From the NCBI GenBank assembly GCA_944385035.1, contig CALWVV010000004.1, forward strand, positions 62,001 through 126,000: a DNA stretch of 64,000 nucleotides, read 5' to 3'. The notes under the pieces were generated by a model. That model was given only the letters and a program-made list of their open reading frames with translations, made no database searches and was not told the DNA's origin. The DNA is from an uncultured Oscillospiraceae bacterium. GTDB taxonomy: Bacteria > Bacillota > Clostridia > Oscillospirales > Oscillospiraceae. Both the position numbers and the translations under genes were made by a program. Shown piece by piece: positions 1 to 64,000 of the stretch; position 1 is the stretch's first letter; each line of letters begins with the position of its first letter.

Positions 1-1
1 T

Positions 2-55
2 CTGTGTGCCATCGTGCCCGGTATTCTGGAAGCCCGGCAGGGTGCCCGGTCCTAA
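2..55 (+). CDS. 3' end of an upstream gene (partial, unidentified)
   Basis: A frame open from the window edge ends at TAA 53-55 and reads 17 residues ending in EARQGARS. Codon use is G/C-rich at third positions like the neighbours. It is too short to identify. It could equally be non-coding leader of the next gene. Confidence 0.3.
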   Translation: MCAIVPGILEARQGARS

Positions 56-118
56 TTTGTTGTTATTCCAAAAGCTTTATTTTTGATTTATTTTGATGTA
101 CGTAAGGGAGTTGTAAGT

Positions 119-1249
119 ATGTCAGTTTCTAAGGTTTATTTTACCGATTTTCATACCCAGGCCTTTGGGGACGGCCTGCCCACAAAGCTGAAAAAGCTGA
201 TCAAGCGGGCTGGAATTCAGGAGCTGGACCTGGATGGGAAATTCGTAGCCATCAAAATGCACTTTGGTGAGCTGGGCAACATCAGCTACCTGCGCCCCAA
301 CTATGCACGGGCAGTGGTGGACGTGGTAAAGGAGCTGGGCGGCAAGCCCTTCCTCACCGACTGCAACACCATGTATCCCGGCAGCCGGAAAAATGCCCTG
401 GAACACCTGGAATGTGCCTGGGAGAATGGCTTTACCCCGCTGACCGTGGGCTGCCCCATCCTCATCGGAGACGGGCTGAAGGGCACGGACGATGTAGAGG
501 TCCCCGTGGTGGGGGGCGAGTACGTGGAGAAGGCCAAAATCGGCCGGGCCGTGATGGATGCGGACGTGTTCATCTCCCTGACCCACTTTAAGGGCCATGA
601 GATGACTGGCTTTGGCGGAGCTATTAAAAACATCGGCATGGGCTGCGGGTCCCGTGCAGGGAAGAAGGAGCAGCACGCCAGCGGCAAGCCTAAAATCAGC
701 AAGAGCCGGTGCCGGGGCTGTATGCGCTGCCAGAAGGAGTGCGCCAACAACGGTCTGGTCTTTGACCCTGAGACACGGAAGATGACGGTGGACGACCAGA
801 ACTGTGTGGGCTGCGGCCGGTGCCTGGGAGCCTGTAACTTTGACGCCATCTATTTCACCAACGACAACGCCCAGGCCGCCCTCAACTGCCGCATGGCCGA
901 GTATACCAAGGCTGTGATCGACGGGCGCCCCAATTTCCATATTTCTCTGGTGGTGGATGTATCCCCCAACTGCGATTGCCATGGAGAAAATGATGTGCCC
1001 ATCCTGCCCAACATCGGAATGTTTGCCTCCTTTGATCCTCTGGCTTTGGATCAGGCCTGCGTGGACGCCTGCCTGGCCGCAACACCTATGCCGGGCAGCC
1101 AGCTGGCAAAGCACCTGGCCGACCCCAATTTCCATGACCACCACGACCACTTCCTGAACTCCACCCCGGAGTCGGAGTGGCGCAGCTGTCTGGAGCATGC
1201 AGAGAAAATCGGCCTCGGGTCCCGAGAGTATGAGCTTATTGAGATGTAA
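119..1249 (+). CDS. DUF362 domain protein with two 4Fe-4S clusters
   Basis: A 376-residue cytoplasmic iron-sulfur protein. The N-terminal two thirds match the DUF362 family (motifs HFGELGN, THFKGHEMTGFGGAIKN). Two ferredoxin cysteine sets follow: CRGCMRC near residue 197 with a downstream C, and CVGCGRC near residue 229. DUF362-ferredoxin fusions are common in anaerobes and are presumed redox carriers or maturation factors, with no defined reaction. I chose ATG 119 rather than the upstream TTG at 83 because AAGGGAG at 104-110 sits 8 bases ahead of it. The gene is single and followed by a strong terminator. Confidence 0.85.
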   Translation: MSVSKVYFTDFHTQAFGDGLPTKLKKLIKRAGIQELDLDGKFVAIKMHFGELGNISYLRPNYARAVVDVVKELGGKPFLTDCNTMYPGSRKNALEHLECAWENGFTPLTVGCPILIGDGLKGTDDVEVPVVGGEYVEKAKIGRAVMDADVFISLTHFKGHEMTGFGGAIKNIGMGCGSRAGKKEQHASGKPKISKSRCRGCMRCQKECANNGLVFDPETRKMTVDDQNCVGCGRCLGACNFDAIYFTNDNAQAALNCRMAEYTKAVIDGRPNFHISLVVDVSPNCDCHGENDVPILPNIGMFASFDPLALDQACVDACLAATPMPGSQLAKHLADPNFHDHHDHFLNSTPESEWRSCLEHAEKIGLGSREYELIEM

Positions 1250-1270
1250 GGTGATTTTCCATTACAGAAG

Positions 1271-1305
1271 AAGGCGGACGCCCACAGCGTCCGCCTTTCT
1301 TTTTT
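1271..1305. terminator. Intrinsic terminator between convergent genes
   Basis: An 11-bp perfect stem (1271-1281 with 1287-1297) has a 5-base loop and is followed by TTCTTTTTT on the plus strand. It ends the DUF362 gene. An A/G-rich tract on the other side may let it also serve the convergent SdpI-like gene. Confidence 0.85.
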
Positions 1306-1329
1306 GGGGGTCATTGGTAATCTTTTTTC

Positions 1330-1680
1330 TTACTTCTCGTTCCCAAACTGGGTCTTTAACAACAGATCCACCATAAAAACGGACACGCAGAACAGCACCA
1401 TCTGTCCCACAATGAGCCACATCCAAAAGGCGGAATGGTGGTCAGAAAACAGGGCGATAAGGATCCCGCTGGCTGCAGCGCTGATGATGCCAATGCGCAC
1501 CCAGAGCTTTCCACAGTGGCGATGGGCGGCCGCCCAGGCGTCCGGATTTTTCCGGGTGAGCTCCGTGCTGTAGGCAAGGCCGTTTTTCCCATAAGCAGGA
1601 GGGGAGAGGCGCCACCAGATTCCCACCAGCAGCATGGCGGCCGGTGCAATGAAATCGGCAATCAAGTAAAACAAATTCAT
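1330..1680 (-). CDS. SdpI-family small membrane protein
   Basis: A 116-residue integral membrane protein with about three hydrophobic segments (near residues 3-24, 60-80 and 84-106). The central motif YGKNGLAYSTELTRKNPDAW, followed by H-x-x-x-K, matches the SdpI/YhfL C-terminal family signature (a G-x-R/A-T-x-x-S/T-x-x-N-P-x-x-W pattern). Bacillus SdpI is an immunity and signalling protein for the SdpC toxin, but most short clostridial homologues have no known role and no toxin gene is visible here. ATG 1680 has GAGG about 8 bases upstream. Confidence 0.65.
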   Translation of the reverse strand: MNLFYLIADFIAPAAMLLVGIWWRLSPPAYGKNGLAYSTELTRKNPDAWAAAHRHCGKLWVRIGIISAAASGILIALFSDHHSAFWMWLIVGQMVLFCVSVFMVDLLLKTQFGNEK

Positions 1681-1695
1681 AGGTAAACCTCACTT

Positions 1696-2691
1696 TTAGT
1701 CCTCTTCCGGGGGTAATTTTGGCTTTTTTCGCTGCTTTGTATGGCTCAATGGGTTTGCCCGCGCGGCAGTGCGCAGGTCCTCGTTGTCCACGTGGGTATA
1801 AATCTGGGTGGTATTCAGATGGTCGTGGCCCAGCACCTCCTGGAGGGTGCGCACATCCACGCCGTTTTGCAGCATAAGGGTGGCGGCTGTGTGGCGCAGC
1901 TTGTGGGCGGAGTACTGGGTGCTGTCCAATCCGGCGGCCGCCAGGTGCTTTTTTACCAGCTTATGGACCGCCGCAGTGGTGATTCGACGGCGGTTCTGAA
2001 GGGTAACAAACAGGGCGTTTTGATCCACCAGTGTCATGGCGTCCCGTTCGGTCATCCAATCAGCCAGAGCCTGCTGACAGGCCTCATTCAGGAACAAGAT
2101 CCGCTCTTTGTTGCCCTTGCCCAACACCCGAAGCTGGTCGCCCCGAACATCTGTTTTATTAAGGCCGACCAGCTCGGAGATCCGCAGACCGCAGTTTAAA
2201 AACAGGGTCAAAATACAGTAGTCCCGGACGGCATTTTTTCCATCTACGCTGTCCAGAAGCTCCAGACTTTCGTCCAGATTCAGGTACTTGGGCAAAGTCT
2301 TTTTCAGCCGGGGCGAGTCCAGGTCCTGGACCGGGTTGGTGTCCAGAAGCTTCGCCTTATTGGTCAGGTATTTATAAAAGGACCGGATGGTAGCAACTTT
2401 GCGGGCACGGGAGGCGTTGTTGAGCCGGCGGTCCCGTGACAGGAAGTTCATAAAGGCGTAGATGTCTGTGAGGGTGATTTGTTTGACCAGAGACAGATCT
2501 ACGTCATCAATGGGAATCTGATCAAAGGGCATGTCCTTCGGGACCAGATTTTTTTCCAGCTTCAGATAGCGGAAGAAGTTTCGAAGGTCTAAGAAGTATT
2601 CGTCAACGGTCTGACGGGAATGTCCTTGAATGGTTTCGTGATAAACCAGGAAATCCCGCAGCAGCGCCGGAGCTTCGGTGCGGTAGTCCAT
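1696..2691 (-). CDS. Tyrosine recombinase, XerC/XerD type
   Basis: A 331-residue site-specific recombinase. An N-terminal SAM-like core-binding domain spans about residues 5-120. The catalytic domain has Arg in GLRISEL (about 170), the HKLRH box (H-x-x-R, about 264-267), LGHDHLNTT and the nucleophile Tyr in QIYTHV (about 297). Length and motifs fit chromosome-dimer resolvases rather than phage integrases. The basic, proline-rich tail (KQRKKPKLPPEED) is an extension. ATG 2691 lacks a good Shine-Dalgarno sequence. A 34-bp palindrome lies 41 bp upstream. Whether this is the cell's main XerC/D cannot be settled from the window. Confidence 0.85.
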   Translation of the reverse strand: MDYRTEAPALLRDFLVYHETIQGHSRQTVDEYFLDLRNFFRYLKLEKNLVPKDMPFDQIPIDDVDLSLVKQITLTDIYAFMNFLSRDRRLNNASRARKVATIRSFYKYLTNKAKLLDTNPVQDLDSPRLKKTLPKYLNLDESLELLDSVDGKNAVRDYCILTLFLNCGLRISELVGLNKTDVRGDQLRVLGKGNKERILFLNEACQQALADWMTERDAMTLVDQNALFVTLQNRRRITTAAVHKLVKKHLAAAGLDSTQYSAHKLRHTAATLMLQNGVDVRTLQEVLGHDHLNTTQIYTHVDNEDLRTAARANPLSHTKQRKKPKLPPEED

Positions 2692-2731
2692 AATTGGGGG
2701 AATCTCGGGGAAAGGGGCTTTTTGCCTCCAC

Positions 2732-2765
2732 TCAGGTCAACAAAATTTTTATTTTGTTGACCTGA
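2732..2765. repeat. 34-bp perfect palindrome upstream of the recombinase gene
   Basis: Left arm TCAGGTCAACAAAAT (2732-2746), loop TTTT, right arm its exact reverse complement (2751-2765). It has no T-run on either side as a terminator would. A TATATT/TATTAT-like element lies directly beside it on the minus strand, so an operator overlapping the xer promoter is the simplest reading. A recombinase-binding site is an alternative. Confidence 0.7.
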
Positions 2766-2965
2766 TAATATAGTTTTATCCCGAGCGTCCCAGTCCCTCC
2801 TTTCTCTCCATGGGGATCTCATCGGTTCAGCGGCCTATCCCAGCAGCTGAACACGTTTCTATTCTTTCACCTATCAGGTATCATAAGGGCCGTCAGACGA
2901 TCGCCGCTTATATCTCCGCGCAGTTGGGACATACTAAATTCCCTTGATGAAATTTGGAGATGATC

Positions 2966-3163
2966 GTGTTGAGCCTCATTGCTTGTACGGACCCCTGTGT
3001 CTATCAGAAAGACGGCCTGTGTTCTCTGTCCCGCGCAGCCTCCCCCGGTCCGGCCGGCCATGGGGGCTGCGTCAACTTTGTGCCCCTGGCTTCACAGCAA
3101 AGCGGCCATAGCCTCCCGGATGTTGGACACCCGGATGAGCTCCAGACCCTCGGGGGCGACTAA
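2966..3163 (+). CDS. Small cysteine-rich protein
   Basis: A short ORF whose first 35 or so residues carry CTDPC, VYQKDGLCSL and GCVNFVP. This pattern occurs in small clostridial proteins of about 40-60 residues, possibly metal-binding, that have no established function. GTG 2966 follows GGAG (2956-2959) by 6 bases; ATG 2960 and TTG 2969 are alternatives. The last 24 codons run antisense through the 3' end of radA, so the tail may not be conserved. Confidence 0.45.
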   Translation: MLSLIACTDPCVYQKDGLCSLSRAASPGPAGHGGCVNFVPLASQQSGHSLPDVGHPDELQTLGGD

Positions 3164-4462
3164 TTTTCCCTGAATCCGTTTGGGGATCAGGCATTTGGTG
3201 AACCCTAACCGCTGGACCTCGGCCAGGCGCTGATTGAGGGCGCTCACCGCCCGCAGCTCCCCGGTTAGTCCTACCTCACCAATGGCAGCCAGGTCATGGG
3301 GCACCGGCTTGTCCCGGAAGCTGGACGCCAGGGCCAGCACCGCGGCCAGATCGGCAGCGGGCTCCTCCAGATAAAGGCCGCCAATCACGTTGAGATAGGC
3401 GTCACAATTGCCTACCAGCAGCCCGCCCCGCTTCTCCAGCACCGCCAGCAGCAGCATGGAGCGGCTGTAGTCAAAGCCGTTGCTTACCCGCCGGGGATTT
3501 CCCAGGCTGGAGGGCACCACCAGGGCCTGGATCTCCGCCAGTACCGGGCGCACCCCCTCCATCACACAGGTAACACAGGTCCCCGGAGCGTCCTGGGGAC
3601 GCCCAGCCAGCAGAGCCTCGGAAGGGTTGGGAACCTCGCTGAGGCCCCCGTCTTCCATTTCAAAAACTCCGATTTCATTGGTGGCGCCAAAGCGGTTTTT
3701 GGCCGCCCGGAGAATCCGGTAGGCCATCTGCCGCTCCCCTTCAAAGTAGAGTACGCAGTCCACCATGTGCTCCAGCACCTTCGGTCCGGCAATGGAGCCC
3801 TCCTTGTTCACGTGGCCGATGACAAAGATGGTGATCCCCTCCCCCTTTGCCAGCTGCATGAGGGCCATGGTGCACTCCTTCACCTGGCTGACGCTGCCGG
3901 GGGCGGAGGTCACATCCCCGTGGTAGAGGGTCTGGATGGAGTCTACGATCAGGATATCCGGCTGGAGCTCGTGGACGGCGTCCAGCATGTTTTCCAGGTT
4001 GGTCTCCGCCAGCAGGTAGAGCCCCTCCCCGTTTACCCGCAGCCGCTCGGCCCGGAGCTTGATTTGCCGCTGAGACTCCTCACCAGATACATACAGTACC
4101 TTTGCAAAGGCGCACAGGCTGTCGCAGATCTGGAGCATAAGAGTGGACTTGCCGATACCCGGCGCGCCGCCCACCAGCACCAGTGAGCCCTGCACCGCGC
4201 CGCCGCCCAGTACCCGGTCCAGCTCTCCCATGCCCGTGGAGAAGCGCAGCTCGTCGGTGGTCTCCACCTCTTTCATGGGGGTGGGGCGGCTGAGGGGGAT
4301 TCCGCTGGCAGAGCCTTTGGCCACCGGCCCGGCCTTTTTTACACTCTTTTCCGCCGGCTGCTCCACAATGGTGTTCCAGGCGCCGCAGGCAGGACATTTC
4401 CCCTGCCACTTCGGGGTCTCGTTGCCGCACTGGGTACAATAAAACAGGGTTTTGGCTTTCAT
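3092..4462 (-). CDS. radA: DNA repair protein RadA (Sms)
   Basis: A 456-residue branch-migration ATPase of recombination. N-terminal C4 zinc finger (C9, C12, C23, C26), Walker A GGAPGIGKST at residues 98-107, Walker B ILIVDSIQ, the RadA-specific KNRFG motif in KNRFGATNEIG, and a C-terminal Lon-protease-like fold (GNPRRVSNGFD, IGEVGLTGELRAV). Length is typical. It acts with RecA in processing recombination intermediates. It is followed on the same strand by no close gene. The convergent small ORF at 2966 overlaps its last codons. Confidence 0.97.
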   Translation of the reverse strand: MKAKTLFYCTQCGNETPKWQGKCPACGAWNTIVEQPAEKSVKKAGPVAKGSASGIPLSRPTPMKEVETTDELRFSTGMGELDRVLGGGAVQGSLVLVGGAPGIGKSTLMLQICDSLCAFAKVLYVSGEESQRQIKLRAERLRVNGEGLYLLAETNLENMLDAVHELQPDILIVDSIQTLYHGDVTSAPGSVSQVKECTMALMQLAKGEGITIFVIGHVNKEGSIAGPKVLEHMVDCVLYFEGERQMAYRILRAAKNRFGATNEIGVFEMEDGGLSEVPNPSEALLAGRPQDAPGTCVTCVMEGVRPVLAEIQALVVPSSLGNPRRVSNGFDYSRSMLLLAVLEKRGGLLVGNCDAYLNVIGGLYLEEPAADLAAVLALASSFRDKPVPHDLAAIGEVGLTGELRAVSALNQRLAEVQRLGFTKCLIPKRIQGKLVAPEGLELIRVSNIREAMAALL

Positions 4463-4506
4463 TTGGAAACTCCTTTACCGGGACGTCCCGGAAAACTTCA
4501 TTGGCG

Positions 4507-5250
4507 TTATTGTAGCAGATTTTCCGCCGGTTGTAAATCCGCCTCTCCCCTCTCCTGCCCGCTCAGCCAGGCCCCTGCCAGCACCATGGCCAATTGCCGC
4601 TGATAACCCTGGTCCCGGAGCATGGCCTCCTCGCCGGGATTGGTGAGAAAGCCGCACTCCACCAAAATGGCGGGACAGGTGATATGGTTCATGAGATAGA
4701 CGCTGTCGGGGATTTTCTTGGCCGCCCGCTCATTGTCCGGCTGGAGCTGGTCCCGCAAAGCGGCCTGAACGTGCTCCGCCAGTGCCTGCGAACCCTCTGT
4801 GGGGGCATAAAATACCTGAGCTCCGTGGTACTTGGAGCTGGGATAGGTGTTTTGGTGAATGCTGATGAGGGTAGCCCCGTCCACGGCCTCTACCGCTGCT
4901 ACCCGGTTTTGAAGATCGGAGCGCTTTTTCTCCCGCAGGGTGGAGGCGCCCGCGTCGTGGAGGGAAATGTCCTCCTCCCGCAAAAGCACCGGGTCGGCCC
5001 CGCACAGGGCCAGGATGTCCCGGAGCTTCTGTACGATCTCCAAATTGATCTGGCTCTCCGGCACGCCGGTGATGGACACCGCGCCCCCGTCCTCCCCGCC
5101 ATGGCCTGCGTCCAAAATGACCGGCGCGGCGGCGGTATTTGGGACCGGGTGAATGACCGGCTCGATCATCCGCCCCAGCCGGCTGATGGCCAGCGTCAGC
5201 AGGATCACCACCAGACCCATCGCCCCCGCCAAAGCAATGCCTCGCTTCAA
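4507..5250 (-). CDS. cwlD: N-acetylmuramoyl-L-alanine amidase, CwlD type
   Basis: A 247-residue Amidase_3 enzyme with one N-terminal membrane anchor or signal segment (about residues 6-24). Zinc ligands are visible as H in DAGHGG, E in ESQINLE, H in SIHQN and the catalytic E in LVECGFL. Size and organisation match CwlD, which with PdaA makes muramic-delta-lactam in spore cortex. I prefer TTG 5250 because GGAGG lies 8 bases upstream; the GTG at 5259 abuts that same Shine-Dalgarno. It is divergent from the cotJ operon, a shared sporulation neighbourhood. Confidence 0.85.
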   Translation of the reverse strand: MKRGIALAGAMGLVVILLTLAISRLGRMIEPVIHPVPNTAAAPVILDAGHGGEDGGAVSITGVPESQINLEIVQKLRDILALCGADPVLLREEDISLHDAGASTLREKKRSDLQNRVAAVEAVDGATLISIHQNTYPSSKYHGAQVFYAPTEGSQALAEHVQAALRDQLQPDNERAAKKIPDSVYLMNHITCPAILVECGFLTNPGEEAMLRDQGYQRQLAMVLAGAWLSGQERGEADLQPAENLLQ

Positions 5251-5319
5251 ATGAACCACCTCCGCCCTATCCTATGGCCGCCCTCCCCTGGGTATGCGTG
5301 GGCAACAAAGGCCGGAGTG

Positions 5320-5386
5320 CATAGACTGGTTTGAGGGGGACGCCGCGCCCTCTCAGCGCGGCCCCCTCTCAATTCAAAGAAGGAGG
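5320..5386 (+). promoter_or_regulatory. cotJ leader: possible mother-cell -10, hairpin and ribosome site
   Basis: CATAGACT at 5320-5327 fits the CATANNNT form of SigE/SigK -10 boxes, but no well-spaced -35 is readable. A strong hairpin follows: GAGGGG (5333-5338) with CCCCTC (5363-5368), and GCCGCGC (5342-5348) with GCGCGGC (5356-5362). AAGGAGG at 5380-5386 sets the TTG start 9 bases later. The sporulation-sigma assignment is weak; the Shine-Dalgarno is clear. Confidence 0.4.
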
Positions 5387-5395
5387 CAACCCCCT

Positions 5396-5878
5396 TTGTA
5401 TAACGAAATTCCCAGCGCCCGGAGCACCCAGTCAGGTGCTGCCGCCGCCGGCTGTCCCGATTCCAGCGGCACTATGCCCTCTTGCGCGGGGCTGGCCGTC
5501 CCCTATGTCCCCTTTCAACAGAACAACCCCCAGAAATATTCCCAGTCTGAGGCACTGAGCAACGGCACCCTGTTTCCCGGCCTCAATTTGCCCTTTCACC
5601 TGAAGGTGGAGGGCTCCACAGTGCCCGACACTCCCCTCGCCGAGCTCCAGGCCCTGGAATTTGTGGTCATGGAGCTGGGTACCTATCTGGATACCCACCA
5701 GGATGACGCCGAGGCGTTTCGCCTGTTCAAGCAATACGCCGCCATGGAAAAGGCAGCCAAGGCGGCCTATGAGTCCAAGTTTGGTCCCATGACCAAGTCT
5801 GCCGCCGCCACCGGAGACAGCTACCAGTGGCTGAGCGAACCCTGGCCCTGGAATTACGAGCAGAACGAGGTGAAGTGA
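5396..5878 (+). CDS. cotJB: Fused spore coat proteins CotJA-CotJB
   Basis: A 160-residue protein joining two proteins normally encoded separately. Residues about 30-70 (YVPFQQ, SEALSNGTLFPGLNLPF) match CotJA. Residues about 78-160 (LQALEFVVMELGTYLDTH, EAFRLFKQY, WPWNYE) match CotJB. No stop or restart separates them. In Bacillus the cotJABC operon is transcribed in the mother cell under SigE and its products enter the inner coat. The start is TTG 5396 with AAGGAGG upstream. The stop TGA is one base before the ATG of cotJC, so translational coupling is likely. Confidence 0.85.
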   Translation: MYNEIPSARSTQSGAAAAGCPDSSGTMPSCAGLAVPYVPFQQNNPQKYSQSEALSNGTLFPGLNLPFHLKVEGSTVPDTPLAELQALEFVVMELGTYLDTHQDDAEAFRLFKQYAAMEKAAKAAYESKFGPMTKSAAATGDSYQWLSEPWPWNYEQNEVK

Positions 5879-5879
5879 G

Positions 5880-6044
5880 ATGTTTGTATATGAAAAGAAG
5901 CTCCAATTCCCGGTAAAGATCTCCACTCCCAACCCCAAACTGGCCGCCTTTATTATCAGTCAGTACGGCGGGCCGGACGGGGAGCTGGGCGCCTCCATGC
6001 GCTATCTGTCCCAGCGCTACGCCATGCCCTACGCCGAAGGATAA
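5880..6044 (+). CDS. cotJC: cotJC 5' part, interrupted by mobile element
   Basis: The first 53 codons of CotJC (starting MFVYEKKLQFPVKI, through QYGGPDGELGAS and YLSQRYAMPYAE) followed by one element-derived codon and TAA at 6042-6044. CotJC is a manganese-catalase-family coat protein. This piece holds the first metal ligand (E35), while the other ligands lie in the 3' part 5.2 kb away. Joining 5880-6037 to 11286-11751 gives 208 codons including stop (207 residues) with no frame change. As it stands the gene would make only a 54-residue stub. Confidence 0.9.
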   Translation: MFVYEKKLQFPVKISTPNPKLAAFIISQYGGPDGELGASMRYLSQRYAMPYAEG

Positions 6045-6059
6045 AGTACAAAGTTACAA
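6013..6059. other. attL, left junction of the cotJC element
   Basis: The chromosomal half-site up to GCC (6035) is followed by the crossover dinucleotide GA (6036-6037). The element arm follows: AGGATAAAGTA (6038-6048), then CAAAGTTACAA (6049-6059). The last 11 bases are the exact inverse of the right-end arm at 11262-11272, and both are 11 bases from the GA. Confidence 0.85.
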
Positions 6060-6065
6060 TAATGC

Positions 6066-7586
6066 TCAATAAAAAATGACGTTGATTTCATCGTCAGTTA
6101 CAGTTATTTGTTTGATAAAGACCTTCGCAATACTCTTTCGCTCGTCCATGCTCATGTCAGGCCATTCAGCAATCACCTTGTCAATGTCATATCCGCCAAA
6201 CTCCGGTGCTTTTGCTTGAACGGTCAATCGGTTCAATTCCTCCGATAGTGCGTTTCTTTCCGCTTTCACACGCTCCACAATTATGCCGATTTCATCAATT
6301 AGCGCTTTATTGGCAAAGCGAACTTGTTTCACATAATCGTCTATTTCCTTTTCTTTTTCACGAATAGCCGCTTTCAAAGCGTTAATTTGTGGCGAAAAGT
6401 TGTCTTTAGCCTTTGAAGTTTTGACCTTCAACTTCTTTAGATAGGATAACAACTGGCCCTCCACAATCTGCTCCAATGTGTCAGACGTGAGAGCCTTTTG
6501 CCTACCGTAGCAGTATTTTTCTATCCTGCCTATGCAAATCGTGTAAATCTTACTGCCTGGACGACCGCCATCCTTAAAGCATATTGCCTTGCCACAACAT
6601 CCACATCGGACAAGGCCAGATAGCCAAGACTTTGCCCCTGTTCCACTGGAACCAAAATTATGATTATTTAATAATTTGTCTTGTACTCGTAACCACAGTT
6701 CAGACGATATAATTCCCTTGTGTAACCCGATTGTAGCATATTCTTCACCATCGGCGGCATATTTCTCACGGGCAACCCCTTTTGTTTTGCCATAGAGAAA
6801 AATGCCGTTTTCACCTATGTAGTCCCCAGGCTGATTGTTTATCTTCACACCCTTGCTTTGTAGGAATGTATAGACATCCATATCGGCCTTTACATAGATA
6901 GGATTTCCTAAAATCCTTGTAATAGCGTGTTTCTGAAAGTAATTCCCCTTTACAGTTTTTATATCTTTCTCGTGTAGCCATTTTTGGACTTGTCCAAGTG
7001 ATACACCACCATTTCCATATAACTCATACATCTGTTTAACAATCTCTACTTGTTCAGGAAGTGGTTCAAGTTTCTTCGTTTTCTTCCCCATCAAGGTGGT
7101 TTCAACTTTGGTATAGCCAAACGGCGCTCGTGCACCAAGATAAAAACCCTGCTGGCCTCTGGCATAGTAGTTTTCTGTTACCCGCATTTGAATAGTTTCA
7201 CGTTCAAATTGCGCAAAAACCATTAAAATACCATAAATTGCTTCACTTAAAGCGGAGTTTCCCGTATTGACAATCGGTTCATTTTTACTTATGAACTTGA
7301 CATTGTGACTTTTGAATTTCGCCATCATTTGAGCAAAGTCCGCTACTGAACGGCTAATACGGTCAAGTTTCCAAACAATTACATTTTCCACTAAGCCGTT
7401 CTCAATGTCTGCCATCATGCGGTTAAACTCTGGGCGGTCGGTATTCTTGCCAGAAAAACCCCTATCGGCATAGACTTCATACCGACCACCCGTAGCAACC
7501 AAGCCTTTGCAATCCTCAATCTGGCTCTCAATACTGATGGAGTATTCCGATTTGTCAATCGACTGTCTGACGTAAATTGCGTCCAC
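6066..7586 (-). CDS. Large serine recombinase (element excisionase/integrase)
   Basis: A 506-residue large serine recombinase. The N-terminal resolvase domain (about 1-145) has the nucleophile Ser9 in YVRQS and the VWKLDRISR motif. A recombinase domain (about 150-270) follows, then a zinc ribbon (RCGCCGKAICF and CIGRIEKYCYG, about 325-365) and a coiled coil (about 390-450). The gene ends 28 bp from the attL crossover, the usual arrangement for the enzyme that moves its own element. GTG 7584-7586 follows the stop of the 83-residue gene directly, with AAGGAG 7 bases before. By family it should catalyse attP x attB integration, and excision with a directionality factor. Confidence 0.95.
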   Translation of the reverse strand: MDAIYVRQSIDKSEYSISIESQIEDCKGLVATGGRYEVYADRGFSGKNTDRPEFNRMMADIENGLVENVIVWKLDRISRSVADFAQMMAKFKSHNVKFISKNEPIVNTGNSALSEAIYGILMVFAQFERETIQMRVTENYYARGQQGFYLGARAPFGYTKVETTLMGKKTKKLEPLPEQVEIVKQMYELYGNGGVSLGQVQKWLHEKDIKTVKGNYFQKHAITRILGNPIYVKADMDVYTFLQSKGVKINNQPGDYIGENGIFLYGKTKGVAREKYAADGEEYATIGLHKGIISSELWLRVQDKLLNNHNFGSSGTGAKSWLSGLVRCGCCGKAICFKDGGRPGSKIYTICIGRIEKYCYGRQKALTSDTLEQIVEGQLLSYLKKLKVKTSKAKDNFSPQINALKAAIREKEKEIDDYVKQVRFANKALIDEIGIIVERVKAERNALSEELNRLTVQAKAPEFGGYDIDKVIAEWPDMSMDERKSIAKVFIKQITVTDDEINVIFY

Positions 7587-7838
7587 TTATTTTCTCCTTC
7601 CCCGTTCAGCCATTAAATGCCGGATTGCTCTATCGGCAAGTTCAGCATCACGTTTTTTTCGCTCCTCTGGTGCTATGTCATCGTCATCTACCTCAACAGT
7701 AACTTTGTATCCAGCCTGTATAAATTCATTAAGTATGCGACCCACCATATCGCCCCCCTGGGAAAACGATATGGTTCCGTTCAGTATCATATAACTATAT
7801 TCGGGGTTGTCCATCAAAAATTGCCGCAACTCATCCAA
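7587..7838 (-). CDS. 83-residue acidic/basic small protein, candidate directionality factor
   Basis: I do not recognise the family. The protein has an acidic stretch (VEVDDDDIAPEERKK) and a basic C-terminus (AERGRRK). It is translationally coupled to the serine recombinase (stop TAA 7587-7589 followed at once by its GTG). Large serine recombinases need a small accessory protein to switch to excision, and such genes often sit beside the recombinase. Position and size are the only support for that role here. Its Shine-Dalgarno is buried in a 14-bp hairpin (7845-7879). Confidence 0.75.
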   Translation of the reverse strand: MDELRQFLMDNPEYSYMILNGTISFSQGGDMVGRILNEFIQAGYKVTVEVDDDDIAPEERKKRDAELADRAIRHLMAERGRRK

Positions 7839-7844
7839 AATATC

Positions 7845-7879
7845 ACCACCTTTTATGGCATTTTACCATAAAAGGTGGT
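7845..7879 (-). promoter_or_regulatory. Hairpin masking the ribosome site of the recombinase operon
   Basis: Arms 7845-7858 and 7866-7879 are perfect 14-bp complements with a 7-base loop. On the minus-strand RNA the 3' arm ends AAAAGGTGGT, which with the next bases GAT is the Shine-Dalgarno 6 bases before ATG 7838. Folding would block initiation of the small gene and, by coupling, of the recombinase. Transposon mRNAs often use this device to silence read-through transcripts. Confidence 0.7.
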
Positions 7880-7918
7880 CTTTTACAACAATTTGTACAA
7901 TTTTCTCTATCCGAAAAG

Positions 7919-9328
7919 TCAGAACGGCAATTCATCATCACAATCCCCACAAGTTTCTGTTTTCACAATCTGTATTGTGCCAAAGTCCTTAAAATCTTCA
8001 AGGGCCTTTTGAAGTTCATCATCATTGAGAGGTGTATTTTCCAACTGATTAAGTACCTCGTCATACTTTGATTTTGGCAATTCCATAACCTTGCTTTCTA
8101 ATATTCTAATCAACCGTTCATTTCCCTGAAGTTTTTGTCTGATAGTCTTTAGATTGCCTCTGATGTGGTTATATTCTTCCCATTCAGTAAACTGCCCCGT
8201 ACCATAGAAGAAACCTTTATTGACAAGCAAATTGAAATCTTCTTCATGCAATGGGATGATGAAAGGAAATCGTCTGTAACTCTGGTTTTTGTCCTCTGCA
8301 ACAATTTGTTTTCCATCTCTATCGGTGTATTCACCTGCTAAACCGTCCAAAAATTCGGTATAACTCTGCACCGAATTTACAATATTCACCCGATTTACTA
8401 AATTTACCGAACCATATTTAATATTCTGTTTTCCCTTTGATGGATGTGTGTCAAAAACATTGAATACATTCCCACGACCGCCAAGTGTTTTTATCAGTTC
8501 ACCGGCACGGCAATCATTCCAAATAATAACAGGCTGTCCGTCATAGCCATCAAAGGATACGCCCTCTGCACCTATTTCAAAGAAAATGTCTCCATCATCT
8601 TCTATGTTCGGAAAAAGCGCCCTTGCTAATGCCCGGCTCGTCAAACCTTTACCAAATCCACCTCCACCAGAAATATAATAGTTAATTCGTGTTGATGGTG
8701 GCGGCAAGTTCTCTAAGTACTGTAATCTTAACTTTTTCAGCCGTTCAAAGTCATCCATATAGTTCAATAAATCAGAATTTCGGGCCTCTCTCAATGTCAT
8801 CCCATCAACCAGGACAGCCGCCCGGTAACGGTCTTTACTGCTTAATTCACGACCAAACTCTTTGACCTCCTTCTTCCGTCTGCTTATTTCCGCTCGGAAG
8901 TCAAAGTTTGCATATACTTCCATATCAGAATACAAATGTTTTCCAATCATTTGTTGACTTGTACTTTCGTGTGTCAAGTATTCGGCACAATCCCAAAAGG
9001 CACCCCAACCGGATGGCATATCAACAAAATTTGGTGCTATATTAAACCATTTTGCAATATTTTTCGCAGTTAGACTTGAGGATAGTTGCAAAACTATATG
9101 ATAATGCGGTGGCTTGAGTTCTCCCGATTTTCCTTTCCCGGCGACTTCATCCTCAGCGGTATATTCGTCTTTGTCATGTAAAATATAGGCCCATTTATAT
9201 ATTGTTTTGTGCTTCAATGCAAGTTTTATTGTAGTTTCATCAATAAGACGTTCACCTGTATCTTTGTGAAAAACATATTGCATGATATTAAAAACTTTTG
9301 CCTTTTTCTCTTTTGTGGCAGTCGGCAT
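7919..9328 (-). CDS. Replication initiator, HUH endonuclease plus SF3-type helicase
   Basis: A 469-residue Rep. The N-terminal nicking domain shows motif 1 (YILHDKDEY), the HUH motif (PPHYHIVLQL, about 93) and the tyrosine motif (CAEYLTHES, about 133). The C-terminal half has a P-loop region GGGGFGKGLTS (about 240) and a Walker B VIIWND. This two-domain order is shared by Rep proteins of CRESS-DNA viruses and related bacterial plasmids and integrated elements. The residue after the P-loop lysine is Gly rather than Ser/Thr, an odd feature. It should nick an origin for rolling-circle replication of the excised circle. ATG 9328 follows AAAGGGGGC. Confidence 0.85.
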   Translation of the reverse strand: MPTATKEKKAKVFNIMQYVFHKDTGERLIDETTIKLALKHKTIYKWAYILHDKDEYTAEDEVAGKGKSGELKPPHYHIVLQLSSSLTAKNIAKWFNIAPNFVDMPSGWGAFWDCAEYLTHESTSQQMIGKHLYSDMEVYANFDFRAEISRRKKEVKEFGRELSSKDRYRAAVLVDGMTLREARNSDLLNYMDDFERLKKLRLQYLENLPPPSTRINYYISGGGGFGKGLTSRALARALFPNIEDDGDIFFEIGAEGVSFDGYDGQPVIIWNDCRAGELIKTLGGRGNVFNVFDTHPSKGKQNIKYGSVNLVNRVNIVNSVQSYTEFLDGLAGEYTDRDGKQIVAEDKNQSYRRFPFIIPLHEEDFNLLVNKGFFYGTGQFTEWEEYNHIRGNLKTIRQKLQGNERLIRILESKVMELPKSKYDEVLNQLENTPLNDDELQKALEDFKDFGTIQIVKTETCGDCDDELPF

Positions 9329-9372
9329 AATTAACGCCCCCTTTCTATTTTGATATTGAATATTAGTTAAAT

Positions 9373-9553
9373 TTACCCCAACTTATAATGAAAAACATTC
9401 TAACTCGGGGTAGAAATTACCCCAACATACCCCAAGTTAAAACGCGACCACACAAGCCCTTTGTGGTCGCGTTCGTTGCAAAATATATATAAATATGTGT
9501 AAAAATAATATAAAAATTGCAAAAAAGTTTGAACATCCCCCGATTGCCCCAAA
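9373..9553. other. Putative rolling-circle origin: ACCCCAA iterons and a 12-bp hairpin
   Basis: Repeats TTACCCCAAC (9417-9426), ATACCCCAAG (9427-9436) and TTACCCCAAC (9373-9382), an inverted GGGGTA (9407-9412) and a looser TTGCCCCAAA (9544-9553) cluster just upstream of rep. A perfect hairpin (9441-9452 with 9462-9473, loop CAAGCCCTT) lies among them. Neither side has a terminator T-run. Iterons plus a hairpin next to a HUH Rep gene are typical of a double-strand origin. The nick site cannot be read by eye. Confidence 0.6.
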
Positions 9554-9570
9554 TTTCTTGAAAAAGTTTT

Positions 9571-10551
9571 TTACATCTTATAGCCGTATGAAGTGAAAAC
9601 TACTTCAAGTCTATTGTGACCCAGAGCCCCCGACACCATACCGCATATATCTCTATCATGGCCTCTGTATTGCGGATTGTCACTTATATCACGGCCTCGA
9701 AGATTACAAAGCCTCTCAACCTCATAATCCCCCTCACAAAGGGGCAACCCATGTTCTCTCTCATGCTCCAACTGTCTAAAAAGATTGGCTGCATATTCTG
9801 CACGAAAGGCATGGTTGTCTATCATATGACTGTATTCTTGAGTAAAAAGTCGCTCATTTTCCAATTTCCCATTATCATCATTATGCCTTTCGGCTACTCC
9901 CCGGGCAATTTCTGTAACCCTATCCTTGTATTCATTAAGTACAGGGGCCGTTCTTTCCTTACCACCCTTCTCAACCAAATGAACGGCCACTACACGTCCA
10001 TTATGCCAAACTAAGTCCCGATACTGAACTTGCTCAATAGACTGTCTACGGCAACCACAGGCTTTTGCAAAGTCAATTTCATCCTTATAGCGTTCTGTAT
10101 GAGCATATCTGTCATGCTGGCACTCGTTTCGACTTCGAATAACATCTTCCTGACGCCTATCATGCAAACCAAGTTCCTTTTTACTCAAATCATAACCAAA
10201 AACTTTGTTTATAGCCGACATATCACGAGTGACCGTCCATGCTGATTTACCTTCGGCTTCTCTTTCCCTTAAATACTGGGCGGCGTGCTCTCTGGTTATC
10301 TTCGAGGCATTGTTTAGCCCTTGATTAGCTGCCCATTTTGAAAAATCAGTCATGGCCGACCGATAAGTTTCCATTGTCTTGATACCATATATTCCATCTA
10401 CCTTTGACGGGTTCCATCCTGTTAAAGTCCCATGTTCTTTGAGATAGGCTGCTCTGGCTTCTTGTTTAGCCTCATGCTTCGACTGACCAAAACGGGCCAT
10501 ACCTGACAACCGATGTTGTAGACTTTTATCAATTCGCTTCCAGTTTGCCAT
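9571..10551 (-). CDS. Tyrosine recombinase/integrase-fold protein of the element
   Basis: About 326 residues. A SAM-like N-terminal region precedes a catalytic domain with Arg in CGCRRQSI, Lys in EKGGKERTAP, H-x-x-R in HAFRAEY, the GH pair in LGHNRLEV and a terminal Tyr in FTSYGY. All catalytic positions appear kept. Because the serine enzyme already accounts for integration (the junctions are GA-centred), this one more likely resolves multimers of the replicating circle. ATG 10551 has GGAGGTG 6 bases upstream; the GTG at 10569 overlaps that site and is less likely. Confidence 0.8.
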   Translation of the reverse strand: MANWKRIDKSLQHRLSGMARFGQSKHEAKQEARAAYLKEHGTLTGWNPSKVDGIYGIKTMETYRSAMTDFSKWAANQGLNNASKITREHAAQYLREREAEGKSAWTVTRDMSAINKVFGYDLSKKELGLHDRRQEDVIRSRNECQHDRYAHTERYKDEIDFAKACGCRRQSIEQVQYRDLVWHNGRVVAVHLVEKGGKERTAPVLNEYKDRVTEIARGVAERHNDDNGKLENERLFTQEYSHMIDNHAFRAEYAANLFRQLEHEREHGLPLCEGDYEVERLCNLRGRDISDNPQYRGHDRDICGMVSGALGHNRLEVVFTSYGYKM

Positions 10552-10569
10552 ATATAACACCTCCACCAC

Positions 10570-10587
10570 TATATAGTTTATATAGTT
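10570..10587 (-). promoter_or_regulatory. 9-bp tandem repeat in the tyrosine recombinase promoter region
   Basis: TATATAGTT occurs twice head to tail (10570-10578, 10579-10587) just ahead of the gene's ribosome site. It could be an operator or simply AT-rich promoter DNA. Confidence 0.35.
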
Positions 10588-11186
10588 TTATATAATTATG
10601 AAATGCACCCCGTAATGGAGCGCATTTCACAATTCTTTTATATTTATTATGTTTTATTGTAAAATGGCTCAAAAAACCATAATTATATATAAATATATAA
10701 CATCTAAATTACCATATCCCTTGAAATAATTCTTGATAATTCGTAATAAATTATAAAACTGCACGACATTTAGAAGTAAACGTTCCGTTTACTTCTAAAA
10801 ACTACTACAAAAAAACAATTTAGAACCATATTCTTTTTATGTTTAGACTGACGCATTTTTTTACAATCTTACGTTTGATTGCCAGCAATTCAACTGGAAG
10901 TGGCTTCGCTGTCTTGCACCCAAAGTTCGAGTTCGACCCCGGCGTGCTAAGACGCTTTGCCATGCGGCTCTGACCTTGACCACCTTGACACACTTCGCCG
11001 CAGTCAGTAAAGAGTTAAAACTTTACCCGCCATCGCTATTCGACGATACAGCCGATGGGCTTCTAATTCTTGCCAAATTTATTCATACCAATAAATTCTC
11101 CTACCATCCAAAAATTTATTTATAGTTAATACTATACGGTTGTTTTCGTTCTTATAACCGTATTTTCTACATAATTTTTTGAGAAT
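10588..11186. other. Non-coding cis region of the element
   Basis: About 600 bp without a convincing gene. It holds a hairpin with TGAAATGC arms (10599-10606/10622-10629), a perfect 14-bp hairpin (10769-10799), and a GC-richer patch (about 10890-11060) with two direct ACCTTGAC repeats near 10973-10992. A single-strand origin, a multimer-resolution site or an origin of transfer are possible. I cannot choose among them from sequence alone. Confidence 0.5.
10769..10799. repeat. Perfect 14-bp inverted repeat with 3-base loop
   Basis: TTTAGAAGTAAACG (10769-10782), loop TTC, then the exact complement (10786-10799). It lies upstream of the tyrosine recombinase gene. It may be a single-strand origin, the target of that recombinase, or a terminator, although the T-runs are weak. 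Confidence 0.65.
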
Positions 11187-11252
11187 CGCATTTCTGCGGA
11201 AATGCGCTGGTAAAGGAAAAGAGAGAGTATGCACTCTCTCTTTTCCTTTACC
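11187..11252. terminator. Two stacked hairpins at the right end, the second with a 20-bp perfect stem
   Basis: CGCATTTC (11187-11194) pairs with GAAATGCG (11199-11206) around loop TGCG. Directly after, 11209-11228 pairs perfectly with 11233-11252 around loop ATGC. CTTATTTTG follows. The position, 31 bp inside the attR crossover, suggests a transcription barrier between element and cotJC, or a replication structure. Confidence 0.6.
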
Positions 11253-11261
11253 CTTATTTTG

Positions 11262-11306
11262 TTGTAACTTTGAACTCTATCGTGAGGCCAAGGGCCTGCT
11301 CACCGA
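11262..11306. other. attR, right junction of the cotJC element
   Basis: Element arm TTGTAACTTTG (11262-11272) and AACTCTATCGT (11273-11283), crossover GA (11284-11285), then the chromosomal half-site GGCCAAGGGCCTGCT (11286-11300). Combined with the left end it gives an attP of 11+11+GA+11+11 bases whose inner arms match at 8 of 11 positions and outer arms at 11 of 11. Confidence 0.85.
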
Positions 11307-11751
11307 CATCGGCACCGAGGAGCTGGGCCACATGGAGATGGTGGCGGCCATCGTCCACCAGCTCACCCGGAACCTCACCGCCGACCAGATCAAAGGCACT
11401 CCCTTCGCCGCCTACTTCGTGGACCACACCACCGGGATCTATCCCACCGCCGCCTCCGGCTTCCCCTGGAGCGCCGACGGCATGCAGTCCACCGGGGACG
11501 TGATCGCCGACCTTACGGAAGATATGGCCGCCGAACAAAAGGCGAGAGTCACCTACGACAACATCCTGCGCCTGAGCGACGACCCGGACGTGAACAACGC
11601 CATCCGCTTCCTCCGGGAACGGGAGATCGTCCACTTCCAGCGCTTCGGCGAATGCCTGCGGCTGTGCAAGGAGAAGATGGACAGCCGGAACATTTACCTC
11701 ACCAACCCCGCCTTCGACAAACCTCAGCCCAGAACCTCTGTCCAGGCATAA
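11284..11751 (+). CDS. cotJC: cotJC 3' part (manganese-catalase-family coat protein)
   Basis: Codons 53-207 of CotJC, beginning at the shared GA and reading EAKGLLTDIGTEELGHMEMV. The remaining metal-ligand motifs are intact: TEELGH, AAEQKARVTYD and REREIVHFQRF, all at normal spacing. There is no stop, frameshift or decay. The piece lacks its own start and ribosome site. A frame extends into the element to a TTG at 11179 but passes through the 20-bp hairpin with no Shine-Dalgarno. Excision of the element would rebuild a normal-length gene. Confidence 0.9.
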   Translation, partial: EAKGLLTDIGTEELGHMEMVAAIVHQLTRNLTADQIKGTPFAAYFVDHTTGIYPTAASGFPWSADGMQSTGDVIADLTEDMAAEQKARVTYDNILRLSDDPDVNNAIRFLREREIVHFQRFGECLRLCKEKMDSRNIYLTNPAFDKPQPRTSVQA

Positions 11752-11756
11752 AAGCA

Positions 11757-11778
11757 GGGCCGCCCATTTGGGCGGCCC
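11757..11778 (-). terminator. GC-rich hairpin between cotJC and the next gene
   Basis: GGGCCGCCC (11757-11765) pairs with GGGCGGCCC (11770-11778), loop ATTT. On the minus strand it is followed by TGCTTTTATG, so it best serves the gene at 11797-12045 and may also stop the cotJ transcript. Confidence 0.65.
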
Positions 11779-11796
11779 TAAGCATTGATTTCTTGC

Positions 11797-12045
11797 TCAG
11801 GAGAACTCCTCTTCCCGCTGCGCATCCTGGCTGCGCAGGATGGTGCCAATAAATTTTCCCATCACCGCCGCATAGGTGACCACAAAGATGATCCCCGCGA
11901 TCCATGCAGCGGGCTTCTTTCGCTGCTTGGTCACCTGAAGGCCGATGAGCACCCCCAGGGACCCCAGACAGAACTTGAGCAGCGCCATGTCCTTCCAGGT
12001 ACAAATCTTCAGATAATCCTCCGCCCAGCCCATGAGCTTTTTCAT
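11797..12045 (-). CDS. Small membrane protein of unknown function
   Basis: 82 residues. An amphipathic, charged N-terminus (MKKLMGWAEDYLKICTWKD) is followed by two hydrophobic segments (about 20-38 and 46-70) and an acidic tail. Similar short clostridial proteins are sometimes labelled phosphate ABC transporter permease without evidence. I see no transporter domain and leave the function open. It is monocistronic, between hairpins. Confidence 0.65.
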   Translation of the reverse strand: MKKLMGWAEDYLKICTWKDMALLKFCLGSLGVLIGLQVTKQRKKPAAWIAGIIFVVTYAAVMGKFIGTILRSQDAQREEEFS

Positions 12046-12084
12046 AAAACCCCTCCTGTTCTATTGCTGACAAGCAAAAACGCT

Positions 12085-12939
12085 TTACTGAAACCGATTA
12101 GAAAAGGAACACCGCCGGCACAGTTCCTCCTGGGCCGTTCCCTGGGAAAACCCCTCATAGATGGCTCTGGAGCGAGGGCTGTCCAAAATTTCCTGCAGCT
12201 CCTGGTCAAAGAGATTTCCCAGGGGCACATCCCCCTCGTGGTCCAGACAGCAGGGCACCACTGTTCCGTCCCACAGGACCCCTACCTGGTCCCGCAAGCC
12301 GTAGCAAAACCGCCTTCCCCCCTCCTCCGGTGCGGAAAGGTCCGGCCAGTTGAACTTCTCCCCCCACTCCAGAAAGATGTTGGGAGCCAGGGTGGTCCCC
12401 CGCCGTCCCTCCTTCCAGGGGCGGGGAAACGCCCCTTCGATCATAGCAAGTATTTTTCCATTACAGTGGTTGGCCCCCACGGTATCTGCGCCGTCCAGAT
12501 TCCACAGACGCAGGGCGCAGCGTTTTCCCGCCTGACTTGCGGCGTTTGCAAAGGACAGGCAGTCTCCCAGATAGCATTCCAGGCTCCCGCCCCCTTCATT
12601 CCCTTCAAAGGAGTGTACAGAAATGCTCACCTTTTCCACCGCGGGGCTTTGGAGAAGCACCTCCCCCACCTTTGGCAGCAGGGTCCCGTTGGTGGTGATC
12701 ATGGTCCGAAAGCTCAGCTCGCCGCAGATCTCCAGCAGCTGCTTGAGCTGTGGGTGCAGGAGAGGCTCTCCCATCAGATGGAGGTAAAGATACTGGGTGT
12801 GGGGCCGCAGGCGGGCGTCCAGAATACGGAAGCGTTCCGGGGAGAGGAACCCTTTGTCCCGCCGGGTTCCAGGGCAGAACGCGCAGGCGAGATTGCACAC
12901 GTTGGTGATCTCCAGATAGGCTTTTTTCAGCTGGCGCAC
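12085..12939 (-). CDS. Radical SAM protein with SPASM-like cysteine tail
   Basis: 284 residues. The radical SAM cluster motif CNLACAFC is near residue 16, with MGEPLLHP and TTNGTLL strands typical of the fold. The C-terminal cysteines (RFCYGL, VVPCCLDHEGD, LCRRCSF) form a SPASM or twitch-like auxiliary cluster region. Such enzymes modify peptides or act in cofactor maturation, and no precursor peptide is obvious nearby. I chose GTG 12939, which has AGGAGGG 7 bases upstream. The frame extends upstream to 13185 but overlaps the amidase gene and has no homologous look. Confidence 0.85.
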   Translation of the reverse strand: MRQLKKAYLEITNVCNLACAFCPGTRRDKGFLSPERFRILDARLRPHTQYLYLHLMGEPLLHPQLKQLLEICGELSFRTMITTNGTLLPKVGEVLLQSPAVEKVSISVHSFEGNEGGGSLECYLGDCLSFANAASQAGKRCALRLWNLDGADTVGANHCNGKILAMIEGAFPRPWKEGRRGTTLAPNIFLEWGEKFNWPDLSAPEEGGRRFCYGLRDQVGVLWDGTVVPCCLDHEGDVPLGNLFDQELQEILDSPRSRAIYEGFSQGTAQEELCRRCSFSNRFQ

Positions 12940-13000
12940 GCCGTTTCCCTCCTGTTCTCTGGTTCTATTATAGGACGGCGCAGCGCCCCTGTCAACGAAC

Positions 13001-13501
13001 TTACCCCCGTACCCCGAGGATATGAATGAGCCGGAGGGATTCATAAGGATACGAGCTGAGCGGCCGAAAATCACTGTCCTCACTGTGGGCGGCCACCAAA
13101 ATTTCTTCCGGGGTTTTTCCCAGTACCGCCACCACCACGGGGGTGTGGGTAAACGGCGCGCCGGGAGCAAAACGAAGCTGCACAAAATCCCCCTCCTCCG
13201 CCTGGTCCAACGGGGCGTTCATACCAAAAGGTCCTTTGGAGGCGGCCGTTCGGGTCAAAAAATTATAAAAGTAAGGCACCCCCGTCCAGGCGGGAGCCCG
13301 GTCCCGGAGGCTGCGGTAGTACCAGCCATAGGTTGGCGTGAAATTCATAATCCCGGCCCCGGCATAGAGGCACTGGGAAGCAAAGCTGGTGCAGTCGCCG
13401 CCGATCTGGTCGAAGGGGTAATAAGCCGGGTTCCGGCCATGGGCCCACTGGTGGGCATAGCCTACGGCGGCAGCACGGTCATAGGGCCTGATGTCTGGCA
13501 T
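13001..13501 (-). CDS. Amidase-domain (Amidase_6) cell-wall protein
   Basis: 166 residues matching the putative amidase domain of PF12671: YDRAAAVGYAHQWAHGRNPA, then YPFDQIGGDCTSFASQCLYAG with the likely catalytic Cys in GGDC, and a later HTPVVVAV. There is no signal peptide, so a role inside the sporulating mother cell or in the spore coat is possible. The family is widespread in spore-formers but not assigned a reaction. ATG 13501 has a purine-rich GGAGAGGAGAG leader. Confidence 0.75.
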   Translation of the reverse strand: MPDIRPYDRAAAVGYAHQWAHGRNPAYYPFDQIGGDCTSFASQCLYAGAGIMNFTPTYGWYYRSLRDRAPAWTGVPYFYNFLTRTAASKGPFGMNAPLDQAEEGDFVQLRFAPGAPFTHTPVVVAVLGKTPEEILVAAHSEDSDFRPLSSYPYESLRLIHILGVRG

Positions 13502-13551
13502 AGTCCTCTCTCCTCTCCTGCCAGCCTATGCACAAGCGGAAAAAAGGACAT

Positions 13552-13578
13552 AAAAAAGGAGCGCCGAAGCGCTCCTTT
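13552..13578 (-). terminator. Intrinsic terminator of fba
   Basis: AAAGGAGCGC (13555-13564) pairs with GCGCTCCTTT (13569-13578) around CGAA. The minus-strand RNA continues into TTTTTT (13552-13557). Confidence 0.85.
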
Positions 13579-13600
13579 GAGTTTAAGGGAAAACGGTTGC

Positions 13601-14566
13601 TTACGCCTTGCCGTCGCAGCCCAGAACGTAGACCAGCTTGTGCTTGACCAGCTCCTTGATGGCGGCACGGGCGGGCTTGAGGTACTCGCGGGGATCGAAC
13701 TTGTCGGGGTGCTCGGTGAAGAACTGACGGATGGTGCCGGTCATGGCCAGGCGCAGATCGGAGTCGATGTTGATCTTACACACAGCGCCACGGGCAGCCT
13801 GACGCAGCTGCTCCTCGGGGATACCCACAGCGTCGGGCATCTTGCCGCCGTTCTCGTTGATCATCTTCACGAAGTTCTGAGGCACGGAGGAAGAGCCGTG
13901 GAGCACGATGGGGAAGCCGGGCAGACGCTTGACGACCTCGTCCAGGATGTCGAAGCGCAGGGGCGGGGGAACCAGCTCGCCCTTCTCATTGCGGGTGCAC
14001 TGAGCGGCGGTGAACTTGTAAGCGCCGTGGCTGGTGCCGATAGCAATGGCCAGGGAGTCACAGCCGGTCTTGGAGACGAACTCCTCCACCTCTTCGGGGC
14101 GGGTGTAGTGGGACTGCTCGGCAGAGACGTTGACCTCGTCCTCCACGCCGGCCAGAGCGCCCAGCTCGGCCTCGACCACCACGCCGTGGTCGTGGGCGTA
14201 CTCTACCACCTTCTTGGTGATCTCAATGTTCTCGGCGAAGGGCTTGGAGGAGGCGTCGATCATAACGGAGGTAAAGCCGCCGTCGATGCAGCTCTTGCAG
14301 GTCTCAAAGCTGTCGCCGTGGTCCAGATGCAGACAGATGGGCAGGCCGGTCTCGATGATAGCGGCCTCGACCAGCTTGACGAGATAGGTGTGGTTGGCAT
14401 AGGCACGGGCGCCCTTGGAAACCTGAAGAATCAGGGGGGCGTTGACCTCCTTGGCAGCCTCAGTGATGCCCTGGACGATCTCCATGTTGTTGACGTTGAA
14501 AGCGCCGATGGCGTAACCGCCGTCGTAAGCCTTCTTAAACATTTCGGTAGTGGTGACCAATGGCAT
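13601..14566 (-). CDS. fba: Fructose-bisphosphate aldolase, class II
   Basis: 321 residues. A zinc-dependent glycolytic aldolase that cleaves fructose-1,6-bisphosphate to two triose phosphates. The zinc-binding HLDHGD and EAELG motifs, GTSHGAYKF and the phosphate-binding VLHGSSSVP are intact. ATG 14566 is chosen for AGGAGAT 7 bases upstream. It is divergent from the PPi-dependent phosphofructokinase, so two consecutive glycolytic steps share an intergenic region. Confidence 0.95.
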   Translation of the reverse strand: MPLVTTTEMFKKAYDGGYAIGAFNVNNMEIVQGITEAAKEVNAPLILQVSKGARAYANHTYLVKLVEAAIIETGLPICLHLDHGDSFETCKSCIDGGFTSVMIDASSKPFAENIEITKKVVEYAHDHGVVVEAELGALAGVEDEVNVSAEQSHYTRPEEVEEFVSKTGCDSLAIAIGTSHGAYKFTAAQCTRNEKGELVPPPLRFDILDEVVKRLPGFPIVLHGSSSVPQNFVKMINENGGKMPDAVGIPEEQLRQAARGAVCKINIDSDLRLAMTGTIRQFFTEHPDKFDPREYLKPARAAIKELVKHKLVYVLGCDGKA

Positions 14567-14601
14567 AATTACCATCTCCTCATATATTTTTTGCGATTCA
14601 T

Positions 14602-14630
14602 ATTGTACCATTGATAGTTGATAAAAACAA
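14602..14630 (-). promoter_or_regulatory. fba promoter
   Basis: On the minus strand TTGTTT (14625-14630) and TACAAT (14602-14607) are separated by 17 bp, with TGG just ahead of the -10, a housekeeping sigma form. Confidence 0.6.
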
Positions 14631-14709
14631 GAGGACATGTTATATTAAAAAAGAAAGTTGACCTATCGCTTTTTAGCACTATTTCATATTGTTTTAGGAG
14701 GAAGTAAAC

Positions 14710-15954
14710 ATGGAGAAACTTACCGGCGCTTGTATTATCGGCCAGTCTGGCGGTCCCACCGCGGTCATCAATGCCAGTGCTCAGGGCGTCATTCAGACCG
14801 CTCTGAAGTCCGAGTGCATCACCCGCGTGCTGGGCGCTGCCCACGGCATCAAGGGCGTGCTGGAGGACAAGCTCTATGACATGTCTCAGGAGGATCCCGC
14901 CGAGCTGGAGCTGATGAAGTTCACCCCCTCCTCCGCTCTGGGTTCCTGCCGTTATAAGCTGGCCGATCCTGACAAGGACGACACCGATTATAAGCGTATC
15001 CTGGAAATCTTTAAAAAATACAACGTCCGCTACTTTTTCTACAACGGCGGCAACGACTCTATGGACACCTGCAACAAGATCTCCAAGTATATGCAGAAGG
15101 TGGGCTATGAGTGCCGGATCATGGGCGTGCCCAAGACCATTGACAACGACCTGAACGGCACCGACCACTGCCCCGGCTTTGCCAGCGCCGCCAAGTATAT
15201 CGCCACCTCCTGCGCTGAGGTTTGGCAGGACGCCCACGTCTATGACACCGGCATGGTCACCGTCATCGAGATCATGGGCCGTCACGCCGGCTGGCTGGCC
15301 GGCTCTGCCGCCCTGGCCTCCCTCACCGGCTGCGGCCCCGACCTGGTGTACCTGCCCGAGGTGGACTTTGACATGGACAAGTTCGTCGCCGACGTGAAGG
15401 CCATCTACGAGAAGACCGGCAAGTGCATGGTGGCCGTGTCCGAGGGCATCCACTTCGCCGACGGCCGCTTCGTCTCTGAGGCTGAGACCTCCGCCACCGA
15501 CGGCTTCGGCCACGCCCAGCTGGGCGGCCTGGCCGTGAAGCTGGCTGACATCATCAAGAAGCAGACCGGTGCCAAGGTCCGGGGCATCGAGCTGTCCCTG
15601 CTGCAGCGCTGCGGCTCTCACCTGGCCTCCAAGACCGACGTGGAGGAGGCCTGGCGTGCCGGTTCCGCCGCTGTGGAGGCTGCCGTGTCCGACGTCACCG
15701 ACAAGATGGTGGCCTTCCAGTGCACCCGTGAGAACGGCAAGTACGACTGCCAGATCTCTCTGGAGCCCCTGGATATCGTGGCCAACTTCGAGAAGAAGGT
15801 CCCCCTGGAGTGGATCAACGCTGCCGGCAACGGCGTGGAGCAGCCCTTCATCGACTATGTGCTGCCCCTCATCCAGGGCGAGCTGGACACCCCCAAGGAG
15901 AACGCTCTGCCCCGCTTCGCTCACCTGAAGAAGGTTCTCACCACCGAGATGTAA
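14710..15954 (+). CDS. pfp: PPi-dependent 6-phosphofructokinase
   Basis: 414 residues. It phosphorylates fructose 6-phosphate with pyrophosphate, reversibly. GGNDSMDT carries the Asp that excludes ATP in PPi-type enzymes (ATP-PFK has GGDGS). PKTIDND is the catalytic loop, and MGRHAGWLAG and a substrate arginine region follow. Length fits the clostridial PPi-PFK group. AGGAGG precedes ATG 14710. Codon use is strongly biased to a few G/C-ending codons, suggesting high expression. Confidence 0.93.
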   Translation: MEKLTGACIIGQSGGPTAVINASAQGVIQTALKSECITRVLGAAHGIKGVLEDKLYDMSQEDPAELELMKFTPSSALGSCRYKLADPDKDDTDYKRILEIFKKYNVRYFFYNGGNDSMDTCNKISKYMQKVGYECRIMGVPKTIDNDLNGTDHCPGFASAAKYIATSCAEVWQDAHVYDTGMVTVIEIMGRHAGWLAGSAALASLTGCGPDLVYLPEVDFDMDKFVADVKAIYEKTGKCMVAVSEGIHFADGRFVSEAETSATDGFGHAQLGGLAVKLADIIKKQTGAKVRGIELSLLQRCGSHLASKTDVEEAWRAGSAAVEAAVSDVTDKMVAFQCTRENGKYDCQISLEPLDIVANFEKKVPLEWINAAGNGVEQPFIDYVLPLIQGELDTPKENALPRFAHLKKVLTTEM

Positions 15955-15976
15955 TTATCCCAAACCCGAGCTCGCA

Positions 15977-16008
15977 GGCCCGGCGGAATGTTCCGCCGGG
16001 CCTTTTTT
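15977..16008 (+). terminator. Intrinsic terminator of pfp
   Basis: GGCCCGGCGGAA (15977-15988) pairs with TTCCGCCGGGCC (15991-16002) and TTTTTT follows. Confidence 0.93.
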
Positions 16009-16031
16009 ATGCCCCGGAAGCTCGGGGCTAT

Positions 16032-16086
16032 TTAACTCAGGTTTCACAAAACTCCGGTAGCACACTTAACAAACGCCCCCTAGAAT
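16032..16086 (+). promoter_or_regulatory. PhoP-like box and -10 of the alkaline phosphatase gene
   Basis: TTAACT (16032-16037) and TTCACA (16043-16048) are spaced 11 bp start to start, with a further TTAACA at 16066-16071, two turns on. This is the tandem half-site pattern of Firmicute PhoP. TAGAAT (16081-16086) is a -10 with no good -35, as expected for an activator-dependent promoter. Confidence 0.5.
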
Positions 16087-16139
16087 AAGGCTGTCCCAAG
16101 CGAATCAAACTACGAAAAACCTAGGGAGGAAATCAAACC

Positions 16140-17702
16140 ATGAGAAAGCTTCTCGCTGCGGCCATTGCCACCGCTCTGGCCCTGACCGCCCTGGCCGGGT
16201 GCAATGTGAGCGCCAGCCAGACCGACGCCCAGACCCAGCAGCCCGTTCAGGCTGCCGCCCTCAGCGCCACTTCCACGGCTCTGAAGGCCCCCAAATATGT
16301 GTTCCTGTTCATCGGCGACGGCATGAGCTACCCCCAGTTCCAGTCCGCCTCGGACTATCTGGGCGCTCTGGCCGACCCGGATTATCAGCTGGCCGAGCCC
16401 AGCCTGGATGATAACCAAGGTGCAGTGCTCAACGGCCCCGTGGCTCTGAATTTCATGGGCTTTGATGTGGCCGGCTCCGCGGTCACCTATGATTCCAACT
16501 CCTTCGCCCCCGACTCCGCCTCCACTGCCACCTCCATCTCCACCGGCCACAAGACCTACTCCGGTTCCATCAACGTGGACGAGACCGCCACCGTGGAGTA
16601 TGAGACCATCACCGAGAAGGTCCACGACCAGCTGGGCATGAAGGTGGGCGTCATCTCCTCCGTCAACCTGAACCACGCCACTCCCGCCGCCTTCTATGCC
16701 CACCAGGCCAGCCGCAACGACTACTATGACATCGGCCTGGAGCTGGTGGAGTCCGGTTTTGAGTACTTCGCCGGCGGCGGCCTGCTCAAGCCCACCGGCG
16801 CGGAAGGAGACCAGGCAGACCTGTACACCCTGGCCGAGAAGGCCGGCTATGACGTGGTAAAGACCCAGGCCGAGGCCGAGAAGGTCACCGCCGAGAACGG
16901 CAAGGTCATCCTCATTGACGAGCACCTGGCCGACGGCGACGCCATGGCCTATGAGCTGGACCGCACCGATGATATGTGGTCCCTGGCCGACTACGTGGAA
17001 AAGGGCATCGAGGTCCTGGACAACGACAAGGGCTTCTTCCTCATGTGCGAGGGCGGCAAGATCGACTGGGCCTGCCACGCCAACGACGCCGCCTCCTCCA
17101 TCCACGACACCCTGGCCCTGGCCGACGCGGTGCAGGAAGCCATTGACTTTGCCAAGGAGCACCCCGCTGAGACCCTCATTCTGGTCACCGGCGACCACGA
17201 GACCGGCGGTCTGACCATCGGCTTTGCCGGCACCGACTACGACACCTATCTCAGCCAGCTGGACAGCCAGAAGATCTCCTTCGCCAAGTTCGACAGCGAC
17301 TATGTCGCCTCCTACAAGACCAACAAGACCTCCTTTGAGGCCGTTCTCACCGACATTGAGAAGCTCTTCGGCCTGAAGGCCAAGGGCGAGGCGGGCGACC
17401 GGCTGGTGCTCACCGACTATGAGCTGGGCCTTCTGAAGACTGCCTATGAGAAGTCCATCAACGGCACCGCCACCGGCATGGCTGAGCAGGCGGAGTATGT
17501 GGCCTACGGCACCTACGAGCCCCTCACCGTGACCATCACCCATATCCTCAACAACAAGTCCGGCGTGTCCTTCACCTCCTACAGCCACACCGGCCTGCCC
17601 GTGGCCGTCTTCGCCGACGGCGTCAACGCCGACCAGTTCAAGGGCTACTACGACAACACCGACATCTTCAACAAGCTGGCTCAAATGCTGGCCGTCAAGT
17701 AA
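16140..17702 (+). CDS. phoA: Alkaline phosphatase, secreted lipoprotein
   Basis: 520 residues. A signal peptide ends in a lipobox (LAGC, Cys21), so it is anchored outside the membrane. Catalytic signatures: FIGDGMSYPQ (metal Asp), DSASTATSISTGHK (nucleophile Ser in the DS-A-S-T-A-T-S context), GGKIDWACHANDA and VTGDHETGGLT with His and Asp metal ligands. It releases Pi from organic phosphate esters. AGGGAGGAAAT precedes ATG 16140. A phosphate transporter gene lies 2.7 kb downstream. Confidence 0.93.
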   Translation: MRKLLAAAIATALALTALAGCNVSASQTDAQTQQPVQAAALSATSTALKAPKYVFLFIGDGMSYPQFQSASDYLGALADPDYQLAEPSLDDNQGAVLNGPVALNFMGFDVAGSAVTYDSNSFAPDSASTATSISTGHKTYSGSINVDETATVEYETITEKVHDQLGMKVGVISSVNLNHATPAAFYAHQASRNDYYDIGLELVESGFEYFAGGGLLKPTGAEGDQADLYTLAEKAGYDVVKTQAEAEKVTAENGKVILIDEHLADGDAMAYELDRTDDMWSLADYVEKGIEVLDNDKGFFLMCEGGKIDWACHANDAASSIHDTLALADAVQEAIDFAKEHPAETLILVTGDHETGGLTIGFAGTDYDTYLSQLDSQKISFAKFDSDYVASYKTNKTSFEAVLTDIEKLFGLKAKGEAGDRLVLTDYELGLLKTAYEKSINGTATGMAEQAEYVAYGTYEPLTVTITHILNNKSGVSFTSYSHTGLPVAVFADGVNADQFKGYYDNTDIFNKLAQMLAVK

Positions 17703-17720
17703 GCATTCTCCCTCTTCCAA

Positions 17721-17753
17721 GGCCCGCCCCGGCTGTTCCGGCCGGGACGGGCC
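17721..17753 (+). terminator. Terminator-like hairpin after phoA
   Basis: GGCCCG and CCCGGC pair with GCCGGG and CGGGCC, one mismatch between the blocks. The T-run is poor, so termination may be partial and the downstream gene may be co-transcribed. Confidence 0.55.
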
Positions 17754-17795
17754 CAATCATATAGAACATTCCCCTTCCAAAGGAGCCTGACCATT

Positions 17796-18959
17796 ATGCC
17801 TCACTTCACCCTCTCCCCCCAGTCCCTGCGCTACCACGCCCCGGTGTGGGTGTGTTTGCTTCTGACTTTGATTTTGATCGTTCTGCCCACGGGCTATGAA
17901 GACAATGTGGTTTTTCAGGAGTCGGACATCCGGCCCGCCCTGGTGCTGGAAACCGATGACTCCACCGTCATCGACACCGGCCTTGTACGCTCCGGCGAGC
18001 AGCGCTGCCGCCTGGAAGTGCTCAGCGGCCCCTTCCAGGGGCAGATCGTGGAGGGAAAAAACACCCTCAACGGTTCTCTGGAGCAGGACAAGATCTTCGC
18101 CGTGGGGGACAAGGCCCTGGTGCGCATCAATTATGAGGGAGACCAGGTGCTCAGCGTGTCCATGATCGACCACTACCGCATGCCCTGGGAGCTGGTGATG
18201 GGCGGCATGTTTGTGCTGCTGCTGGTGCTGTTTGCCGGGAGGACCGGAATCCGGGCGGTGCTGTCCTTCATCCTCACGGTGCTGATGATCTGGAAGGTGA
18301 TGGTCCCCCTGTACCTGAAGAACTGGAACCCCATCTGGGTGGGACTTTTCATCACCCTGGCCCTGACGGTGCTGATCATCGCTCTGGTCTATGGCTTTGA
18401 CCGGCGGTGTGCCGCCGCGGTGTCCGGGTCCGCCCTGGGCATTCTGGTCACCTGCGTCATGGGCATGATCTTTACCGACCTCTTCCAGATCCACGGGGCG
18501 GTGATGTCCTATTCCGAGAGCCTTCTTTATGCCGGGTATCAGGACCTGAACCTCACCCGGATCTTCATGGCCTCCATCTTCATCGGCGCCTCCGGCGCCA
18601 TCATGGACCTGAGCGTAGACATCACCTCGGCCGTTTACGAGGTGGTGGAGAAACGGCCCGATCTGGGCTGGTGGGAGGCCGCCCGGTCGGGGATGAACGT
18701 GGGCCGGGCCGCTATGGGCACCATGACCACCACCCTCCTCTTTGCCTACTCGGGAGGCTATGTGGCCCTGCTCATGGTCTTTATGGCCCAGGGCACTCCC
18801 CTGTCCAATATTTTCAACTACAAGTATGTGGCCGCCGAGCTCATCCATACGGTGATCGGCTCCTTCGGCCTGGTCACCGTGGCCCCCTTCACCGCCCTGT
18901 GCGCCGGGTTCTTCCTGGCCAAGAGAAAGGCAGCAGGGTGTGAGCGGGAACAGGCATGA
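17796..18959 (+). CDS. YibE/F-like integral membrane protein
   Basis: 387 residues. One N-terminal transmembrane helix (about 17-33) is followed by an extracytoplasmic beta-rich domain (about 45-130), then about seven transmembrane helices. FIGASGAIMDLSVDITSAVYEV and ARSGMNVGRAAMGTMTTTLL match the YibE/F family. Its transport substrate is unknown. AAAGGAG lies before ATG 17796. It sits between phoA and dinB with no clear link to either. Confidence 0.85.
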   Translation: MPHFTLSPQSLRYHAPVWVCLLLTLILIVLPTGYEDNVVFQESDIRPALVLETDDSTVIDTGLVRSGEQRCRLEVLSGPFQGQIVEGKNTLNGSLEQDKIFAVGDKALVRINYEGDQVLSVSMIDHYRMPWELVMGGMFVLLLVLFAGRTGIRAVLSFILTVLMIWKVMVPLYLKNWNPIWVGLFITLALTVLIIALVYGFDRRCAAAVSGSALGILVTCVMGMIFTDLFQIHGAVMSYSESLLYAGYQDLNLTRIFMASIFIGASGAIMDLSVDITSAVYEVVEKRPDLGWWEAARSGMNVGRAAMGTMTTTLLFAYSGGYVALLMVFMAQGTPLSNIFNYKYVAAELIHTVIGSFGLVTVAPFTALCAGFFLAKRKAAGCEREQA

Positions 18960-19016
18960 AACAACTGGAACTGAGAGAAACGCGGCCGGTGGGCCGCATT
19001 TCTTTTGGTTGGTTAT

Positions 19017-19056
19017 AGAACATAGGTTTGACTTTTCGCTGCGAATGGGGTATCAT
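19017..19056 (+). promoter_or_regulatory. dinB promoter with overlapping LexA-like box
   Basis: TTGACT (19028-19033) and TATCAT (19051-19056) are 17 bp apart. AGAACATAGGTTTG (19017-19030) matches 12 of 14 positions of the Gram-positive LexA/DinR consensus CGAACRNRYGTTYG and overlaps the -35. Confidence 0.65.
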
Positions 19057-19088
19057 AGTCTCAGAACCAAACGAAGGAGGGCGGCGCC

Positions 19089-20339
19089 ATGGACCGGGTC
19101 ATCTTTCACTGCGATTTGAATAGCTTTTATGCCTCGGTAGAGCTTCTCTCCCACCCAGAGCTTCGGCACCTGCCCGTGGCGGTGTGCGGAGACCCGGACA
19201 GCCGCCACGGCATCATCCTGGCCAAAAACGAGCCCGCCAAGAAGTTCGGAGTCAAGACCGCCGAAACCATCTGGCAGGCCCGGAAAAAGTGCCCGGACCT
19301 GGTCCTCCTCCCTGCCCACCACAGCAAGTACCGGGAATTCTCCAAAAAGGTCAACGGCCTCTATCAGGCGTATACCGACCTGGTGGAGCCCTTCGGCATT
19401 GACGAGAGCTGGCTGGACGTGACGGGCACCCTCCACCTCTTCGGCGGCGACCCCCGTGCCCTGGCCAACCGTCTGCGCCATGAGGTGCGCAGCCGCTTCG
19501 GCCTAACCATCTCAGTAGGGGTGTCCTTCAACAAGGTCTTTGCCAAGCTGGGCAGCGACTATAAAAAGCCCGACGCCACCACGGTCATTACCCAGGAAAA
19601 TTTCAAGTCCATGGTCTGGCCCCTGCCGGTCACCGACCTTCTGTATGTGGGACGGGCGGCCGCCCGCGCCTTTGAGAAGTTCGGCATCCGCACCATCGGG
19701 GATCTGGCTGCCTTTGACCGGGAGAGCCTCTATACCCTGCTGGGAAAAAACGGCGTGCAGCTCCACGACTTCGCCAACGGCCTGGACGCCTCCCCCGTGG
19801 CTCCCGCCAACCAGCACACCCCGCCCAAGTCGGTGGGCAACGGCTACACCTTCCCACGAAACCTCCAGGGCCGGGAGGAGATCCGGGCGGGCATCGCCCA
19901 GCTTTCGGACCAGGTGGCCGTCCGGCTTCGCAAGTGCGGCATGAAATGTCAAGGGGTTTCCCTTGCGATCCGTGACCCGGCCTTCCGTGACCTGAGCCGT
20001 CAGCAGCGCCTATCTTCGCCCACCGATCTGGGCCGGGAGCTCAGCCAGGCGGCCATGGAGCTGGCGGAAAGCTGCTGGAACATGGACCAGCCTGTCCGGG
20101 CCCTCACCGTCACCGCCATCTACCTCATTCCCGCCGGGGAGGCGGGGGCCCAGATGAACCTGTTTTCCGGGCAGCAGGAGGAGAAGCGGGAGAAGCTTCA
20201 GAAGCTGGAGGGGGCCATGGATGCCATCCGGGCCAAGTTCGGCCCTGGGGCCATTGTTCCCGCTTCGGCCCCCCGTGATGGCAGAAAGGAACGCCACGCT
20301 CCCCCTCCCGGAGGCCACCGGACATATGATGCGGAATAA
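19089..20339 (+). CDS. dinB: DNA polymerase IV (Y family)
   Basis: 416 residues, translesion polymerase. FHCDLNSFYASVE carries the first catalytic Asp, GIDESWLDVT the Asp-Glu pair and SVGVSFNKVFAKLGSDYKKP the conserved palm. A helix-hairpin-helix and little-finger domain follow. The last 30 residues are basic and low-complexity, with no clear beta-clamp motif except possibly QMNLF. AAGGAGG is 9 bases before ATG 19089. The LexA-like box suggests SOS induction. Confidence 0.95.
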   Translation: MDRVIFHCDLNSFYASVELLSHPELRHLPVAVCGDPDSRHGIILAKNEPAKKFGVKTAETIWQARKKCPDLVLLPAHHSKYREFSKKVNGLYQAYTDLVEPFGIDESWLDVTGTLHLFGGDPRALANRLRHEVRSRFGLTISVGVSFNKVFAKLGSDYKKPDATTVITQENFKSMVWPLPVTDLLYVGRAAARAFEKFGIRTIGDLAAFDRESLYTLLGKNGVQLHDFANGLDASPVAPANQHTPPKSVGNGYTFPRNLQGREEIRAGIAQLSDQVAVRLRKCGMKCQGVSLAIRDPAFRDLSRQQRLSSPTDLGRELSQAAMELAESCWNMDQPVRALTVTAIYLIPAGEAGAQMNLFSGQQEEKREKLQKLEGAMDAIRAKFGPGAIVPASAPRDGRKERHAPPPGGHRTYDAE

Positions 20340-20369
20340 GTTCATACGCTGGGGCATGGAGGTGAAGCC

Positions 20370-21401
20370 ATGCCCCTGTCTTTTTCTGCCTTTTTTCTGC
20401 AATTGCTGGAAAATCCGGCCCTGCTGCTTACCACCCTGCTGCTCTTGGGGGTGCTGCTGGTCAATGGCTGGACCGACGCTCCCAACGCCATCTCCGCCGC
20501 GGTGGTCACCGGGGCCCTCCCCTTCCGCCGGGCGGCGCTGCTGGCGGCGGGGTGCAACTTTTTAGGGGTCTTTTGTGTCACGAAGGTCAACGCCTCCGTG
20601 GCGGAGACGGTCTACTCCATCGCCCGCTTCGGCGGCGGGACCAAGGCCGCCCTCACCGCCCTGTGCGCCGCCATGACGGCCATTGTCCTCTGGGCGGTGC
20701 TGGCCTGGGCCCTGGGCATCCCCACCAGCGAGAGCCATGCCCTGGTGGCCGGGATCTCGGGAGCGGCTGCCGCGTTGGAGGGGAGCTTCTCCTGCATTAA
20801 CCCGGTGGCCTGGGCAAAGGTGCTGGTGGGGCTGGGGCTGTCCCTTCTGGCGGGCTTCTGGGCGGGAGAATGGGCCCGGAGGCGTCTTGCGTCTGTAACG
20901 TGGAACGACCATACCTTCCTTCTGGCGCAAATTCCCGGAGCGGCCGGAGCTGCCTTTCTCCATGGGGCTCAGGATGGGCAGAAGTTTCTGGGGGTCTTTC
21001 TGCTGGGCTCCGCCCTGGCCCAGGGACAGGGGGAGGCGGCCATGGGGGCGGCGCCGGTGTGGCTGATGGGCCTGTGTGCGGGGTGCATGGCCCTGGGCAC
21101 GCTTCTGGGCGGGCGGAGGATCATTGACACCCTGGGCCGGGATATGGTGGACATCGGCCCGCGGGAGGGGCTTGCGGCGGATGGAGCCACCATGGCCTGC
21201 CTGCTGGTCTCCACCCTGCTGGGACTGCCCGTCTCCACTACCCACACCCGGACTGCCGCCCTGCTGGGGGTGAGCCGGGCCGGGGGCTGCCGCCCCTGCT
21301 GGGCAGTGGCCGGACGGGTGGGGCTGGTGTGGCTGCTCACCTTCCCCGCCTGTATGGCCATCGGCTACTGGACGGCCCAAATCTTTCTCTCCTTTCTGTA
21401 A
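20370..21401 (+). CDS. Inorganic phosphate transporter, PiT family
   Basis: 343 residues, about ten membrane helices. The duplicated PiT signatures are WTDAPNAI (N-terminal half), PTSESHAL, HGAQDGQKF and LPVSTTHT. It takes up phosphate with cation symport. It starts 31 bp after dinB; GGAGGTG 5 bases before ATG 20370 is a strong ribosome site. It may be co-transcribed with dinB by read-through. No PhoU-like partner is adjacent. Confidence 0.9.
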   Translation: MPLSFSAFFLQLLENPALLLTTLLLLGVLLVNGWTDAPNAISAAVVTGALPFRRAALLAAGCNFLGVFCVTKVNASVAETVYSIARFGGGTKAALTALCAAMTAIVLWAVLAWALGIPTSESHALVAGISGAAAALEGSFSCINPVAWAKVLVGLGLSLLAGFWAGEWARRRLASVTWNDHTFLLAQIPGAAGAAFLHGAQDGQKFLGVFLLGSALAQGQGEAAMGAAPVWLMGLCAGCMALGTLLGGRRIIDTLGRDMVDIGPREGLAADGATMACLLVSTLLGLPVSTTHTRTAALLGVSRAGGCRPCWAVAGRVGLVWLLTFPACMAIGYWTAQIFLSFL

Positions 21402-21505
21402 GAATGCACCCCGCCCTGTCCTGGGGCATAACCTATTCTGGAAGCAAAGGCACAGGTGGGGGCTCCGCGGCCCCTGCCGCCGTTTTCAGAAAGGAAGCAA
21501 CTGTC

Positions 21506-22288
21506 GTGCTCAACGCGCTTTTATGGGCCGCCGCCGGGACCGGGTTCACTGCTTTGATGACCGCCCTGGGCTCCGCCGTGGTCTTTTTGTTCCGCCACCG
21601 GTCCTCCCCCGCCCTGCACCGGATCATGCTGGGCTTTGCAGCCGGGGTGATGATCGCGGCCAGTATGTGGTCCCTGCTCATTCCCGCCATTGAAAAGGCC
21701 CAGGAGATGGGCCTGCCCGGCTGGCTGCCGGCGGCGGGCGGCTCGGTTTTCGGCATCGGGTTTCTGCTGGCCATGGATTATCTTCTCCCCCATTTGACCC
21801 CCGAGTCCTTCCACCTACACAACTCCCCCAGCCGCACCGCCCTTTTGGTGCTGGCCGTGACCCTGCATAATATCCCCGAGGGGATGGCCGTGGGCGTGTC
21901 CTTTGCCCTGGCCGCCCAGAGCGGGGACCCCGCCCTGCTCACCGCCGCCACCGCCCTGGCCATGGGGGTGGGCATCCAGAACTTCCCCGAGGGGGCGGCC
22001 ATCTCCCTGCCCCTGCGTCAGGAGGGGATGGGCCGGTTGAAGGCCTTCCTCATCGGGGCAGCCTCCGGGCTGGTGGAGCCCGTTTTCGCCCTGATCACCG
22101 TACTGGTGGCGGGGACGGTGCAGCCCATGCTCCCCTGGCTTCTCTCCTTTGCCGCCGGAGCCATGCTCTATGTGGTGGTGGAGGAGCTCATCCCCGAAGC
22201 CAACCTCTCCCAGGGGGGACACTCCGGTACCCTGGGGGTCATGGCCGGATTTCTGCTGATGATGATTTTGGACGTGGCACTGGGGTAA
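21506..22288 (+). CDS. ZIP-family divalent metal transporter
   Basis: 260 residues, eight predicted membrane helices. Metal-binding helix IV has LHNIPEGMAVG and helix V has QNFPEGAAISLPL. A histidine-containing loop (HLTPESFHLHN) lies between. It probably imports zinc or a similar metal. GTG 21506 is chosen (AAAGGAAG about 9 bases upstream); the frame is open for 59 more codons to 21329 over the end of the phosphate transporter gene. Confidence 0.88.
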   Translation: MLNALLWAAAGTGFTALMTALGSAVVFLFRHRSSPALHRIMLGFAAGVMIAASMWSLLIPAIEKAQEMGLPGWLPAAGGSVFGIGFLLAMDYLLPHLTPESFHLHNSPSRTALLVLAVTLHNIPEGMAVGVSFALAAQSGDPALLTAATALAMGVGIQNFPEGAAISLPLRQEGMGRLKAFLIGAASGLVEPVFALITVLVAGTVQPMLPWLLSFAAGAMLYVVVEELIPEANLSQGGHSGTLGVMAGFLLMMILDVALG

Positions 22289-22335
22289 GTACGCCCAATC
22301 AGATAAAGATTCTGCAAGTTTATCCTCCTAAGACC

Positions 22336-22363
22336 TTGACATTTTCCAAATCGGAGCTATAAT
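22336..22363 (+). promoter_or_regulatory. Promoter of the cstA-type gene
   Basis: TTGACA (22336-22341) and TATAAT (22358-22363) are both perfect consensus, with a 16-bp spacer. Confidence 0.85.
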
Positions 22364-22375
22364 AAAGTCGCCTTT

Positions 22376-22450
22376 GGGGGCAGTCCGATGGTTGTGAAAT
22401 GCCCCGTGTTGTATCTTTCGCTTTTCAGGGAGAAACAGGGGGCATTTTTT
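22376..22450 (+). promoter_or_regulatory. Leader with terminator and alternative antiterminator pairing
   Basis: AAATGCCCC (22397-22405) can pair with GGGGGCATT (22438-22446), which is followed by a T-run to 22450, making an intrinsic terminator inside the 5' leader. The upstream GGGGGCA (22376-22382) can instead pair with TGCCCC (22400-22405), which would break the terminator. This is the classic layout of attenuation. The signal sensed is not evident. Confidence 0.6.
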
Positions 22451-22505
22451 ATGCCCTTTATCAGGAAAAACGGAAGAAGCGAGGAAAAAAGGAGGAAACG
22501 AAGCA

Positions 22506-23966
22506 ATGATTACGTTCCTGATTTCTCTGGTGGTGCTGCTGGTGGGCTTCGCCCTGTACAGCAAGCTCATCGAGAAGGTCTTCTGCGTGGATGACCGCCA
22601 GACCCCCGCGGTGGCCCATCCCGACGGAGTGGACTACACCCCCATGAAGACCTGGCGTCTGTTCCTGATCCAGCTGCTGAACATCGCGGGCCTGGGGCCC
22701 ATCTTCGGTGCCCTGGCGGGCGCCTGCTGGGGTCCCCGGGTATACCTGTGGATCGTCTTTGGTACCATCCTGGGCGGCGGCGTTCACGACTTCATGTCCG
22801 GCATGATGAGCGAGCGGCACGACGGCGCCTCCATCTCCGAGATCGTGGGTATCTATTTGGGCAAGTTCATGCTCCAGGTCATGCGTGTCTTCTCGGTGAT
22901 CCTGCTGATCCTGGTGGGCGTCAACTTCTCCAAAAACCCCGCCCAGCTGCTGGCCATCCTCACCCCCGAGACTCTGGACGCCAACTTCTGGCTGGTTGTG
23001 GTGCTGATCTACTACTTCATTGCTACCTTCCTGCCCATTGACAAGGTCATCGGCAAGCTCTATCCCCTCTTTGGCGCCTGCCTCATCATCATGGCCGTGG
23101 GCATTGCCGGTGTGATGCTCGTTGACGGCAACTACCGCGCTCAGATGCCCGAGCTGTGGCAGTACATCGGTGTGGAGGGCATGGGCCATCCCACCAACAC
23201 CCCCATCTGGGCTCAGATGTTCGTCAGCGTGGCCTGCGGCGCCATTTCCGGCTTCCACGCCACTCAGTCCCCCATGGTGGCCCGGTGCATGACCTCTGAG
23301 AAAGAGGGCCGTACCATCTTCTATGGCGCCATGGTCACCGAGGGTATTATCGCCCTGATCTGGGCCGCCGCCGGCGTCACCTTCTACGGCAGCGTCGGTT
23401 CTTTGAACGAGGCTCTGGCCGGCGGCCAGTCCGTGGTGGTAGAGGAGATCTGCTCCACCATGATGGGCCCTGTGGGCGGCGTTCTGGCCCTGCTGGGCGT
23501 CATCGCCTGCCCCATCACCTCCGGCGACACCGCCTTCCGTTCCGCCCGCCTGACCCTGGCCGACTGGTTCCACATCGACCAGCACAACTGGAAAAACCGT
23601 CTGCTGCTCACCGTTCCCGTTCTGGGCGTGGGCGCACTGATGACCAGATGGGGCGATTTCGCCACCTTGTGGAAGTACTTCTCCTGGTCCAACCAGACCC
23701 TGGCTATGATGGTCCTGTGGGCCGGCGCTGTGTATCTGCACCGCAACGGCTTCCCCCCCATCGCCTGCATGATGGCCGCTCTGCCTGCCACCTTCATGTC
23801 CGCTGTGTCCGTGACCTACTTCATCCAGGCTCCCGAGTGCCTGAACATGTCCACCTCCATCGCCTACCCCGTGGGCATTGTGGTGGCCCTGGTGTTCTTC
23901 GGTATCTTTATGTGGCGTGAGTGGGTAGCGCGCAAGGACGATGTGCGCACCTCCGCTGCCGCGTAA
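22506..23966 (+). CDS. cstA: CstA-family carbon starvation/pyruvate or peptide transporter
   Basis: 486 residues with about 12-14 membrane helices. Family motifs are NIAGLGPIFGALAGACWGP, GGGVHDFMSGMMSERHDGAS and GFHATQSPMVARC, plus a C-terminal CPITSGDTAFRSARL. It is the shorter clostridial form (E. coli CstA is about 700). Characterised members import pyruvate or peptides; the substrate here is unknown. AAAGGAGG precedes ATG 22506. Expression is probably attenuated in the leader. Confidence 0.9.
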   Translation: MITFLISLVVLLVGFALYSKLIEKVFCVDDRQTPAVAHPDGVDYTPMKTWRLFLIQLLNIAGLGPIFGALAGACWGPRVYLWIVFGTILGGGVHDFMSGMMSERHDGASISEIVGIYLGKFMLQVMRVFSVILLILVGVNFSKNPAQLLAILTPETLDANFWLVVVLIYYFIATFLPIDKVIGKLYPLFGACLIIMAVGIAGVMLVDGNYRAQMPELWQYIGVEGMGHPTNTPIWAQMFVSVACGAISGFHATQSPMVARCMTSEKEGRTIFYGAMVTEGIIALIWAAAGVTFYGSVGSLNEALAGGQSVVVEEICSTMMGPVGGVLALLGVIACPITSGDTAFRSARLTLADWFHIDQHNWKNRLLLTVPVLGVGALMTRWGDFATLWKYFSWSNQTLAMMVLWAGAVYLHRNGFPPIACMMAALPATFMSAVSVTYFIQAPECLNMSTSIAYPVGIVVALVFFGIFMWREWVARKDDVRTSAAA

Positions 23967-23986
23967 GATTCTTTCCGTTCAAACGA

Positions 23987-24023
23987 AAAGCCGTCCGGCC
24001 CAAAAGGGCCGGGCGGCTTTTTT
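23987..24023. terminator. Bidirectional terminator between cstA and sigG
   Basis: AAAGCCGTCCGGCCC (23987-24001) pairs with GGGCCGGGCGGCTTT (24006-24020) apart from one T-G pair. T-runs lie on both strands. It overlaps the sigG stop codon. Confidence 0.92.
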
Positions 24024-24792
24024 ACATCTCTCTGCGGATCTGCCGCAGGGCATTCTTTTCCAGCCGGGACACCTGGGCCTGGGAGATGCCGATCTCTGCA
24101 GATACCTCCATCTGGGTCTTTCCCTGAAAGAACCGCATGGACAGGATCTTGCGCTCCCGGTCGGTGAGGTGGCCCACCGCTTCCTTCAAGGCGATGCGCT
24201 CCACCCAGGTCTCATCGTTATTTTTGGTGTCCTTCACCTGGTCCATCACACAGATGTTGTCCCCGCTGTCCGAATAGACCGGCTCATAGAGGGACACGGG
24301 TTCCAGAACGGCGTCCAGGGCAAAGACCACCTCCTCCCGAGGGATGTCCAGCATGTTGGCGATCTCCTCCACGGTGGGCTCCTTCTGGTGCTGGGCCATA
24401 TAGCTCTCCTTGGCCTGGAGCACTTTGTAGGCCGTGTCCCGCATGGCCCGTGACACCCGCATGGTGCTGTTGTCCCGGAGGTAGCGGCGGATCTCCCCCA
24501 CGATCATGGGCACGCCGTAGGTGGAGAACTTCACGTTGAGGTCGGTATTGAAGTTGTCGATGGCCTTAATGAGGCCAATGCACCCCACCTGGAACAGGTC
24601 GTCGGCGTTCTCCCCCCGGTTGGTGAAGCGCTGGATGACCGACAGCACCAGGCGCAGGTTCCCGGCAATGAGCTCCTCCCTGGCCTGTTGGTCCCCGGCC
24701 TTGGCCCGCAGGAGCAGGGCCTGGGTCTCATCGCTTTTGAGCACCTTCAGCTTGGCTGTGTTGACCCCGCAGATCTCCACCTTGTGCTGCAT
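24022..24792 (-). CDS. sigG: Sporulation sigma factor SigG
   Basis: 256 residues, sigma-70 family without region 1. N-terminal KVEICGVNTAKLKVL is the SigG signature. Region 2 (DLFQVGCIGLIKAIDNFN, KFSTYGVPMIVGEIRRYLRD), region 3 and the region 4 helix-turn-helix (TQMEVSAEIGISQAQVSRLEK) follow. It drives late forespore genes. The usual spoIIGA-sigE partners are not in the window. GGGAGG sits 8 bases before ATG 24792. A SigF-type promoter is readable upstream, fitting its known forespore transcription. Confidence 0.97.
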   Translation of the reverse strand: MQHKVEICGVNTAKLKVLKSDETQALLLRAKAGDQQAREELIAGNLRLVLSVIQRFTNRGENADDLFQVGCIGLIKAIDNFNTDLNVKFSTYGVPMIVGEIRRYLRDNSTMRVSRAMRDTAYKVLQAKESYMAQHQKEPTVEEIANMLDIPREEVVFALDAVLEPVSLYEPVYSDSGDNICVMDQVKDTKNNDETWVERIALKEAVGHLTDRERKILSMRFFQGKTQMEVSAEIGISQAQVSRLEKNALRQIRREM

Positions 24793-24794
24793 AC

Positions 24795-24844
24795 AAAAAA
24801 CCTCCCGCCCGGTGATACTGTACTTCCAGTATCTCCCCGGCGGG
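24795..24844 (-). terminator. Terminator-like hairpin directly upstream of sigG
   Basis: On the minus strand CCCGCC.. (24839-24844) pairs with ..GGCGGG (24804-24809), and GATACTG (24814-24820 complement) with CAGTATC. GGGAGG and TTTTTT follow before ATG. It would stop or mask read-through transcripts from the DUF523 gene, while a transcript from the SigF promoter starts inside it. Confidence 0.5.
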
Positions 24845-24855
24845 TGCTTTCATAC
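24827..24855 (-). promoter_or_regulatory. SigF-type promoter of sigG
   Basis: Minus-strand GTATG (24851-24855) and GGAGATACTG (24827-24836) are 14 bp apart. The second fits GGNNANANTN exactly and the first matches GYATA at 4 of 5. SigF transcription of sigG is established in Bacillus. Confidence 0.6.
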
Positions 24856-24930
24856 GGGACGGCAGGCAGGGAAATATTTTATCGTGTGACCTGGTTCGAT
24901 GGATTTTTCAGCGCTAGCGTGCAAAGAAAG

Positions 24931-24955
24931 GGCGGACCCCCAATGGAGGTCCGCC
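24931..24955 (-). terminator. Terminator of the DUF523 gene
   Basis: GGCGGACC (24931-24938) pairs with GGTCCGCC (24948-24955). The minus strand continues CTTTCTTTG. Confidence 0.7.
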
Positions 24956-24974
24956 GTGCAGTACGATGATTTTC

Positions 24975-25424
24975 TTAGCCCTGGGGCTCAAACAGGCGGC
25001 TGTCCAGGTTCTCCTCGTCTAGGACGACGATCCCTGCCTCCCGCAGCAGCTTTGCCGTCACACCCCAGCCGGGGACCAGGGTATGGGTAAAGGTGCCGTC
25101 ATAGATCTCCCCGCTGCCGCAGGAGGGGGAACGGGCCTTGAGCACCGCCAGGGTACAGCCGTTTTCCTGGGCAATTTCCAGGGCCTTCCTTGCCCCGGCC
25201 AGGTAGGCCTCCGTCACGTCCTCCCCGTCCTCATTCACCACCCGGCCGTCCGGCTGGAGCTCCGCCGGGGCACGGGGGGTATCCAGACCGCCCAACACCT
25301 CGGGACAGACGGGGATCAGGTTGTGCCCCGCCCGGTGCAGCTCGATTACCTGGCGGTCCAGACGGCTGCAGCCGTCATAGCGGCAGGGCTCTCCCAAAAA
25401 GCAGTGGCTGATGAGTATGTTCAT
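24975..25424 (-). CDS. DUF523 domain protein
   Basis: 149 residues matching DUF523: N-terminal ISHCFLGEPCRYDG, central PVCPEVLGGLDTPRAPAEL and the conserved ARSPSCGSGEIYDG. Cysteines at C8, C14 and in PVC and PSCG suggest metal or thiol chemistry, but no reaction is known. ATG 25424 (GGGGAG upstream) is chosen over the longer frame to 25484. It is followed by a terminator and then sigG. Confidence 0.8.
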   Translation of the reverse strand: MNILISHCFLGEPCRYDGCSRLDRQVIELHRAGHNLIPVCPEVLGGLDTPRAPAELQPDGRVVNEDGEDVTEAYLAGARKALEIAQENGCTLAVLKARSPSCGSGEIYDGTFTHTLVPGWGVTAKLLREAGIVVLDEENLDSRLFEPQG

Positions 25425-25462
25425 GGGTATCGCTCCCCTCGTTGGATGATAAACAGCACAAT

Positions 25463-25482
25463 GGCCCGCCACAGGGCGGGCC
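25463..25482. terminator. GC-rich hairpin between ireB and the DUF523 gene
   Basis: GGCCCGCC (25463-25470) pairs with GGCGGGCC (25475-25482). There is no T-run on the minus strand, so it may only pause transcription. Confidence 0.4.
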
Positions 25483-25512
25483 ATAACGGTCGTGCATGTG
25501 CGCAGACGGGCT

Positions 25513-25764
25513 TTAGTGGGTGAGATAGTACTTGACCAGCGTCTGGAGCAGCTCGTCCCGGTCTACTTTACGGATGAGGGCACGGGCGTTGTTGTGGTTG
25601 GTGATATAGGTGGGGTCCTCGGAAAGAATGTAGCCCACGATCTGGTTGATGGGGTTATATCCCTTCTCCTGCAGGGCCTGATACACCGTAGACAGGATCG
25701 TCTTGATCTCCAGATCCCGCTGATCTCCCAGGCTGAATTTCCGCGTAAAATCCATATCCGCCAT
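25513..25764 (-). CDS. ireB: IreB-family regulatory phosphoprotein
   Basis: 83 residues (DUF965/UPF0297): [28 protein letters not shown] and [21 protein letters not shown] are almost invariant across Firmicutes. In Enterococcus, IreB is phosphorylated by the Ser/Thr kinase IreK and affects cephalosporin tolerance. ATG 25764 has GGGAGGTG 5 bases upstream. The usual partner ruvX is not here; ftsK lies upstream instead. Confidence 0.92.
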
Positions 25765-25866
25765 AAAAACACCTCCCAACAAAGATAAACCTTGGGACTA
25801 GTCTACTCCAAAAGGTGTGGACTGTAAAGAGGTTCCAGGAAAATTTAATAGAAATGAAATAATTCC

Positions 25867-28569
25867 TTAAAGTGTGTCCTCTTCCGAACGGTCCAGGGCC
25901 TCCTCCACGTCAAAGGGAGGCGTATCCTCCTCCGCTGCGGGAATTCCAGCCCCAGGGGGCACACCGCCGCCCTGGCGGTATTTCATCTCCTGCCACTGCT
26001 CTTTGGTAATGAGCAGCTGCCGGGGCTTGCTGCCCTCAAAGGGGCCCACAATGCCCTTCTCCTCCAGCTGGTCCACCAGCCGGGCAGCACGGGCATAGCC
26101 CAGCTTCAGCCGCCGCTGGAGCATGGAGACAGAAGCCTGGCCCGTCTCCACCACCACCTCGGCGGCGGCGTCGATGAGCTCGTCAAACTCGCTGTCCACA
26201 TCCTCGGGGGCGGAGCCGCCCACGCCCTTGGAGCCCTTGTCCTTCTCAGCGGCGTTGTGCTCGATCTCCTCCATGACGGCATCGTCATACTGGGCCGAGC
26301 CGCTGTTCTTCTTTACAAAGTCCACCACAGAGGCCACCTCTCCATCGGAGATGAAGCAGCCCTGGACTCGGGTGGGCTTTCCGCTGCCCAGGGGGGCAAA
26401 GAGCATGTCGCCCCGGCCCACCAGCTTCTCCGCGCCCTGGGTGTCCAGGATGATCCGGGACTCCATGGCGGAGGCCACGGCAAAGGCGATGCGGCTGGGG
26501 ATATTGGCCTTCATCAGGCCGGTGATGACGTCGGCGGAGGGACGCTGGGTGGCGATGACCAGGTGCATGCCGGCGGCACGGCCCATCTGGGCCACCCGGC
26601 AGATGGACTCCTCCACCTCTTTGGCGGCCACCAGCATTAGGTCAGCCAGCTCGTCGATGACCACCACGATGGCGGGCATCTTCTCCATGCCCTCGGTCTT
26701 GGCGGCCAGGGCGTTATACTCCTCCAGCTTGCGCACCCCCACCTCAGAGAAGGTGCGGTAGCGCTTCATCATCTCGGTGACCGCCCACTGCAGGGCGCCG
26801 GCGGCCTTCTTCGGGTCGGTGACCACGGGGATGAGCAGGTGGGGAATGCCGTTATAAATGCCCAGCTCTACCATCTTCGGGTCCACCATGATGAGGCGTA
26901 CCTCTTCGGGAGTGGCCTTATAGAGCAGAGAAATGATCAGGGAGTTGGTACACACCGACTTACCGGAGCCGGTGGTACCGGCAATGAGCAGGTGGGGCAG
27001 CTTTCCGATATCCCCCACAATGGCCTGTCCGCTGATGTCCTTGCCCACGGCAAAGGAGATCTTGGACTTGCTGCCGGTAAAGGCATTGGAGCCAATGACC
27101 GCATGGATGGAGACCGGCGAGACCACCTTGTTGGGTACCTCAATGCCCACCACGGAAATTTTATCCGGGATGGGGGCAATGCGCACGCCGGTGGCCCCCA
27201 GGGCCAGGGCAATGTCGTCGGCCAGGTTGGTGAGCTTATTGAGGCGCACCCCCTGGTCCAGCTCCAGCTCGTACCGGGTGACCGAGGGGCCCCGGACCAC
27301 GTTGACGATGTTGGCCTCGATGCCGAAGGAGCGGATGGTGTCGGAAAGGCGCTGGCGGTTGGAATTGAGCTCGCCCAGAGCCTCTCCCCCAATTTCGCCG
27401 CTCCCCTCCTGCAACAGGGACAGGGGCGGGTACTGATAGGGGGCGGCCCCCTGTTCCATGGTCTGCCGGATGTCCTGGGCCACCTGGGCCGCCTGGGCCC
27501 GTGCCTCCTCCTTCGTGACCTTTTCCAGCTCGGGCTGGACGGCAGGGGCAGGAGCCTCCACGCTCGGGGCGATCACCGCAGGCTCCTCCCGCAGCGGGGC
27601 GCTGGGGACCTTTGGCTCGCCCGGAGGGGGAGCGGTCACAGGAGGCACCACCGGAATGGGCTGGGGTGCTTCCGGCAGGTGCTCGGGCTGCTCGGGCTGA
27701 GAAGTCGGCTGGGGCGGCTGCTCCTGCTTTACCTTGGGCTGGAGAAGCAGATCGGGGGCAGGCACCCGAGGGGTGCGGTTGAAAAACCCGCGCTTCTCCT
27801 CTTTTCGGGGCTCCTGGCCCACCAGGGGGCCGTCGTCCACGGGAATGTCGATGGGAGCCCGTGCGGTCTTGGGTGCGGGAGCCTCCTCCCGCACCTCCTC
27901 CCGGCGGCTTCTGCGGGGGGCAGGCTCGGGCTCCGGCTCGTAGTCATACTCCGGCCGGTCGGTGACCCAGCGTACTACATCTCCCACCGTGCGGTGGAAG
28001 GCGGCCAGGCCCACCACCAGGCCCACCAGCACAAAAAGGATGGTGGCGCCGATGGGGGTAAAGAGGGCCACAAACCCCTGGGCGATCACGCCGCCCAGGC
28101 TGCCGCCGGACTTCAGCTCCATTCCGCTGGCCACCAGCGTGCCCCACAGCTTGGTGTCCCAAGGCAGGGGGTCCACCAACAGGCCGTGGACCAGGCAGGA
28201 GAAAATCAGGGGCAGCAGCAGGGCGCACACCAGGCGCAGCCGCACCGGTCTGCCCCGGTGGAAGGCCAGAATATAGGCCCCCAGCAGCAGTGCAGGGGGC
28301 GTAAGCCAGAAGCCGTAGCCCAACAGGCCCTTCACCAGGTTACAGAACCAATGGATGAAGATCCCCTCGGTATTGAAATAGCCAAAGGCGGTAAAGATGG
28401 CCAGCAGAAAGCAGACCACGCCCCCAAGCTCCCGGCGAAAGGGGCGGCTTTTGGAGGCGGGCTGGCTTTTTCGGCTGCCGCTTTTGGCACGGGAGGAAGC
28501 CGCGGTCCGTTTTCCTCCGGAAGAGGATTTGGCGCGGCTGCCCCCGGTTTTCTTTTGTGTGGATGCCAT
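25867..28569 (-). CDS. ftsK: DNA translocase FtsK/SpoIIIE
   Basis: 900 residues. A basic N-terminus (residues 1-45) precedes four membrane helices (about 50-190) and a long Pro/Glu-rich linker (about 200-370). The RecA-like motor has Walker A AGTTGSGKSV (about 530), VDPKMVELGIYNGIPHLL and a Walker B VVVIDELADLM. The C-terminal gamma winged helix (SMLQRRLKLGYARAARLVDQ) reads KOPS/SRS sites. It pumps chromosomal DNA across division and sporulation septa. It lies directly after uppP and tepA; tepA-spoIIIE linkage is common in spore-formers. Confidence 0.96.
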   Translation of the reverse strand: MASTQKKTGGSRAKSSSGGKRTAASSRAKSGSRKSQPASKSRPFRRELGGVVCFLLAIFTAFGYFNTEGIFIHWFCNLVKGLLGYGFWLTPPALLLGAYILAFHRGRPVRLRLVCALLLPLIFSCLVHGLLVDPLPWDTKLWGTLVASGMELKSGGSLGGVIAQGFVALFTPIGATILFVLVGLVVGLAAFHRTVGDVVRWVTDRPEYDYEPEPEPAPRRSRREEVREEAPAPKTARAPIDIPVDDGPLVGQEPRKEEKRGFFNRTPRVPAPDLLLQPKVKQEQPPQPTSQPEQPEHLPEAPQPIPVVPPVTAPPPGEPKVPSAPLREEPAVIAPSVEAPAPAVQPELEKVTKEEARAQAAQVAQDIRQTMEQGAAPYQYPPLSLLQEGSGEIGGEALGELNSNRQRLSDTIRSFGIEANIVNVVRGPSVTRYELELDQGVRLNKLTNLADDIALALGATGVRIAPIPDKISVVGIEVPNKVVSPVSIHAVIGSNAFTGSKSKISFAVGKDISGQAIVGDIGKLPHLLIAGTTGSGKSVCTNSLIISLLYKATPEEVRLIMVDPKMVELGIYNGIPHLLIPVVTDPKKAAGALQWAVTEMMKRYRTFSEVGVRKLEEYNALAAKTEGMEKMPAIVVVIDELADLMLVAAKEVEESICRVAQMGRAAGMHLVIATQRPSADVITGLMKANIPSRIAFAVASAMESRIILDTQGAEKLVGRGDMLFAPLGSGKPTRVQGCFISDGEVASVVDFVKKNSGSAQYDDAVMEEIEHNAAEKDKGSKGVGGSAPEDVDSEFDELIDAAAEVVVETGQASVSMLQRRLKLGYARAARLVDQLEEKGIVGPFEGSKPRQLLITKEQWQEMKYRQGGGVPPGAGIPAAEEDTPPFDVEEALDRSEEDTL

Positions 28570-28597
28570 AAACTCTCGATCCTTTCCGGATTCAGGC

Positions 28598-29452
28598 TTA
28601 GACGGCGGGAACCAGGGTCCAGCCCATCAGGGTCAGAACAAGGAACACAGCTCCCGCGGCCCAGCAGTAGTAAGCAAAGGCGCCGAACTTGCCCTTGGAG
28701 GCCAGCAGGTTCACAAGGCCGATGGCGAAATAGCCCACCACTCCGGCGATGACCATGCCCAGCAGATACTTGGGCAGGGCCCCCTCGGGGAGAGGCTCGG
28801 CGGCCTGAACGGTCTTAATGACCTTCAGCAGCGTAGCGCCCAGCACGGCGGGCAGGGACATGAGGAAGGAATAGCGCACGGCAAACTTCCGGTCAAAGCC
28901 ACGGGCCATACCGGCAGAGATGGTGCAGCCCGACCGGGACAGGCCGGGGATGGTGGCAAAGCCCTGGGCCACGCCCACCAGCAGCACATCCACCAAAGTG
29001 GCGTTCCGGGCGGTCTTGCGTCCCTGGTTCATCCGGTCGGAGAAAAAGAGGATGCAGCCGGTGACCAGCAGGGCGCAGCAGACAAAAATCGGATTGGAGC
29101 CAAAGGCCTCTACCTTGCTCTCAAAGGGCAGCACCAAAAACAAAGGCAGCGTGCCCACGATGATCAGCAGCACCAGCCGCCGTGCCTCGGGGGGATTCCC
29201 CCGTGAGGGGTCGTGGGAAAAGAGAGAGGCCACGCCCCGGAAAAACTCTACGATCATCTCCACTACATCCTGGAAGTAATAGATGCACACCGCCAGCAGG
29301 GTGGCGAAGTGGAGCAGGATATTGAACAGATTGTCCGGCTCTTCCATGCCGAAGAAGTGCTGGAACAGGGTCAGGTGCCCGGAACTGGAGATGGGCAGAA
29401 ACTCGGCCACGCCCTGGACAAATCCCAGGACGGCAGACATTAAGTAGGTCAA
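28598..29452 (-). CDS. uppP: Undecaprenyl-diphosphatase UppP (BacA)
   Basis: 284 residues, polytopic. The two catalytic motifs are EFLPISSSGHL (residues 18-28) and GLSRSGCT (about 166). It recycles C55-PP for peptidoglycan and can give bacitracin resistance. TTG 29452 is preferred because GGGGGATC lies about 8 bases upstream; ATG 29440 would be too far. It is 28 bp upstream of ftsK, probably one transcript. Confidence 0.95.
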   Translation of the reverse strand: MTYLMSAVLGFVQGVAEFLPISSSGHLTLFQHFFGMEEPDNLFNILLHFATLLAVCIYYFQDVVEMIVEFFRGVASLFSHDPSRGNPPEARRLVLLIIVGTLPLFLVLPFESKVEAFGSNPIFVCCALLVTGCILFFSDRMNQGRKTARNATLVDVLLVGVAQGFATIPGLSRSGCTISAGMARGFDRKFAVRYSFLMSLPAVLGATLLKVIKTVQAAEPLPEGALPKYLLGMVIAGVVGYFAIGLVNLLASKGKFGAFAYYCWAAGAVFLVLTLMGWTLVPAV

Positions 29453-29581
29453 AATCAGATCCCCCTTGAAGTGTTTGTTCGCCTCAATGGACGCTATTAC
29501 TATATTAACACAAAGGGGAAAACAATTCCAGTATTTTATGAATAAATTATGTCAACTTCAGGAGAGGGAGGCCCTGCCCCC

Positions 29582-30268
29582 CTACCCCTGCTTTTTCTCC
29601 CGAATCATGTTGTGCAGTTCCTCCAGTGCATCGGAGAGCCCGCCGATCCGGTCAATGAGCCCCAGCTCCACCGCCTCCTCCCCATAGATGACGCTGCCCA
29701 CATCGGCGGCCAGTTCTCCGGTCTGGAGCATAAGACGTGTAAAGTCTTCTCGCTTCACATGGCTGTTGGCGGTCACAAACTGGAGGATGCGCTCCTGGAT
29801 CCGCTCAAAGTAATAGAAGGTCTGGGGCACCCCGATGACCAGGCCGTTGAGGCGCACCGGATGGATGGTCATGGCCGCTGAGGGGGCGATGAAGGACACC
29901 TTGGCCGACACCGCCAGCGGCACGCCGATGGAGTGGCTGCCCCCCAGCACCAGGGAGACCGTGGGCTTTGACATGGACGCGATGAGCTCGGAGATGGCAA
30001 GGCCCGCCTCCACGTCTCCCCCGCCGTTGTTGAGCAAAATGAGCAGCCCGTCAATCTGGTCGCTCCCCTCCACCGAGGCCAGCAGGGGCAGCACATGCTC
30101 ATACTTGGTGCTCTTGCTGCTCTGGGGCAGGAGCTGGTGGCCCTCGATCTGCCCTACGATGGTAAGCACATAGATGGTTCCCCGGTCTGTGCGGATCAGA
30201 GAGGAGCCCAGGTCTACAATGGGCTGAAGGTTCTCCTCTCCCCCCGGCTCCTGAATGGTTTCGTCCAT
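29582..30268 (-). CDS. tepA: ClpP-fold serine protease TepA
   Basis: 228 residues, S14/SDH-type crotonase-ClpP fold. The oxyanion region LLNNGGGDVEAG, nucleophile Ser in LGGSHSIGVP and His in TIHPVRLNG are present. In Bacillus TepA was called translocation-enhancing protein and is linked to degradation of spore proteins; the evidence is limited. There is no signal peptide. GGAGGGATT precedes ATG 30268. It is upstream of uppP and ftsK. Confidence 0.88.
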   Translation of the reverse strand: MDETIQEPGGEENLQPIVDLGSSLIRTDRGTIYVLTIVGQIEGHQLLPQSSKSTKYEHVLPLLASVEGSDQIDGLLILLNNGGGDVEAGLAISELIASMSKPTVSLVLGGSHSIGVPLAVSAKVSFIAPSAAMTIHPVRLNGLVIGVPQTFYYFERIQERILQFVTANSHVKREDFTRLMLQTGELAADVGSVIYGEEAVELGLIDRIGGLSDALEELHNMIREKKQG

Positions 30269-30403
30269 AAAAAATCCCTCCTGTTCCCGGTTAGCATGTG
30301 CCGGGAAGGGAGATTTTAGCCAAAAACCCCTTCTCTACTTTTCGTAGGTTGCATTTTTGCCCTCCTTGGAGCATAATGGCCCCAACAGAAAGGAGCTATC
30401 TTC

Positions 30404-30985
30404 ATGGACAATCTGCAATTCGGGGCCTTTGTGGCCCAGCTGCGAAAAGAACGCAATCTGACTCAAAAGGAGCTGGCCGATGCCCTCCATGTCACCGATA
30501 AGGCGGTGTCCAAATGGGAGACGGGCAAGGGCTTTCCCGACATGAAGCTGCTGGAGCCCCTGGCCCGGACTTTGGGGGTGTCCCTGGTGGAGCTTATGCG
30601 GGGGGAACGGCTGGAGGCGGACGCCCTGCCTGTGGCTGAGGCGGAGCAGGTGGTCTCCCAGGCCATGGACCGGTCCCAGAAGGCCACCGCCCGGCGGTAT
30701 CTGAAGCTGCTCTCCGCCCTGCTCATGGGCATTGGCGCCATGTGTCTGCTGCAGCTCATTCCTCTGATCGGTTTCCTGATTCATTGGAGAAAATTCAGCC
30801 CGTTATTTGCCCCTGGAGACTACGGCGTCATCGGCGGAGCGGACGGCCCCACCGCCATCATCACCGCCACCCGAACCCTCACCTGGTGGGACACATGGGG
30901 CGGCATCGTGATCGCACTTGTCGGGCTGATCCTCTGTATTGTCCTGGCCGTAAAGGTAATACGCTTGACAAAAAATATGAAGTAA
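30404..30985 (+). CDS. XRE-family HTH regulator with membrane tail and GGADGPT motif
   Basis: 193 residues. An N-terminal XRE helix-turn-helix (LRKERNLTQKELADALHVTD, about 14-60) is joined to two membrane helices (about 100-125 and 165-187). The segment between helices, YGVIGGADGPTAIIT, is the signature of the beta subunit of Na+-translocating decarboxylases, here in isolation. It is probably a membrane-tethered regulator; target unknown. AAAGGAG precedes ATG 30404. It is divergent from tepA. Confidence 0.85.
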   Translation: MDNLQFGAFVAQLRKERNLTQKELADALHVTDKAVSKWETGKGFPDMKLLEPLARTLGVSLVELMRGERLEADALPVAEAEQVVSQAMDRSQKATARRYLKLLSALLMGIGAMCLLQLIPLIGFLIHWRKFSPLFAPGDYGVIGGADGPTAIITATRTLTWWDTWGGIVIALVGLILCIVLAVKVIRLTKNMK

Positions 30986-30997
30986 GGCAGCAAAATA

Positions 30998-31032
30998 CCC
31001 CGGCTTTCGTTGGAAAGCCGGGGCACTTTTTT
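30998..31032. terminator. Bidirectional terminator
   Basis: CCCCGGCTTTC (30998-31008) pairs with GAAAGCCGGGG (31013-31023). TTTTTT lies at 31027-31032 on the plus strand, and an A-rich flank on the other side serves the convergent permease gene. Confidence 0.88.
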
Positions 31033-32134
31033 AAATCCAATAGAGCAGCACCAAAAAGGCCACGTTGAGGATGGTGAACAAAAGCAGATACTTCTGCTTC
31101 TCCTGGGGGTAGCGGTTGGCCACCTGCTTGTAGGAGATGAGGCTGGCCATGGAGGCGATGAGGGTACCCAATCCCCCCAGGTTCACCCCTACGATCAGCT
31201 CCCGCAAATTCTCGCTGTATCCGGAGAGCAGCATGGCGGCGGGGACGTTGCTGATGACCTGGCTCACCAGCACGCCCACCAGGCGGTCGTGTCCGGCCAT
31301 CATCCCGGCGATCCAGTTCTCCACGGCGGTGAGATGCTTGAGGTTGCCCACGAAAATAAAGAAAAAGACAAAGGTGAAGATGAGGGAGTAATCCACCCCG
31401 GCAAAGAGTTCCCGGCTGCGCAGCAGCAGAGCCAGGGTCACCACCACAAACAGGGCCTCGTGGGGGATGAAACCGGCCACGGTGAGCACGCACAGGAGAA
31501 ACAGCACCCCGAAAAAGGCAATGGCCCTTTTGTCCAGCGGGTCGGACTTGCCCACCTCTATGTATAGCTCCGACTGCTTATAGCCAAAGAAAATGGCCGC
31601 CAGCAGCAGCACCGCCGCCCCCAGGGTGTAGGGGCCGGTGAGGCGGAGGAAGGACGGAATGTCCAGCCCCGCCAGGGAAAAGAGGTACAGGTTCTGGGGG
31701 TTGCCGATGGGGGTGAACATGCTGCCCAGGTTGGCGGCAATGGTCATCAGGGTGACGGTGTAGCACACCCTCTCCCGCTGGTCGGCCATTTCCAGCACCA
31801 TAATGCCAAAGGGGACAAAGGTGATGAGGGCCACGTCATTGGTGATGATCATGCTGCTGACAAAGCACAAAAATACCAGCGTGCACACCAGTCCCCGCAC
31901 GGTCCCCACCTGCCCCAGCACCCGGCCCGCCACATATTGGAGAAAGCGCTGCCGCCGCAGGCCCTCTACAATGAGCATGAGGCAGAAGAGAATGATCAGG
32001 GTGTTGAAGTCGATGTAGGACAGGTACGCCCCGCTGGGGGGCGCAAGGAAGCAGGAGGCCGCCGCCAGCACCAGAGACACGGTGAGCACCACGTCCCGGC
32101 GGAAGGCAGCTGTAATTTGTTTGAACATGGCCAT
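31031..32134 (-). CDS. ArsB/NhaD-type membrane permease
   Basis: About 367 residues and ten or more membrane helices of the ion-transporter superfamily (ArsB, NhaD, CitMHS). SSMIITNDVALITFVPFG and NLGSMFTPIGNPQNLYLF are the duplicated re-entrant motifs, and SNVPAAMLLSG is the second-half counterpart. Substrate (arsenite, sodium/proton, dicarboxylate) cannot be told. ATG 32134 (GGGAGAGA upstream) is used, with 32128 an alternative; the open frame to 32311 crosses hairpins and is not coding-like. No ars regulator is nearby. Confidence 0.8.
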   Translation of the reverse strand: MAMFKQITAAFRRDVVLTVSLVLAAASCFLAPPSGAYLSYIDFNTLIILFCLMLIVEGLRRQRFLQYVAGRVLGQVGTVRGLVCTLVFLCFVSSMIITNDVALITFVPFGIMVLEMADQRERVCYTVTLMTIAANLGSMFTPIGNPQNLYLFSLAGLDIPSFLRLTGPYTLGAAVLLLAAIFFGYKQSELYIEVGKSDPLDKRAIAFFGVLFLLCVLTVAGFIPHEALFVVVTLALLLRSRELFAGVDYSLIFTFVFFFIFVGNLKHLTAVENWIAGMMAGHDRLVGVLVSQVISNVPAAMLLSGYSENLRELIVGVNLGGLGTLIASMASLISYKQVANRYPQEKQKYLLLFTILNVAFLVLLYWI

Positions 32135-32252
32135 TTCTCTCTCCCATTGGCTCAGTTTGGAGGGGCGCTCTCCCAAGCGCCTCGCTTTTCTTATCTTATA
32201 CAGGTTGCCCCTCCGGAGCAGGGGAAAGAATATTTCGCCACTCCGGCGGCGA

Positions 32253-32312
32253 CCCACTTTGCCAACAGCGGCAAAGTGGGCAAAACGCCGTTTGGAAACC
32301 AAGGTTTCCAAA
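32253..32312. repeat. Two adjacent perfect hairpins upstream of the permease
   Basis: CCCACTTTGCC (32253-32263) pairs with GGCAAAGTGGG (32270-32280). TTTGGAAACC (32291-32300) pairs with GGTTTCCAAA (32303-32312). They lie in a gene-free stretch (32135-32475) in which I see nothing else clear. They resemble the style of the nearby four-hairpin repeats but not their sequence. Confidence 0.6.
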
Positions 32313-32475
32313 ACCTTCCTTTGTCTTCTCTGGAGTTCTCCTGTCTGGTGCCGGCGTGTCGTGATGGGACACCGCTCTAACCCGCGCCGCTGCCGCTGGC
32401 TTGCCAGCAGCTGATGTCCGTTGCGTTGGACCTATACACGCCGGGCCTGGACTGACATGCGGACGGCTCTTTACG

Positions 32476-32660
32476 AAAAAGCCCTCCTGCAATTTATTCC
32501 GGCGCCCGCAGGCGACGGAATAAATTGCAAGACCGTCATTTCCGGCGACATGTGCGTCGGAAATGACACTTCTCACGAAAAATTTGCCGACAATTTTGAA
32601 AAAATCGAGGTGAATTTTTCGTGCTATCCTCCTCAACCAAGTGATAACATCACTTGGTTG
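32476..32660. repeat. Four-hairpin intergenic repeat, copy D
   Basis: Starts AAAAAGCCCTCCTGCAA. Hairpin 1 spans 32488-32529 (loop CGCA), hairpin 2 32535-32566 (GTCATTTC/GAAATGAC), hairpin 3 32574-32623 (CACGAAAAATT/AATTTTTCGTG with inner GAC and CGA) and hairpin 4 32634-32660 (CAACCAAGTGAT/ATCACTTGGTTG). Hairpin 4 overlaps the stop codon of the M18 aminopeptidase gene. Confidence 0.8.
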
Positions 32661-34065
32661 ACTCAAAAATTGCTTTCATGCCCTTAAAGGTCATATAGCA
32701 GTCCAGCTTGCCCACCGTCTCATAGGGGGCGTGCATGCTCAGCACCGGCACGCCGGCATCCAGGGTGTCGATGTCACGCTCGGCCATAAATACGGCCACG
32801 GTGCCGCCGCCGCCGGCGTCCACCTTGCCCAGCTCGGCCATCTGCCAGACCACGTTGGCCTCGTCCAGCACCCGGCGGGCGCGGGCCACCACCTCAGCGG
32901 AGGCATCGGAGGCCCCGGACTTGCCGCGGGCTCCAGTGTACTTGCAAAGGCCCATGCCGTAGTTCACAAAGGCGCTGTTGCGCTTCTCATACACGTCGGG
33001 GAAGTTGGGGTCATAGGCGGCGGTCACATCGGCGGACAGGCAGAAGGAATTCTCATAGCACACCCGCAGGGGTACCCCCTGGCTCTCACACAGGTCCTCC
33101 ATAAAGGTATCAAAGGATGCCGACTTCATGCCCGTAACACCCTCGGAGCCGATCTCCTCCTTGTCGGCCAGCATACACACCGCGGTGTGCTGGGGCTCCT
33201 TCACCTGGAGCAGGGCGGCCAGGCAGGCGTAGGCGCACACCCGGTCGTCGTGGCCGTAGGAGCCGATGAGGGAGCGGTCAAAGCCGATGTCCCGGGCGTT
33301 GAAGGCGGGGACGGCGGACAGCTCCGCGGAGATGAAGTCCTCCTCGGTGATGCCATACTTGCGGTTCAAAAGCTCCAGCGCATGGAGCTTCACCCGGTCC
33401 TTGCCCTCGTCGTCACTGAGGGGGCGGCTGCCCACCAGGATGTTCAGGGTCTCGGCGGGGATGGCCTCGCTCAGGGGCTTCTTGGACTGCTCCACCCCCA
33501 GGTGGGGCAGCAGGTCGTCAATGGTGAAGATGGGGTCCCCCTCCCCGTTGCCGATGGACACCCGGATCACCTGGCCGTTTTTCAGGGCCACCACACCGTG
33601 GAGCTCCAGGGGGATGGTCACCCACTGGTACTTGCGAAGGCCGCCATAGTAGTGGGTTTTCAGGAAGGCCAGCTCGTCGGCCTCATAAAGGGGGTTCTGC
33701 TTCAGGTCCAGCCGGGGAGAATCGATGTGGGCGGCGCCGATGTGGGCGCCCTGGCTCAGGCTCTCCTGGCCGATGACCGCCAGCATAATGGCCTTGCCCC
33801 GGTTTACCCGGTAGACCTTGTCTCCCGGTTTCAGCTGCTGGCCCCGGACCAGAGGCCGGAAGCCTGCGTTTTCCGCCAGGGCGATGGTGCGGTCCACACA
33901 CTCCCGCTCGGTCTTGCCCGCATCCAAAAACTGCTTATAGCCGGTGCAGTAGGCCTCCATGGCCTCATACTCCCCATCCAGCAGCCGGTCATAACCGTTC
34001 TTCCGGTCATAAACCAGGGCCTTCCGAAGCTGCTCGCCCCGGCTCAGTTCCTTAAACTCGTCCAT
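32650..34065 (-). CDS. M18-family aminopeptidase
   Basis: 471 residues, dinuclear zinc aminopeptidase. Ligand motifs are GAAHIDSPRLDL (His), GSYGHDDRVC (Asp), DKEEIGSEG (Glu pair) and a C-terminal SMHAPYE (His). These cytosolic enzymes trim acidic or neutral N-terminal residues from peptides. ATG 34065 (AAAGGAGGTC upstream) is preferred over the frame start at 34188. It is the last gene of a long minus-strand cluster; its final codons form half of hairpin 4 of repeat copy D. Confidence 0.93.
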   Translation of the reverse strand: MDEFKELSRGEQLRKALVYDRKNGYDRLLDGEYEAMEAYCTGYKQFLDAGKTERECVDRTIALAENAGFRPLVRGQQLKPGDKVYRVNRGKAIMLAVIGQESLSQGAHIGAAHIDSPRLDLKQNPLYEADELAFLKTHYYGGLRKYQWVTIPLELHGVVALKNGQVIRVSIGNGEGDPIFTIDDLLPHLGVEQSKKPLSEAIPAETLNILVGSRPLSDDEGKDRVKLHALELLNRKYGITEEDFISAELSAVPAFNARDIGFDRSLIGSYGHDDRVCAYACLAALLQVKEPQHTAVCMLADKEEIGSEGVTGMKSASFDTFMEDLCESQGVPLRVCYENSFCLSADVTAAYDPNFPDVYEKRNSAFVNYGMGLCKYTGARGKSGASDASAEVVARARRVLDEANVVWQMAELGKVDAGGGGTVAVFMAERDIDTLDAGVPVLSMHAPYETVGKLDCYMTFKGMKAIFESTK

Positions 34066-34093
34066 AAAAAGACCTCCTTTGAAACTTAGTATG

Positions 34094-34690
34094 TTATTCT
34101 TCCAGGATCTTATGTAGTACCGCCCGTACCTGGGAGGCAAACGCCTCCTGGGTGGGGCAGTCGTTGACGAAGGCAATATCACAGCCATCGGTGAAATAGC
34201 GGTCCGGCTTCTGGGCCCGCACCCGCGCCCAGGCGTAATCCTCGGAAATGCCCTCTCGGGTCATGATCCGGCGCACCCGGACCTCCGGGGGCGCCACCAC
34301 GGCAATGGTGGTGTGGCACAGCTCTCCCAGGCCGCTCTCCAGCAGGGCGATGGCATCCACCGCCGCCAGGGGCCGCCCGGAGCGGCGGTGTTCCTCCAGA
34401 AGCTCCTTTGTCCGCTCCACCGTGGCCCGCTGGGCGATGGCGTTGAGGCGCTGGAGCTTTTCAGGGTCACCGAACACCATGCTTCCCAGCTTCTTCCGGT
34501 CGATGGCCCCGTCCGTTCCCCGGAGAGGACCAAACTCCGCTTCCAGTCTTTTCTGTAAAGTAAGATCACTTTCCAGTAATTGATGGTACACGGCGTCGCA
34601 GTCGATGACTGCGCCCCCCAGGGCCTCCACCTCACGCAGGGCGGTGGTCTTCCCCGCCCCGGTGGGGCCGGTGATGCCGATGATTTTCAT
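34094..34690 (-). CDS. coaE: Dephospho-CoA kinase
   Basis: 198 residues, last step of coenzyme A synthesis. P-loop GPTGAGKTT (residues 7-15), IDCDAVYHQLL substrate motif and the lid region with R-x-x-x-R basic residues (RVRRIMTREG). Three bases separate it from the upstream sua5 stop, so translation is probably coupled. Confidence 0.93.
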   Translation of the reverse strand: MKIIGITGPTGAGKTTALREVEALGGAVIDCDAVYHQLLESDLTLQKRLEAEFGPLRGTDGAIDRKKLGSMVFGDPEKLQRLNAIAQRATVERTKELLEEHRRSGRPLAAVDAIALLESGLGELCHTTIAVVAPPEVRVRRIMTREGISEDYAWARVRAQKPDRYFTDGCDIAFVNDCPTQEAFASQVRAVLHKILEE

Positions 34691-34693
34691 AGC

Positions 34694-35719
34694 CTACACC
34701 TCGATGATATGAAACCCCGCCGCCTTATTCAGGCGGTTGGCGATGGCCAGGCCGATGCCGCTGGTGTCCGGGCACTGGGCCCAGATGGCGGGGACGCTGG
34801 TATGATCGAAGGAGCGCAGGGCGTCAAAAATGTGCCTTGCCTGCTCCTCCTTGTCCCCGGCGGGGCCCAGGTCCATCACGGGCCGGGCGGAGGAGCGTCC
34901 GGTAAACAGGGGCAAAAACTCGTCGAAGCAGATGATGCCGTCCTCGCTCTGGGCGTGGGCGGCAATATACTCCGCGCTCTTCTTCGGGTCGCCGGTGACC
35001 ACGGTCACCGGGGCCTTGGGGGCATAGTGGCGGTACTTCATACCGGGGGCTTTGGGCTTCTCCCCCGCCCCCAGCAGCCGGGTGACCGCCGGGTCCACGT
35101 CCACCTCCCCCAGTACCGCCCGGAGCTGCTCCAGGGTAATCCCGCCGGGACGCAGCAGACGGGGCGGATTGCAGGTCAGGTCGATGATGGTGGACTCCAC
35201 CCCCACGGAGCAGGGGCCCCCGTCCACGATGGCCTCGATCTTCCCGTCCATGTCCTCCAGCATGTGCTGGGCGGTGGTGGGGCTGGGCCGGCCGGAGGTG
35301 TTCCCCGAGGGGGCGGCCACCGGCACTCCGGCGGCAGCAATGATGTCCCGGCACAGCTTGTGGGCGGGGCAGCGCATGCCCACGGTGTCCAGTCCCGCGG
35401 TGACCGCCTCCGGCACCATATCCTTGTGGTAGAGAATCATGGTCATGGGGCCGGGCCAGTACGCTTCCGCCAGCTGATAGGCTGTCAAGGGAATATCCTT
35501 GCAATACCGCTCCAGCCAGGACACGTCGGGGATATGTAAGATGAGCGGGTTATCTTGGGGGCGGCCCTTGGCGGCAAAGATGTTCTTTACCGCCTGCTCA
35601 TTGAGGCCATTGGCCCCCAGGCCGTACACGGTCTCGGTGGGGATGCCCACCAGGCCCCCCTCCCGCAGGAGGACGGCGGCCTCAGCCAGTTCTGTTTCGG
35701 TCAAAAGCTTGGTTTTCAC
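34694..35719 (-). CDS. L-threonylcarbamoyladenylate synthase, Sua5 type
   Basis: 341 residues: an N-terminal YrdC domain (about 10-200: GIPTETVYGLGAN, KGRPQDNPLILH, APSGNTSGRPSPT) plus a C-terminal Sua5 domain (about 220-340). It makes TC-AMP from threonine, bicarbonate and ATP for the t6A37 modification of ANN-decoding tRNAs. GTG start 35719 with AGGAG 8 bases before. It is linked to prfA in the same cluster, a common Firmicute arrangement. Confidence 0.93.
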   Translation of the reverse strand: MKTKLLTETELAEAAVLLREGGLVGIPTETVYGLGANGLNEQAVKNIFAAKGRPQDNPLILHIPDVSWLERYCKDIPLTAYQLAEAYWPGPMTMILYHKDMVPEAVTAGLDTVGMRCPAHKLCRDIIAAAGVPVAAPSGNTSGRPSPTTAQHMLEDMDGKIEAIVDGGPCSVGVESTIIDLTCNPPRLLRPGGITLEQLRAVLGEVDVDPAVTRLLGAGEKPKAPGMKYRHYAPKAPVTVVTGDPKKSAEYIAAHAQSEDGIICFDEFLPLFTGRSSARPVMDLGPAGDKEEQARHIFDALRSFDHTSVPAIWAQCPDTSGIGLAIANRLNKAAGFHIIEV

Positions 35720-35730
35720 AACAAAGACTC

Positions 35731-36264
35731 CTAATTCCCGGCCTTTTTCACCGAGAAAATCAAATGGGGCATAGTGACCCCGTAGTAGTGCTTGACAAAC
35801 ACGCCCCGGACCTCCATGCCGTTGCGGCGGGCCACAGCCTGGGAAGGAAGGTTGTTGTCCCGGATGATGGAAAAGACCTCCTCCGCTCCCAGCTGCTCAA
35901 AGGCGTAGTCCCGGCAGGCCTGGGCAGCTTCGGTGGCATAGCCCTTGTGCCAGGCGGCTTTCTCCAGCAGATAGCCCACCTCCAGCACCGGCTCCTCCCG
36001 GCCGCAGTCCTGCCAGGTAAGGCCGCACTGGCCCACCATCTCCCCGGTGGCTTGTTCCACCACCGCCCACAGGCCGATGCCATCCCGTGCATAACGCTCC
36101 TGCTGGCGGCGAAGCCACTCCCACGCCTCCTCCTCGGGAAAGGCGTGCTCATAGGCGTACATGACCTCCGGGTCCTGGAGCATACGGCACAGGGCGGGGA
36201 AATCCTCATCGGTCATCTCCCGGAGCATGAGCCGCCGGGTGGTCAGAATTGCGTTACGCATCAC
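35731..36264 (-). CDS. GNAT-family N-acetyltransferase (RimJ/RimL-like)
   Basis: 177 residues. Acetyl-CoA site signatures are VLEVGYLLEKAAWHKGYATEAAQACRDYAFE and a later SIIRDNNLPSQAVARRNGME. The N-terminus TTRRLMLREMTDEDFPAL is typical of RimL-like enzymes that acetylate protein N-termini or small amines; the substrate is unknown. It overlaps the 3' end of the HAD gene by 11 bases. Confidence 0.85.
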   Translation of the reverse strand: MMRNAILTTRRLMLREMTDEDFPALCRMLQDPEVMYAYEHAFPEEEAWEWLRRQQERYARDGIGLWAVVEQATGEMVGQCGLTWQDCGREEPVLEVGYLLEKAAWHKGYATEAAQACRDYAFEQLGAEEVFSIIRDNNLPSQAVARRNGMEVRGVFVKHYYGVTMPHLIFSVKKAGN

Positions 36265-36910
36265 TTAAAATCACTTCTTTTAACTGCTGGGTATTCTCTG
36301 CCAGGAAGTTTGCTCCCTCCTGCTCCAGCTCCCCACGGCTGCGGAACCCCCAGAGGACACCGCAGCTGGTGAGGCCGCCGTTTTTGGCGGTCTGGATATC
36401 CACGTTGCTGTCCCCCACAAAGAGGGTATTCTCCTTTGTGGCCCCCATCTCCTCCATCAGCCGGTGCAGAAGGGTGGGGTCGGGCTTGGTGGGCAGGCCG
36501 TCCAGCGCCCCCTGGGCATGGGAGAACACCCCCGGAAAATACCCCTCCAGAATGGAGGGCACCAGGGAGTGGGCCTTGTTGGACAGCACGGCGATGTTCA
36601 CCCCCGCCCCCTTCAGCTCCTTCAGCAGGTCGGCGATGCCGGGATAGGGGGCGGTTTTGTCTTCCTTGTGGGCATCGTAGTAAGGCATAAACTCCTCCAG
36701 CACCTGCTGCAGGCCCTCCGGGGTGCGCCAGTCTTCCGGGACAAAGCGCTGGGCCAGCTTTTTCATGCCGTTGCCCACATACTGCTTGTACTCCTCCACC
36801 GTGTGGGTGGGCCAGCCGTGGTTTCGGCACACCCAGTTGGCCGCGTCGGCCAGGTCGTCAATGGTGTTGAGGAGGGTGCCGTCCAGGTCAAAAATCACAT
36901 TCTGATACAT
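36254..36910 (-). CDS. HAD-superfamily phosphatase (phosphoglycolate phosphatase-like)
   Basis: 218 residues, subclass I HAD. Motif I DLDGTLLNT (residues 8-16), motif II LSNK, motif III lysine in LPTKPDP and motif IV VGDSNVDIQTAK. The helical cap after motif I fits Gph/PGP enzymes. Substrate not proven. It is embedded between a small acidic gene and the GNAT gene. Confidence 0.85.
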   Translation of the reverse strand: MYQNVIFDLDGTLLNTIDDLADAANWVCRNHGWPTHTVEEYKQYVGNGMKKLAQRFVPEDWRTPEGLQQVLEEFMPYYDAHKEDKTAPYPGIADLLKELKGAGVNIAVLSNKAHSLVPSILEGYFPGVFSHAQGALDGLPTKPDPTLLHRLMEEMGATKENTLFVGDSNVDIQTAKNGGLTSCGVLWGFRSRGELEQEGANFLAENTQQLKEVILSDA

Positions 36911-36922
36911 AAAAACGCCCTC

Positions 36923-37180
36923 TTACTCGTAAAGCCCGATCTCCATACAGCCAAATTCCACCTTGGTGTCCTTGGCAAAGCCCGCCTGCTGCAGGTAGGC
37001 CTTCACGGCGATCTGGGCGTACTTGGGATTGTGGCGCTCGTCCTCCAGCTCCAGGTCAATGCGGCCGGTTTCTCCGCCGCAGACAGCGCCGCCGTCCTCC
37101 AGCACCTGGTTGAGCTCCTCCACCACGTCGCCCAGCTCCTTGCCCTCGGGGAGGGCGGTATAATGAATGTAGAGTTCCAT
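36923..37180 (-). CDS. Small acidic protein, unknown
   Basis: 85 residues (MELYIHYTALPEGKELGDVV and on), no membrane segment, one or two cysteines, rich in Glu and Gly. I do not recognise the family. Its place between prfA and the HAD gene, with short gaps on both sides, shows that it is co-transcribed. ATG 37180 with GAGAGG 10 bases upstream; a TTG at 37186 is possible. Confidence 0.7.
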   Translation of the reverse strand: MELYIHYTALPEGKELGDVVEELNQVLEDGGAVCGGETGRIDLELEDERHNPKYAQIAVKAYLQQAGFAKDTKVEFGCMEIGLYE

Positions 37181-37198
37181 AGTCAACTATCCTCTCGT

Positions 37199-38257
37199 TT
37201 AAAGTTGATTTTGCAGTTTCTCCGCCTGGTCGGCGGCGGCCAGGGCGTCCAGAATCTCGTCCAGGTCCCCGTCCATCACGCTGTCGATCTTATAAAGGGT
37301 CAGGCCGATGCGGTGATCGGTGACCCGGCCCTGGGGGAAGTTATAGGTGCGGATGCGCTCGTTGCGCATGCCGCTGCCCACCTGGCTTCGCCGCTGGGCT
37401 GTATACTCGCTGGAAATTTTCTCCTGCTCCGCCTCATAGAGCCTTGAGGCCAGAAGGCGCATGGCCTTGTCCCGGTTCTGGAACTGGCTGCGCTCCTGCT
37501 GGCACTCCACCACGGTGCCTGTGGGCTTGTGAATGAGGCGCACGGCAGAAGAAGTCTTATTCACGTGCTGGCCCCCCGCCCCGGAGGAGCGGAACACCTG
37601 CATCTCAATGTCGGCGGGGTTTAGCTGCACGTCCGCCGTCTCCATTTCCGGCAGCACCGCCACGGTGGCGGTGGAGGTGTGTACCCGGCCGCCGGACTCG
37701 GTCTCCGGCACCCGCTGGACCCGGTGCACGCCGCTTTCAAACTTCAGACGGGAATAGGCTCCATCCCCCTCGATGGTAAAGGAAATTTCCTTTATCCCGC
37801 CTAGCTCCGTTTCGCTCACCGAGTCTATTTCAATGCGCCACCGGCGCGACTCGGCGTACATGGAGTACATGCGGTACAGGGAATGGGCAAAGAGGGCGGC
37901 CTCCTCCCCTCCTACTCCGGCCCGGATCTCCACGATGACGTTTTTATGGTCGTTGGGGTCCTTTGGGAGCAGGAGGATCTGCAGCTCCCGTTCCAGCTGA
38001 GGAATTTGTTCCAGGGCCTGCTGGTACTCCTCCTGGGCCAGCTCCTTCATCTCCGGGTCGCTCATCAGCTCCTGGGCCTGGTCCCGCTGCTCCAGGGTAC
38101 GCCGGTAGGTGCGGAAGGTCTCTACCAGGGTTTGGAGCTCTGCCTGCTCCTTGTTGAGCTTTGCCACCAGAGCGGGGTCATCGTAGGTCTCAGGCGCGGC
38201 CAGGCGGGCCTCGATTTGGCTGTATTTTGCTTCGATTGCGTTGAGCTTATCCAGCAT
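37199..38257 (-). CDS. prfA: Peptide chain release factor 1
   Basis: 352 residues. It recognises UAA/UAG and triggers peptidyl-tRNA hydrolysis. The GGQ motif SSGAGGQHVNKTSSAVRL (about residue 225) and the codon-recognition region with RVPETESGGRVHTSTATV are present. Length is typical. In many Firmicutes prmC follows; here it is missing from the cluster. GGAGG 8 bases before ATG 38257. Confidence 0.97.
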   Translation of the reverse strand: MLDKLNAIEAKYSQIEARLAAPETYDDPALVAKLNKEQAELQTLVETFRTYRRTLEQRDQAQELMSDPEMKELAQEEYQQALEQIPQLERELQILLLPKDPNDHKNVIVEIRAGVGGEEAALFAHSLYRMYSMYAESRRWRIEIDSVSETELGGIKEISFTIEGDGAYSRLKFESGVHRVQRVPETESGGRVHTSTATVAVLPEMETADVQLNPADIEMQVFRSSGAGGQHVNKTSSAVRLIHKPTGTVVECQQERSQFQNRDKAMRLLASRLYEAEQEKISSEYTAQRRSQVGSGMRNERIRTYNFPQGRVTDHRIGLTLYKIDSVMDGDLDEILDALAAADQAEKLQNQL

Positions 38258-38283
38258 AGGGGACCTCCAAAGGGTTGGAATAT

Positions 38284-38910
38284 TTACCGGTCAAAGACAA
38301 AGGACTTCACCAGGGCCAGCGGCTCCCGTATGTACATATAGAGCCGGGAGGGCAGATGGCTCTCCGGGGCGGCCAGGGTGGAGACGTTGTCAAATCCCGC
38401 ACGCTGGGCCAGCATTCTGGCCCTGGTCAGGTGAAAGCCGTTGGACACCACCAGTACCCCGTCGGAGCAGTCGATGTCTTCCTGGCTCAAAAGCTCCTTG
38501 GAATACTGGAAATTCTGGGTGGTATTGTGAGACTCCCCCTCCAGAAGGATGTTCTCCTCTTCCACCCCGCGCTCCACCAGGTAGTCGGCCATGGCCTGGG
38601 CCTCGGTGGTGGGCTCGTCCGGTCCCTGGCCCCCGGAGACCACCACGGTCAGGTCCGGGTGCTCCTCCAGATAGCTCAGGGCCTCATCCAGGCGGTCTTT
38701 TAACAATACCGAGGGGCCGTTCTCGCGCACCTGACAGCCTAGGATGATCATCACCTGGGGATCGCCGGAGATATGGTCGTAGGAGCCGGTGAGCACCAGC
38801 CCCAGCAAAATGGCAAAGGACAGGACCCCAGCCCCCACGAGGGCCAGCAGGGCCTTCGCCCACCGGGGGAAGCGGTTTCCCTTATAGCTGTACACTTCGA
38901 GTTTGCTCAT
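38284..38910 (-). CDS. YdcF/SanA-like DUF218 membrane protein
   Basis: 208 residues with one membrane helix (about 18-42) and an external DUF218 domain: MIILGCQVRENGPS, VVVSGGQGPDEPTTEAQAM and ESHNTTQNFQYSKELL. Members act in envelope processes and may bind SAM or polyprenyl substrates, with no settled reaction. Its ATG overlaps the TGA of the ABC-F gene by four bases (ATGA), so it is coupled. Confidence 0.85.
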   Translation of the reverse strand: MSKLEVYSYKGNRFPRWAKALLALVGAGVLSFAILLGLVLTGSYDHISGDPQVMIILGCQVRENGPSVLLKDRLDEALSYLEEHPDLTVVVSGGQGPDEPTTEAQAMADYLVERGVEEENILLEGESHNTTQNFQYSKELLSQEDIDCSDGVLVVSNGFHLTRARMLAQRAGFDNVSTLAAPESHLPSRLYMYIREPLALVKSFVFDR

Positions 38911-40802
38911 CCTCTGGCCTCCTCCAGCTGAGCCGCCAGGTCCTCCCAGCGGGCGTAGAGCTTCAGGATCTCCTCCTCCAGGGCCTCCTTCTTCTCATAA
39001 AGCTCCTGGAGCTTCAAATAATCGGCGGCGGCCTCCTCCATCTGGAGGGTGAGGTCGTACATCTCCTCCTCCGCCTTGCCCACCGCCCGCTCGGCGGCGG
39101 CCACTTCCTTTTCCAGGGTCTTGGTGCCCCCCGGACGCTTGGGCTTCTCCTTCTTGGGCTCCTCCTTCACCGGAGGGGGGACGGGAGCCGCTTTTTTCGC
39201 CTTGGCGGCCTGGTATTCCTGATAGGTGCCCTTAAAGTCGGTGATGTGCCCGTCCTCCAGCATCCAGATCCGGGTGGCAAAGCGGTCGATGAAGTAGCGG
39301 TCGTGGGAGACAAAGAGCAGGTTGCCCTCGTACTCCTCTACCGCCTCCTCGATCCACTCCCGGCTCTGGATGTCCAGGTGGTTGGTGGGCTCGTCCAGGA
39401 TCAGCAGGTTGATTTGGCTGTCCATGAGCATACACAGCCGCAGGCGGCTCTGCTCCCCGCCGGACAGGGTGGACACGCTCTTAAATACGTCCTCCCCCCG
39501 GAACTTAAAGGAAGCCAGCCGGTTCCGGGCGGTCTGGGCGGTGCAGTCCAGGTCGTAGATCATGGTGTCCACCAGGCTGCGCTCCGGGTGGTCAAAGTGG
39601 ATGATCTGGGGCAGGTAGCCGATCTTCACCGTGGGGCCCAGGCAGAGCTTTCCGCTGTCGGGCTCCTCCTCCCCCATAAGGATTTTAATGAGGGTGGACT
39701 TGCCGGTGCCGTTGTCCCCCAGCAAAGCGATGCGCTCGCCCCCTGCCACCTCCAGGTTCACATCGGAAAAGAGGGTGCGCGCTCCGAAGGACTTTTTCAG
39801 GTTTTTGATGGTGAGCACCTCGTCCCCCCGGAACTCCCGCTCGCCAAAGCGGACCTCCATCTTCCGCTCCTTTTTGGGGCGGTCGGTGGAGCGCATTTTC
39901 TCAATGCGCTTTTCCATGGACTGGGCCCGCTTGAAGGTCTTGTCGTTGCCCGAGTAGGCCCAAATGCGAAGCTGCTCGGCGGCCTTCTCCAATTGCTGGA
40001 TCTTGGCCTGCTCCTTCTCATACTGGCGTAGCTTCTCCTCGTAGCGCCGCTCCTTTTCCACGGCGTAGAAGCTGTAGTTGCCGGAGTAGAACTCCGCCTT
40101 GCCGTTTTGGATCTCGATGACCCGGTCCACCACCTTGTCCAGGAAGTACCGGTCGTGGGAGACGGTGAGCACCGTCCCCTTGAATTTTTCCAGGTACTCC
40201 TCCAGCCACTCAGTGGCCCGCAGGTCCAGGTGGTTGGTGGGCTCGTCCAGCAGGAGAATGTCCGTATCCTCCAGAATGAGCCGGGCCAGGTTCACCCGTG
40301 TCTTCTCGCCCCCGGAGAGCTTGTCAAAGGGCTGCTCCCGCATGGCCTGGGGGATGGACAGGCCGTTGCACACCTTATTTTTATTGGTGTCCGTCTCATA
40401 GCCGCCCCCGGCCTGGAAGGCGGCGGTAAGCTTGTCATACCGGGACAGAATGGCGGGGTCGCTCTCCCCGTCGGCCATGCGTCCGGCCAGAGCGGCCATC
40501 TCCTCCTCCATTTTGTGCAGGGGGGCAAAGGCGGTGTCGATCACGTCCTCCACGGTGTAGCCCTGGGGATAGACGGGGATCTGGGAGATGAGGCCCAGGC
40601 GCTTGCCCGGAGCGATCATCACCTCGCCCTCGTCATAGTCCACCACGCCCGTGAGGATGCGCAGCAGGGTGGTCTTGCCGCAGCCGTTAGGGCCCAGCAA
40701 TCCCACCCGTTCGCCGGTGTCCACCTGAAAGGTGAGTCCGTCCAGTATTTTGCTGCCGACCTCAAACTCCTTGACCAGGCCGGATACGGAAATGTCAATC
40801 AT
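38907..40802 (-). CDS. ABC-F family ATPase
   Basis: 631 residues, two ABC domains without membrane segments. Walker A are GPNGCGKTT and GDNGTGKST; signatures LSGGEKTRVN and LSGGEQSRLR; the linker between them is helical and charged. A C-terminal coiled coil (about 545-630) follows a KPKRPGG linker, the Uup/YfmR-like architecture. ABC-F proteins act on the ribosome (E-site) to resolve stalls or protect from antibiotics. ATG 40802 is chosen; the frame upstream to 41045 overlaps murF out of phase. Confidence 0.9.
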   Translation of the reverse strand: MIDISVSGLVKEFEVGSKILDGLTFQVDTGERVGLLGPNGCGKTTLLRILTGVVDYDEGEVMIAPGKRLGLISQIPVYPQGYTVEDVIDTAFAPLHKMEEEMAALAGRMADGESDPAILSRYDKLTAAFQAGGGYETDTNKNKVCNGLSIPQAMREQPFDKLSGGEKTRVNLARLILEDTDILLLDEPTNHLDLRATEWLEEYLEKFKGTVLTVSHDRYFLDKVVDRVIEIQNGKAEFYSGNYSFYAVEKERRYEEKLRQYEKEQAKIQQLEKAAEQLRIWAYSGNDKTFKRAQSMEKRIEKMRSTDRPKKERKMEVRFGEREFRGDEVLTIKNLKKSFGARTLFSDVNLEVAGGERIALLGDNGTGKSTLIKILMGEEEPDSGKLCLGPTVKIGYLPQIIHFDHPERSLVDTMIYDLDCTAQTARNRLASFKFRGEDVFKSVSTLSGGEQSRLRLCMLMDSQINLLILDEPTNHLDIQSREWIEEAVEEYEGNLLFVSHDRYFIDRFATRIWMLEDGHITDFKGTYQEYQAAKAKKAAPVPPPVKEEPKKEKPKRPGGTKTLEKEVAAAERAVGKAEEEMYDLTLQMEEAAADYLKLQELYEKKEALEEEILKLYARWEDLAAQLEEARG

Positions 40803-40828
40803 AGCGTTCCTCTTTTGTTGCTCGTTGC

Positions 40829-42217
40829 TCAGTGCTCCGGTGTCTGCTTCACCAAAAAGGCGGTGATGTCCTCCATCTTCATTCCACGGGAGGCTTTCAC
40901 CAAAATGGTGCAGTCCCCCCGCAGCAGCATAGGCAGGCGCTCCATGGCCTCCCCCTTGTCCTGGCAATAGAGGACCTGGGGCACCCCGGCGTCCCGTGCC
41001 CCCTGGGCCATCGCCGCCGACTGCTCGCCCACAGCCACCAGGCACTGGATGCCCGCCTGGCCCAGGTACTCCCCGACCTCCGCGTGGAGGGCGGGAGAGA
41101 ATGGCCCCAGCTCCAGCATGTCGCCCAGTACGGCGATCTTATAGCTGCTCTGGCTGTCGGACAAAACGCTGATGGCCGCCCGCATGGACTGGGGATTGGC
41201 GTTATAGGTGTCGTCCAAAATGATGATCCCATTCCCCCGGCGCAGAATATTCATGCGCATGCGGGTGGGGACAAACTGGCGAATGCCCTGCTCGATCTCA
41301 TCGGCGGTGAGGCCAAAGCGCTCGGCCACCGCCGCGGCAATGAGGGTGGGATAGACCATGTGCTCCCCCAGGGCGGGGATGCACACCTCCCGGTCCATAT
41401 GGGGGGTGGTCAGGCGGCAGTGGATGTGGCTCACCCCGTCGCCCCCGGTGATCTGGGCCCGGTACTCCATCCCCTCCCCCTGGCCGCAGAACACGGTCTG
41501 CACCGGGGCGTGGCCCCGGAGGGTGGCGAGCATGGGGTCGTCTCCGTTGAGGACCAGCAGGCCGTCGGGCTTGATGTGGGGCAGCAGCTCGCACTTGGCC
41601 TTGAAGATGTTTTCCCGGCTGCCCAGGCGCTCAATGTGGGCATCGCCGATGTTGGTGATGACCCCCACCTCGGGCTTGACAATGCCGCCCAGGTAGTCGA
41701 TCTCTCCAAATTTATCCATGCCCATCTCCACCACGCCCACCTGGTGGCTGCTGTCCAGGCGCAGGAGGGTCAGGGGCAGGCCGATGTTGTTGTTGAAGTT
41801 CCCCTCGGTTTTCAGGACCTTATACTTGACCCCCAGCACCGCGGCCAGCATATCCTTGGCCGTGGTCTTGCCCACGCTGCCGGTGACGGCCACAAAGGGG
41901 ATCTGGAACTGCTCTTTATACCAGGCGGCCAGATCCCGCAGGGCCCGCTGGGTGGAGGACACCTTTACATAGAATTTTCCCGGCTGGTAGCTCTCCCGTT
42001 CCCGCTGGGTGAGGCACCCCACCGCCCCGGACTCCAGGGCGGCGTTGATATAGGCGTGGCCGTCAAAGCGCTCCCCGGCCAGGGGGATGAACAGGGAGCC
42101 GGGATGGATGTCCCGGCTGTCGGTGTCCACATGGAAAATAGGGGTGTTCTTGTCAAACTCCCCCAAAAGCTGCCCGTCTACCGCCTGAAGCAGCTGTCCT
42201 AAGGTAATAGTCTCCAC
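40829..42217 (-). CDS. murF: UDP-MurNAc-tripeptide--D-Ala-D-Ala ligase
   Basis: 462 residues. It adds D-Ala-D-Ala to complete the UDP-MurNAc-pentapeptide. ATP loop VTGSVGKTTAKDM (about 110), EGNFNNNIGLPLTLL, EMGMDKFGEI, and DDTYNANPQSM in the C-terminal domain. GTG 42217 starts two bases after the ddl stop, so the D-Ala-D-Ala maker and user are translated together. Confidence 0.95.
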   Translation of the reverse strand: METITLGQLLQAVDGQLLGEFDKNTPIFHVDTDSRDIHPGSLFIPLAGERFDGHAYINAALESGAVGCLTQRERESYQPGKFYVKVSSTQRALRDLAAWYKEQFQIPFVAVTGSVGKTTAKDMLAAVLGVKYKVLKTEGNFNNNIGLPLTLLRLDSSHQVGVVEMGMDKFGEIDYLGGIVKPEVGVITNIGDAHIERLGSRENIFKAKCELLPHIKPDGLLVLNGDDPMLATLRGHAPVQTVFCGQGEGMEYRAQITGGDGVSHIHCRLTTPHMDREVCIPALGEHMVYPTLIAAAVAERFGLTADEIEQGIRQFVPTRMRMNILRRGNGIIILDDTYNANPQSMRAAISVLSDSQSSYKIAVLGDMLELGPFSPALHAEVGEYLGQAGIQCLVAVGEQSAAMAQGARDAGVPQVLYCQDKGEAMERLPMLLRGDCTILVKASRGMKMEDITAFLVKQTPEH

Positions 42218-42219
42218 GA

Positions 42220-43272
42220 TTACAGGCTCTCCTTCCGCTCCTCCAGGGAGGCGTCAATGATCCGCTGGCACAAGGCGGGATAGTCAATGCCCACCGCCGC
42301 CGCCTCCTGGGGCACCAGGCTGGTGGGGGTCATGCCGGGCAGGGTATTGATTTCCAGGAAATAAGGGGTCCCGTCCTGGGTGACGATGAAGTCCGCACGG
42401 GAATAGACCCCCAGGCCCAGAATATGGAACACCTGCAAGGCCGCCTCCCGCAGGCGCGTCTCCCACTCCTGGGGGATCTGAGCGGGACAGACCTCCTGGG
42501 CGGCGCCGGGCTGGTACTTGTTCTCATAGTCGTAAAAGCCCTCTTTGGGGATGATCTCGATGGAAGGCAGGGCCCGGTCCTCCAACAGGGCCACCTGGAT
42601 CTCCCGGCCGGAGACATACTGCTCCAGCACGGTGCGTCCCCCCAGCTTCACGCTCTCCTGAAGGGCGTGCTCCAGCTCCGGCTGGGTTTTGGCGATATAC
42701 ACCCCGATGGAGGAGCCGCTGGCGATGGGCTTTACCACCACGGGAAGCTCTGTGCGCTCCACCAGCTGGGGAATGTTCTCCTGGGTGACGGTGACCGTCT
42801 CCCACCGGGGGGTCATGACCTCACCGGCCACTAGGCGCTTGGTAAGGTCCTTATCCATAGCCATGGCAGAGCCCAGATACCCCGAGCCGGTGTAGGGCAC
42901 GCCCAACAGGTCCAGGGTGGCCTGAATGCGCCCGTCCTCGCCGCAGGAGCCGTGGAGGGCCAGGAATACGATGTCCGCCCCGGCACACAGCTCCAGCACC
43001 CCAGGGCCGATGGCCGACCGGCCGCCGGTTTTCCGCTGGGCCCGGATCTCTCCCAGATCCGGAGCCTGGGGGCTGATGTGACGCAGCTTTTCGGGAATTG
43101 GCTGGCGGTAGAGCTCCTCCCCGGCCACATCCATCCCGTCCAGACCGAAAAACAGATCCACCAGAGCTGCCTGGTGGCCCAGGTCCCGGAGGGCCTGGGC
43201 GATGAGGGCCCCGGAGGACAGAGAGACGTTGCGTTCCGGGCTCAGTCCACCGGCCAAAACCAATATTTTCAT
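42220..43272 (-). CDS. ddl: D-alanine--D-alanine ligase
   Basis: 350 residues, ATP-grasp. LHGSCGEDGRIQATLDLLGVPYTGSG, the omega-loop region EIIPKEGFYDYENKYQPG and the metal site FLEINTLPGMTPTSLVPQEA are intact. A tyrosine (YDYENKY) marks the D-Ala-D-Ala rather than D-Ala-D-Lac type. It is first in the long minus-strand cluster. GAGGTG before ATG 43272. Confidence 0.95.
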   Translation of the reverse strand: MKILVLAGGLSPERNVSLSSGALIAQALRDLGHQAALVDLFFGLDGMDVAGEELYRQPIPEKLRHISPQAPDLGEIRAQRKTGGRSAIGPGVLELCAGADIVFLALHGSCGEDGRIQATLDLLGVPYTGSGYLGSAMAMDKDLTKRLVAGEVMTPRWETVTVTQENIPQLVERTELPVVVKPIASGSSIGVYIAKTQPELEHALQESVKLGGRTVLEQYVSGREIQVALLEDRALPSIEIIPKEGFYDYENKYQPGAAQEVCPAQIPQEWETRLREAALQVFHILGLGVYSRADFIVTQDGTPYFLEINTLPGMTPTSLVPQEAAAVGIDYPALCQRIIDASLEERKESL

Positions 43273-43396
43273 TTCGAAACACCTCGTTTACAACACATGG
43301 GCATACCTATCACATTGTATACACTGGTCAAATATTTTATCACATTTCAAGCCCGTCTACAATGGGGCATGGAAAAATTTTGTCTTCTGCAGGCGT

Positions 43397-43424
43397 AAAA
43401 AAGCCCCGGTCAGAGGACCGGGGC
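43397..43424 (-). terminator. Intrinsic terminator between rnpB/repeat A and ddl
   Basis: GCCCCGGTC (43403-43411) pairs with GACCGGGGC (43416-43424). On the minus strand TTTTTT follows (43397-43402). Confidence 0.85.
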
Positions 43425-43468
43425 AAGGTGAAACAACGATCGGCCGGGCGCCGATCATATGCAGCGGC

Positions 43469-43650
43469 AAAAAGCCCTCCTGCAAGGAGTTTCGCCGCCC
43501 GCAGGCGGCGAAAGAAAGTCTAATCCGTTTTTGGGGCGGCTCTGCCGGCCCCAAAAACCCTTCTCGCAAAAATACCCCCGACCATTTCAAAGAAATCGAG
43601 GGGGGGATTTTTGTGCAGCTCCCTCAAAAAATGGCCGGGCCATTTTTTGA
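43469..43650. repeat. Four-hairpin intergenic repeat, copy A
   Basis: Starts AAAAAGCCCTCCTGCAAGG. Hairpin 1: TTTCGCCGCC/GGCGGCGAAA (43490-43513, loop CGCA). Hairpin 2: GTTTTTGGGGC/GCCCCAAAAAC (43527-43558). Hairpin 3: 43566-43616 with outer GCAAAAAT/ATTTTTGT, inner CCCCC-GAC opposite CGA-GGGGG. Hairpin 4: TCAAAAAATGGC/GCCATTTTTTGA (43624-43650), which probably also terminates rnpB. Confidence 0.85.
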
Positions 43651-43657
43651 AGTAAAT

Positions 43658-44007
43658 GCAAGCAGGCCTGTAAGCCGGGTTCTGTCTTTTAAGACAGCCA
43701 TCTATCTCGACGCGCCGTTGCCGACGCGCTCAAGCCGCCTCCCTGGGACGGCCGGGCCAGCCTATTGTCCCTCCACGGCGTTGCTCCGGATAGAGTTTAC
43801 AGCGATGGGCTGTTCCCAGCCATCGGGTGAGCTCTTACCTCACCTTTCCACCTTTTCCGGCCCGAAGGCCGGTAGTCTATTTCTGTTGCACTTTTCCTAG
43901 GGTCGCCCCCGGCGGGTGTTACCCGTTATCCTTGCCCTGTGGAGCCCGGACTTTCCTCACCGATGGGCCTTTCGCCCCACCGGCGCGGCTGTCCAGCCTG
44001 CTTGCCC
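43658..44007 (-). ncRNA. rnpB: RNase P RNA (type A)
   Basis: About 350 nt on the minus strand. The 5' stem GGGCAAGCAGGC pairs with the 3' end GCCTGCTTGC. Conserved blocks are GAGGAAAGTCCGGGCTC, GTGCAACAGAAATAGAC and ACAGAACCCGGCTTACAG, which is the CRI-CRV core. It cleaves 5' leaders from tRNA precursors with RnpA. A consensus promoter lies directly upstream. Confidence 0.96.
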
Positions 44008-44011
44008 GACC

Positions 44012-44040
44012 ATAATACAGGAAAAAAACGTTTCTGTCAA
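44012..44040 (-). promoter_or_regulatory. rnpB promoter
   Basis: Minus-strand TTGACA (44035-44040) and TATTAT (44012-44017) with a 17-bp spacer. The -35 contains the stop codon of the upstream gene (44037-44039). Confidence 0.88.
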
Positions 44041-44477
44041 ACGGTTTCTTGTGCCGTGCCTCCCCTGAGCCATTTGGACGGGGGCAGCGTGTCCCGGCCC
44101 TGCTCCATCAGCCGCCGGATCCGCTCCATATCCTCCCGTTCCCGGCTCCAGTCTCCGCCAGGGCGCTGAGACGCCGCGGAAGATTGGGACTGGGGCCACT
44201 GGCCTTTCCGCTCCAGCCTGGAGCGGCGCTGGGCCAGCCACTTTTGGGTGTCCCGGCAGATGTTCCCCGCCATAAAGCCGAAGGCAACCTGGGTCTGCTC
44301 CGTCATTTGGGGAAATTCCTCCATGATCTGGGTCATGTCCGCCTGCTCCTCCCGGCTCAGCCTCTGGGCATAGACGTAAAGCGCCGTGAGCAGCCACCCC
44401 CGCTGCTCTGGAGGCAGGGTCATTAAAACCGGATAATTGTCCAGGTAAAGTAAGAAACTGTTTTTTTGATTTTCCAT
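44037..44477 (-). CDS. DUF6291-like protein
   Basis: 146 residues. The N-terminus SFLLYLDNYPVLMTLPPEQRGWLLTAL and a following QTQVAFGFMAGNICRDTQKWL resemble a small family found in clostridial chromosomes and phages, sometimes near DnaD-type primosome proteins. The C-terminal half is polar and low in structure. No catalytic motif. AAGGAGGGAG precedes ATG 44477. Its 3' end is fused with the rnpB promoter. Confidence 0.65.
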   Translation of the reverse strand: MENQKNSFLLYLDNYPVLMTLPPEQRGWLLTALYVYAQRLSREEQADMTQIMEEFPQMTEQTQVAFGFMAGNICRDTQKWLAQRRSRLERKGQWPQSQSSAASQRPGGDWSREREDMERIRRLMEQGRDTLPPSKWLRGGTAQETV

Positions 44478-44540
44478 AAAACTCCCTCCTTACCTCTGGC
44501 GGCCATGTGTGCTTTGTTGCATGTTTTCGTACACCGAAGG

Positions 44541-44620
44541 GAGATGGTAACGGTTACCGTTACGGAAATAGAAATGGTAATGGTCTCTGTCTCTGTTATA
44601 GTTATAGTAGTGTAAAAGCT
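44541..44620. other. Gene-free stretch with short direct and inverted repeats
   Basis: Within 44478-44789 (no gene supported) are a palindrome GGTAACGGTTACC (44546-44558), short ATGGTAA repeats, CTCTGTCTCTGT and two tandem TTATAG copies. They may be operators for the divergent genes on each side. A 69-codon open frame here has no ribosome site and reads as low-complexity. Confidence 0.4.
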
Positions 44621-44789
44621 AGTTTTGAATACTGTTATGTAAACCGTGCCCTCTTCCGGTGGGCGAAACAGGGAGAGAAAAAATATTTTAAAAAAATTTT
44701 AGGAAGGGTGCAATAAAACCCAGCCCTCCCGCATTGTACAGTCAGAACGGCAAACAAAACAGCCGAATGAAGAAAGAGAGGAATCATTT

Positions 44790-45530
44790 ATGAAGAAGTC
44801 TTACATCGCCGCCGCCCTGGCCCTCACCGGATGCATGGTAGTGGGCGCCGCCGCAGTCAGCCAGCCCCAGAACGTGGTCGCCACCTTCCGTCCCGACATT
44901 ACCCTGGAAGTCAACGGCACCGCCTACAACGTCCGGGATACCAACGGCAACCTGGTCTCTCCCCTCATCTACAACGGTACCACCTACCTGCCCCTGTCCT
45001 CCCTGGGACAGCTACTGGACGTAGATGTGAGCTGGGATGCCGCCACCAGCACCGTGGTCGTCCATGACGCGGACACCGCCTCCACCCTCATCGGCGAGGC
45101 CAAGGCCAAGGAGATCGCCCTGAACCACGCCAATGTCTCCAGCAGCAAAGCCTCCTTCCGTCCGGTCAAGCTGGACTGGGAGAACGGCCGTCAGGTCTAT
45201 GAGGTAGAGTTCTACTCCGGAAACAAGGAGTATGATTACGAAATTGACGCCGCCTCCGGGGCCATCCGCAGCTACGACCACGACATTGAGAACTACACCA
45301 TCCCCTCCACCGGCACCTCCCAGAGTGGGAACTATATCTCCCGGGAAAAGGCCCAGCAGTTGGCCCAGGGCAAAGCACCCAACGCCACTCTCGTCAAGCT
45401 GGAGTTCGACTATGACGACGGCCGGGCCATCTACGAGGGAGAGCTCCGGGACGGACGCACCGAGTATGACTTTGAGATCGACGCCGTCACCGGCAGCTTT
45501 ATCAAGTGGGAGCAGGATTGGGACGACTAA
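44790..45530 (+). CDS. Lipoprotein with stalk domain and two PepSY domains
   Basis: 246 residues. A short signal with lipobox LTGC (Cys15) puts it outside the cell. A copper-amine-oxidase-like stalk domain (about 30-90: VNGTAYNVRDTNGNLVSPLIYNGTTYLPL) is followed by two PepSY repeats (about 100-170 and 180-245), each with KLDWENGRQVYEVEF or KLEFDYDDGRAIYEGEL and a DAxxG end. PepSY proteins often restrain proteases in the wall. It is very acidic at the C-terminus. AGAGAGG precedes ATG 44790. Confidence 0.85.
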   Translation: MKKSYIAAALALTGCMVVGAAAVSQPQNVVATFRPDITLEVNGTAYNVRDTNGNLVSPLIYNGTTYLPLSSLGQLLDVDVSWDAATSTVVVHDADTASTLIGEAKAKEIALNHANVSSSKASFRPVKLDWENGRQVYEVEFYSGNKEYDYEIDAASGAIRSYDHDIENYTIPSTGTSQSGNYISREKAQQLAQGKAPNATLVKLEFDYDDGRAIYEGELRDGRTEYDFEIDAVTGSFIKWEQDWDD

Positions 45531-45624
45531 GGCTCAATCAAGTGGCAAGGAACAGAGCAAAAAAGCAAGGGTAACATCAAGTTTTGTATAAAGTTCTTTG
45601 CCTAGCTTTCTTTCAAGAAAGCGG

Positions 45625-45657
45625 AAAGGCCCCCGCCGAGACCGGCGGGGGCCTTTT
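45625..45657 (+). terminator. Intrinsic terminator of the stalk/PepSY gene
   Basis: AAAGGCCCCCGCCG (45625-45638) pairs with CGGCGGGGGCCTTTT (45643-45657). Repeat copy B starts at the next base. Confidence 0.88.
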
Positions 45658-45836
45658 AAGCCCTCCTGCAAGGAGTTTCGCCGCCGCAGCGGCGAAATCA
45701 AAGGAAAGCCATGTTTGGGGCGGCTTTGCCGACCCCAAACATTCTTCTCGCAAAAATTCCCCCGACCATTTCAAAGAAATGGAGGGGGGATTTTTGTGTC
45801 ATCTCTCTCAAAAAAGAGGCTCCGCCTCTTTTTTGA
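45658..45836. repeat. Four-hairpin intergenic repeat, copy B
   Basis: Hairpin 1: TTTCGCCGC/GCGGCGAAA (45676-45697, loop CGCA), one base pair shorter on both arms than copy A. Hairpin 2: TGTTTGGGG.../CCCCAAACA around 45713-45741. Hairpin 3: outer GCAAAAAT/ATTTTTGTG with CCCCC-GAC opposite GGA-GGGGG. Hairpin 4: TCAAAAAAGAGGC/GCCTCTTTTTTGA, ending two bases before the yebC stop. Confidence 0.85.
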
Positions 45837-45838
45837 AC

Positions 45839-46567
45839 TCAGTCCTGCTCCCAGTTGTGATAGACGTTCTGCACGTCGTCGTTCTCTTCCAGCAGGTCGA
45901 TGAGCTTCTCCATGTTCTTGATGTCGCCCTCATCGGTGAGCTTCACATAGTTCTGGGGGACCATCTGCACGCCGGCCTCCAGGAAGGTGTAGCCCTTCTG
46001 CTCTAGGGCCTCAGTGACGGCGGAGAAGGCGTCGGGATCGGTGTAGACCTCAAAGACCTCGTCGTCGGCCTGCATATCGTCTGCACCGGCCTCCAGAGCG
46101 TCCATCATCACGGTGTCCTCGTCCAGATCCTCGCTGTCCAGCACGATGACGCCCTTGCGGTCAAAGCTCCAGGACACGCAGCCGGTGGCGCCCAGGCCCT
46201 TGCCGTACTTGTCCAGCAGGTGGCGCACCTCAGGAGCGGTGCGGTTGCGGTTGTCGGTCAGAGCCTCCACGATGACGGCCACGCCGTTGGGGCCGTAGCC
46301 CTCGTAGACCACGCTCTCGAAGTTGTCGGTGTTGCCGGAACCCAGCGCCTTGTCGATGGTGCGCTTGATGTTGTCGTTGGGCATGTTGGCCGCCTTGGCC
46401 TTGGCGATAACGGTGGCCAGGCGGGAGTTGTTGGCAGGATCGCCGCTGCCGCCGGTCTTGACGGCCACGATCATCTCACGGGCGATCTTGGTAAAAATCT
46501 GGGAGCGCTTTGCATCCGCCGCGCCCTTCGTCTTTTGTATATTGTGCCACTTGGAATGTCCGGACAT
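45839..46567 (-). CDS. YebC/PmpR-family DNA/ribosome-associated regulator
   Basis: 242 residues. The invariant N-terminus MSGHSKWHNIQKTKGAADAK and motifs ARDNMPNDNIKR-like (ANMPNDNIKRTIDKALG), YEGYGPNGVAVIVEALTDN and FDRKGVI define the family. Members were described as transcription regulators and more recently as factors helping translation of proline runs. ATG 46567 is chosen on the conserved N-terminus. A terminator-like hairpin (repeat B) follows. Confidence 0.95.
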   Translation of the reverse strand: MSGHSKWHNIQKTKGAADAKRSQIFTKIAREMIVAVKTGGSGDPANNSRLATVIAKAKAANMPNDNIKRTIDKALGSGNTDNFESVVYEGYGPNGVAVIVEALTDNRNRTAPEVRHLLDKYGKGLGATGCVSWSFDRKGVIVLDSEDLDEDTVMMDALEAGADDMQADDEVFEVYTDPDAFSAVTEALEQKGYTFLEAGVQMVPQNYVKLTDEGDIKNMEKLIDLLEENDDVQNVYHNWEQD

Positions 46568-46676
46568 GAAAATCTTCCCTTCTTGTTTGATCAAATCAAA
46601 AGCGCAAACATTATATCACTCCCAGGTGGCCTTTGCAAGCCCATCTGGGGGGATTTTTGCCGATTTCCGGGGATTT

Positions 46677-47249
46677 TCAGCCCAGAGCCTCCTCAATGGC
46701 GTCCTCTTCCTCCTGCATGGCCCGCAGGGTCAGCTCCAGCAGCTTGTCCAGCTCCCAGCCCAGAAGCTCCGCCCCCTGGGCGATCACGTCACGGGAACAG
46801 CCGGCGGCAAACTTCTTGTCCTTGAACTTCTTTTTCAGGGACTTGAGCTCCATATCCTTGGTGCTTTTGGACGGGCGCATAAGGGCGGCGGCCCCAATGA
46901 GGCCGGTGAGCTCGTCGGCGGCAAAGAGGACCTTTTCCATCTCGTGCTCGGGCTTGATGTCCACGCAGTGGCCCCAGCCGTGGCAGGCCACCGCCCGGAT
47001 GAGGCGCTCCTCCGCCCCGGCGCCTTTCAGCAGCTCCTGGCACTTGACGCAGTGCTCCTCGGGCCACTGTTCAAAGTCCACGTCGTGGAGAAGGCCCACC
47101 AGGGACCAGAATGCCGCCTCGTCCCCATAGCCCAGTTCACGGGCATACCACCCCATCACATGCTCCACGGTCACCCCGTGGCGCAGGTGGAAGGGCTCCT
47201 TGTTATATTCCTTCAGCAGCTCCCAGGCCCGGGACCGATCCATTGCCAT
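46677..47249 (-). CDS. HD-domain hydrolase
   Basis: 190 residues. HD motif in GLLHDVDFEQWPEEH (about 50), an upstream H in LRHGVTVEHV, and a second helix HGWGHCVDIKPEHEMEKVLFAADELTG with the distal Asp. Related proteins include predicted nucleotidyl phosphohydrolases; the substrate is unknown. ATG 47249 has AGAGGTG 6 bases upstream; ATG 47243 is possible. Confidence 0.82.
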   Translation of the reverse strand: MAMDRSRAWELLKEYNKEPFHLRHGVTVEHVMGWYARELGYGDEAAFWSLVGLLHDVDFEQWPEEHCVKCQELLKGAGAEERLIRAVACHGWGHCVDIKPEHEMEKVLFAADELTGLIGAAALMRPSKSTKDMELKSLKKKFKDKKFAAGCSRDVIAQGAELLGWELDKLLELTLRAMQEEEDAIEEALG

Positions 47250-47310
47250 TTGAAACACCTCTTATATTTTTCTTCCGGTCCGGCACCCCCGGACCGCCTC
47301 TGGAAATAAG

Positions 47311-47332
47311 TTCGCCGCCCGCAGGCGGCGAA
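47311..47332. repeat. Isolated hairpin-1 fragment of the four-hairpin repeat
   Basis: TTCGCCGCC, loop CGCA, GGCGGCGAA. It is identical to hairpin 1 of copy A, without the other three modules. Confidence 0.6.
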
Positions 47333-47353
47333 ACGCAAGAAAACCGGAACGGC

Positions 47354-48187
47354 TCAGTACGCGATGACGACCCCGCCGTCATAGGCATAGACGGTGGTGA
47401 TGCCCTTGGCATCCACAATGATCACCTCAGACAGCTGGCACTTTTCCTCCAGCATCTTCTTCACCTGGAAGGCCCGCTCCAGGCAGTTGCAGTGGCTGAG
47501 GATCAATTTGCGGCCCTTGTGCTCGGGGTCAGAGGCCACCTTGTCCACCATCTTGCCCAAGGCCTGCTTGATGGTCAGGGCCTGGCCCAGCTTGCAGATC
47601 TCTCCCTCGGGGGTGGCGCCCATAAAGAGCTTGATTTTCAGCGCCCCGGTGACCACCGCCTGCAGGCGGGTCAGCCGCCCGTTCTTGCGCAGGTTTTCCA
47701 GCGACTCCAGCACAAACAGGGTCTGCATCTTATAGATGAACTGCTCTACTTCCCGCACCACATGCTTAAAGGCCATGCCCGAGGAAGCCAGCTCCCGGAT
47801 CTTCAGGGCCACCAGCACCTCGCCGGAGGCGGCGGAGCAGGAGTTGAACACATGGACGTTCACCTGGGGCTCGTCCTCCTCCAGCATCATCCGGGCCTGC
47901 TCGGCGCTGTTATGGGAGCCGCTGAGCAGGGCGGACAGGGTGACCACATAGACGTCGTCCACCCCCTGGTAGGCGTCCAGATATGCCTGGGGAGAGGGGC
48001 AGGAGGTGGACGGGGCGTGCTCGCTGTGGTGCATGGCCCACAGCAAATCGGCCTGGTCAAAGGTCTCGTCGTCCACAAAGGTGCTCTCATCCACCCGGAT
48101 GGTCAGAGGGACTTTTACAAAGCAGGGATCCTGCAGCATCTGGGGGGTGAGGTCGCAGCAGCTGTCCACTACAATTTTAAAACTCAT
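47354..48187 (-). CDS. DegV-family fatty-acid-binding protein
   Basis: 277 residues. DegV fold: N-terminal KIVVDSCCDLTPQML with the lipid-contact Ser/Thr region, VPLTIRVDESTFVDD, and TSCPSPQAYLDAYQ. The second domain has RLTRLQAVVTGALKIKLFMGA. DegV/FakB proteins present fatty acids to a FakA kinase, absent from this window. ATG 48187 has GGAG 9 bases upstream, better placed than 48196. Confidence 0.88.
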   Translation of the reverse strand: MSFKIVVDSCCDLTPQMLQDPCFVKVPLTIRVDESTFVDDETFDQADLLWAMHHSEHAPSTSCPSPQAYLDAYQGVDDVYVVTLSALLSGSHNSAEQARMMLEEDEPQVNVHVFNSCSAASGEVLVALKIRELASSGMAFKHVVREVEQFIYKMQTLFVLESLENLRKNGRLTRLQAVVTGALKIKLFMGATPEGEICKLGQALTIKQALGKMVDKVASDPEHKGRKLILSHCNCLERAFQVKKMLEEKCQLSEVIIVDAKGITTVYAYDGGVVIAY

Positions 48188-48269
48188 GTGTTCCATCTCC
48201 AGACATAATCTTAAAAATTATATTCGTGTAAATAGTTTACCATAGTCCGGCGGGAAAGTAAAGGGGAAA

Positions 48270-49040
48270 TCAGTCCTCTCCCCCGCCCGCTTCGGCCTGC
48301 AGCTCCGCCTCCAGCTCCTGAAGGAGCTTGCGGTCGGCTTTGGAAGTGAGGTCCAGCTTTTCGTAGAGGTCGGGGCGGCGCTGGCGGGTACGGAGGATGG
48401 ACTGCTTGCGCCGCCACTGGTCCACCTTGGCGTGGTTGCCCGAGAGCAGAATGGGCGGCACCGCCCGGCCGTGCCACACCTCCGGCCGGGAGTACTGGGG
48501 GGCCTCCAGCATGCCGTTCCAGTGGCTCTCATTTTCATAGCAGGAGGGGTCGGACAGCACTCCGGGCACCAGACGGCACACCGCGTCGGCCACGGCCATG
48601 GCGGGGATCTCTCCCCCGGTCATCACAAAGTCTCCCAGGGAGATCTCCTCGTCCACGCACTCCTCAATAAAGCGCTCGTCAATGCCCTCGTAGTGGCCGC
48701 ACACCAGGATGAGCCGGTCATAGTCCGCCTTCAGCCGCCGGGCGTCACTCTGGGTGAAGGTCTTGCCCGCGGGAGACATGTAGATGGTATGCACCCGCTC
48801 CCCCGCCTCATTGCAGATGTGCTCCCAGCACCGAAAGAGCGGGTCGGCCTGCATCACCGCACCCCGGCCCCCGCCGTAGGGGTAGTCGTCCACCTGCTTT
48901 TGCTTATTGACCGTGTAGTCCCGGATCTGGTGGCACTCGATGCGGATATAGCCCCGCTCCTGCCCCCGGCCCAAAATGGACTCGCACAGCATATCTCCCA
49001 CCACATCGGGAAATAATGTCATAATGTCAATGCGATACAT
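48270..49040 (-). CDS. trmD: tRNA (guanine37-N1)-methyltransferase
   Basis: 256 residues, SPOUT trefoil-knot methyltransferase. MYRIDIMTLFPDVV start, DYPYGGGRGAVMQADPL, LVCGHYEGIDERFIE and DEEISLGDFVMTGGE form the SAM-binding knot. It methylates G37 and prevents frameshifting. The usual rpsP-rimM-trmD-rplS neighbours are not visible, so it stands alone here. Confidence 0.96.
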   Translation of the reverse strand: MYRIDIMTLFPDVVGDMLCESILGRGQERGYIRIECHQIRDYTVNKQKQVDDYPYGGGRGAVMQADPLFRCWEHICNEAGERVHTIYMSPAGKTFTQSDARRLKADYDRLILVCGHYEGIDERFIEECVDEEISLGDFVMTGGEIPAMAVADAVCRLVPGVLSDPSCYENESHWNGMLEAPQYSRPEVWHGRAVPPILLSGNHAKVDQWRRKQSILRTRQRRPDLYEKLDLTSKADRKLLQELEAELQAEAGGGED

Positions 49041-49174
49041 CCTGCTTCATTCCTTTTTTGTTTACTAAGCGTCGCTATATTATACGAAATTTTCCGCCGG
49101 TTTTCAACGAGGTTTTCCAAAGTGAAGAAATTTCTTCTTTTCGGAAAAAAATCCTCCCCCTCTTCCCCAATTTG

Positions 49175-49183
49175 TGATATGAT
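49175..49183 (+). promoter_or_regulatory. Extended -10 promoter of the flavoprotein gene
   Basis: TGA followed directly by TATGAT (49178-49183), 42 bases before the start codon, without a clear -35. Confidence 0.4.
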
Positions 49184-49224
49184 GAGGGATGGTAAAAAAC
49201 CATCGGAAAGAGAGGTCATAATAG

Positions 49225-50580
49225 ATGTATTGTATCCGCAAGGTCACCGAAGATCTCCTCTGGATCGGCGGCAACGACCGGCAGTCCCCCGTTTTTGAGG
49301 CTGCCCACCCCGTGCCTCGGGGCATGTCCTACAACGCATACCTGCTGCTGGATGAAAAGACCGTCCTGTTTGACACCGTGGACCGGGCCGTCCAGACCCA
49401 GTTCTTCGAAAACCTGGACCACGCCCTCGGGGGCCGGAAGCTGGACTATGTGGTGGTCCACCACATGGAGCCCGACCACGCCGCCACCCTGGGCGATCTG
49501 CTCATCCGCCACCCGGAGACGAAGATCGTCTGCAACGGCAAGGCGGTGAATCTGATCCGCCAGTTCCACTGCACCGACCCCAGCGGCGCCGTGCTGGTGG
49601 GCGAGGGGGACACCCTGTGCACCGGCCGGCACAACTTCACCTTTGTCTCCGCCCCCATGGTCCACTGGCCCGAGGTGGTGGTGAGCTATGACTCCACCGA
49701 CAAGATCCTCTTCTCCGCCGACGCCTTCGGCACCTTCGGCGCCCTCAACGGCTACCTCTTTGCCGACGAGGTGGACTTTGCGCGGGACTGGATGGATGAG
49801 GCCCGGCGCTACTACACCAACATCGTGGGCAAGTACGGCCCCCAGGTCCAGGCCCTGCTGAAGAAGGCCGCCGCCCTGGACATCCAGATGATCTGCCCCC
49901 TCCACGGTCCCGTGTGGCGTAAGGACTTCTCCCTCATCCTGGACAAGTACGCCAAGTGGGCCGCCTATGAGCCTGAGGTCAAGGGCGTGCTCATCCCCTT
50001 CGCCTCCATCTACGGCGGCACCGAGACCGCCGCCAACATCCTGGCCTGCCGCCTGGCGGAGCTGGGGGTGAAGGTGGAGATGTACGATGTGTCCGTCACC
50101 CACTACTCCTATGTCCTGGCCGAGTGCTTCAAATATAGCCACATCGTCTTTGCGGCTCCCACCTTCAATAACGGCCTGTTTGACACCATGGAGCACCTCA
50201 TGCGGGACCTGTGCCACCACAACTTCCAGAACCGCACTGTGGCCCTCATTCAGAACGGCTCCTGGGCCCCTGCCAGCGGCAAGCTGATGAGCGAGCTACT
50301 GTGCCAGATGAAGAACATGGAGCTGCTGGAGGCCCCCGTCACCCTGAAGTCCGCTCTGGCCCCCGGCCAGGAGCAGGAGCTGGAGGCCCTGGCCCAGGTT
50401 CTGGCGGCCTCCGTCAAGGGAGAGGAGCCTTCCCCCGCCCAGGAGGAAGCCCCCCAGGACAAGCCCCGGGGCTTTGTGTGCAAGATCTGCGGCTTCATCT
50501 ATGAGAGCGACACCCTGCCCGAGGACTTTGTCTGCCCCATCTGCCGCCGTCCCGCCAGCGACTTTGAGCCGCTGAGCTGA
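49225..50580 (+). CDS. FprA A-type flavoprotein fused to rubredoxin
   Basis: 451 residues. A beta-lactamase-like diiron domain (about 1-245: [12 protein letters not shown]-x-E-x-D-H) is followed by a flavodoxin FMN domain (about 250-395: [20 protein letters not shown]) and a C-terminal rubredoxin module (about 411-451: [10 protein letters not shown] and [11 protein letters not shown]). Such enzymes reduce O2 to water or NO to N2O in anaerobes. The built-in rubredoxin supplies electrons, as in some clostridial Fpr proteins. A Glu-rich linker ([11 protein letters not shown]) precedes it. It is followed 25 bp later by a free rubredoxin gene. Confidence 0.93.
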
Positions 50581-50605
50581 AATTTATCAGAAAGGAGCGA
50601 TAGCC

Positions 50606-50728
50606 ATGAAACTGGTCTGCGATCTGTGCGGCTTCATCTACGATGAGGCCGTGGAGGGCCCCATGCCCGACGACTACGTCTGCCCCCTGTGCGGCGCCGA
50701 CAAGAGCCACTTTGCCCCTGAGCAGTAA
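50606..50728 (+). CDS. Short rubredoxin-like protein
   Basis: 40 residues ([15 protein letters not shown] through [15 protein letters not shown]). The four iron-binding cysteines form CDLC and CPLC. It is about ten residues shorter than classic rubredoxin because the loop between the pairs is compact. AAAGGAG sits 8 bases before ATG 50606. It shares a transcript with the flavoprotein gene and is probably its electron donor or a separate carrier. A terminator follows. Confidence 0.88.
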
Positions 50729-50740
50729 GAACCCCATCAA

Positions 50741-50772
50741 AAAACCGCCGGAGGATGTCCTCCGGCGGTTTT
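50741..50772. terminator. Bidirectional terminator
   Basis: AAAACCGCCGGAGGA (50741-50755) pairs with TCCTCCGGCGGTTTT (50758-50772), between convergent genes. Confidence 0.92.
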
Positions 50773-50785
50773 CTATGATAAAGCC

Positions 50786-52030
50786 TCACCGCACCATGGC
50801 CTCGGGGGCCACGTTCCGGGTGTGGCGGATCTCCTCCCACACGGTGGTGTTTTTCAGGAAGCTGGCCGCTGTGATGGGAAGCCACGTGAGCAAAAACAGC
50901 CAGTAGAACCCCAGGGCGGGCAGCAGACGGCGGTCCCACTTTCCCTCCATGGTGATGACGATGGCAGCCAGGGCGGTGGCCGTAAGAGCGGCGGAGCCCA
51001 GGTTGGCCGCCGCGGCCGCCAAAGCCGCCAGAATGGCCCCCTGCACCGTGAGGCAGCTCATAGCCGCCGCCAGGGCGCCTACCGCCATGCTGGCCAGGGC
51101 GGAGATCTGGTAGGCGGGGATGATGAGGGTGGCCCCCAGGTCGGCCAGGCCCAGGCGGGGCTGTTTCCCCATCTCCCGGACCACCGCCGGGAAATAGGCA
51201 CGGGCCACCTGAATGGTGCCGCTGGTCCACCGGCGGCGCTGCTTGAAGGACTGCTCCCAGGAGTTGGGCTGCTCGTCATAGGTGATGGCCTTCGGCACCC
51301 AGCGCACCCGCTCTCCGGCCAGGATGGTCTGGGCGGTGAGCTCCAGGTCCTCGCTGATGGTCTGGGCCTTCCAGTCCCCCAGCTTGTCCAGCAGGCGCTG
51401 GGACACCATAAAGCCCGTCCCGCCGATCATGGCGGAGACCTCCAGAGCGCTTCGCCCGGCGTTGTGGAAGCGGTTCATCATCCAGTAGTAGATGGAATAG
51501 CTGCCGGAGATGGCGGTGTCATAGGGGTTCTTGCTGTCCCGGAAGCCCTGGGCCGCCCGTGCCCCGGCCATATAGGCGTGGTTCATTTCCATCAAAAAGT
51601 CCTTGTGGACCACATTGTCCGCGTCAAAGACACAGTAGGCATCGTACCGGCGGCCCCGGAGGCGGTGGTAGGCAAACTGAAGTACCTCCCCCTTGCTGTG
51701 GGCCTGACCGGGAAACTCCAGCACCTTGGCACCAAAGTTCCGGGCGGCCAGGGCGGTGTTGTCGGTACAGTTGTTGGGCAGCACCCAGATGTCATAGAGC
51801 TCGGGGGGATAGTTCTGGGTGAGCAGACTATTGATGAGCGGGCCAATGACCAGCTCCTCATTGCGCGCGGCGATGAGGACGGCAAACTTTGTCCGGGCGG
51901 GGTGCCAGCCGTAGTCCTCCGCCTTCTTCCAGCACAAGGCCCCTCCGGCCAGATACCAAAGGCCCCACAGGGCCATCACTACGCCCATAGCACCTGTCAG
52001 CGCCAGAGCGGCGGGGAATAACCAGTTCAT
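50786..52030 (-). CDS. Membrane glycosyltransferase, family 2
   Basis: 414 residues. One N-terminal helix precedes a GT-A domain (about 45-285: AARNEELVIGPLI, VFDADNVVHKDF, TISEDLELT, and the processivity-type QRRRWTSG). Several C-terminal helices follow (about 310-410). The D-x-D and Q-x-x-R-W motifs match processive beta-glycosyltransferases of the hyaluronan/cellulose/poly-GlcNAc type. The product is unknown and no partner export genes are adjacent. GGGAGG precedes ATG 52030. Confidence 0.88.
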   Translation of the reverse strand: MNWLFPAALALTGAMGVVMALWGLWYLAGGALCWKKAEDYGWHPARTKFAVLIAARNEELVIGPLINSLLTQNYPPELYDIWVLPNNCTDNTALAARNFGAKVLEFPGQAHSKGEVLQFAYHRLRGRRYDAYCVFDADNVVHKDFLMEMNHAYMAGARAAQGFRDSKNPYDTAISGSYSIYYWMMNRFHNAGRSALEVSAMIGGTGFMVSQRLLDKLGDWKAQTISEDLELTAQTILAGERVRWVPKAITYDEQPNSWEQSFKQRRRWTSGTIQVARAYFPAVVREMGKQPRLGLADLGATLIIPAYQISALASMAVGALAAAMSCLTVQGAILAALAAAAANLGSAALTATALAAIVITMEGKWDRRLLPALGFYWLFLLTWLPITAASFLKNTTVWEEIRHTRNVAPEAMVR

Positions 52031-52192
52031 AACAATACCTCCCTGCGGATCGTATACCTGGATTCTAGCAGGGGAATGTTAAGGATGGACTGGGAAAAGC
52101 TTTAAGATTTGATAAAGTTTTCTTAAGAAACCCTTCCGCTTTTTCTTTGCAGCGGGTTTACGTCCCTCGACAAACATTTACATTTTCTTCAT

Positions 52193-52221
52193 TTGACAGT
52201 TTTTGCGAAAAGTTTTATACT
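52193..52221 (+). promoter_or_regulatory. Promoter of the opuC-type operon
   Basis: TTGACA (52193-52198) and TATACT (52216-52221) with a 17-bp spacer. Confidence 0.82.
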
Positions 52222-52236
52222 GTAATTGTACATTAT

Positions 52237-52311
52237 GCCGGACACCCACCCAGGGCACCAAATGAAGAGATCCAAAAGGCTGCCTCGGGGCGGCCTTTTT
52301 TGCTGTCCGGC
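52237..52311 (+). promoter_or_regulatory. Structured opuC leader with terminator hairpin and closing helix
   Basis: AAAGGCTGCC (52275-52284) pairs with GGCGGCCTTT (52289-52298) and T-run follows to 52301, an intrinsic terminator about 50 bases before the start codon. GCCGGACA (52237-52244) can pair perfectly with TGTCCGGC (52304-52311), enclosing the terminator. This points to regulated termination in the leader. Confidence 0.55.
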
Positions 52312-52353
52312 CACCCCAGCCCCCATCGGCGGGGCCCGGAAAAGGAGGTCACT

Positions 52354-53466
52354 TTGCTTCGCTTTGAACACGTGAATCTGTCCTACGGAGGACAAACCAT
52401 TTTAAACGACATTTCCTTTGAAATTGAGCAGGGCCAGTTTGCCGTTTTTATCGGCCCCTCGGGCTGCGGCAAGACCACCACCCTGAAGATGATCAACCGC
52501 CTCATCCAGCCCGACAGCGGCCGCATCTATCTGGATGGGAAGGACATCGCCACCATCGACCGCTATGAGCTGCGGCGGCACACGGGCTACGTCATCCAGC
52601 AGATCGGCCTGTTTCCCAACATGACGGTCCACCAGAACATCTGCGTGGTGCCAAAGCTTCTCAAGTGGCCGAAGGACAAGTGCGACCAGGTGGTCCGGGA
52701 GCTTTTGGAGATGGTGGGCCTGCCCTATGACCAGTACGCCCACAAGTACCCCAGCGAGATGTCCGGCGGCCAGCAGCAGCGCATCGGTATCCTCCGGGCT
52801 TTGGCGGCCTCCCCGCCGGTGGTGCTCATGGATGAGCCCTTCTCCGCTCTGGACCCCATGACAAGGCGCTCTCTCCAGCTGGAGGTGAAGAACCTGCAGC
52901 AAAAGCTCAATAAGACCATCATCTTCGTCACCCACGACATGGAGGAGGCTCTGGACCTGGCCGACGTCATCATCTTCATGGACCACGGCCGCATCGTCCA
53001 GATGGCGCCCCCGGAGGAGATGCTGGACTCCCCCGCCACCGACCAGATCCGGGCGTTTCTGGGCAAGCACCACACCGGCCCCTCCCCTGCCGAGCTCACC
53101 GTGGACCACTTCATGCGCACAGGCATCGTCACCGTCAACCAGAACCGGGGCATCAACGAGTGTGTCAGCCGCATGCAGCACTATAACGTGGACACCCTGC
53201 TGGTGGTGGACGAGTACCGGCGGTATCAGGGCACCGTCTCCATCGCCGACATCCGCCTCACCGGCCATGTGGTCAAGACCATCGGCCCCCTGGTGCGCAG
53301 CACCACCCCGGTGGTCCACGTGGGGGACAACGCCAAGGAGTGCTTCGACCAGCTCATTTCCAGCGGCTTCCCCTATCTGGTGGTCCTCAACGAGGACCAG
53401 ACCGTGGCGGGCATTGTCACCAAAACCAGTATGGCCTCCGCCATGGCCGAGCAGCTGTGGGGGTGA
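52354..53466 (+). CDS. opuCA: Osmolyte ABC transporter ATPase with two CBS domains
   Basis: 370 residues. ABC domain: Walker A GPSGCGKTT (about 35), Q-loop VIQQIGLF, signature MSGGQQQR, Walker B VVLMDEPFSALDP. Two CBS domains (about 250-370) sense ionic strength in OpuA/OpuC-type glycine betaine/carnitine/choline importers. TTG 52354 has AAGGAGG 5 bases upstream and begins exactly at the family's N-terminus; the longer frame to 52147 crosses the promoter. First gene of a three-gene operon. Confidence 0.93.
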   Translation: MLRFEHVNLSYGGQTILNDISFEIEQGQFAVFIGPSGCGKTTTLKMINRLIQPDSGRIYLDGKDIATIDRYELRRHTGYVIQQIGLFPNMTVHQNICVVPKLLKWPKDKCDQVVRELLEMVGLPYDQYAHKYPSEMSGGQQQRIGILRALAASPPVVLMDEPFSALDPMTRRSLQLEVKNLQQKLNKTIIFVTHDMEEALDLADVIIFMDHGRIVQMAPPEEMLDSPATDQIRAFLGKHHTGPSPAELTVDHFMRTGIVTVNQNRGINECVSRMQHYNVDTLLVVDEYRRYQGTVSIADIRLTGHVVKTIGPLVRSTTPVVHVGDNAKECFDQLISSGFPYLVVLNEDQTVAGIVTKTSMASAMAEQLWG

Positions 53467-53470
53467 GACG

Positions 53471-54103
53471 ATGCGCGATGTTCTGATGTCCATTCTTCAC
53501 GCCACCCTGGTGCACACCGGCTACACCCTGGTGTGCGTGGCCATCGGCTTTGTGCTGGGGGTGTCCATCGGCATAGGGCTCTCCCGGCTGCCCACCCTGT
53601 CCCGGTACCTGCTGCCTTTGCTGTCCATCCTGAACACCGTGCCGGGCATCGTCTTTATCGGCCTGCTCTTTATCTACCTGGGCATGACCCCCGCCACGGT
53701 GATCATCGCCCTGTCCATCTACGCCATGTTCCCGGTGCTGAAAAACACCGTCACCGGCCTCAATGGAGTGGATCAGCAATATAAAGAAGCAGCCCGTGGC
53801 TGCGGCATGAACCAGCTCCAGCGCCTGTGGCGGGTGGAGCTGCCCCTGGCCCTGCCCTCCATCATCGGGGGGCTTCGCATGTCCACCGTCTACACCGTCT
53901 CCTGGGCGGTGCTGGCCGCCATGATCGGCCTGGGCGGACTGGGGGACTTTATCTATAAAGGGGTCAGCTCCAACAACAACGCCCTCATCCTCCAGGGGGC
54001 CATTCCCGCCGCCGTTCTGGCCCTGGTGCTGGGCGCCCTGGTGGATCTGCTCCAGCGGTACGTCACCCGGCGCACCATGGGGAAAGGCAGGGTGAGTCCA
54101 TGA
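53471..54103 (+). CDS. opuCB: Osmolyte ABC transporter permease
   Basis: 210 residues, about six membrane helices, with the inner-membrane-component loop EAARGCGMNQLQRLWRVELPLALPSI that docks on the ATPase. It follows opuCA by four bases and overlaps the next gene by four (ATGA). It forms the pore with the permease domain of the following fusion protein. Confidence 0.92.
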   Translation: MRDVLMSILHATLVHTGYTLVCVAIGFVLGVSIGIGLSRLPTLSRYLLPLLSILNTVPGIVFIGLLFIYLGMTPATVIIALSIYAMFPVLKNTVTGLNGVDQQYKEAARGCGMNQLQRLWRVELPLALPSIIGGLRMSTVYTVSWAVLAAMIGLGGLGDFIYKGVSSNNNALILQGAIPAAVLALVLGALVDLLQRYVTRRTMGKGRVSP

Positions 54104-55632
54104 GCCTGTCTATGATTTGGGACCACCTGTCCCTGGTGCTCTCCGCACTGACCCTGGCCATTGCCGCCGGGGTGCCCCTGGGGCTTCTGGCCTACCTGTC
54201 CCCCAAATTCGGAAAAGTCATTCTCTGGGTGGTGGACCTCATCCAAACCATCCCCGCCCTGGCCCTGCTGGGCCTCATCATGGTAGTGATGGACCCCGGT
54301 TCCCCCACGGCCATGCTGGGCCTGGCCCTCTATTCCCTGCTGCCCATCGTGCGCAACACCTGCCTGGGCCTTCAGCAGGTCCCCGGCCACCTGAAGGAGG
54401 CCGCCGCGGGCATGGGCATGCGCCGCAGCTACCGCATGACCCATGTGGACCTCCCCCTGGCCTTCCCCATGGTGGTCACGGGCATCCGCATTGCCGCCGT
54501 CAACGCCATCGGCACCGCCGTCTTTGCCGCCTTCGTGGGCGGGGGCGGCCTGGGCGGGCTGTTCTACACCGCCATCCGTCAGAAGGATACCCCCATGCTT
54601 CTGGCGGGCACCGGGGTACTCATGCTCATGGCCCTGGTGCTGGACGCCCTTTTGGGCTATGTGGAGCGGCGGCTGTCCTCCCACAGCCGCAAGAAGCTCC
54701 CCGCCCCGGTAAAAGCGGCGGGAGCGGGGGCCCTGGCCCTGGCGGGGGTGGCCCTGGTGGCCTATATGCTCCTGCCCGCCGACACCTCCGGCCAGCTCAC
54801 CCTCTACGACGGGGACTACTCCGAGGTAAAGCTCATGCACGCCATGGTGGAGCAGCTGGTAGAGGACAAAACCGACCTGGAGGTGGTCATTCTGGACCAG
54901 ATGACCCAGGTCAATAACCACAACGAGCTTAAGGGAGAAACCCCCAGCTGCGATCTGATGTTCAGCTATGACGGCACCATCCTCACCACGTTCCTGGGCC
55001 TGGACACCACCGACATCCCGGAGGGGATGACCCTCTACGACTTTGTCAATGAGACGGTCAGTGAGCGGGAGGGCCTTCACATGCTGGGCAAGGTGGGCCT
55101 CAATAACACCTACGCCATCGGCGTGACCCAGGATGTGGTGGACCAGTACGGCGTGAGTAAAATTTCCGACCTGGTGCCCATCGCCTCCTCCCTCCGGTTT
55201 GGGGCGGAGCACGAGTTCTTTACCGAGGAGGGCAGCATGAAGTACCAGCCCTTCGTGGATTTCTACGGCCTAACGTTCCAGTCGGCCACTCCGGTGGACG
55301 TGGTGCTCAAATATAACGCCGTGGAGTCGGGTTCCTTTGACGCCATGGTGGTCTACGCCACCGATGGGCTCAACAAGCGGGCCAATCTCACCATTCTGGA
55401 GGACGACCTGGGCTTCTTCCCCGAGTATTACGGAGCTCTCCTGGTGCGAAACGACCTGTTTGAGGACTTCTACGATGTGGCTCCCAACCTGGAGCAGGTA
55501 CTGGAGCTGCTCACCGGCCAGGTCACCAGCGAGGACATGGTGGAGCTCACCTACGCCGTGGACGTGGACGGCCGCAGCGTCCAGGAGGTGGCCCATGAAT
55601 TTCTGGTGGAAAAGGGCCTGTTGGAAGGCTGA
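54100..55632 (+). CDS. Fused permease and substrate-binding protein of the osmolyte importer
   Basis: 510 residues. The N-terminal permease domain (about 1-210) carries EAAAGMGMRRSYRMTHVDLPLAFPM. One further helix (about 203-222) joins it to an external glycine-betaine-type binding domain (about 228-510: LTLYDGDYSEVKLMHAMVEQ and on to DAMVVYATDG). OpuCC and OpuCD are separate in Bacillus; permease-SBP fusions occur in other Firmicutes. One polypeptide thus supplies pore and receptor. Confidence 0.92.
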   Translation: MSLSMIWDHLSLVLSALTLAIAAGVPLGLLAYLSPKFGKVILWVVDLIQTIPALALLGLIMVVMDPGSPTAMLGLALYSLLPIVRNTCLGLQQVPGHLKEAAAGMGMRRSYRMTHVDLPLAFPMVVTGIRIAAVNAIGTAVFAAFVGGGGLGGLFYTAIRQKDTPMLLAGTGVLMLMALVLDALLGYVERRLSSHSRKKLPAPVKAAGAGALALAGVALVAYMLLPADTSGQLTLYDGDYSEVKLMHAMVEQLVEDKTDLEVVILDQMTQVNNHNELKGETPSCDLMFSYDGTILTTFLGLDTTDIPEGMTLYDFVNETVSEREGLHMLGKVGLNNTYAIGVTQDVVDQYGVSKISDLVPIASSLRFGAEHEFFTEEGSMKYQPFVDFYGLTFQSATPVDVVLKYNAVESGSFDAMVVYATDGLNKRANLTILEDDLGFFPEYYGALLVRNDLFEDFYDVAPNLEQVLELLTGQVTSEDMVELTYAVDVDGRSVQEVAHEFLVEKGLLEG

Positions 55633-55650
55633 ATCTTCTGACAAAATACA

Positions 55651-55678
55651 AGCGCCCCGGCGTAACGGCCGGGGCGCT
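55651..55678 (+). terminator. GC-rich hairpin after the osmolyte operon
   Basis: AGCGCCCCGGC (55651-55661) pairs with GCCGGGGCGCT (55668-55678). The T-run is missing. A near copy of this hairpin, with a T-run, appears on the far side of repeat C (55884-55914). Confidence 0.6.
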
Positions 55679-55688
55679 CAGCTTCACT

Positions 55689-55874
55689 AAAAAGCCCTCC
55701 TGCAAGGAGTTCCGCCGCCCGCAGACGGCGGAATCAATTTTAATCCGTCATTTCCGGCGACATGTGCGTCGGAAATGACACTTCTCACACAAGGCGGGCC
55801 GACTTTTCCGCAAGGAATCGAGGCCCAACTTGTGTGCAATCTTTTTCGAAAAAGTGGCTAAGCCACTTTTTCGA
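55689..55874. repeat. Four-hairpin intergenic repeat, copy C
   Basis: Hairpin 1: TTCCGCCG/CGGCGGAA (55710-55733, loop CGCA), with a T-A to C-G swap relative to copy A. Hairpin 2: GTCATTTC/GAAATGAC as in copy D. Hairpin 3: CACACAAG/CTTGTGTG outer stem (55786-55836), GGGCC-GAC opposite CGA-GGCCC. Hairpin 4: TCGAAAAAGTGGC/GCCACTTTTTCGA ending at 55874. Confidence 0.85.
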
Positions 55875-55883
55875 TATGTTCAG

Positions 55884-55914
55884 CGCCCCGGCAAACAGGC
55901 CGGGGCGTTTTTTT
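55884..55914 (+). terminator. Intrinsic terminator after repeat C
   Basis: CGCCCCGGC (55884-55892) pairs with GCCGGGGCG (55899-55907), followed by seven T. Confidence 0.88.
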
Positions 55915-55982
55915 GACATAGGACGGGCCGGAGGGCGCATAGTCTGAACCAATCAGATCATGCCAGCAAGGAGGACAGGACC

Positions 55983-56246
55983 ATGGAGACCAGGATCGCG
56001 GAGCTTCGCTATAAGGAAGTCATCAGCGTGGAGGACGGCAGCCGCTTCGGCTTTGTGGGAGATATGGAGGTGGACCTGGACAGCGGCCAGGTGCGGGCCC
56101 TGGTGGTGCCGGGACGGCGGCGGCTGTTCGGCCTTCTGGGCCGGGAGGAGGACCGGTACATCCCCTGGAACGCGGTGCGCCGGTTTGGGGAGGACATCAT
56201 CCTGGTGGAGGAACAGGGGACGCGCCGCCGCCCCAGGCGGGGGTAA
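55983..56246 (+). CDS. YlmC/YmxH-family sporulation protein (PRC barrel)
   Basis: 87 residues: METRIAELRYKEVISVEDG, GFVGDMEVDLDSGQVRALVVPG and YIPWNAVRRFGEDIILVE follow the short PRC-barrel YlmC/YmxH family. Members are conserved in spore-formers; the role is unclear, and some are mother-cell expressed. The C-terminus is very basic (RRRPRRG). AAGGAGGAC precedes ATG 55983. Monocistronic, ended by the hairpin at 56280. Confidence 0.88.
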   Translation: METRIAELRYKEVISVEDGSRFGFVGDMEVDLDSGQVRALVVPGRRRLFGLLGREEDRYIPWNAVRRFGEDIILVEEQGTRRRPRRG

Positions 56247-56279
56247 AGGCCCATCTCCCCAGAATTATCCCGGCAAGGA

Positions 56280-56315
56280 AAAACCCTTTGTACCGATTAA
56301 CGTGCAAAGGGTTTT
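56280..56315. terminator. Bidirectional terminator between ylmC-type gene and addA
   Basis: AAAACCCTTTG (56280-56290) pairs with CAAAGGGTTTT (56305-56315). Confidence 0.8.
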
Positions 56316-56319
56316 ATTT

Positions 56320-56345
56320 GGTTTCGCCGCCGGGGCGGCGAAACC
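56320..56345. repeat. Hairpin resembling hairpin 1 of the dispersed repeat
   Basis: GGTTTCGCCGCC pairs with GGCGGCGAAACC around GG. The stem matches copy A's hairpin 1 but the CGCA loop is absent. Confidence 0.5.
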
Positions 56346-56373
56346 ACTCCATCCCTGCCTGCAGGCAAAACAC

Positions 56374-59300
56374 TCAAACCTCCACTGCGGTATCCGTTTC
56401 AAAAAACCACAGCACCATCCGCCTGACCTCCCGCCCCAAAATCTGGGACAGGGCCTTTCCATAGGCCTCCAGCTGGGGGCGGTACTCCTCGGCCCGTTCC
56501 CGCTCTTTGCCGGGACGCACCTGATCGGTCTTGAAATCCAGAACGGTGAGGCCGTCCTCCCCCTCAAACCAGGCGTCAATGACGCCCTGGAGGAGGATTT
56601 CCTCCCCCTCCAGGCCGGGGTAGTAGTCCTGGGCCGGCACCAGCAGGGAGAACTTGAACTCCCGGCGGCATTCCTTTGCCCGGCACATTTCCCTTCCAAT
56701 GGGGCTTTGCCAGAAGGCGGAGAGCTTTCCCGCATCGATGGCCTCACGCTGGAGGGACGTGAGAAAGCCCTGCGCCGTCAGGCGGTCCAGCTCTGCGGCA
56801 ATGGCCTCTTCGCTGTGCTCCCCCTCCAATGGCAGGTATTCCATAGCCAGGTGGAGGGCGGTACCCCGCTGGGCGGGGGTGAGGCCCCGCTCTTTTGCAA
56901 TAAATTGAGGCCGTGTCAAGGGTTTTCCCCTGCGGGTAGGCGCCTGGGCCTCCTCCGCCGCCTCCCGGTCCAGGGCCCGGCCCTTGATCTGGGTGGCGGT
57001 GAGCTTGGAAGGGACAAAGGCGGCCTTTTGGTGGGGATATTCCCAGGAAAGCCGCTCCCCCAGTCCCTCTATCTGGTCCTGGTCCTCCTGGGGCAGGTCT
57101 GTGAGCCGCCCCTCCCGCCGGGAGGGCTCCATAAGCCCCTGGCCCTCCACCCAGCGGATGTCCCACCGGGGGCCCAGGGTTTGGGCCACCACCTCGGCTG
57201 CTCCGGCCAGGGTGCGGAAAGCCTCCCCCTCCGGGCGGGTGAGGGCGTGGAGCAGCACCCAGGCCCCCACGCTCTGCTGCCCCTCCAGCACCATGGGTGG
57301 GATGGGCAGGGACAGGTCCTCCCCCAGCCGCTTCAGGGCACTGAGCCCGTCGGGGAGGGCGGCGGTGAGAATCAATTTTTCCCTGGCTCGGGTCATGGCC
57401 ACATACAGAAGGCGCAGCTCCTCGGCCATCATCTCCCGTTCCAGCGCCCGCTTCACCCCACGGCGGGCCACCGTCTCATACTCCACCATCCGCTCCCGGT
57501 CCAGGCCCTTGGGGCCCACCCCCAGCACCGGATGGAACAGCACCGGACCCATCAGGTCCTCCCGGTTTAAGCGACGGGTGAGGCCGCACACCAGCACCAC
57601 CGGCTTCTCCAGGCCCTTGGAGCGGTGGATGGACAGGATGGACACCCCGTCTCCCCCGCCCCCTCCTGGGGCCGGGAACCGGGAACCCAATTCCCGCAGG
57701 CGCTGCAGGCGCAGCAGGAAGGAAAAGAGACTGCGGCAGCCCCCCTCCTCCATCTGTCCGGCCAGGGCGTAGAGGCAGAGCAGGTTGTCCCGGCGCTCCG
57801 CGCCCCCCTCCATGGCCCCGAACAGTCCCAGGATGTTGGTTTTTTCATAGATGTGCCAGATGAGCTGGCGGCAGGTGCGCTCCCCCGCCCCAAAGCGCAG
57901 CTCCTCCAGGTCCTGAAGGAAGCGCCGGCAGTCCTCATCGCCCTTTTCGGCTCCCTTCACCAGGGCGGTATAGAAGTCCCCATCGCTTTCCGCGCGCAGC
58001 AGCGAGAGCTGGTCGGCGGTAAAGCCGTACACCGGCGAGCGCAGGGCAGCCAGCAGAGGCACGTCCTGGCGGGGGTTGTCCACCACTTGGAGGATGGCCA
58101 GGGCCACCTGCACCTCGGTAGTCTCAAAGAAATCCCCGCCCCCCTCCGCCGTCCAGGGGATGCCCTCCTCCCCCAGAGCACGCAGGTAGTGGTGCAGTAC
58201 CGTACCGGGGCTGCGCAGCAGGATCATTACGTCGGAGGGGCGCACCGGCCGCAGGCCCTCCCCTTCCTCGATCATCAACGGCTTGTCCAGCAGCGCCCGG
58301 ATCCGCCGGGCGGCAAACCGGGCCTCCAGCAGGTCCTTGCTCTCCTTTTCCCCCTCCTGGTCCCCCAGGCAGGACAGGTCCAGGGCGTGTAGCTCCAGGG
58401 CGTAGTCCTCCGGCTCGCCCAGAAACTCCTTCCCCGGCACCAGGGCCTGGTCATCGGTGTAGTCCAGCTCGCCGAATTCTGTTGACATAATGCTTCGGAA
58501 CAGGTCATTGCACCCCTCCAGCACCACCCCACGGGAGCGGAAGTTCCGGGAGAGGAGCCGCTTGCGGGGTTCTCCTTCCTGCGCCTCATCCCCCATGGGG
58601 AAGCGGCGGTACTTGTCCAGAAAGATGGTGGGGTCGGCCAGGCGGAAGCGGTAGATGGACTGCTTCACGTCCCCCACCTCAAAGAGCTTCCGCCCCTCAT
58701 CGGAAATGGCATAGAAGATGGCGTTTTGCACCTGGTTGGTGTCCTGGTACTCGTCCACCAGGATCTCGTCATAGCGGCTGCTCCAGAACTGGGCCAGCTG
58801 GGTGGGCTGTCCGTCCTCCCCCACCAGCAGCTCCACGGCAAAATGCTCCAGGTCGGAGAAGTCCAGCACCCCCCGGCGGCGCTTTTCCTTACGGTAGGCC
58901 TCCCCAAAGTCCAGCACCAGGTCCATCAGGGCCTGCACCGCCGGGCGGGACAGGGACAGCTCCTCCAGCAGGGCGGCGGTGTCCCCCTCCATGGTCTCGG
59001 CCACCTTGTCCAGCAGCTTCTTGCACCGGGTACGGATGGCCTTCAGCTCCTCCCCGGCCCGGAGGGCGGCCTCCTCCTCCATGGGGCTCACTTCCACCTT
59101 CCGCTTCTTCTTCCGCCCGGCGGCGGGGAACGGGATGGGCATGTGCCCGGCCGCCTCGTCCCAGGTGTTGGCCCTCAGCAGAGCCTCCACCTCCTCCAGG
59201 GTGGCGGAGAGGGACGGGGCGTAATTCTGCTCCAGCAGCTCATCTCCCGCTGTAAGGGAAAGAGCCTTTTCAAGCCGCTCCCGGCAGAAGGCGGCCTGGC

Positions 59301-59964
59301 GTTTGGCGTCCTCCAGGAGGAGGGCGCCCCAGGGGGTCTCACTGAGGTCGCCGATCCCCTCCAGACTCCAGAGCTTCTTTTGCTCCATAAGCCAGCAGCG
59401 GGGGTCGGGGTGGCTCTGCACCCGGAGGAAGATGTCCATGGCGATCTGGGCCAAACGGCTGTCGTCCCGGCCCGCCCCCAGGGTGTCGGCCAAACGGGCA
59501 AAGGGGCTGCCCTCCTCCAGGTCCTCATACCGGCCATCCAGCACCTCCTCCAGGACCTCCGAGCGGAGGACGGCGCTCTCCCCCTCGTCACACAGCCGGA
59601 AGTCCCCGTCCAGGTCCAGCAGGTGGCCGCTCTCCCGCAGCAGAGCGGAGCAGAAGGAATGGATGGTGGAGATCTGGGCCTTGTAGACCAGGGTGGTCTG
59701 GCGGCGCAGATGCCGGTCGTTGGGCTGCTCCCCCAGGCGCTTGGACAGCTCCTGGGCGATGCGCCCCCGCAGCTCTCCGGCGGCGGCCTTGGTGTAGGTG
59801 ATGACCAGGAAGCGGTCGATGTCCAGCCCCTCCCCGGTCACCCGGTCCAGCAGCCGTTCCACCAGCACCCGTGTCTTGCCCGACCCGGCGGCGGCGGACA
59901 CCAGCAGCTCCCCGCCCCGGTCGTCTACAATATCCCGTTGTTCCTGTGTCAGGGGAAAGGCCAT
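56374..59964 (-). CDS. addA: Helicase-nuclease subunit AddA
   Basis: 1,196 residues. An SF1A helicase with Walker A VSAAAGSGKTRVLVERL (about 22-38), DFSDLEHFAVELL, ILVDEYQDTNQVQN (motif II) and a later LLYVAMTRAREKL (motif VI). A C-terminal PD-(D/E)xK nuclease (GVIDAWFEGEDGLTVLDFKTD, about 1125) follows. With AddB it resects double-strand breaks at Chi. In this cluster it is the distal gene, separated from addB by two genes. Confidence 0.96.
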   Translation of the reverse strand: MAFPLTQEQRDIVDDRGGELLVSAAAGSGKTRVLVERLLDRVTGEGLDIDRFLVITYTKAAAGELRGRIAQELSKRLGEQPNDRHLRRQTTLVYKAQISTIHSFCSALLRESGHLLDLDGDFRLCDEGESAVLRSEVLEEVLDGRYEDLEEGSPFARLADTLGAGRDDSRLAQIAMDIFLRVQSHPDPRCWLMEQKKLWSLEGIGDLSETPWGALLLEDAKRQAAFCRERLEKALSLTAGDELLEQNYAPSLSATLEEVEALLRANTWDEAAGHMPIPFPAAGRKKKRKVEVSPMEEEAALRAGEELKAIRTRCKKLLDKVAETMEGDTAALLEELSLSRPAVQALMDLVLDFGEAYRKEKRRRGVLDFSDLEHFAVELLVGEDGQPTQLAQFWSSRYDEILVDEYQDTNQVQNAIFYAISDEGRKLFEVGDVKQSIYRFRLADPTIFLDKYRRFPMGDEAQEGEPRKRLLSRNFRSRGVVLEGCNDLFRSIMSTEFGELDYTDDQALVPGKEFLGEPEDYALELHALDLSCLGDQEGEKESKDLLEARFAARRIRALLDKPLMIEEGEGLRPVRPSDVMILLRSPGTVLHHYLRALGEEGIPWTAEGGGDFFETTEVQVALAILQVVDNPRQDVPLLAALRSPVYGFTADQLSLLRAESDGDFYTALVKGAEKGDEDCRRFLQDLEELRFGAGERTCRQLIWHIYEKTNILGLFGAMEGGAERRDNLLCLYALAGQMEEGGCRSLFSFLLRLQRLRELGSRFPAPGGGGGDGVSILSIHRSKGLEKPVVLVCGLTRRLNREDLMGPVLFHPVLGVGPKGLDRERMVEYETVARRGVKRALEREMMAEELRLLYVAMTRAREKLILTAALPDGLSALKRLGEDLSLPIPPMVLEGQQSVGAWVLLHALTRPEGEAFRTLAGAAEVVAQTLGPRWDIRWVEGQGLMEPSRREGRLTDLPQEDQDQIEGLGERLSWEYPHQKAAFVPSKLTATQIKGRALDREAAEEAQAPTRRGKPLTRPQFIAKERGLTPAQRGTALHLAMEYLPLEGEHSEEAIAAELDRLTAQGFLTSLQREAIDAGKLSAFWQSPIGREMCRAKECRREFKFSLLVPAQDYYPGLEGEEILLQGVIDAWFEGEDGLTVLDFKTDQVRPGKERERAEEYRPQLEAYGKALSQILGREVRRMVLWFFETDTAVEV

Positions 59965-59987
59965 GGCCCCCGCCTCCTCTCAATCAC

Positions 59988-60401
59988 TTACAGAATCATC
60001 ACAAAGGTGCCCAGGGTAATGAGCACGCCCCCGATGATTTTGGTCATGGTCACCTTCTCTCCCAGCACCACAAAGGCCAGCACCATGGAGAGGACCACGC
60101 TGAACTTGTCAATTGGAATCACTTTACTGGCCTCTCCCATCTGAAGGGCATAGAAATAGCACAGCCAGCTGAGACCCGTGGCTGCTCCGGACAGGATGAG
60201 ATAGGTCCAGCCCTTGGCGGTGATGTCGGCGATCCCCGCCTGCTTGCCCGTAAGGAACACGATCCCCCAGGCCATCACCAGCACCACCACCGTACGGATG
60301 GCGGTGGCCAGATTGGAGTTGATGCCTTCCATGCCCAGTTTGGCGAAAATACCCGTCAGGGCGGCAAAGCCCGCGGACAGCATAGCTAATACGATCCACA
60401 T
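59988..60401 (-). CDS. Half-size EamA-family membrane protein
   Basis: 137 residues, four to five membrane helices, one EamA (DMT) repeat: AGFAALTGIFAKLGMEGINSN, SGAATGLSWLCYFYALQMG, DKFSVVLSMVLAFVVLGEK. Full EamA exporters have two such repeats, so this one probably dimerises, like small drug/metabolite relatives. Substrate unknown. It lies 23 bp upstream of addA. Confidence 0.85.
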   Translation of the reverse strand: MWIVLAMLSAGFAALTGIFAKLGMEGINSNLATAIRTVVVLVMAWGIVFLTGKQAGIADITAKGWTYLILSGAATGLSWLCYFYALQMGEASKVIPIDKFSVVLSMVLAFVVLGEKVTMTKIIGGVLITLGTFVMIL

Positions 60402-60428
60402 ATCTCTTCCCCACTTTCCCCGTTCCGG

Positions 60429-61262
60429 TTATTCTTTCAAAATGTCCAAAAACCGCTCAATGCGGATGCCCTTGTTCTTTTCGATCTCGTCCTGCTCCAG
60501 GAAAATGAGCCGCTCGATCACGTCCATGGCCCGCTTCACCGCACGGGGGAAGGACTTGCCCGCCAGCAGCTCCCCGGCCAGCACCGCGGAAAACATGTCA
60601 CCGGTGCCTGGAAAATGGACCTTAATGAGGCGGTAGGGAATGGTGAAGTACTCCCCGCTGTGGTGGTCGTAGCCCCAGACCACGGAATTGCCCGTCTCCG
60701 CCTCCTTGCCGCTGGTAATGACCACGCTCCGGGGACCGAAGGAGAGAAGGCCGTCCACCATCCGCCGGGCCTCGTCCCGTGTGAGGGCCTGCTTGCCCTC
60801 GCACTGGCCGGTGAGAAATTCCCCTTCCGTGAGATTGGGGACGATCACGTCGGCCACCCCCAGCAATCGGCGCATGTTGTCTACGGTCTCGGCGTCCACG
60901 CCGTTATAGAGCTTCCCCTCGTCCCCCATGATGGGGTCGGTCATCACCAAAAGTCCCTCCTTCTTCTGGGAGGCGATAAAGTCCCGGATGATGCCCACCT
61001 GGGCCGCCGAGGCCAGAAAGCCGGTGGTGATGCAGTCAAACTGGAACCCCAGCTGCTTCCACGCGGCGATGGCCTTCACCATATAATCGGTGGTATCCAG
61101 GATATGGAACGTGCCGTAGTCCAGGGTGTTGGACACCAGGGCGGTGGGCAGGTTATAGACGCTGTGGCCCATGCTGGACAGAATGGGCAGCATGGCGGCC
61201 AGGGCCACCTTGCCGTAGCCGCACATATCGTTGATAATGAGAATGTTTTTGTTTTGTTCCAT
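60429..61262 (-). CDS. Pyridoxal/pyridoxamine kinase-like PfkB-family kinase
   Basis: 277 residues of the ribokinase fold. ILIINDMCGYGKVAL at the N-terminus, DPIMGDEGKLY, NLTEGEFLTG and the catalytic HFPGTGDMFSAVLAGELL (anion hole GTGD). This PdxK-type sequence phosphorylates vitamin B6 vitamers; hydroxymethylpyrimidine cannot be excluded. ATG 61262 is chosen on the family N-terminus. It lies between addB and the EamA gene with short spacers. Confidence 0.88.
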   Translation of the reverse strand: MEQNKNILIINDMCGYGKVALAAMLPILSSMGHSVYNLPTALVSNTLDYGTFHILDTTDYMVKAIAAWKQLGFQFDCITTGFLASAAQVGIIRDFIASQKKEGLLVMTDPIMGDEGKLYNGVDAETVDNMRRLLGVADVIVPNLTEGEFLTGQCEGKQALTRDEARRMVDGLLSFGPRSVVITSGKEAETGNSVVWGYDHHSGEYFTIPYRLIKVHFPGTGDMFSAVLAGELLAGKSFPRAVKRAMDVIERLIFLEQDEIEKNKGIRIERFLDILKE

Positions 61263-61276
61263 GGCGATATGATCTC

Positions 61277-64000
61277 CTAACCTTTTGTTTCCTCCACCAG
61301 CGTCCAGAACTCCTGGGCGCTGAGGCCGGGCAGCCACCGCTTGCAGTCCCCGCCCCGGCCGGGCTCAAAGTGGCAGGCGGCGGCGTAGTCACAGTAGCGG
61401 CAGGCATTTTTCTCCGGGCTGCGCCAGAAGGGGTCGGCGGCGATGTTGCCCGCTTTCAGCTCCCGGCAGATCTCCTCCAGCACCTTCTGGATGTGCCGGC
61501 CCAGCTTCCCCAGTTGTTCGGCACTGCACAGGGCCTCACCGGTGATGGCCCCGGTAGACTTGCTCACCTTCAGGGGCAGGAAGCGGTAGCCCCCCTCCCC
61601 GGCAGCCTCCATGGCCTCCAGTACGTTGGGGTCGTCCACCACAAGGCCGCTGCGGGTCAGCTCCTTGTCCACCTTCTTTTGAAGCTCTTCGTCCCCCATG
61701 GTGCGGCTGCCCCGGACGATGGCCTCCCGCGCCGGGAGATACAGGACCCCGTCCCCCTCCACCGGCAGACCGTAAAGGGCTTGTCCTTTCTCCTCCAGGG
61801 TGAAGAGGTACAGGAGCATTTGAAGCCCCAGGCCGTTCCAGACCTCGGTGAGGTCAAAGCTTTTACGCCCGGTCTTATAGTCCACCACCCGCAGATGGAG
61901 CTTTCCATCCTCCACCCAGCCGTCCACCCGGTCCACAAAGCCGGAAATGCTGAGGGTCACCCCGTCTACAGTGAGCTCCACCGGGGGCAGGTCTCCGCCC
62001 CGGCCAAAGCCCAGCTCAAAGGAGATGGGTTTGAATTTGGAACACAGCAGCTCCTGGGCCACGTTGTCCACCACCGCCTGTACCGTGCGCAGAAGCCGCC
62101 GGAACAGGTACTGGAACCGCGCCGTCTGGCCTTCCAGCCCCCCCAGCTCCTCGGTGACATAGCGCTCCACCGCCGCTTTCGTCAGCGCCCGCAGCCGGGC
62201 CTGGCGGTCAACGTCCGCCGTGTCCTCCATACCGGGGATGGTGGTCTGCTGAAACATCTCATCCTGGAGCACGTGCTCCAATACATAGTGGACAAAGGTA
62301 CCATATTCAGGTGCTGTAAAGCCCGCAGGCTTGCGGGGTTCTGCCCGGAGCCCATAGCGCATGAAATAGGAGAAGTGGCAGGATTTATACTTGTCCATCC
62401 GGGAGGCGGACATGGGCACCTTCCGTCCATAGAGCCTCTCCGCCGCCTGCGTGGACAGGCTGCCCCGCTGCCAGCGGGCTGCCCGGCACAGGCCTTCCAG
62501 GGGCCGCTCCAGCCCTGGGACATTCTCCAGGGCCCGGCACACCGCCAGATTGCTTCCCGCCAGCTCCAGGGCGGGCAGCGGAGCCTGCAGGCGGAAGGAA
62601 CCGTGGAGGTCCTCCTCCCGGCACACCGCTGCGTCGGAAAAGAGCAGCTCCAGGCGGCTCACCAGAAAGCTGGGCCGCCGCTCCTCCTCGCCAGGGCCCA
62701 GGTCAGGCCAGGACACCAGCAGCTTTTCCCTGGGCCGGGCACAGATCAGGTAGATGGAGGTCATCTCCCGGTAAAGCAGGTCCCGCTGGCTCTGCTCCGC
62801 CTCCAGGCCGTAGCTGGCCAGCAGCGCCCGGTCGTCATCGGAGAGAAGGCCCGGACTGTCGCTCACCTGGGGCAGGGAGCTGTCGTCCGCCCCCAGCAGA
62901 AACAGCACCTTTACCGGGTGGCCGGTGAGCCGCTGGAGCTCTCCCGCCGTCACCCGGTCCAGGGACACGGGGATGGTGCCCACGTCATACTGGGAGAGCA
63001 CCAGACGGAAGAGCTTGGAGAATTCCTCCAGCTCCATAGGGGCCTCCCCCAAAAGCTGGGCGCACTGTTCCAAAGCCAGCTTCAGGATATCCCAGAGCTG
63101 GCGGTACTCCTCGGAAAGGGCGGGCTGTCCCCGCTCTTCCAGCTGCCGCACCCGGTCGTCCAGCCGCTCCGGAAGGCCGATCTCCTCCATAAACATGTAA
63201 AGTGCTTTCGCCTGACCCTCTCCGGTTTTCAAGGAATTTTTCCGCAGACGTTCCAGGGGCCCGGCCACCTGGCGCCGGGCTGCGTCCAGCCGCTCCACCA
63301 GGGCCTTGTCCTCCTCGCTCCAGGGAAGGCCATACCCCTTCGGGTGCCAGGGCCAGGGCTTCTTTTGCGTCCAGCGGCTGCCCCGGATGTCCCACCGGAG
63401 CACATAGTTTTCCAAAAGGTCCCGGTCCTCCTCCGGCAAGTCGGTGAGGCCCGTTTTTAAATAGCGGAACACGTCTTCATAGCGGTACTCCCCCGCCGCC
63501 GTCTCCAACGCGGCGGTGACCAGGGCCAGCACCGGCTTTTCCAAAATGTCCGTCATGGCCGAGGAGAACACCGGTACCCCATACCGGGGGAACACCGACT
63601 CGATGAGGTCCCGGTAGGAAGCGTAGTCCCGTGCGGCCACGCCCATGTCCCGGAAGCGGAAGCCCTCCTCCCGGACCAGCTGCAGCATCCGCCCGGCGGC
63701 CCACTCCACCTCGCCCCGCCGGTCCCGGCCGCGGAAGAGCTCCACCGCCCCTTCGGCGGGGACCGGTTCCACCCGTTCCTGGGCAAATAGGTTCTGTTCC
63801 AGATAAACCAGCGCGGGATTCTTTCCTGTGTTCATATTGACAAGGTGTTCTACTTCACAAGGTATCCCCCGCTTTTGGGCCAGAGAAAGCAGCTGGCGGG
63901 CGGTCTTGCGGGCGGGAGAAAAGATCCCGGTGCCCCCCTCGTCCTCCTCCAGGTGGTCGCAGGTGAGGGTGAGGGTCATGTTGGCCCCCTGGGCCATAAG
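61277..64000 (-). CDS. addB: Helicase-nuclease subunit AddB (5' end beyond the window)
   Basis: At least 907 codons are open to the window edge. The N-terminal Walker region is outside. Seen are a helicase-like middle (LFLLGADDSSLPQV, REKLLVSWPDL), a C-terminal nuclease (SGFVDRVDGW..., RVVDYKTGRKSFDL near 61860) and the iron-sulfur cysteine set: one C in the SASRMDKYKSC region and CRYCDYAAAC near the end. AddB's 4Fe-4S cluster staples the nuclease domain. Confidence 0.94.
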   Translation of the reverse strand, partial: LMAQGANMTLTLTCDHLEEDEGGTGIFSPARKTARQLLSLAQKRGIPCEVEHLVNMNTGKNPALVYLEQNLFAQERVEPVPAEGAVELFRGRDRRGEVEWAAGRMLQLVREEGFRFRDMGVAARDYASYRDLIESVFPRYGVPVFSSAMTDILEKPVLALVTAALETAAGEYRYEDVFRYLKTGLTDLPEEDRDLLENYVLRWDIRGSRWTQKKPWPWHPKGYGLPWSEEDKALVERLDAARRQVAGPLERLRKNSLKTGEGQAKALYMFMEEIGLPERLDDRVRQLEERGQPALSEEYRQLWDILKLALEQCAQLLGEAPMELEEFSKLFRLVLSQYDVGTIPVSLDRVTAGELQRLTGHPVKVLFLLGADDSSLPQVSDSPGLLSDDDRALLASYGLEAEQSQRDLLYREMTSIYLICARPREKLLVSWPDLGPGEEERRPSFLVSRLELLFSDAAVCREEDLHGSFRLQAPLPALELAGSNLAVCRALENVPGLERPLEGLCRAARWQRGSLSTQAAERLYGRKVPMSASRMDKYKSCHFSYFMRYGLRAEPRKPAGFTAPEYGTFVHYVLEHVLQDEMFQQTTIPGMEDTADVDRQARLRALTKAAVERYVTEELGGLEGQTARFQYLFRRLLRTVQAVVDNVAQELLCSKFKPISFELGFGRGGDLPPVELTVDGVTLSISGFVDRVDGWVEDGKLHLRVVDYKTGRKSFDLTEVWNGLGLQMLLYLFTLEEKGQALYGLPVEGDGVLYLPAREAIVRGSRTMGDEELQKKVDKELTRSGLVVDDPNVLEAMEAAGEGGYRFLPLKVSKSTGAITGEALCSAEQLGKLGRHIQKVLEEICRELKAGNIAADPFWRSPEKNACRYCDYAAACHFEPGRGGDCKRWLPGLSAQEFWTLVEETKG

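Follow-up and report, generated by a model that had tools for sequence, protein, structure and literature searches.

A compact plasmid-like element carrying a large serine recombinase splits the spore-coat gene cotJC in frame and may be excised during sporulation

Interrupted genes that are rebuilt during development are known, in the accounts drawn on here, from a few sporulation genes, each with a single element. In skin, which lies in sigK of Bacillus subtilis and Clostridioides difficile, a serine recombinase rebuilds the interrupted gene (PMC5025042), while SP-beta in spsM, vfbin in spoVFB and vrin in spoVR are further elements lodged in genes expressed in the mother cell (PMC4191935). 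Excision also restores the sporulation protease gene yabG of Clostridium botulinum, the site of yin (PMC10747680), and gin, in gerE of Bacillus cereus ATCC10987, is a non-phage element in a mother-cell gene (PMC5595907). The B. subtilis cotJ genes form an operon under sigma-E control (PMC5025042), and we report here an element within a cotJ gene.

The window (the whole 64,000-nucleotide stretch analysed, from an uncultured Oscillospiraceae bacterium) carries an ORF in which CotJA and CotJB domains are fused (5294..5878, + strand; PF11007, PF12652), and directly downstream the coding sequence of the sporulation gene cotJC is interrupted at 6037/11286 by an element of 5,248 bp (6038..11285, one GA copy counted). 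The 5' part (5880..6037, + strand; PF05067, 1-50) consists of 52 codons and the GA of codon 53, and the 3' part (11286..11751, + strand; PF05067, 55-198), which is separated from the cotJ operon and from its own start, finishes that codon and reaches the stop. Either half alone matches PF05067 (Mn_catalase), and removal of the element is predicted to leave one cotJC frame of 207 codons. Among the candidate joins scored, which were those sharing a dinucleotide and keeping the frame, the GA join ranks first when scored against a profile built from intact relatives (422.6 bits, versus 420.7 for the next). Aligned with intact members of the genus, the joined protein is 82-93% identical to them, and EELGHMEM and REIVHFQ are identical in it and in the five intact relatives compared. 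The claim of the first-pass annotation that cotJC is split, with an in-frame join of 207 codons, is confirmed, with the break placed within codon 53; its claim of intact metal-ligand motifs agrees with these two motifs. No second cotJC copy was found in the host genome contigs (a 53-contig draft of 89.5% completeness). A TTG at 11179, inside the element, opens a mechanically called ORF (11179-11751) that runs into the 3' part.

The element has a GC content of 0.40, against 0.58 and 0.62 in its flanks, and a terminal inverted repeat (I1; 40 nt, 78%). Its large serine recombinase of 506 aa (6066..7586, - strand) has the domains PF00239, PF07508 and PF13408 and matches the integrase family phrog_95. 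The best NCBIfam match is XisF, from the fdxN element of heterocyst cyanobacteria (E 7.7e-38), but since its 130.6 bits lie below the cut-off of 375, the protein is not a member by that model. Relatives of this recombinase comprise five distant loci in the genome contig collection (25-35% identity) and two in viral contigs (26-27%); among the matches listed, the best in plasmids is 34% identical over the whole protein and the best in phages 30%. An 83-aa ORF ends at the recombinase start (7587..7838, - strand). It matches no family in Pfam, PHROGs or NCBIfam, and a weaker match to it adjoins a recombinase that is 40% identical; it is a candidate directionality factor.

Next to these lies a gene for a plasmid-type Rep protein of 469 aa (7919..9328, - strand; PF01719 Rep_OBD, weak PF00910), 47% identical over 88% to the Rep of a Leptotrichia wadei plasmid. 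The element had been described as a compact 5.2-kb replicating one: the size stands, and for replication the one indication is the Rep_OBD match, which suggests it. A tyrosine-recombinase-like protein of 332 aa (9571..10569, - strand; PF02899) has a catalytic motif recognized by eye and weak XerC/XerD matches, chiefly in the N-terminal domain. Near the right end, a perfect 20-bp inverted repeat (I4, 11209..11252) may be a terminator or a replication structure. Two of the four element proteins match PHROGs, in integration/excision and DNA-invertase families only, and the other two match none; a phage origin was rejected, as no phage structural families were found with PHROGs. Relaxase families are likewise absent among the four proteins in Pfam, PHROGs and NCBIfam. 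The element is best read as a skin-like gene-intervening element that is compact, integrative and plasmid-like.

With a large serine recombinase encoded, a near-palindromic attP around GA is expected. In the predicted circular junction, the arms agree at 20 of the 24 positions flanking GA, as in none of 5000 shuffles, and the best alternative centre gives 12 matching positions. The predicted attB is weakly symmetric (10 of 20 positions; 106 of 5000 shuffles). On the join scan and the attP symmetry, the GA copies at 6036..6037 and 11284..11285 would be the left and right crossover dinucleotides, in attL and attR respectively. The GA join and symmetric attP support the earlier proposal of exact restoration upon excision, and the recombinase domains together with the GA-centred attP bear out that of a serine recombinase as its agent. 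One exact-pattern scan, the sole scan for the excised form, found the predicted attP in no viral contig.

The single other element found from the same recombinase clade (L072) occupies the same cotJC codon in another genus. The two elements share the recombinase (63% identical), the small ORF in the same place (64%) and a Rep (27%), and the L072 element also has a Mob/Pre-like ORF, judged by eye. The L072 core was placed at GA on the symmetry of the arms (15 of 24; 1 of 5000 shuffles) and is not the top profile score. The cotJC pieces are open here too.

Split cotJC genes are widespread among relatives. In the same genus, 37 of the 55 genomes with a match have a cotJC that is interrupted at one or another of five recurrent positions; the window is not an isolated case. 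Five genomes have the gene in three pieces on one contig, and G143 has one of its pieces on the other strand. Beyond position E, tails of the gene were found in three of the six stretches examined (L115-L117, and not L114, L118 or L119). A near-full-length frame can be rejoined in the 36 split loci analysed, each spanning up to about 19 kb on a single contig, and a recombinase match is present in every one, although those of L058 and L069 look damaged while the cotJC pieces there are open, and L079 is ambiguous in this respect. The recombinases form five deep clades that follow the position of insertion, with three changes of label against an average of 12.5 in shuffles. Loci were chosen with both cotJC halves recognizable; because this, the frame and the dinucleotide were required, decayed cases would be missed. 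Of 108 listed genomes of the family with weak cotJC matches, 80 were searched again, which left out 25 with a single match, G142, G161 and G382, along with genomes having a strong whole match; break counts from the 80 are lower bounds. From 196 genomes of other families with a match, 34 were chosen by eye and 25 counted as two-sided, and outside these 25 at least four of the 34 (G510, G665, G681, G725) have adjoining pieces with no insert.

Three species pairs (L073/L074, L060/L061 and L066/L067) share an inherited element over 96-100% of its length; of the changes between their cotJC 3' halves, 79 are synonymous and 3 nonsynonymous. Such very strong constraint suggests that cotJC is regularly used, and is strong evidence, at the level of sequence comparison, that the split genes of relatives remain functional. 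On the branch of the window itself, the 3' half has 6.5 synonymous against 8.5 nonsynonymous changes, which neither show nor exclude constraint.

The DNA itself shows a split gene that joins exactly in frame, a recombinase, an attP that is symmetric and, in relatives, lasting constraint. Beyond this we infer excision and its mother-cell timing: our best reading is that excision during sporulation rebuilds cotJC (probability roughly 0.8). The element would have entered the gene through its own large serine recombinase, by attB x attP recombination at the GA core. In the sporulating mother cell the recombinase would recombine attL with attR, probably assisted by the 83-aa protein acting as a directionality factor, releasing the element as a circle that may replicate and leaving a single uninterrupted cotJC to serve the spore coat, while the forespore would retain the element. 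The host encodes relatives of the sporulation sigma factor sigma K, and its own sigK-like gene also looks interrupted.

Excision might instead be infrequent and take place in cells of any kind or following stress, as in an ordinary integrative element, with cotJC restored in a minority of cells and outside the control of sporulation. Such elements typically have a recombinase and an attP like these, and a scan for sigma-E and sigma-K motifs gave no clear mother-cell promoter: sigma-E-like motifs upstream of the recombinases are slightly above shuffles (mean z 0.69, s.e. 0.18; cotJ control 0.20, s.e. 0.23). The skin recombinase of C. difficile is itself constitutive, but there control comes from a directionality factor of the mother cell (PMC5025042), as it does for SP-beta (PMC5595907), and given also how strongly split cotJC is constrained in pairs that inherited an element, we consider low-rate excision unlikely. 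The same constraint, on both halves where relatives share an inherited element, and the open pieces at the same codon in L072 make it quite improbable that cotJC is dispensable and has simply been inactivated by a recent, neutral insertion bound to decay, even though the window branch lacks a clear signal of selection and B. subtilis without CotJC has no apparent spore defect (PMC12122855).

The draft state of the host genome could point to an artefact of assembly or binning, but one-contig genomes (G098, G370, G572, G619) also carry split genes, and RecA, a control in the same genus, gives a full-length match in 53 of the 58 genomes over the cut-off, with fragments in the other five, at least one of which abuts a contig end in each; this explanation is hardly credible. 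Equally slight is the chance that each half is translated on its own and the two then form a split protein. The open and constrained halves in relatives and the frame opened by the TTG would suit such a protein, but DNA excision is simpler given the recombinase, the GA-centred attP and the precise join, and break positions vary among relatives.

The split state appears to have been passed on for a long time under selection. More tentatively, and with somewhat less than even confidence, cotJC may be a shared landing gene for unrelated recombinase lineages across the spore-former class, where some species would need two or three excisions, plus that of sigK, in each mother cell: a multi-step DNA splicing that might be a selected layer of developmental control. 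Whether the elements are parasites that settled where they do no harm or a layer of control that hosts retain can now be tested. The loci also offer a large set of new recombinase/att pairs whose directionality is naturally controlled, and in the annotation of spore formers cotJC may appear absent or broken. Searches of one open-access library gave no report of a split cotJC.

Among described elements, gin resembles the present one in its serine recombinase, separate directionality factor and symmetric att site, the factor being a candidate in our case, but it is 28.6 kb long, has three serine recombinases and targets gerE, and its excision has been demonstrated experimentally (PMC5595907). 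Skin is prophage-like and lies in another gene, and its CD1234 is a proven directionality factor where our 83-aa ORF is a candidate (PMC5025042). SP-beta, vfbin and vrin are phage-related, as prophages or prophage remnants, and several insertion positions per gene are not part of the account cited (PMC4191935). The yin recombinase has the same three Pfam domains as that of the window, but yin is prophage-like and reported as unique (PMC10747680). In C. difficile, phi027 integrates beside a CotJC-like gene, but it is adjacent, with the cotJC homologue downstream of attR, and the accounts cited describe no splitting or restoring (PMC11222575, PMC12122855). In contrast to these systems, a single coat gene is here struck at five positions, by recombinases from deeply separate lineages.

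In the window, the spore-coat gene cotJC runs from 5880 and is interrupted within codon 53, past GA (6036-6037); its frame picks up past a second GA (11284-11285) and ends at 11751. Both parts match PF05067, and joining the flanks at GA gives a computed frame of 207 codons, which bears out the first-pass annotation's claim of a gene split in codon 53 that rejoins in frame. The host genome (2.52 Mb, 53 contigs, 89.5% complete) has no PF05067 match besides these two parts. Over 198 residues the joined protein shows 93.4% identity to that of an intact cotJC of the same genus (L018), and its identities to the intact genus copies listed are 82-93%. A single fused ORF at 5294-5878 carries both the CotJA and the CotJB domain.

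The intervening element (6038-11285) is 5,248 bp long with a GC content of 0.40, and its four recognised genes are all minus-strand. One encodes a 506-aa serine recombinase (6066-7586), in which resolvase, recombinase and zinc-ribbon domains are recognised; the others are an 83-aa ORF that terminates at the recombinase start (7587-7838), a Rep gene whose product has an origin-binding domain (7919-9328) and a gene for a tyrosine-recombinase-like protein (9571-10569). A perfect 14-bp inverted repeat at 7845-7879 lies directly upstream of the 83-aa ORF, overlapping that ORF's probable ribosome-binding site. In attP, the joined element ends, the 24-nt arms about GA agree at 20 positions, with none of 5,000 shuffles as good and the next-best centre reaching 12; the inferred attB of the joined flanks is weakly symmetrical (10/20; 106/5000 shuffles as good). 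In cotJC this plasmid-like, recombinase-bearing element very probably acts in the manner of skin; its excision, with the timing and cell type, is what we infer.

Broken cotJC genes are widespread in the genus. PF05067 matches are present in 55 of 64 genomes; judged by match ends, 37 of the 55 are interrupted at a recurrent position, of which there are five (profile coordinates A ~32, B ~50-55, C ~61-66, D ~147-151 and E ~190; the window's is B), in 17 the gene occurs only whole and one is unclear. One-sided breaks may be contig ends (as in G425) and some position labels may stem from paralogues; in 24 of the 55, one or more breaks have both flanks listed. As a control, RecA was above cut-off in 58 of the same 64 genomes, full-length in 53 and as fragments only in five; in all five, one or more of the fragments abut a contig end. 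That search also returned divergent or decayed additional RecA copies in some genomes. Within the family, both sides of a break were found in at least 63 of 80 re-searched genomes (80 of 400), and in other families of the class in 25 of 34, picked by eye from 196 with a match; by our own count, the two-sided breaks outside the family span 17 families. Five genomes carry cotJC in three pieces on a single contig, with breaks at A and C, each gap having a recombinase match, in two (G572, G606) and at C and E in three (G376, G053, G307). By search positions, G592 has four pieces spread over three contigs. On contig C1 of G143, the last of three pieces lies on the opposite strand, an arrangement that simple excision would not restore.

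Joins were computed for 36 loci, the window and 35 others whose halves both lie on a single contig within ~19 kb. A script demanding that the two ends share a dinucleotide and that the frame stay open returned a single best join for each, of 180-214 residues; some joins of ~180-195 residues are accounted for by an additional break at E, as was seen in L060, L065 and L069. All 36 elements have a recombinase match, with defects in L058 (split) and L069 (C-terminal part missing) and an unclear case in L079; in L058 and L069 the cotJC pieces are open despite the damaged-looking recombinases. At the inferred core, attP symmetry was equalled by at most 5 of 500 shuffles in 27 of the 36, the clearest failure being L077 (325/500). 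Three site C elements of 3.0-3.3 kb (L058, L059, L071) carry the recombinase and an ORF read by eye as pyrimidine-nucleoside phosphorylase; also by eye only, L060 has a zinc alcohol dehydrogenase-like ORF and L066 a MATE-type transporter-like one.

The recombinases group by position, forming one clade each at A (2 members), B (2) and D (10) and two at C (20 and 2). Position changes three times on their tree, the minimum possible, against an average of 12.5 in shuffles, figures to be read with a long-branch warning, unsure clade order and near-copies that likewise inflate clustering. Recombinases of other lineages sited in cotJC are 22-29% identical to the window's (BLAST, alignments of at least 200 residues). 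We read the several lineages within cotJC as convergence.

Three pairs of loci (L073/L074, L060/L061, L066/L067) have the element in common over 96-100% of its length, and 79 synonymous changes and 3 nonsynonymous ones separate their 3' halves. When six pairs are counted (element coverage 38-100%), the totals for the 3' halves are 233.2 synonymous differences on 504 sites and 59.8 nonsynonymous ones on 1695, and omega is 0.00-0.10 in both cotJC halves. Such strong constraint on a 3' half severed from its operon would not be expected unless the gene is rebuilt. The support for rebuilding of split cotJC in relatives is strong. The window's own branch has 6.5 synonymous and 8.5 nonsynonymous changes in the 3' half, a count that speaks neither for nor against constraint. 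Elements also transfer between hosts, since the recombinases of L048, L049 and L078 are far more alike than the host genes.

No close recombinase of the window's kind was found in the other 63 genus genomes searched, and among 400 family genomes the only other element found with one (63% identity) is L072, in G391, which occupies the same cotJC codon. Common to both elements are the recombinase, the adjoining small ORF (64% identity across 80 residues) and a distantly related Rep (27%); their remaining sequence is dissimilar. A profile scan of L072 ranked a TAT join top, 0.8 bit over the next, whereas arm symmetry points to GA (15/24; 1/5000 shuffles) and favours it as the probable crossover core, which we therefore adopt. 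The next-closest recombinase (40.6%; L121 of G006, near 8559-9014) adjoins a related small ORF and borders an ORF read by eye as asparagine-synthetase-like; target genes may therefore change within this lineage. Across 23 distinct sites of window-related recombinases, nine border a cotJC piece at position E.

A second host gene, sigma-K-like (contig C24, 17066-17701; L113/L133), looks interrupted near its last codons: it terminates at SRSYVS plus three other residues, and the sole match to the RIEK-tail pattern in the genome is on contig C4 near 174246, beside a serine-recombinase ORF. We say "sigma-K-like", by nearest model, because the sigma-K model cut-off is unmet in all 64 genomes and in the control, B. 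subtilis. In G400 and G404 (L122, L123) the same break, recombinase and tail are together on one contig; in G342 (L120) such a gene is broken at another place.

No description of a split cotJC was found in the literature searched (open-licence papers only), and the main text of a serine-recombinase survey, as far as it was available, lacks the word "catalase" (PMC10083194). In the portions of the papers cited, intervening elements are described in sigK (PMC5025042), gerE (gin; PMC5595907), spsM, spoVFB and spoVR (PMC4191935) and yabG (PMC10747680), and phi027 adjoins a CotJC-like gene in C. difficile (PMC11222575, PMC12122855). As to control of excision, sigma-E-like promoter motifs upstream of the recombinases scored slightly higher than in shuffles (mean z 0.69, s.e. 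0.18), and the cotJ control did no better (0.20, s.e. 0.23), so that the motifs speak neither for nor against mother-cell expression. The 83-aa ORF of the B element lies upstream of its recombinase much as do conserved same-strand small ORFs directly upstream in 12 of 22 C elements (median length 67 aa, gap 75 bp) and 4 of 10 D elements (median length 51 aa, gap 68 bp); because skin and gin have directionality factors, these small ORFs are candidates for the same role.
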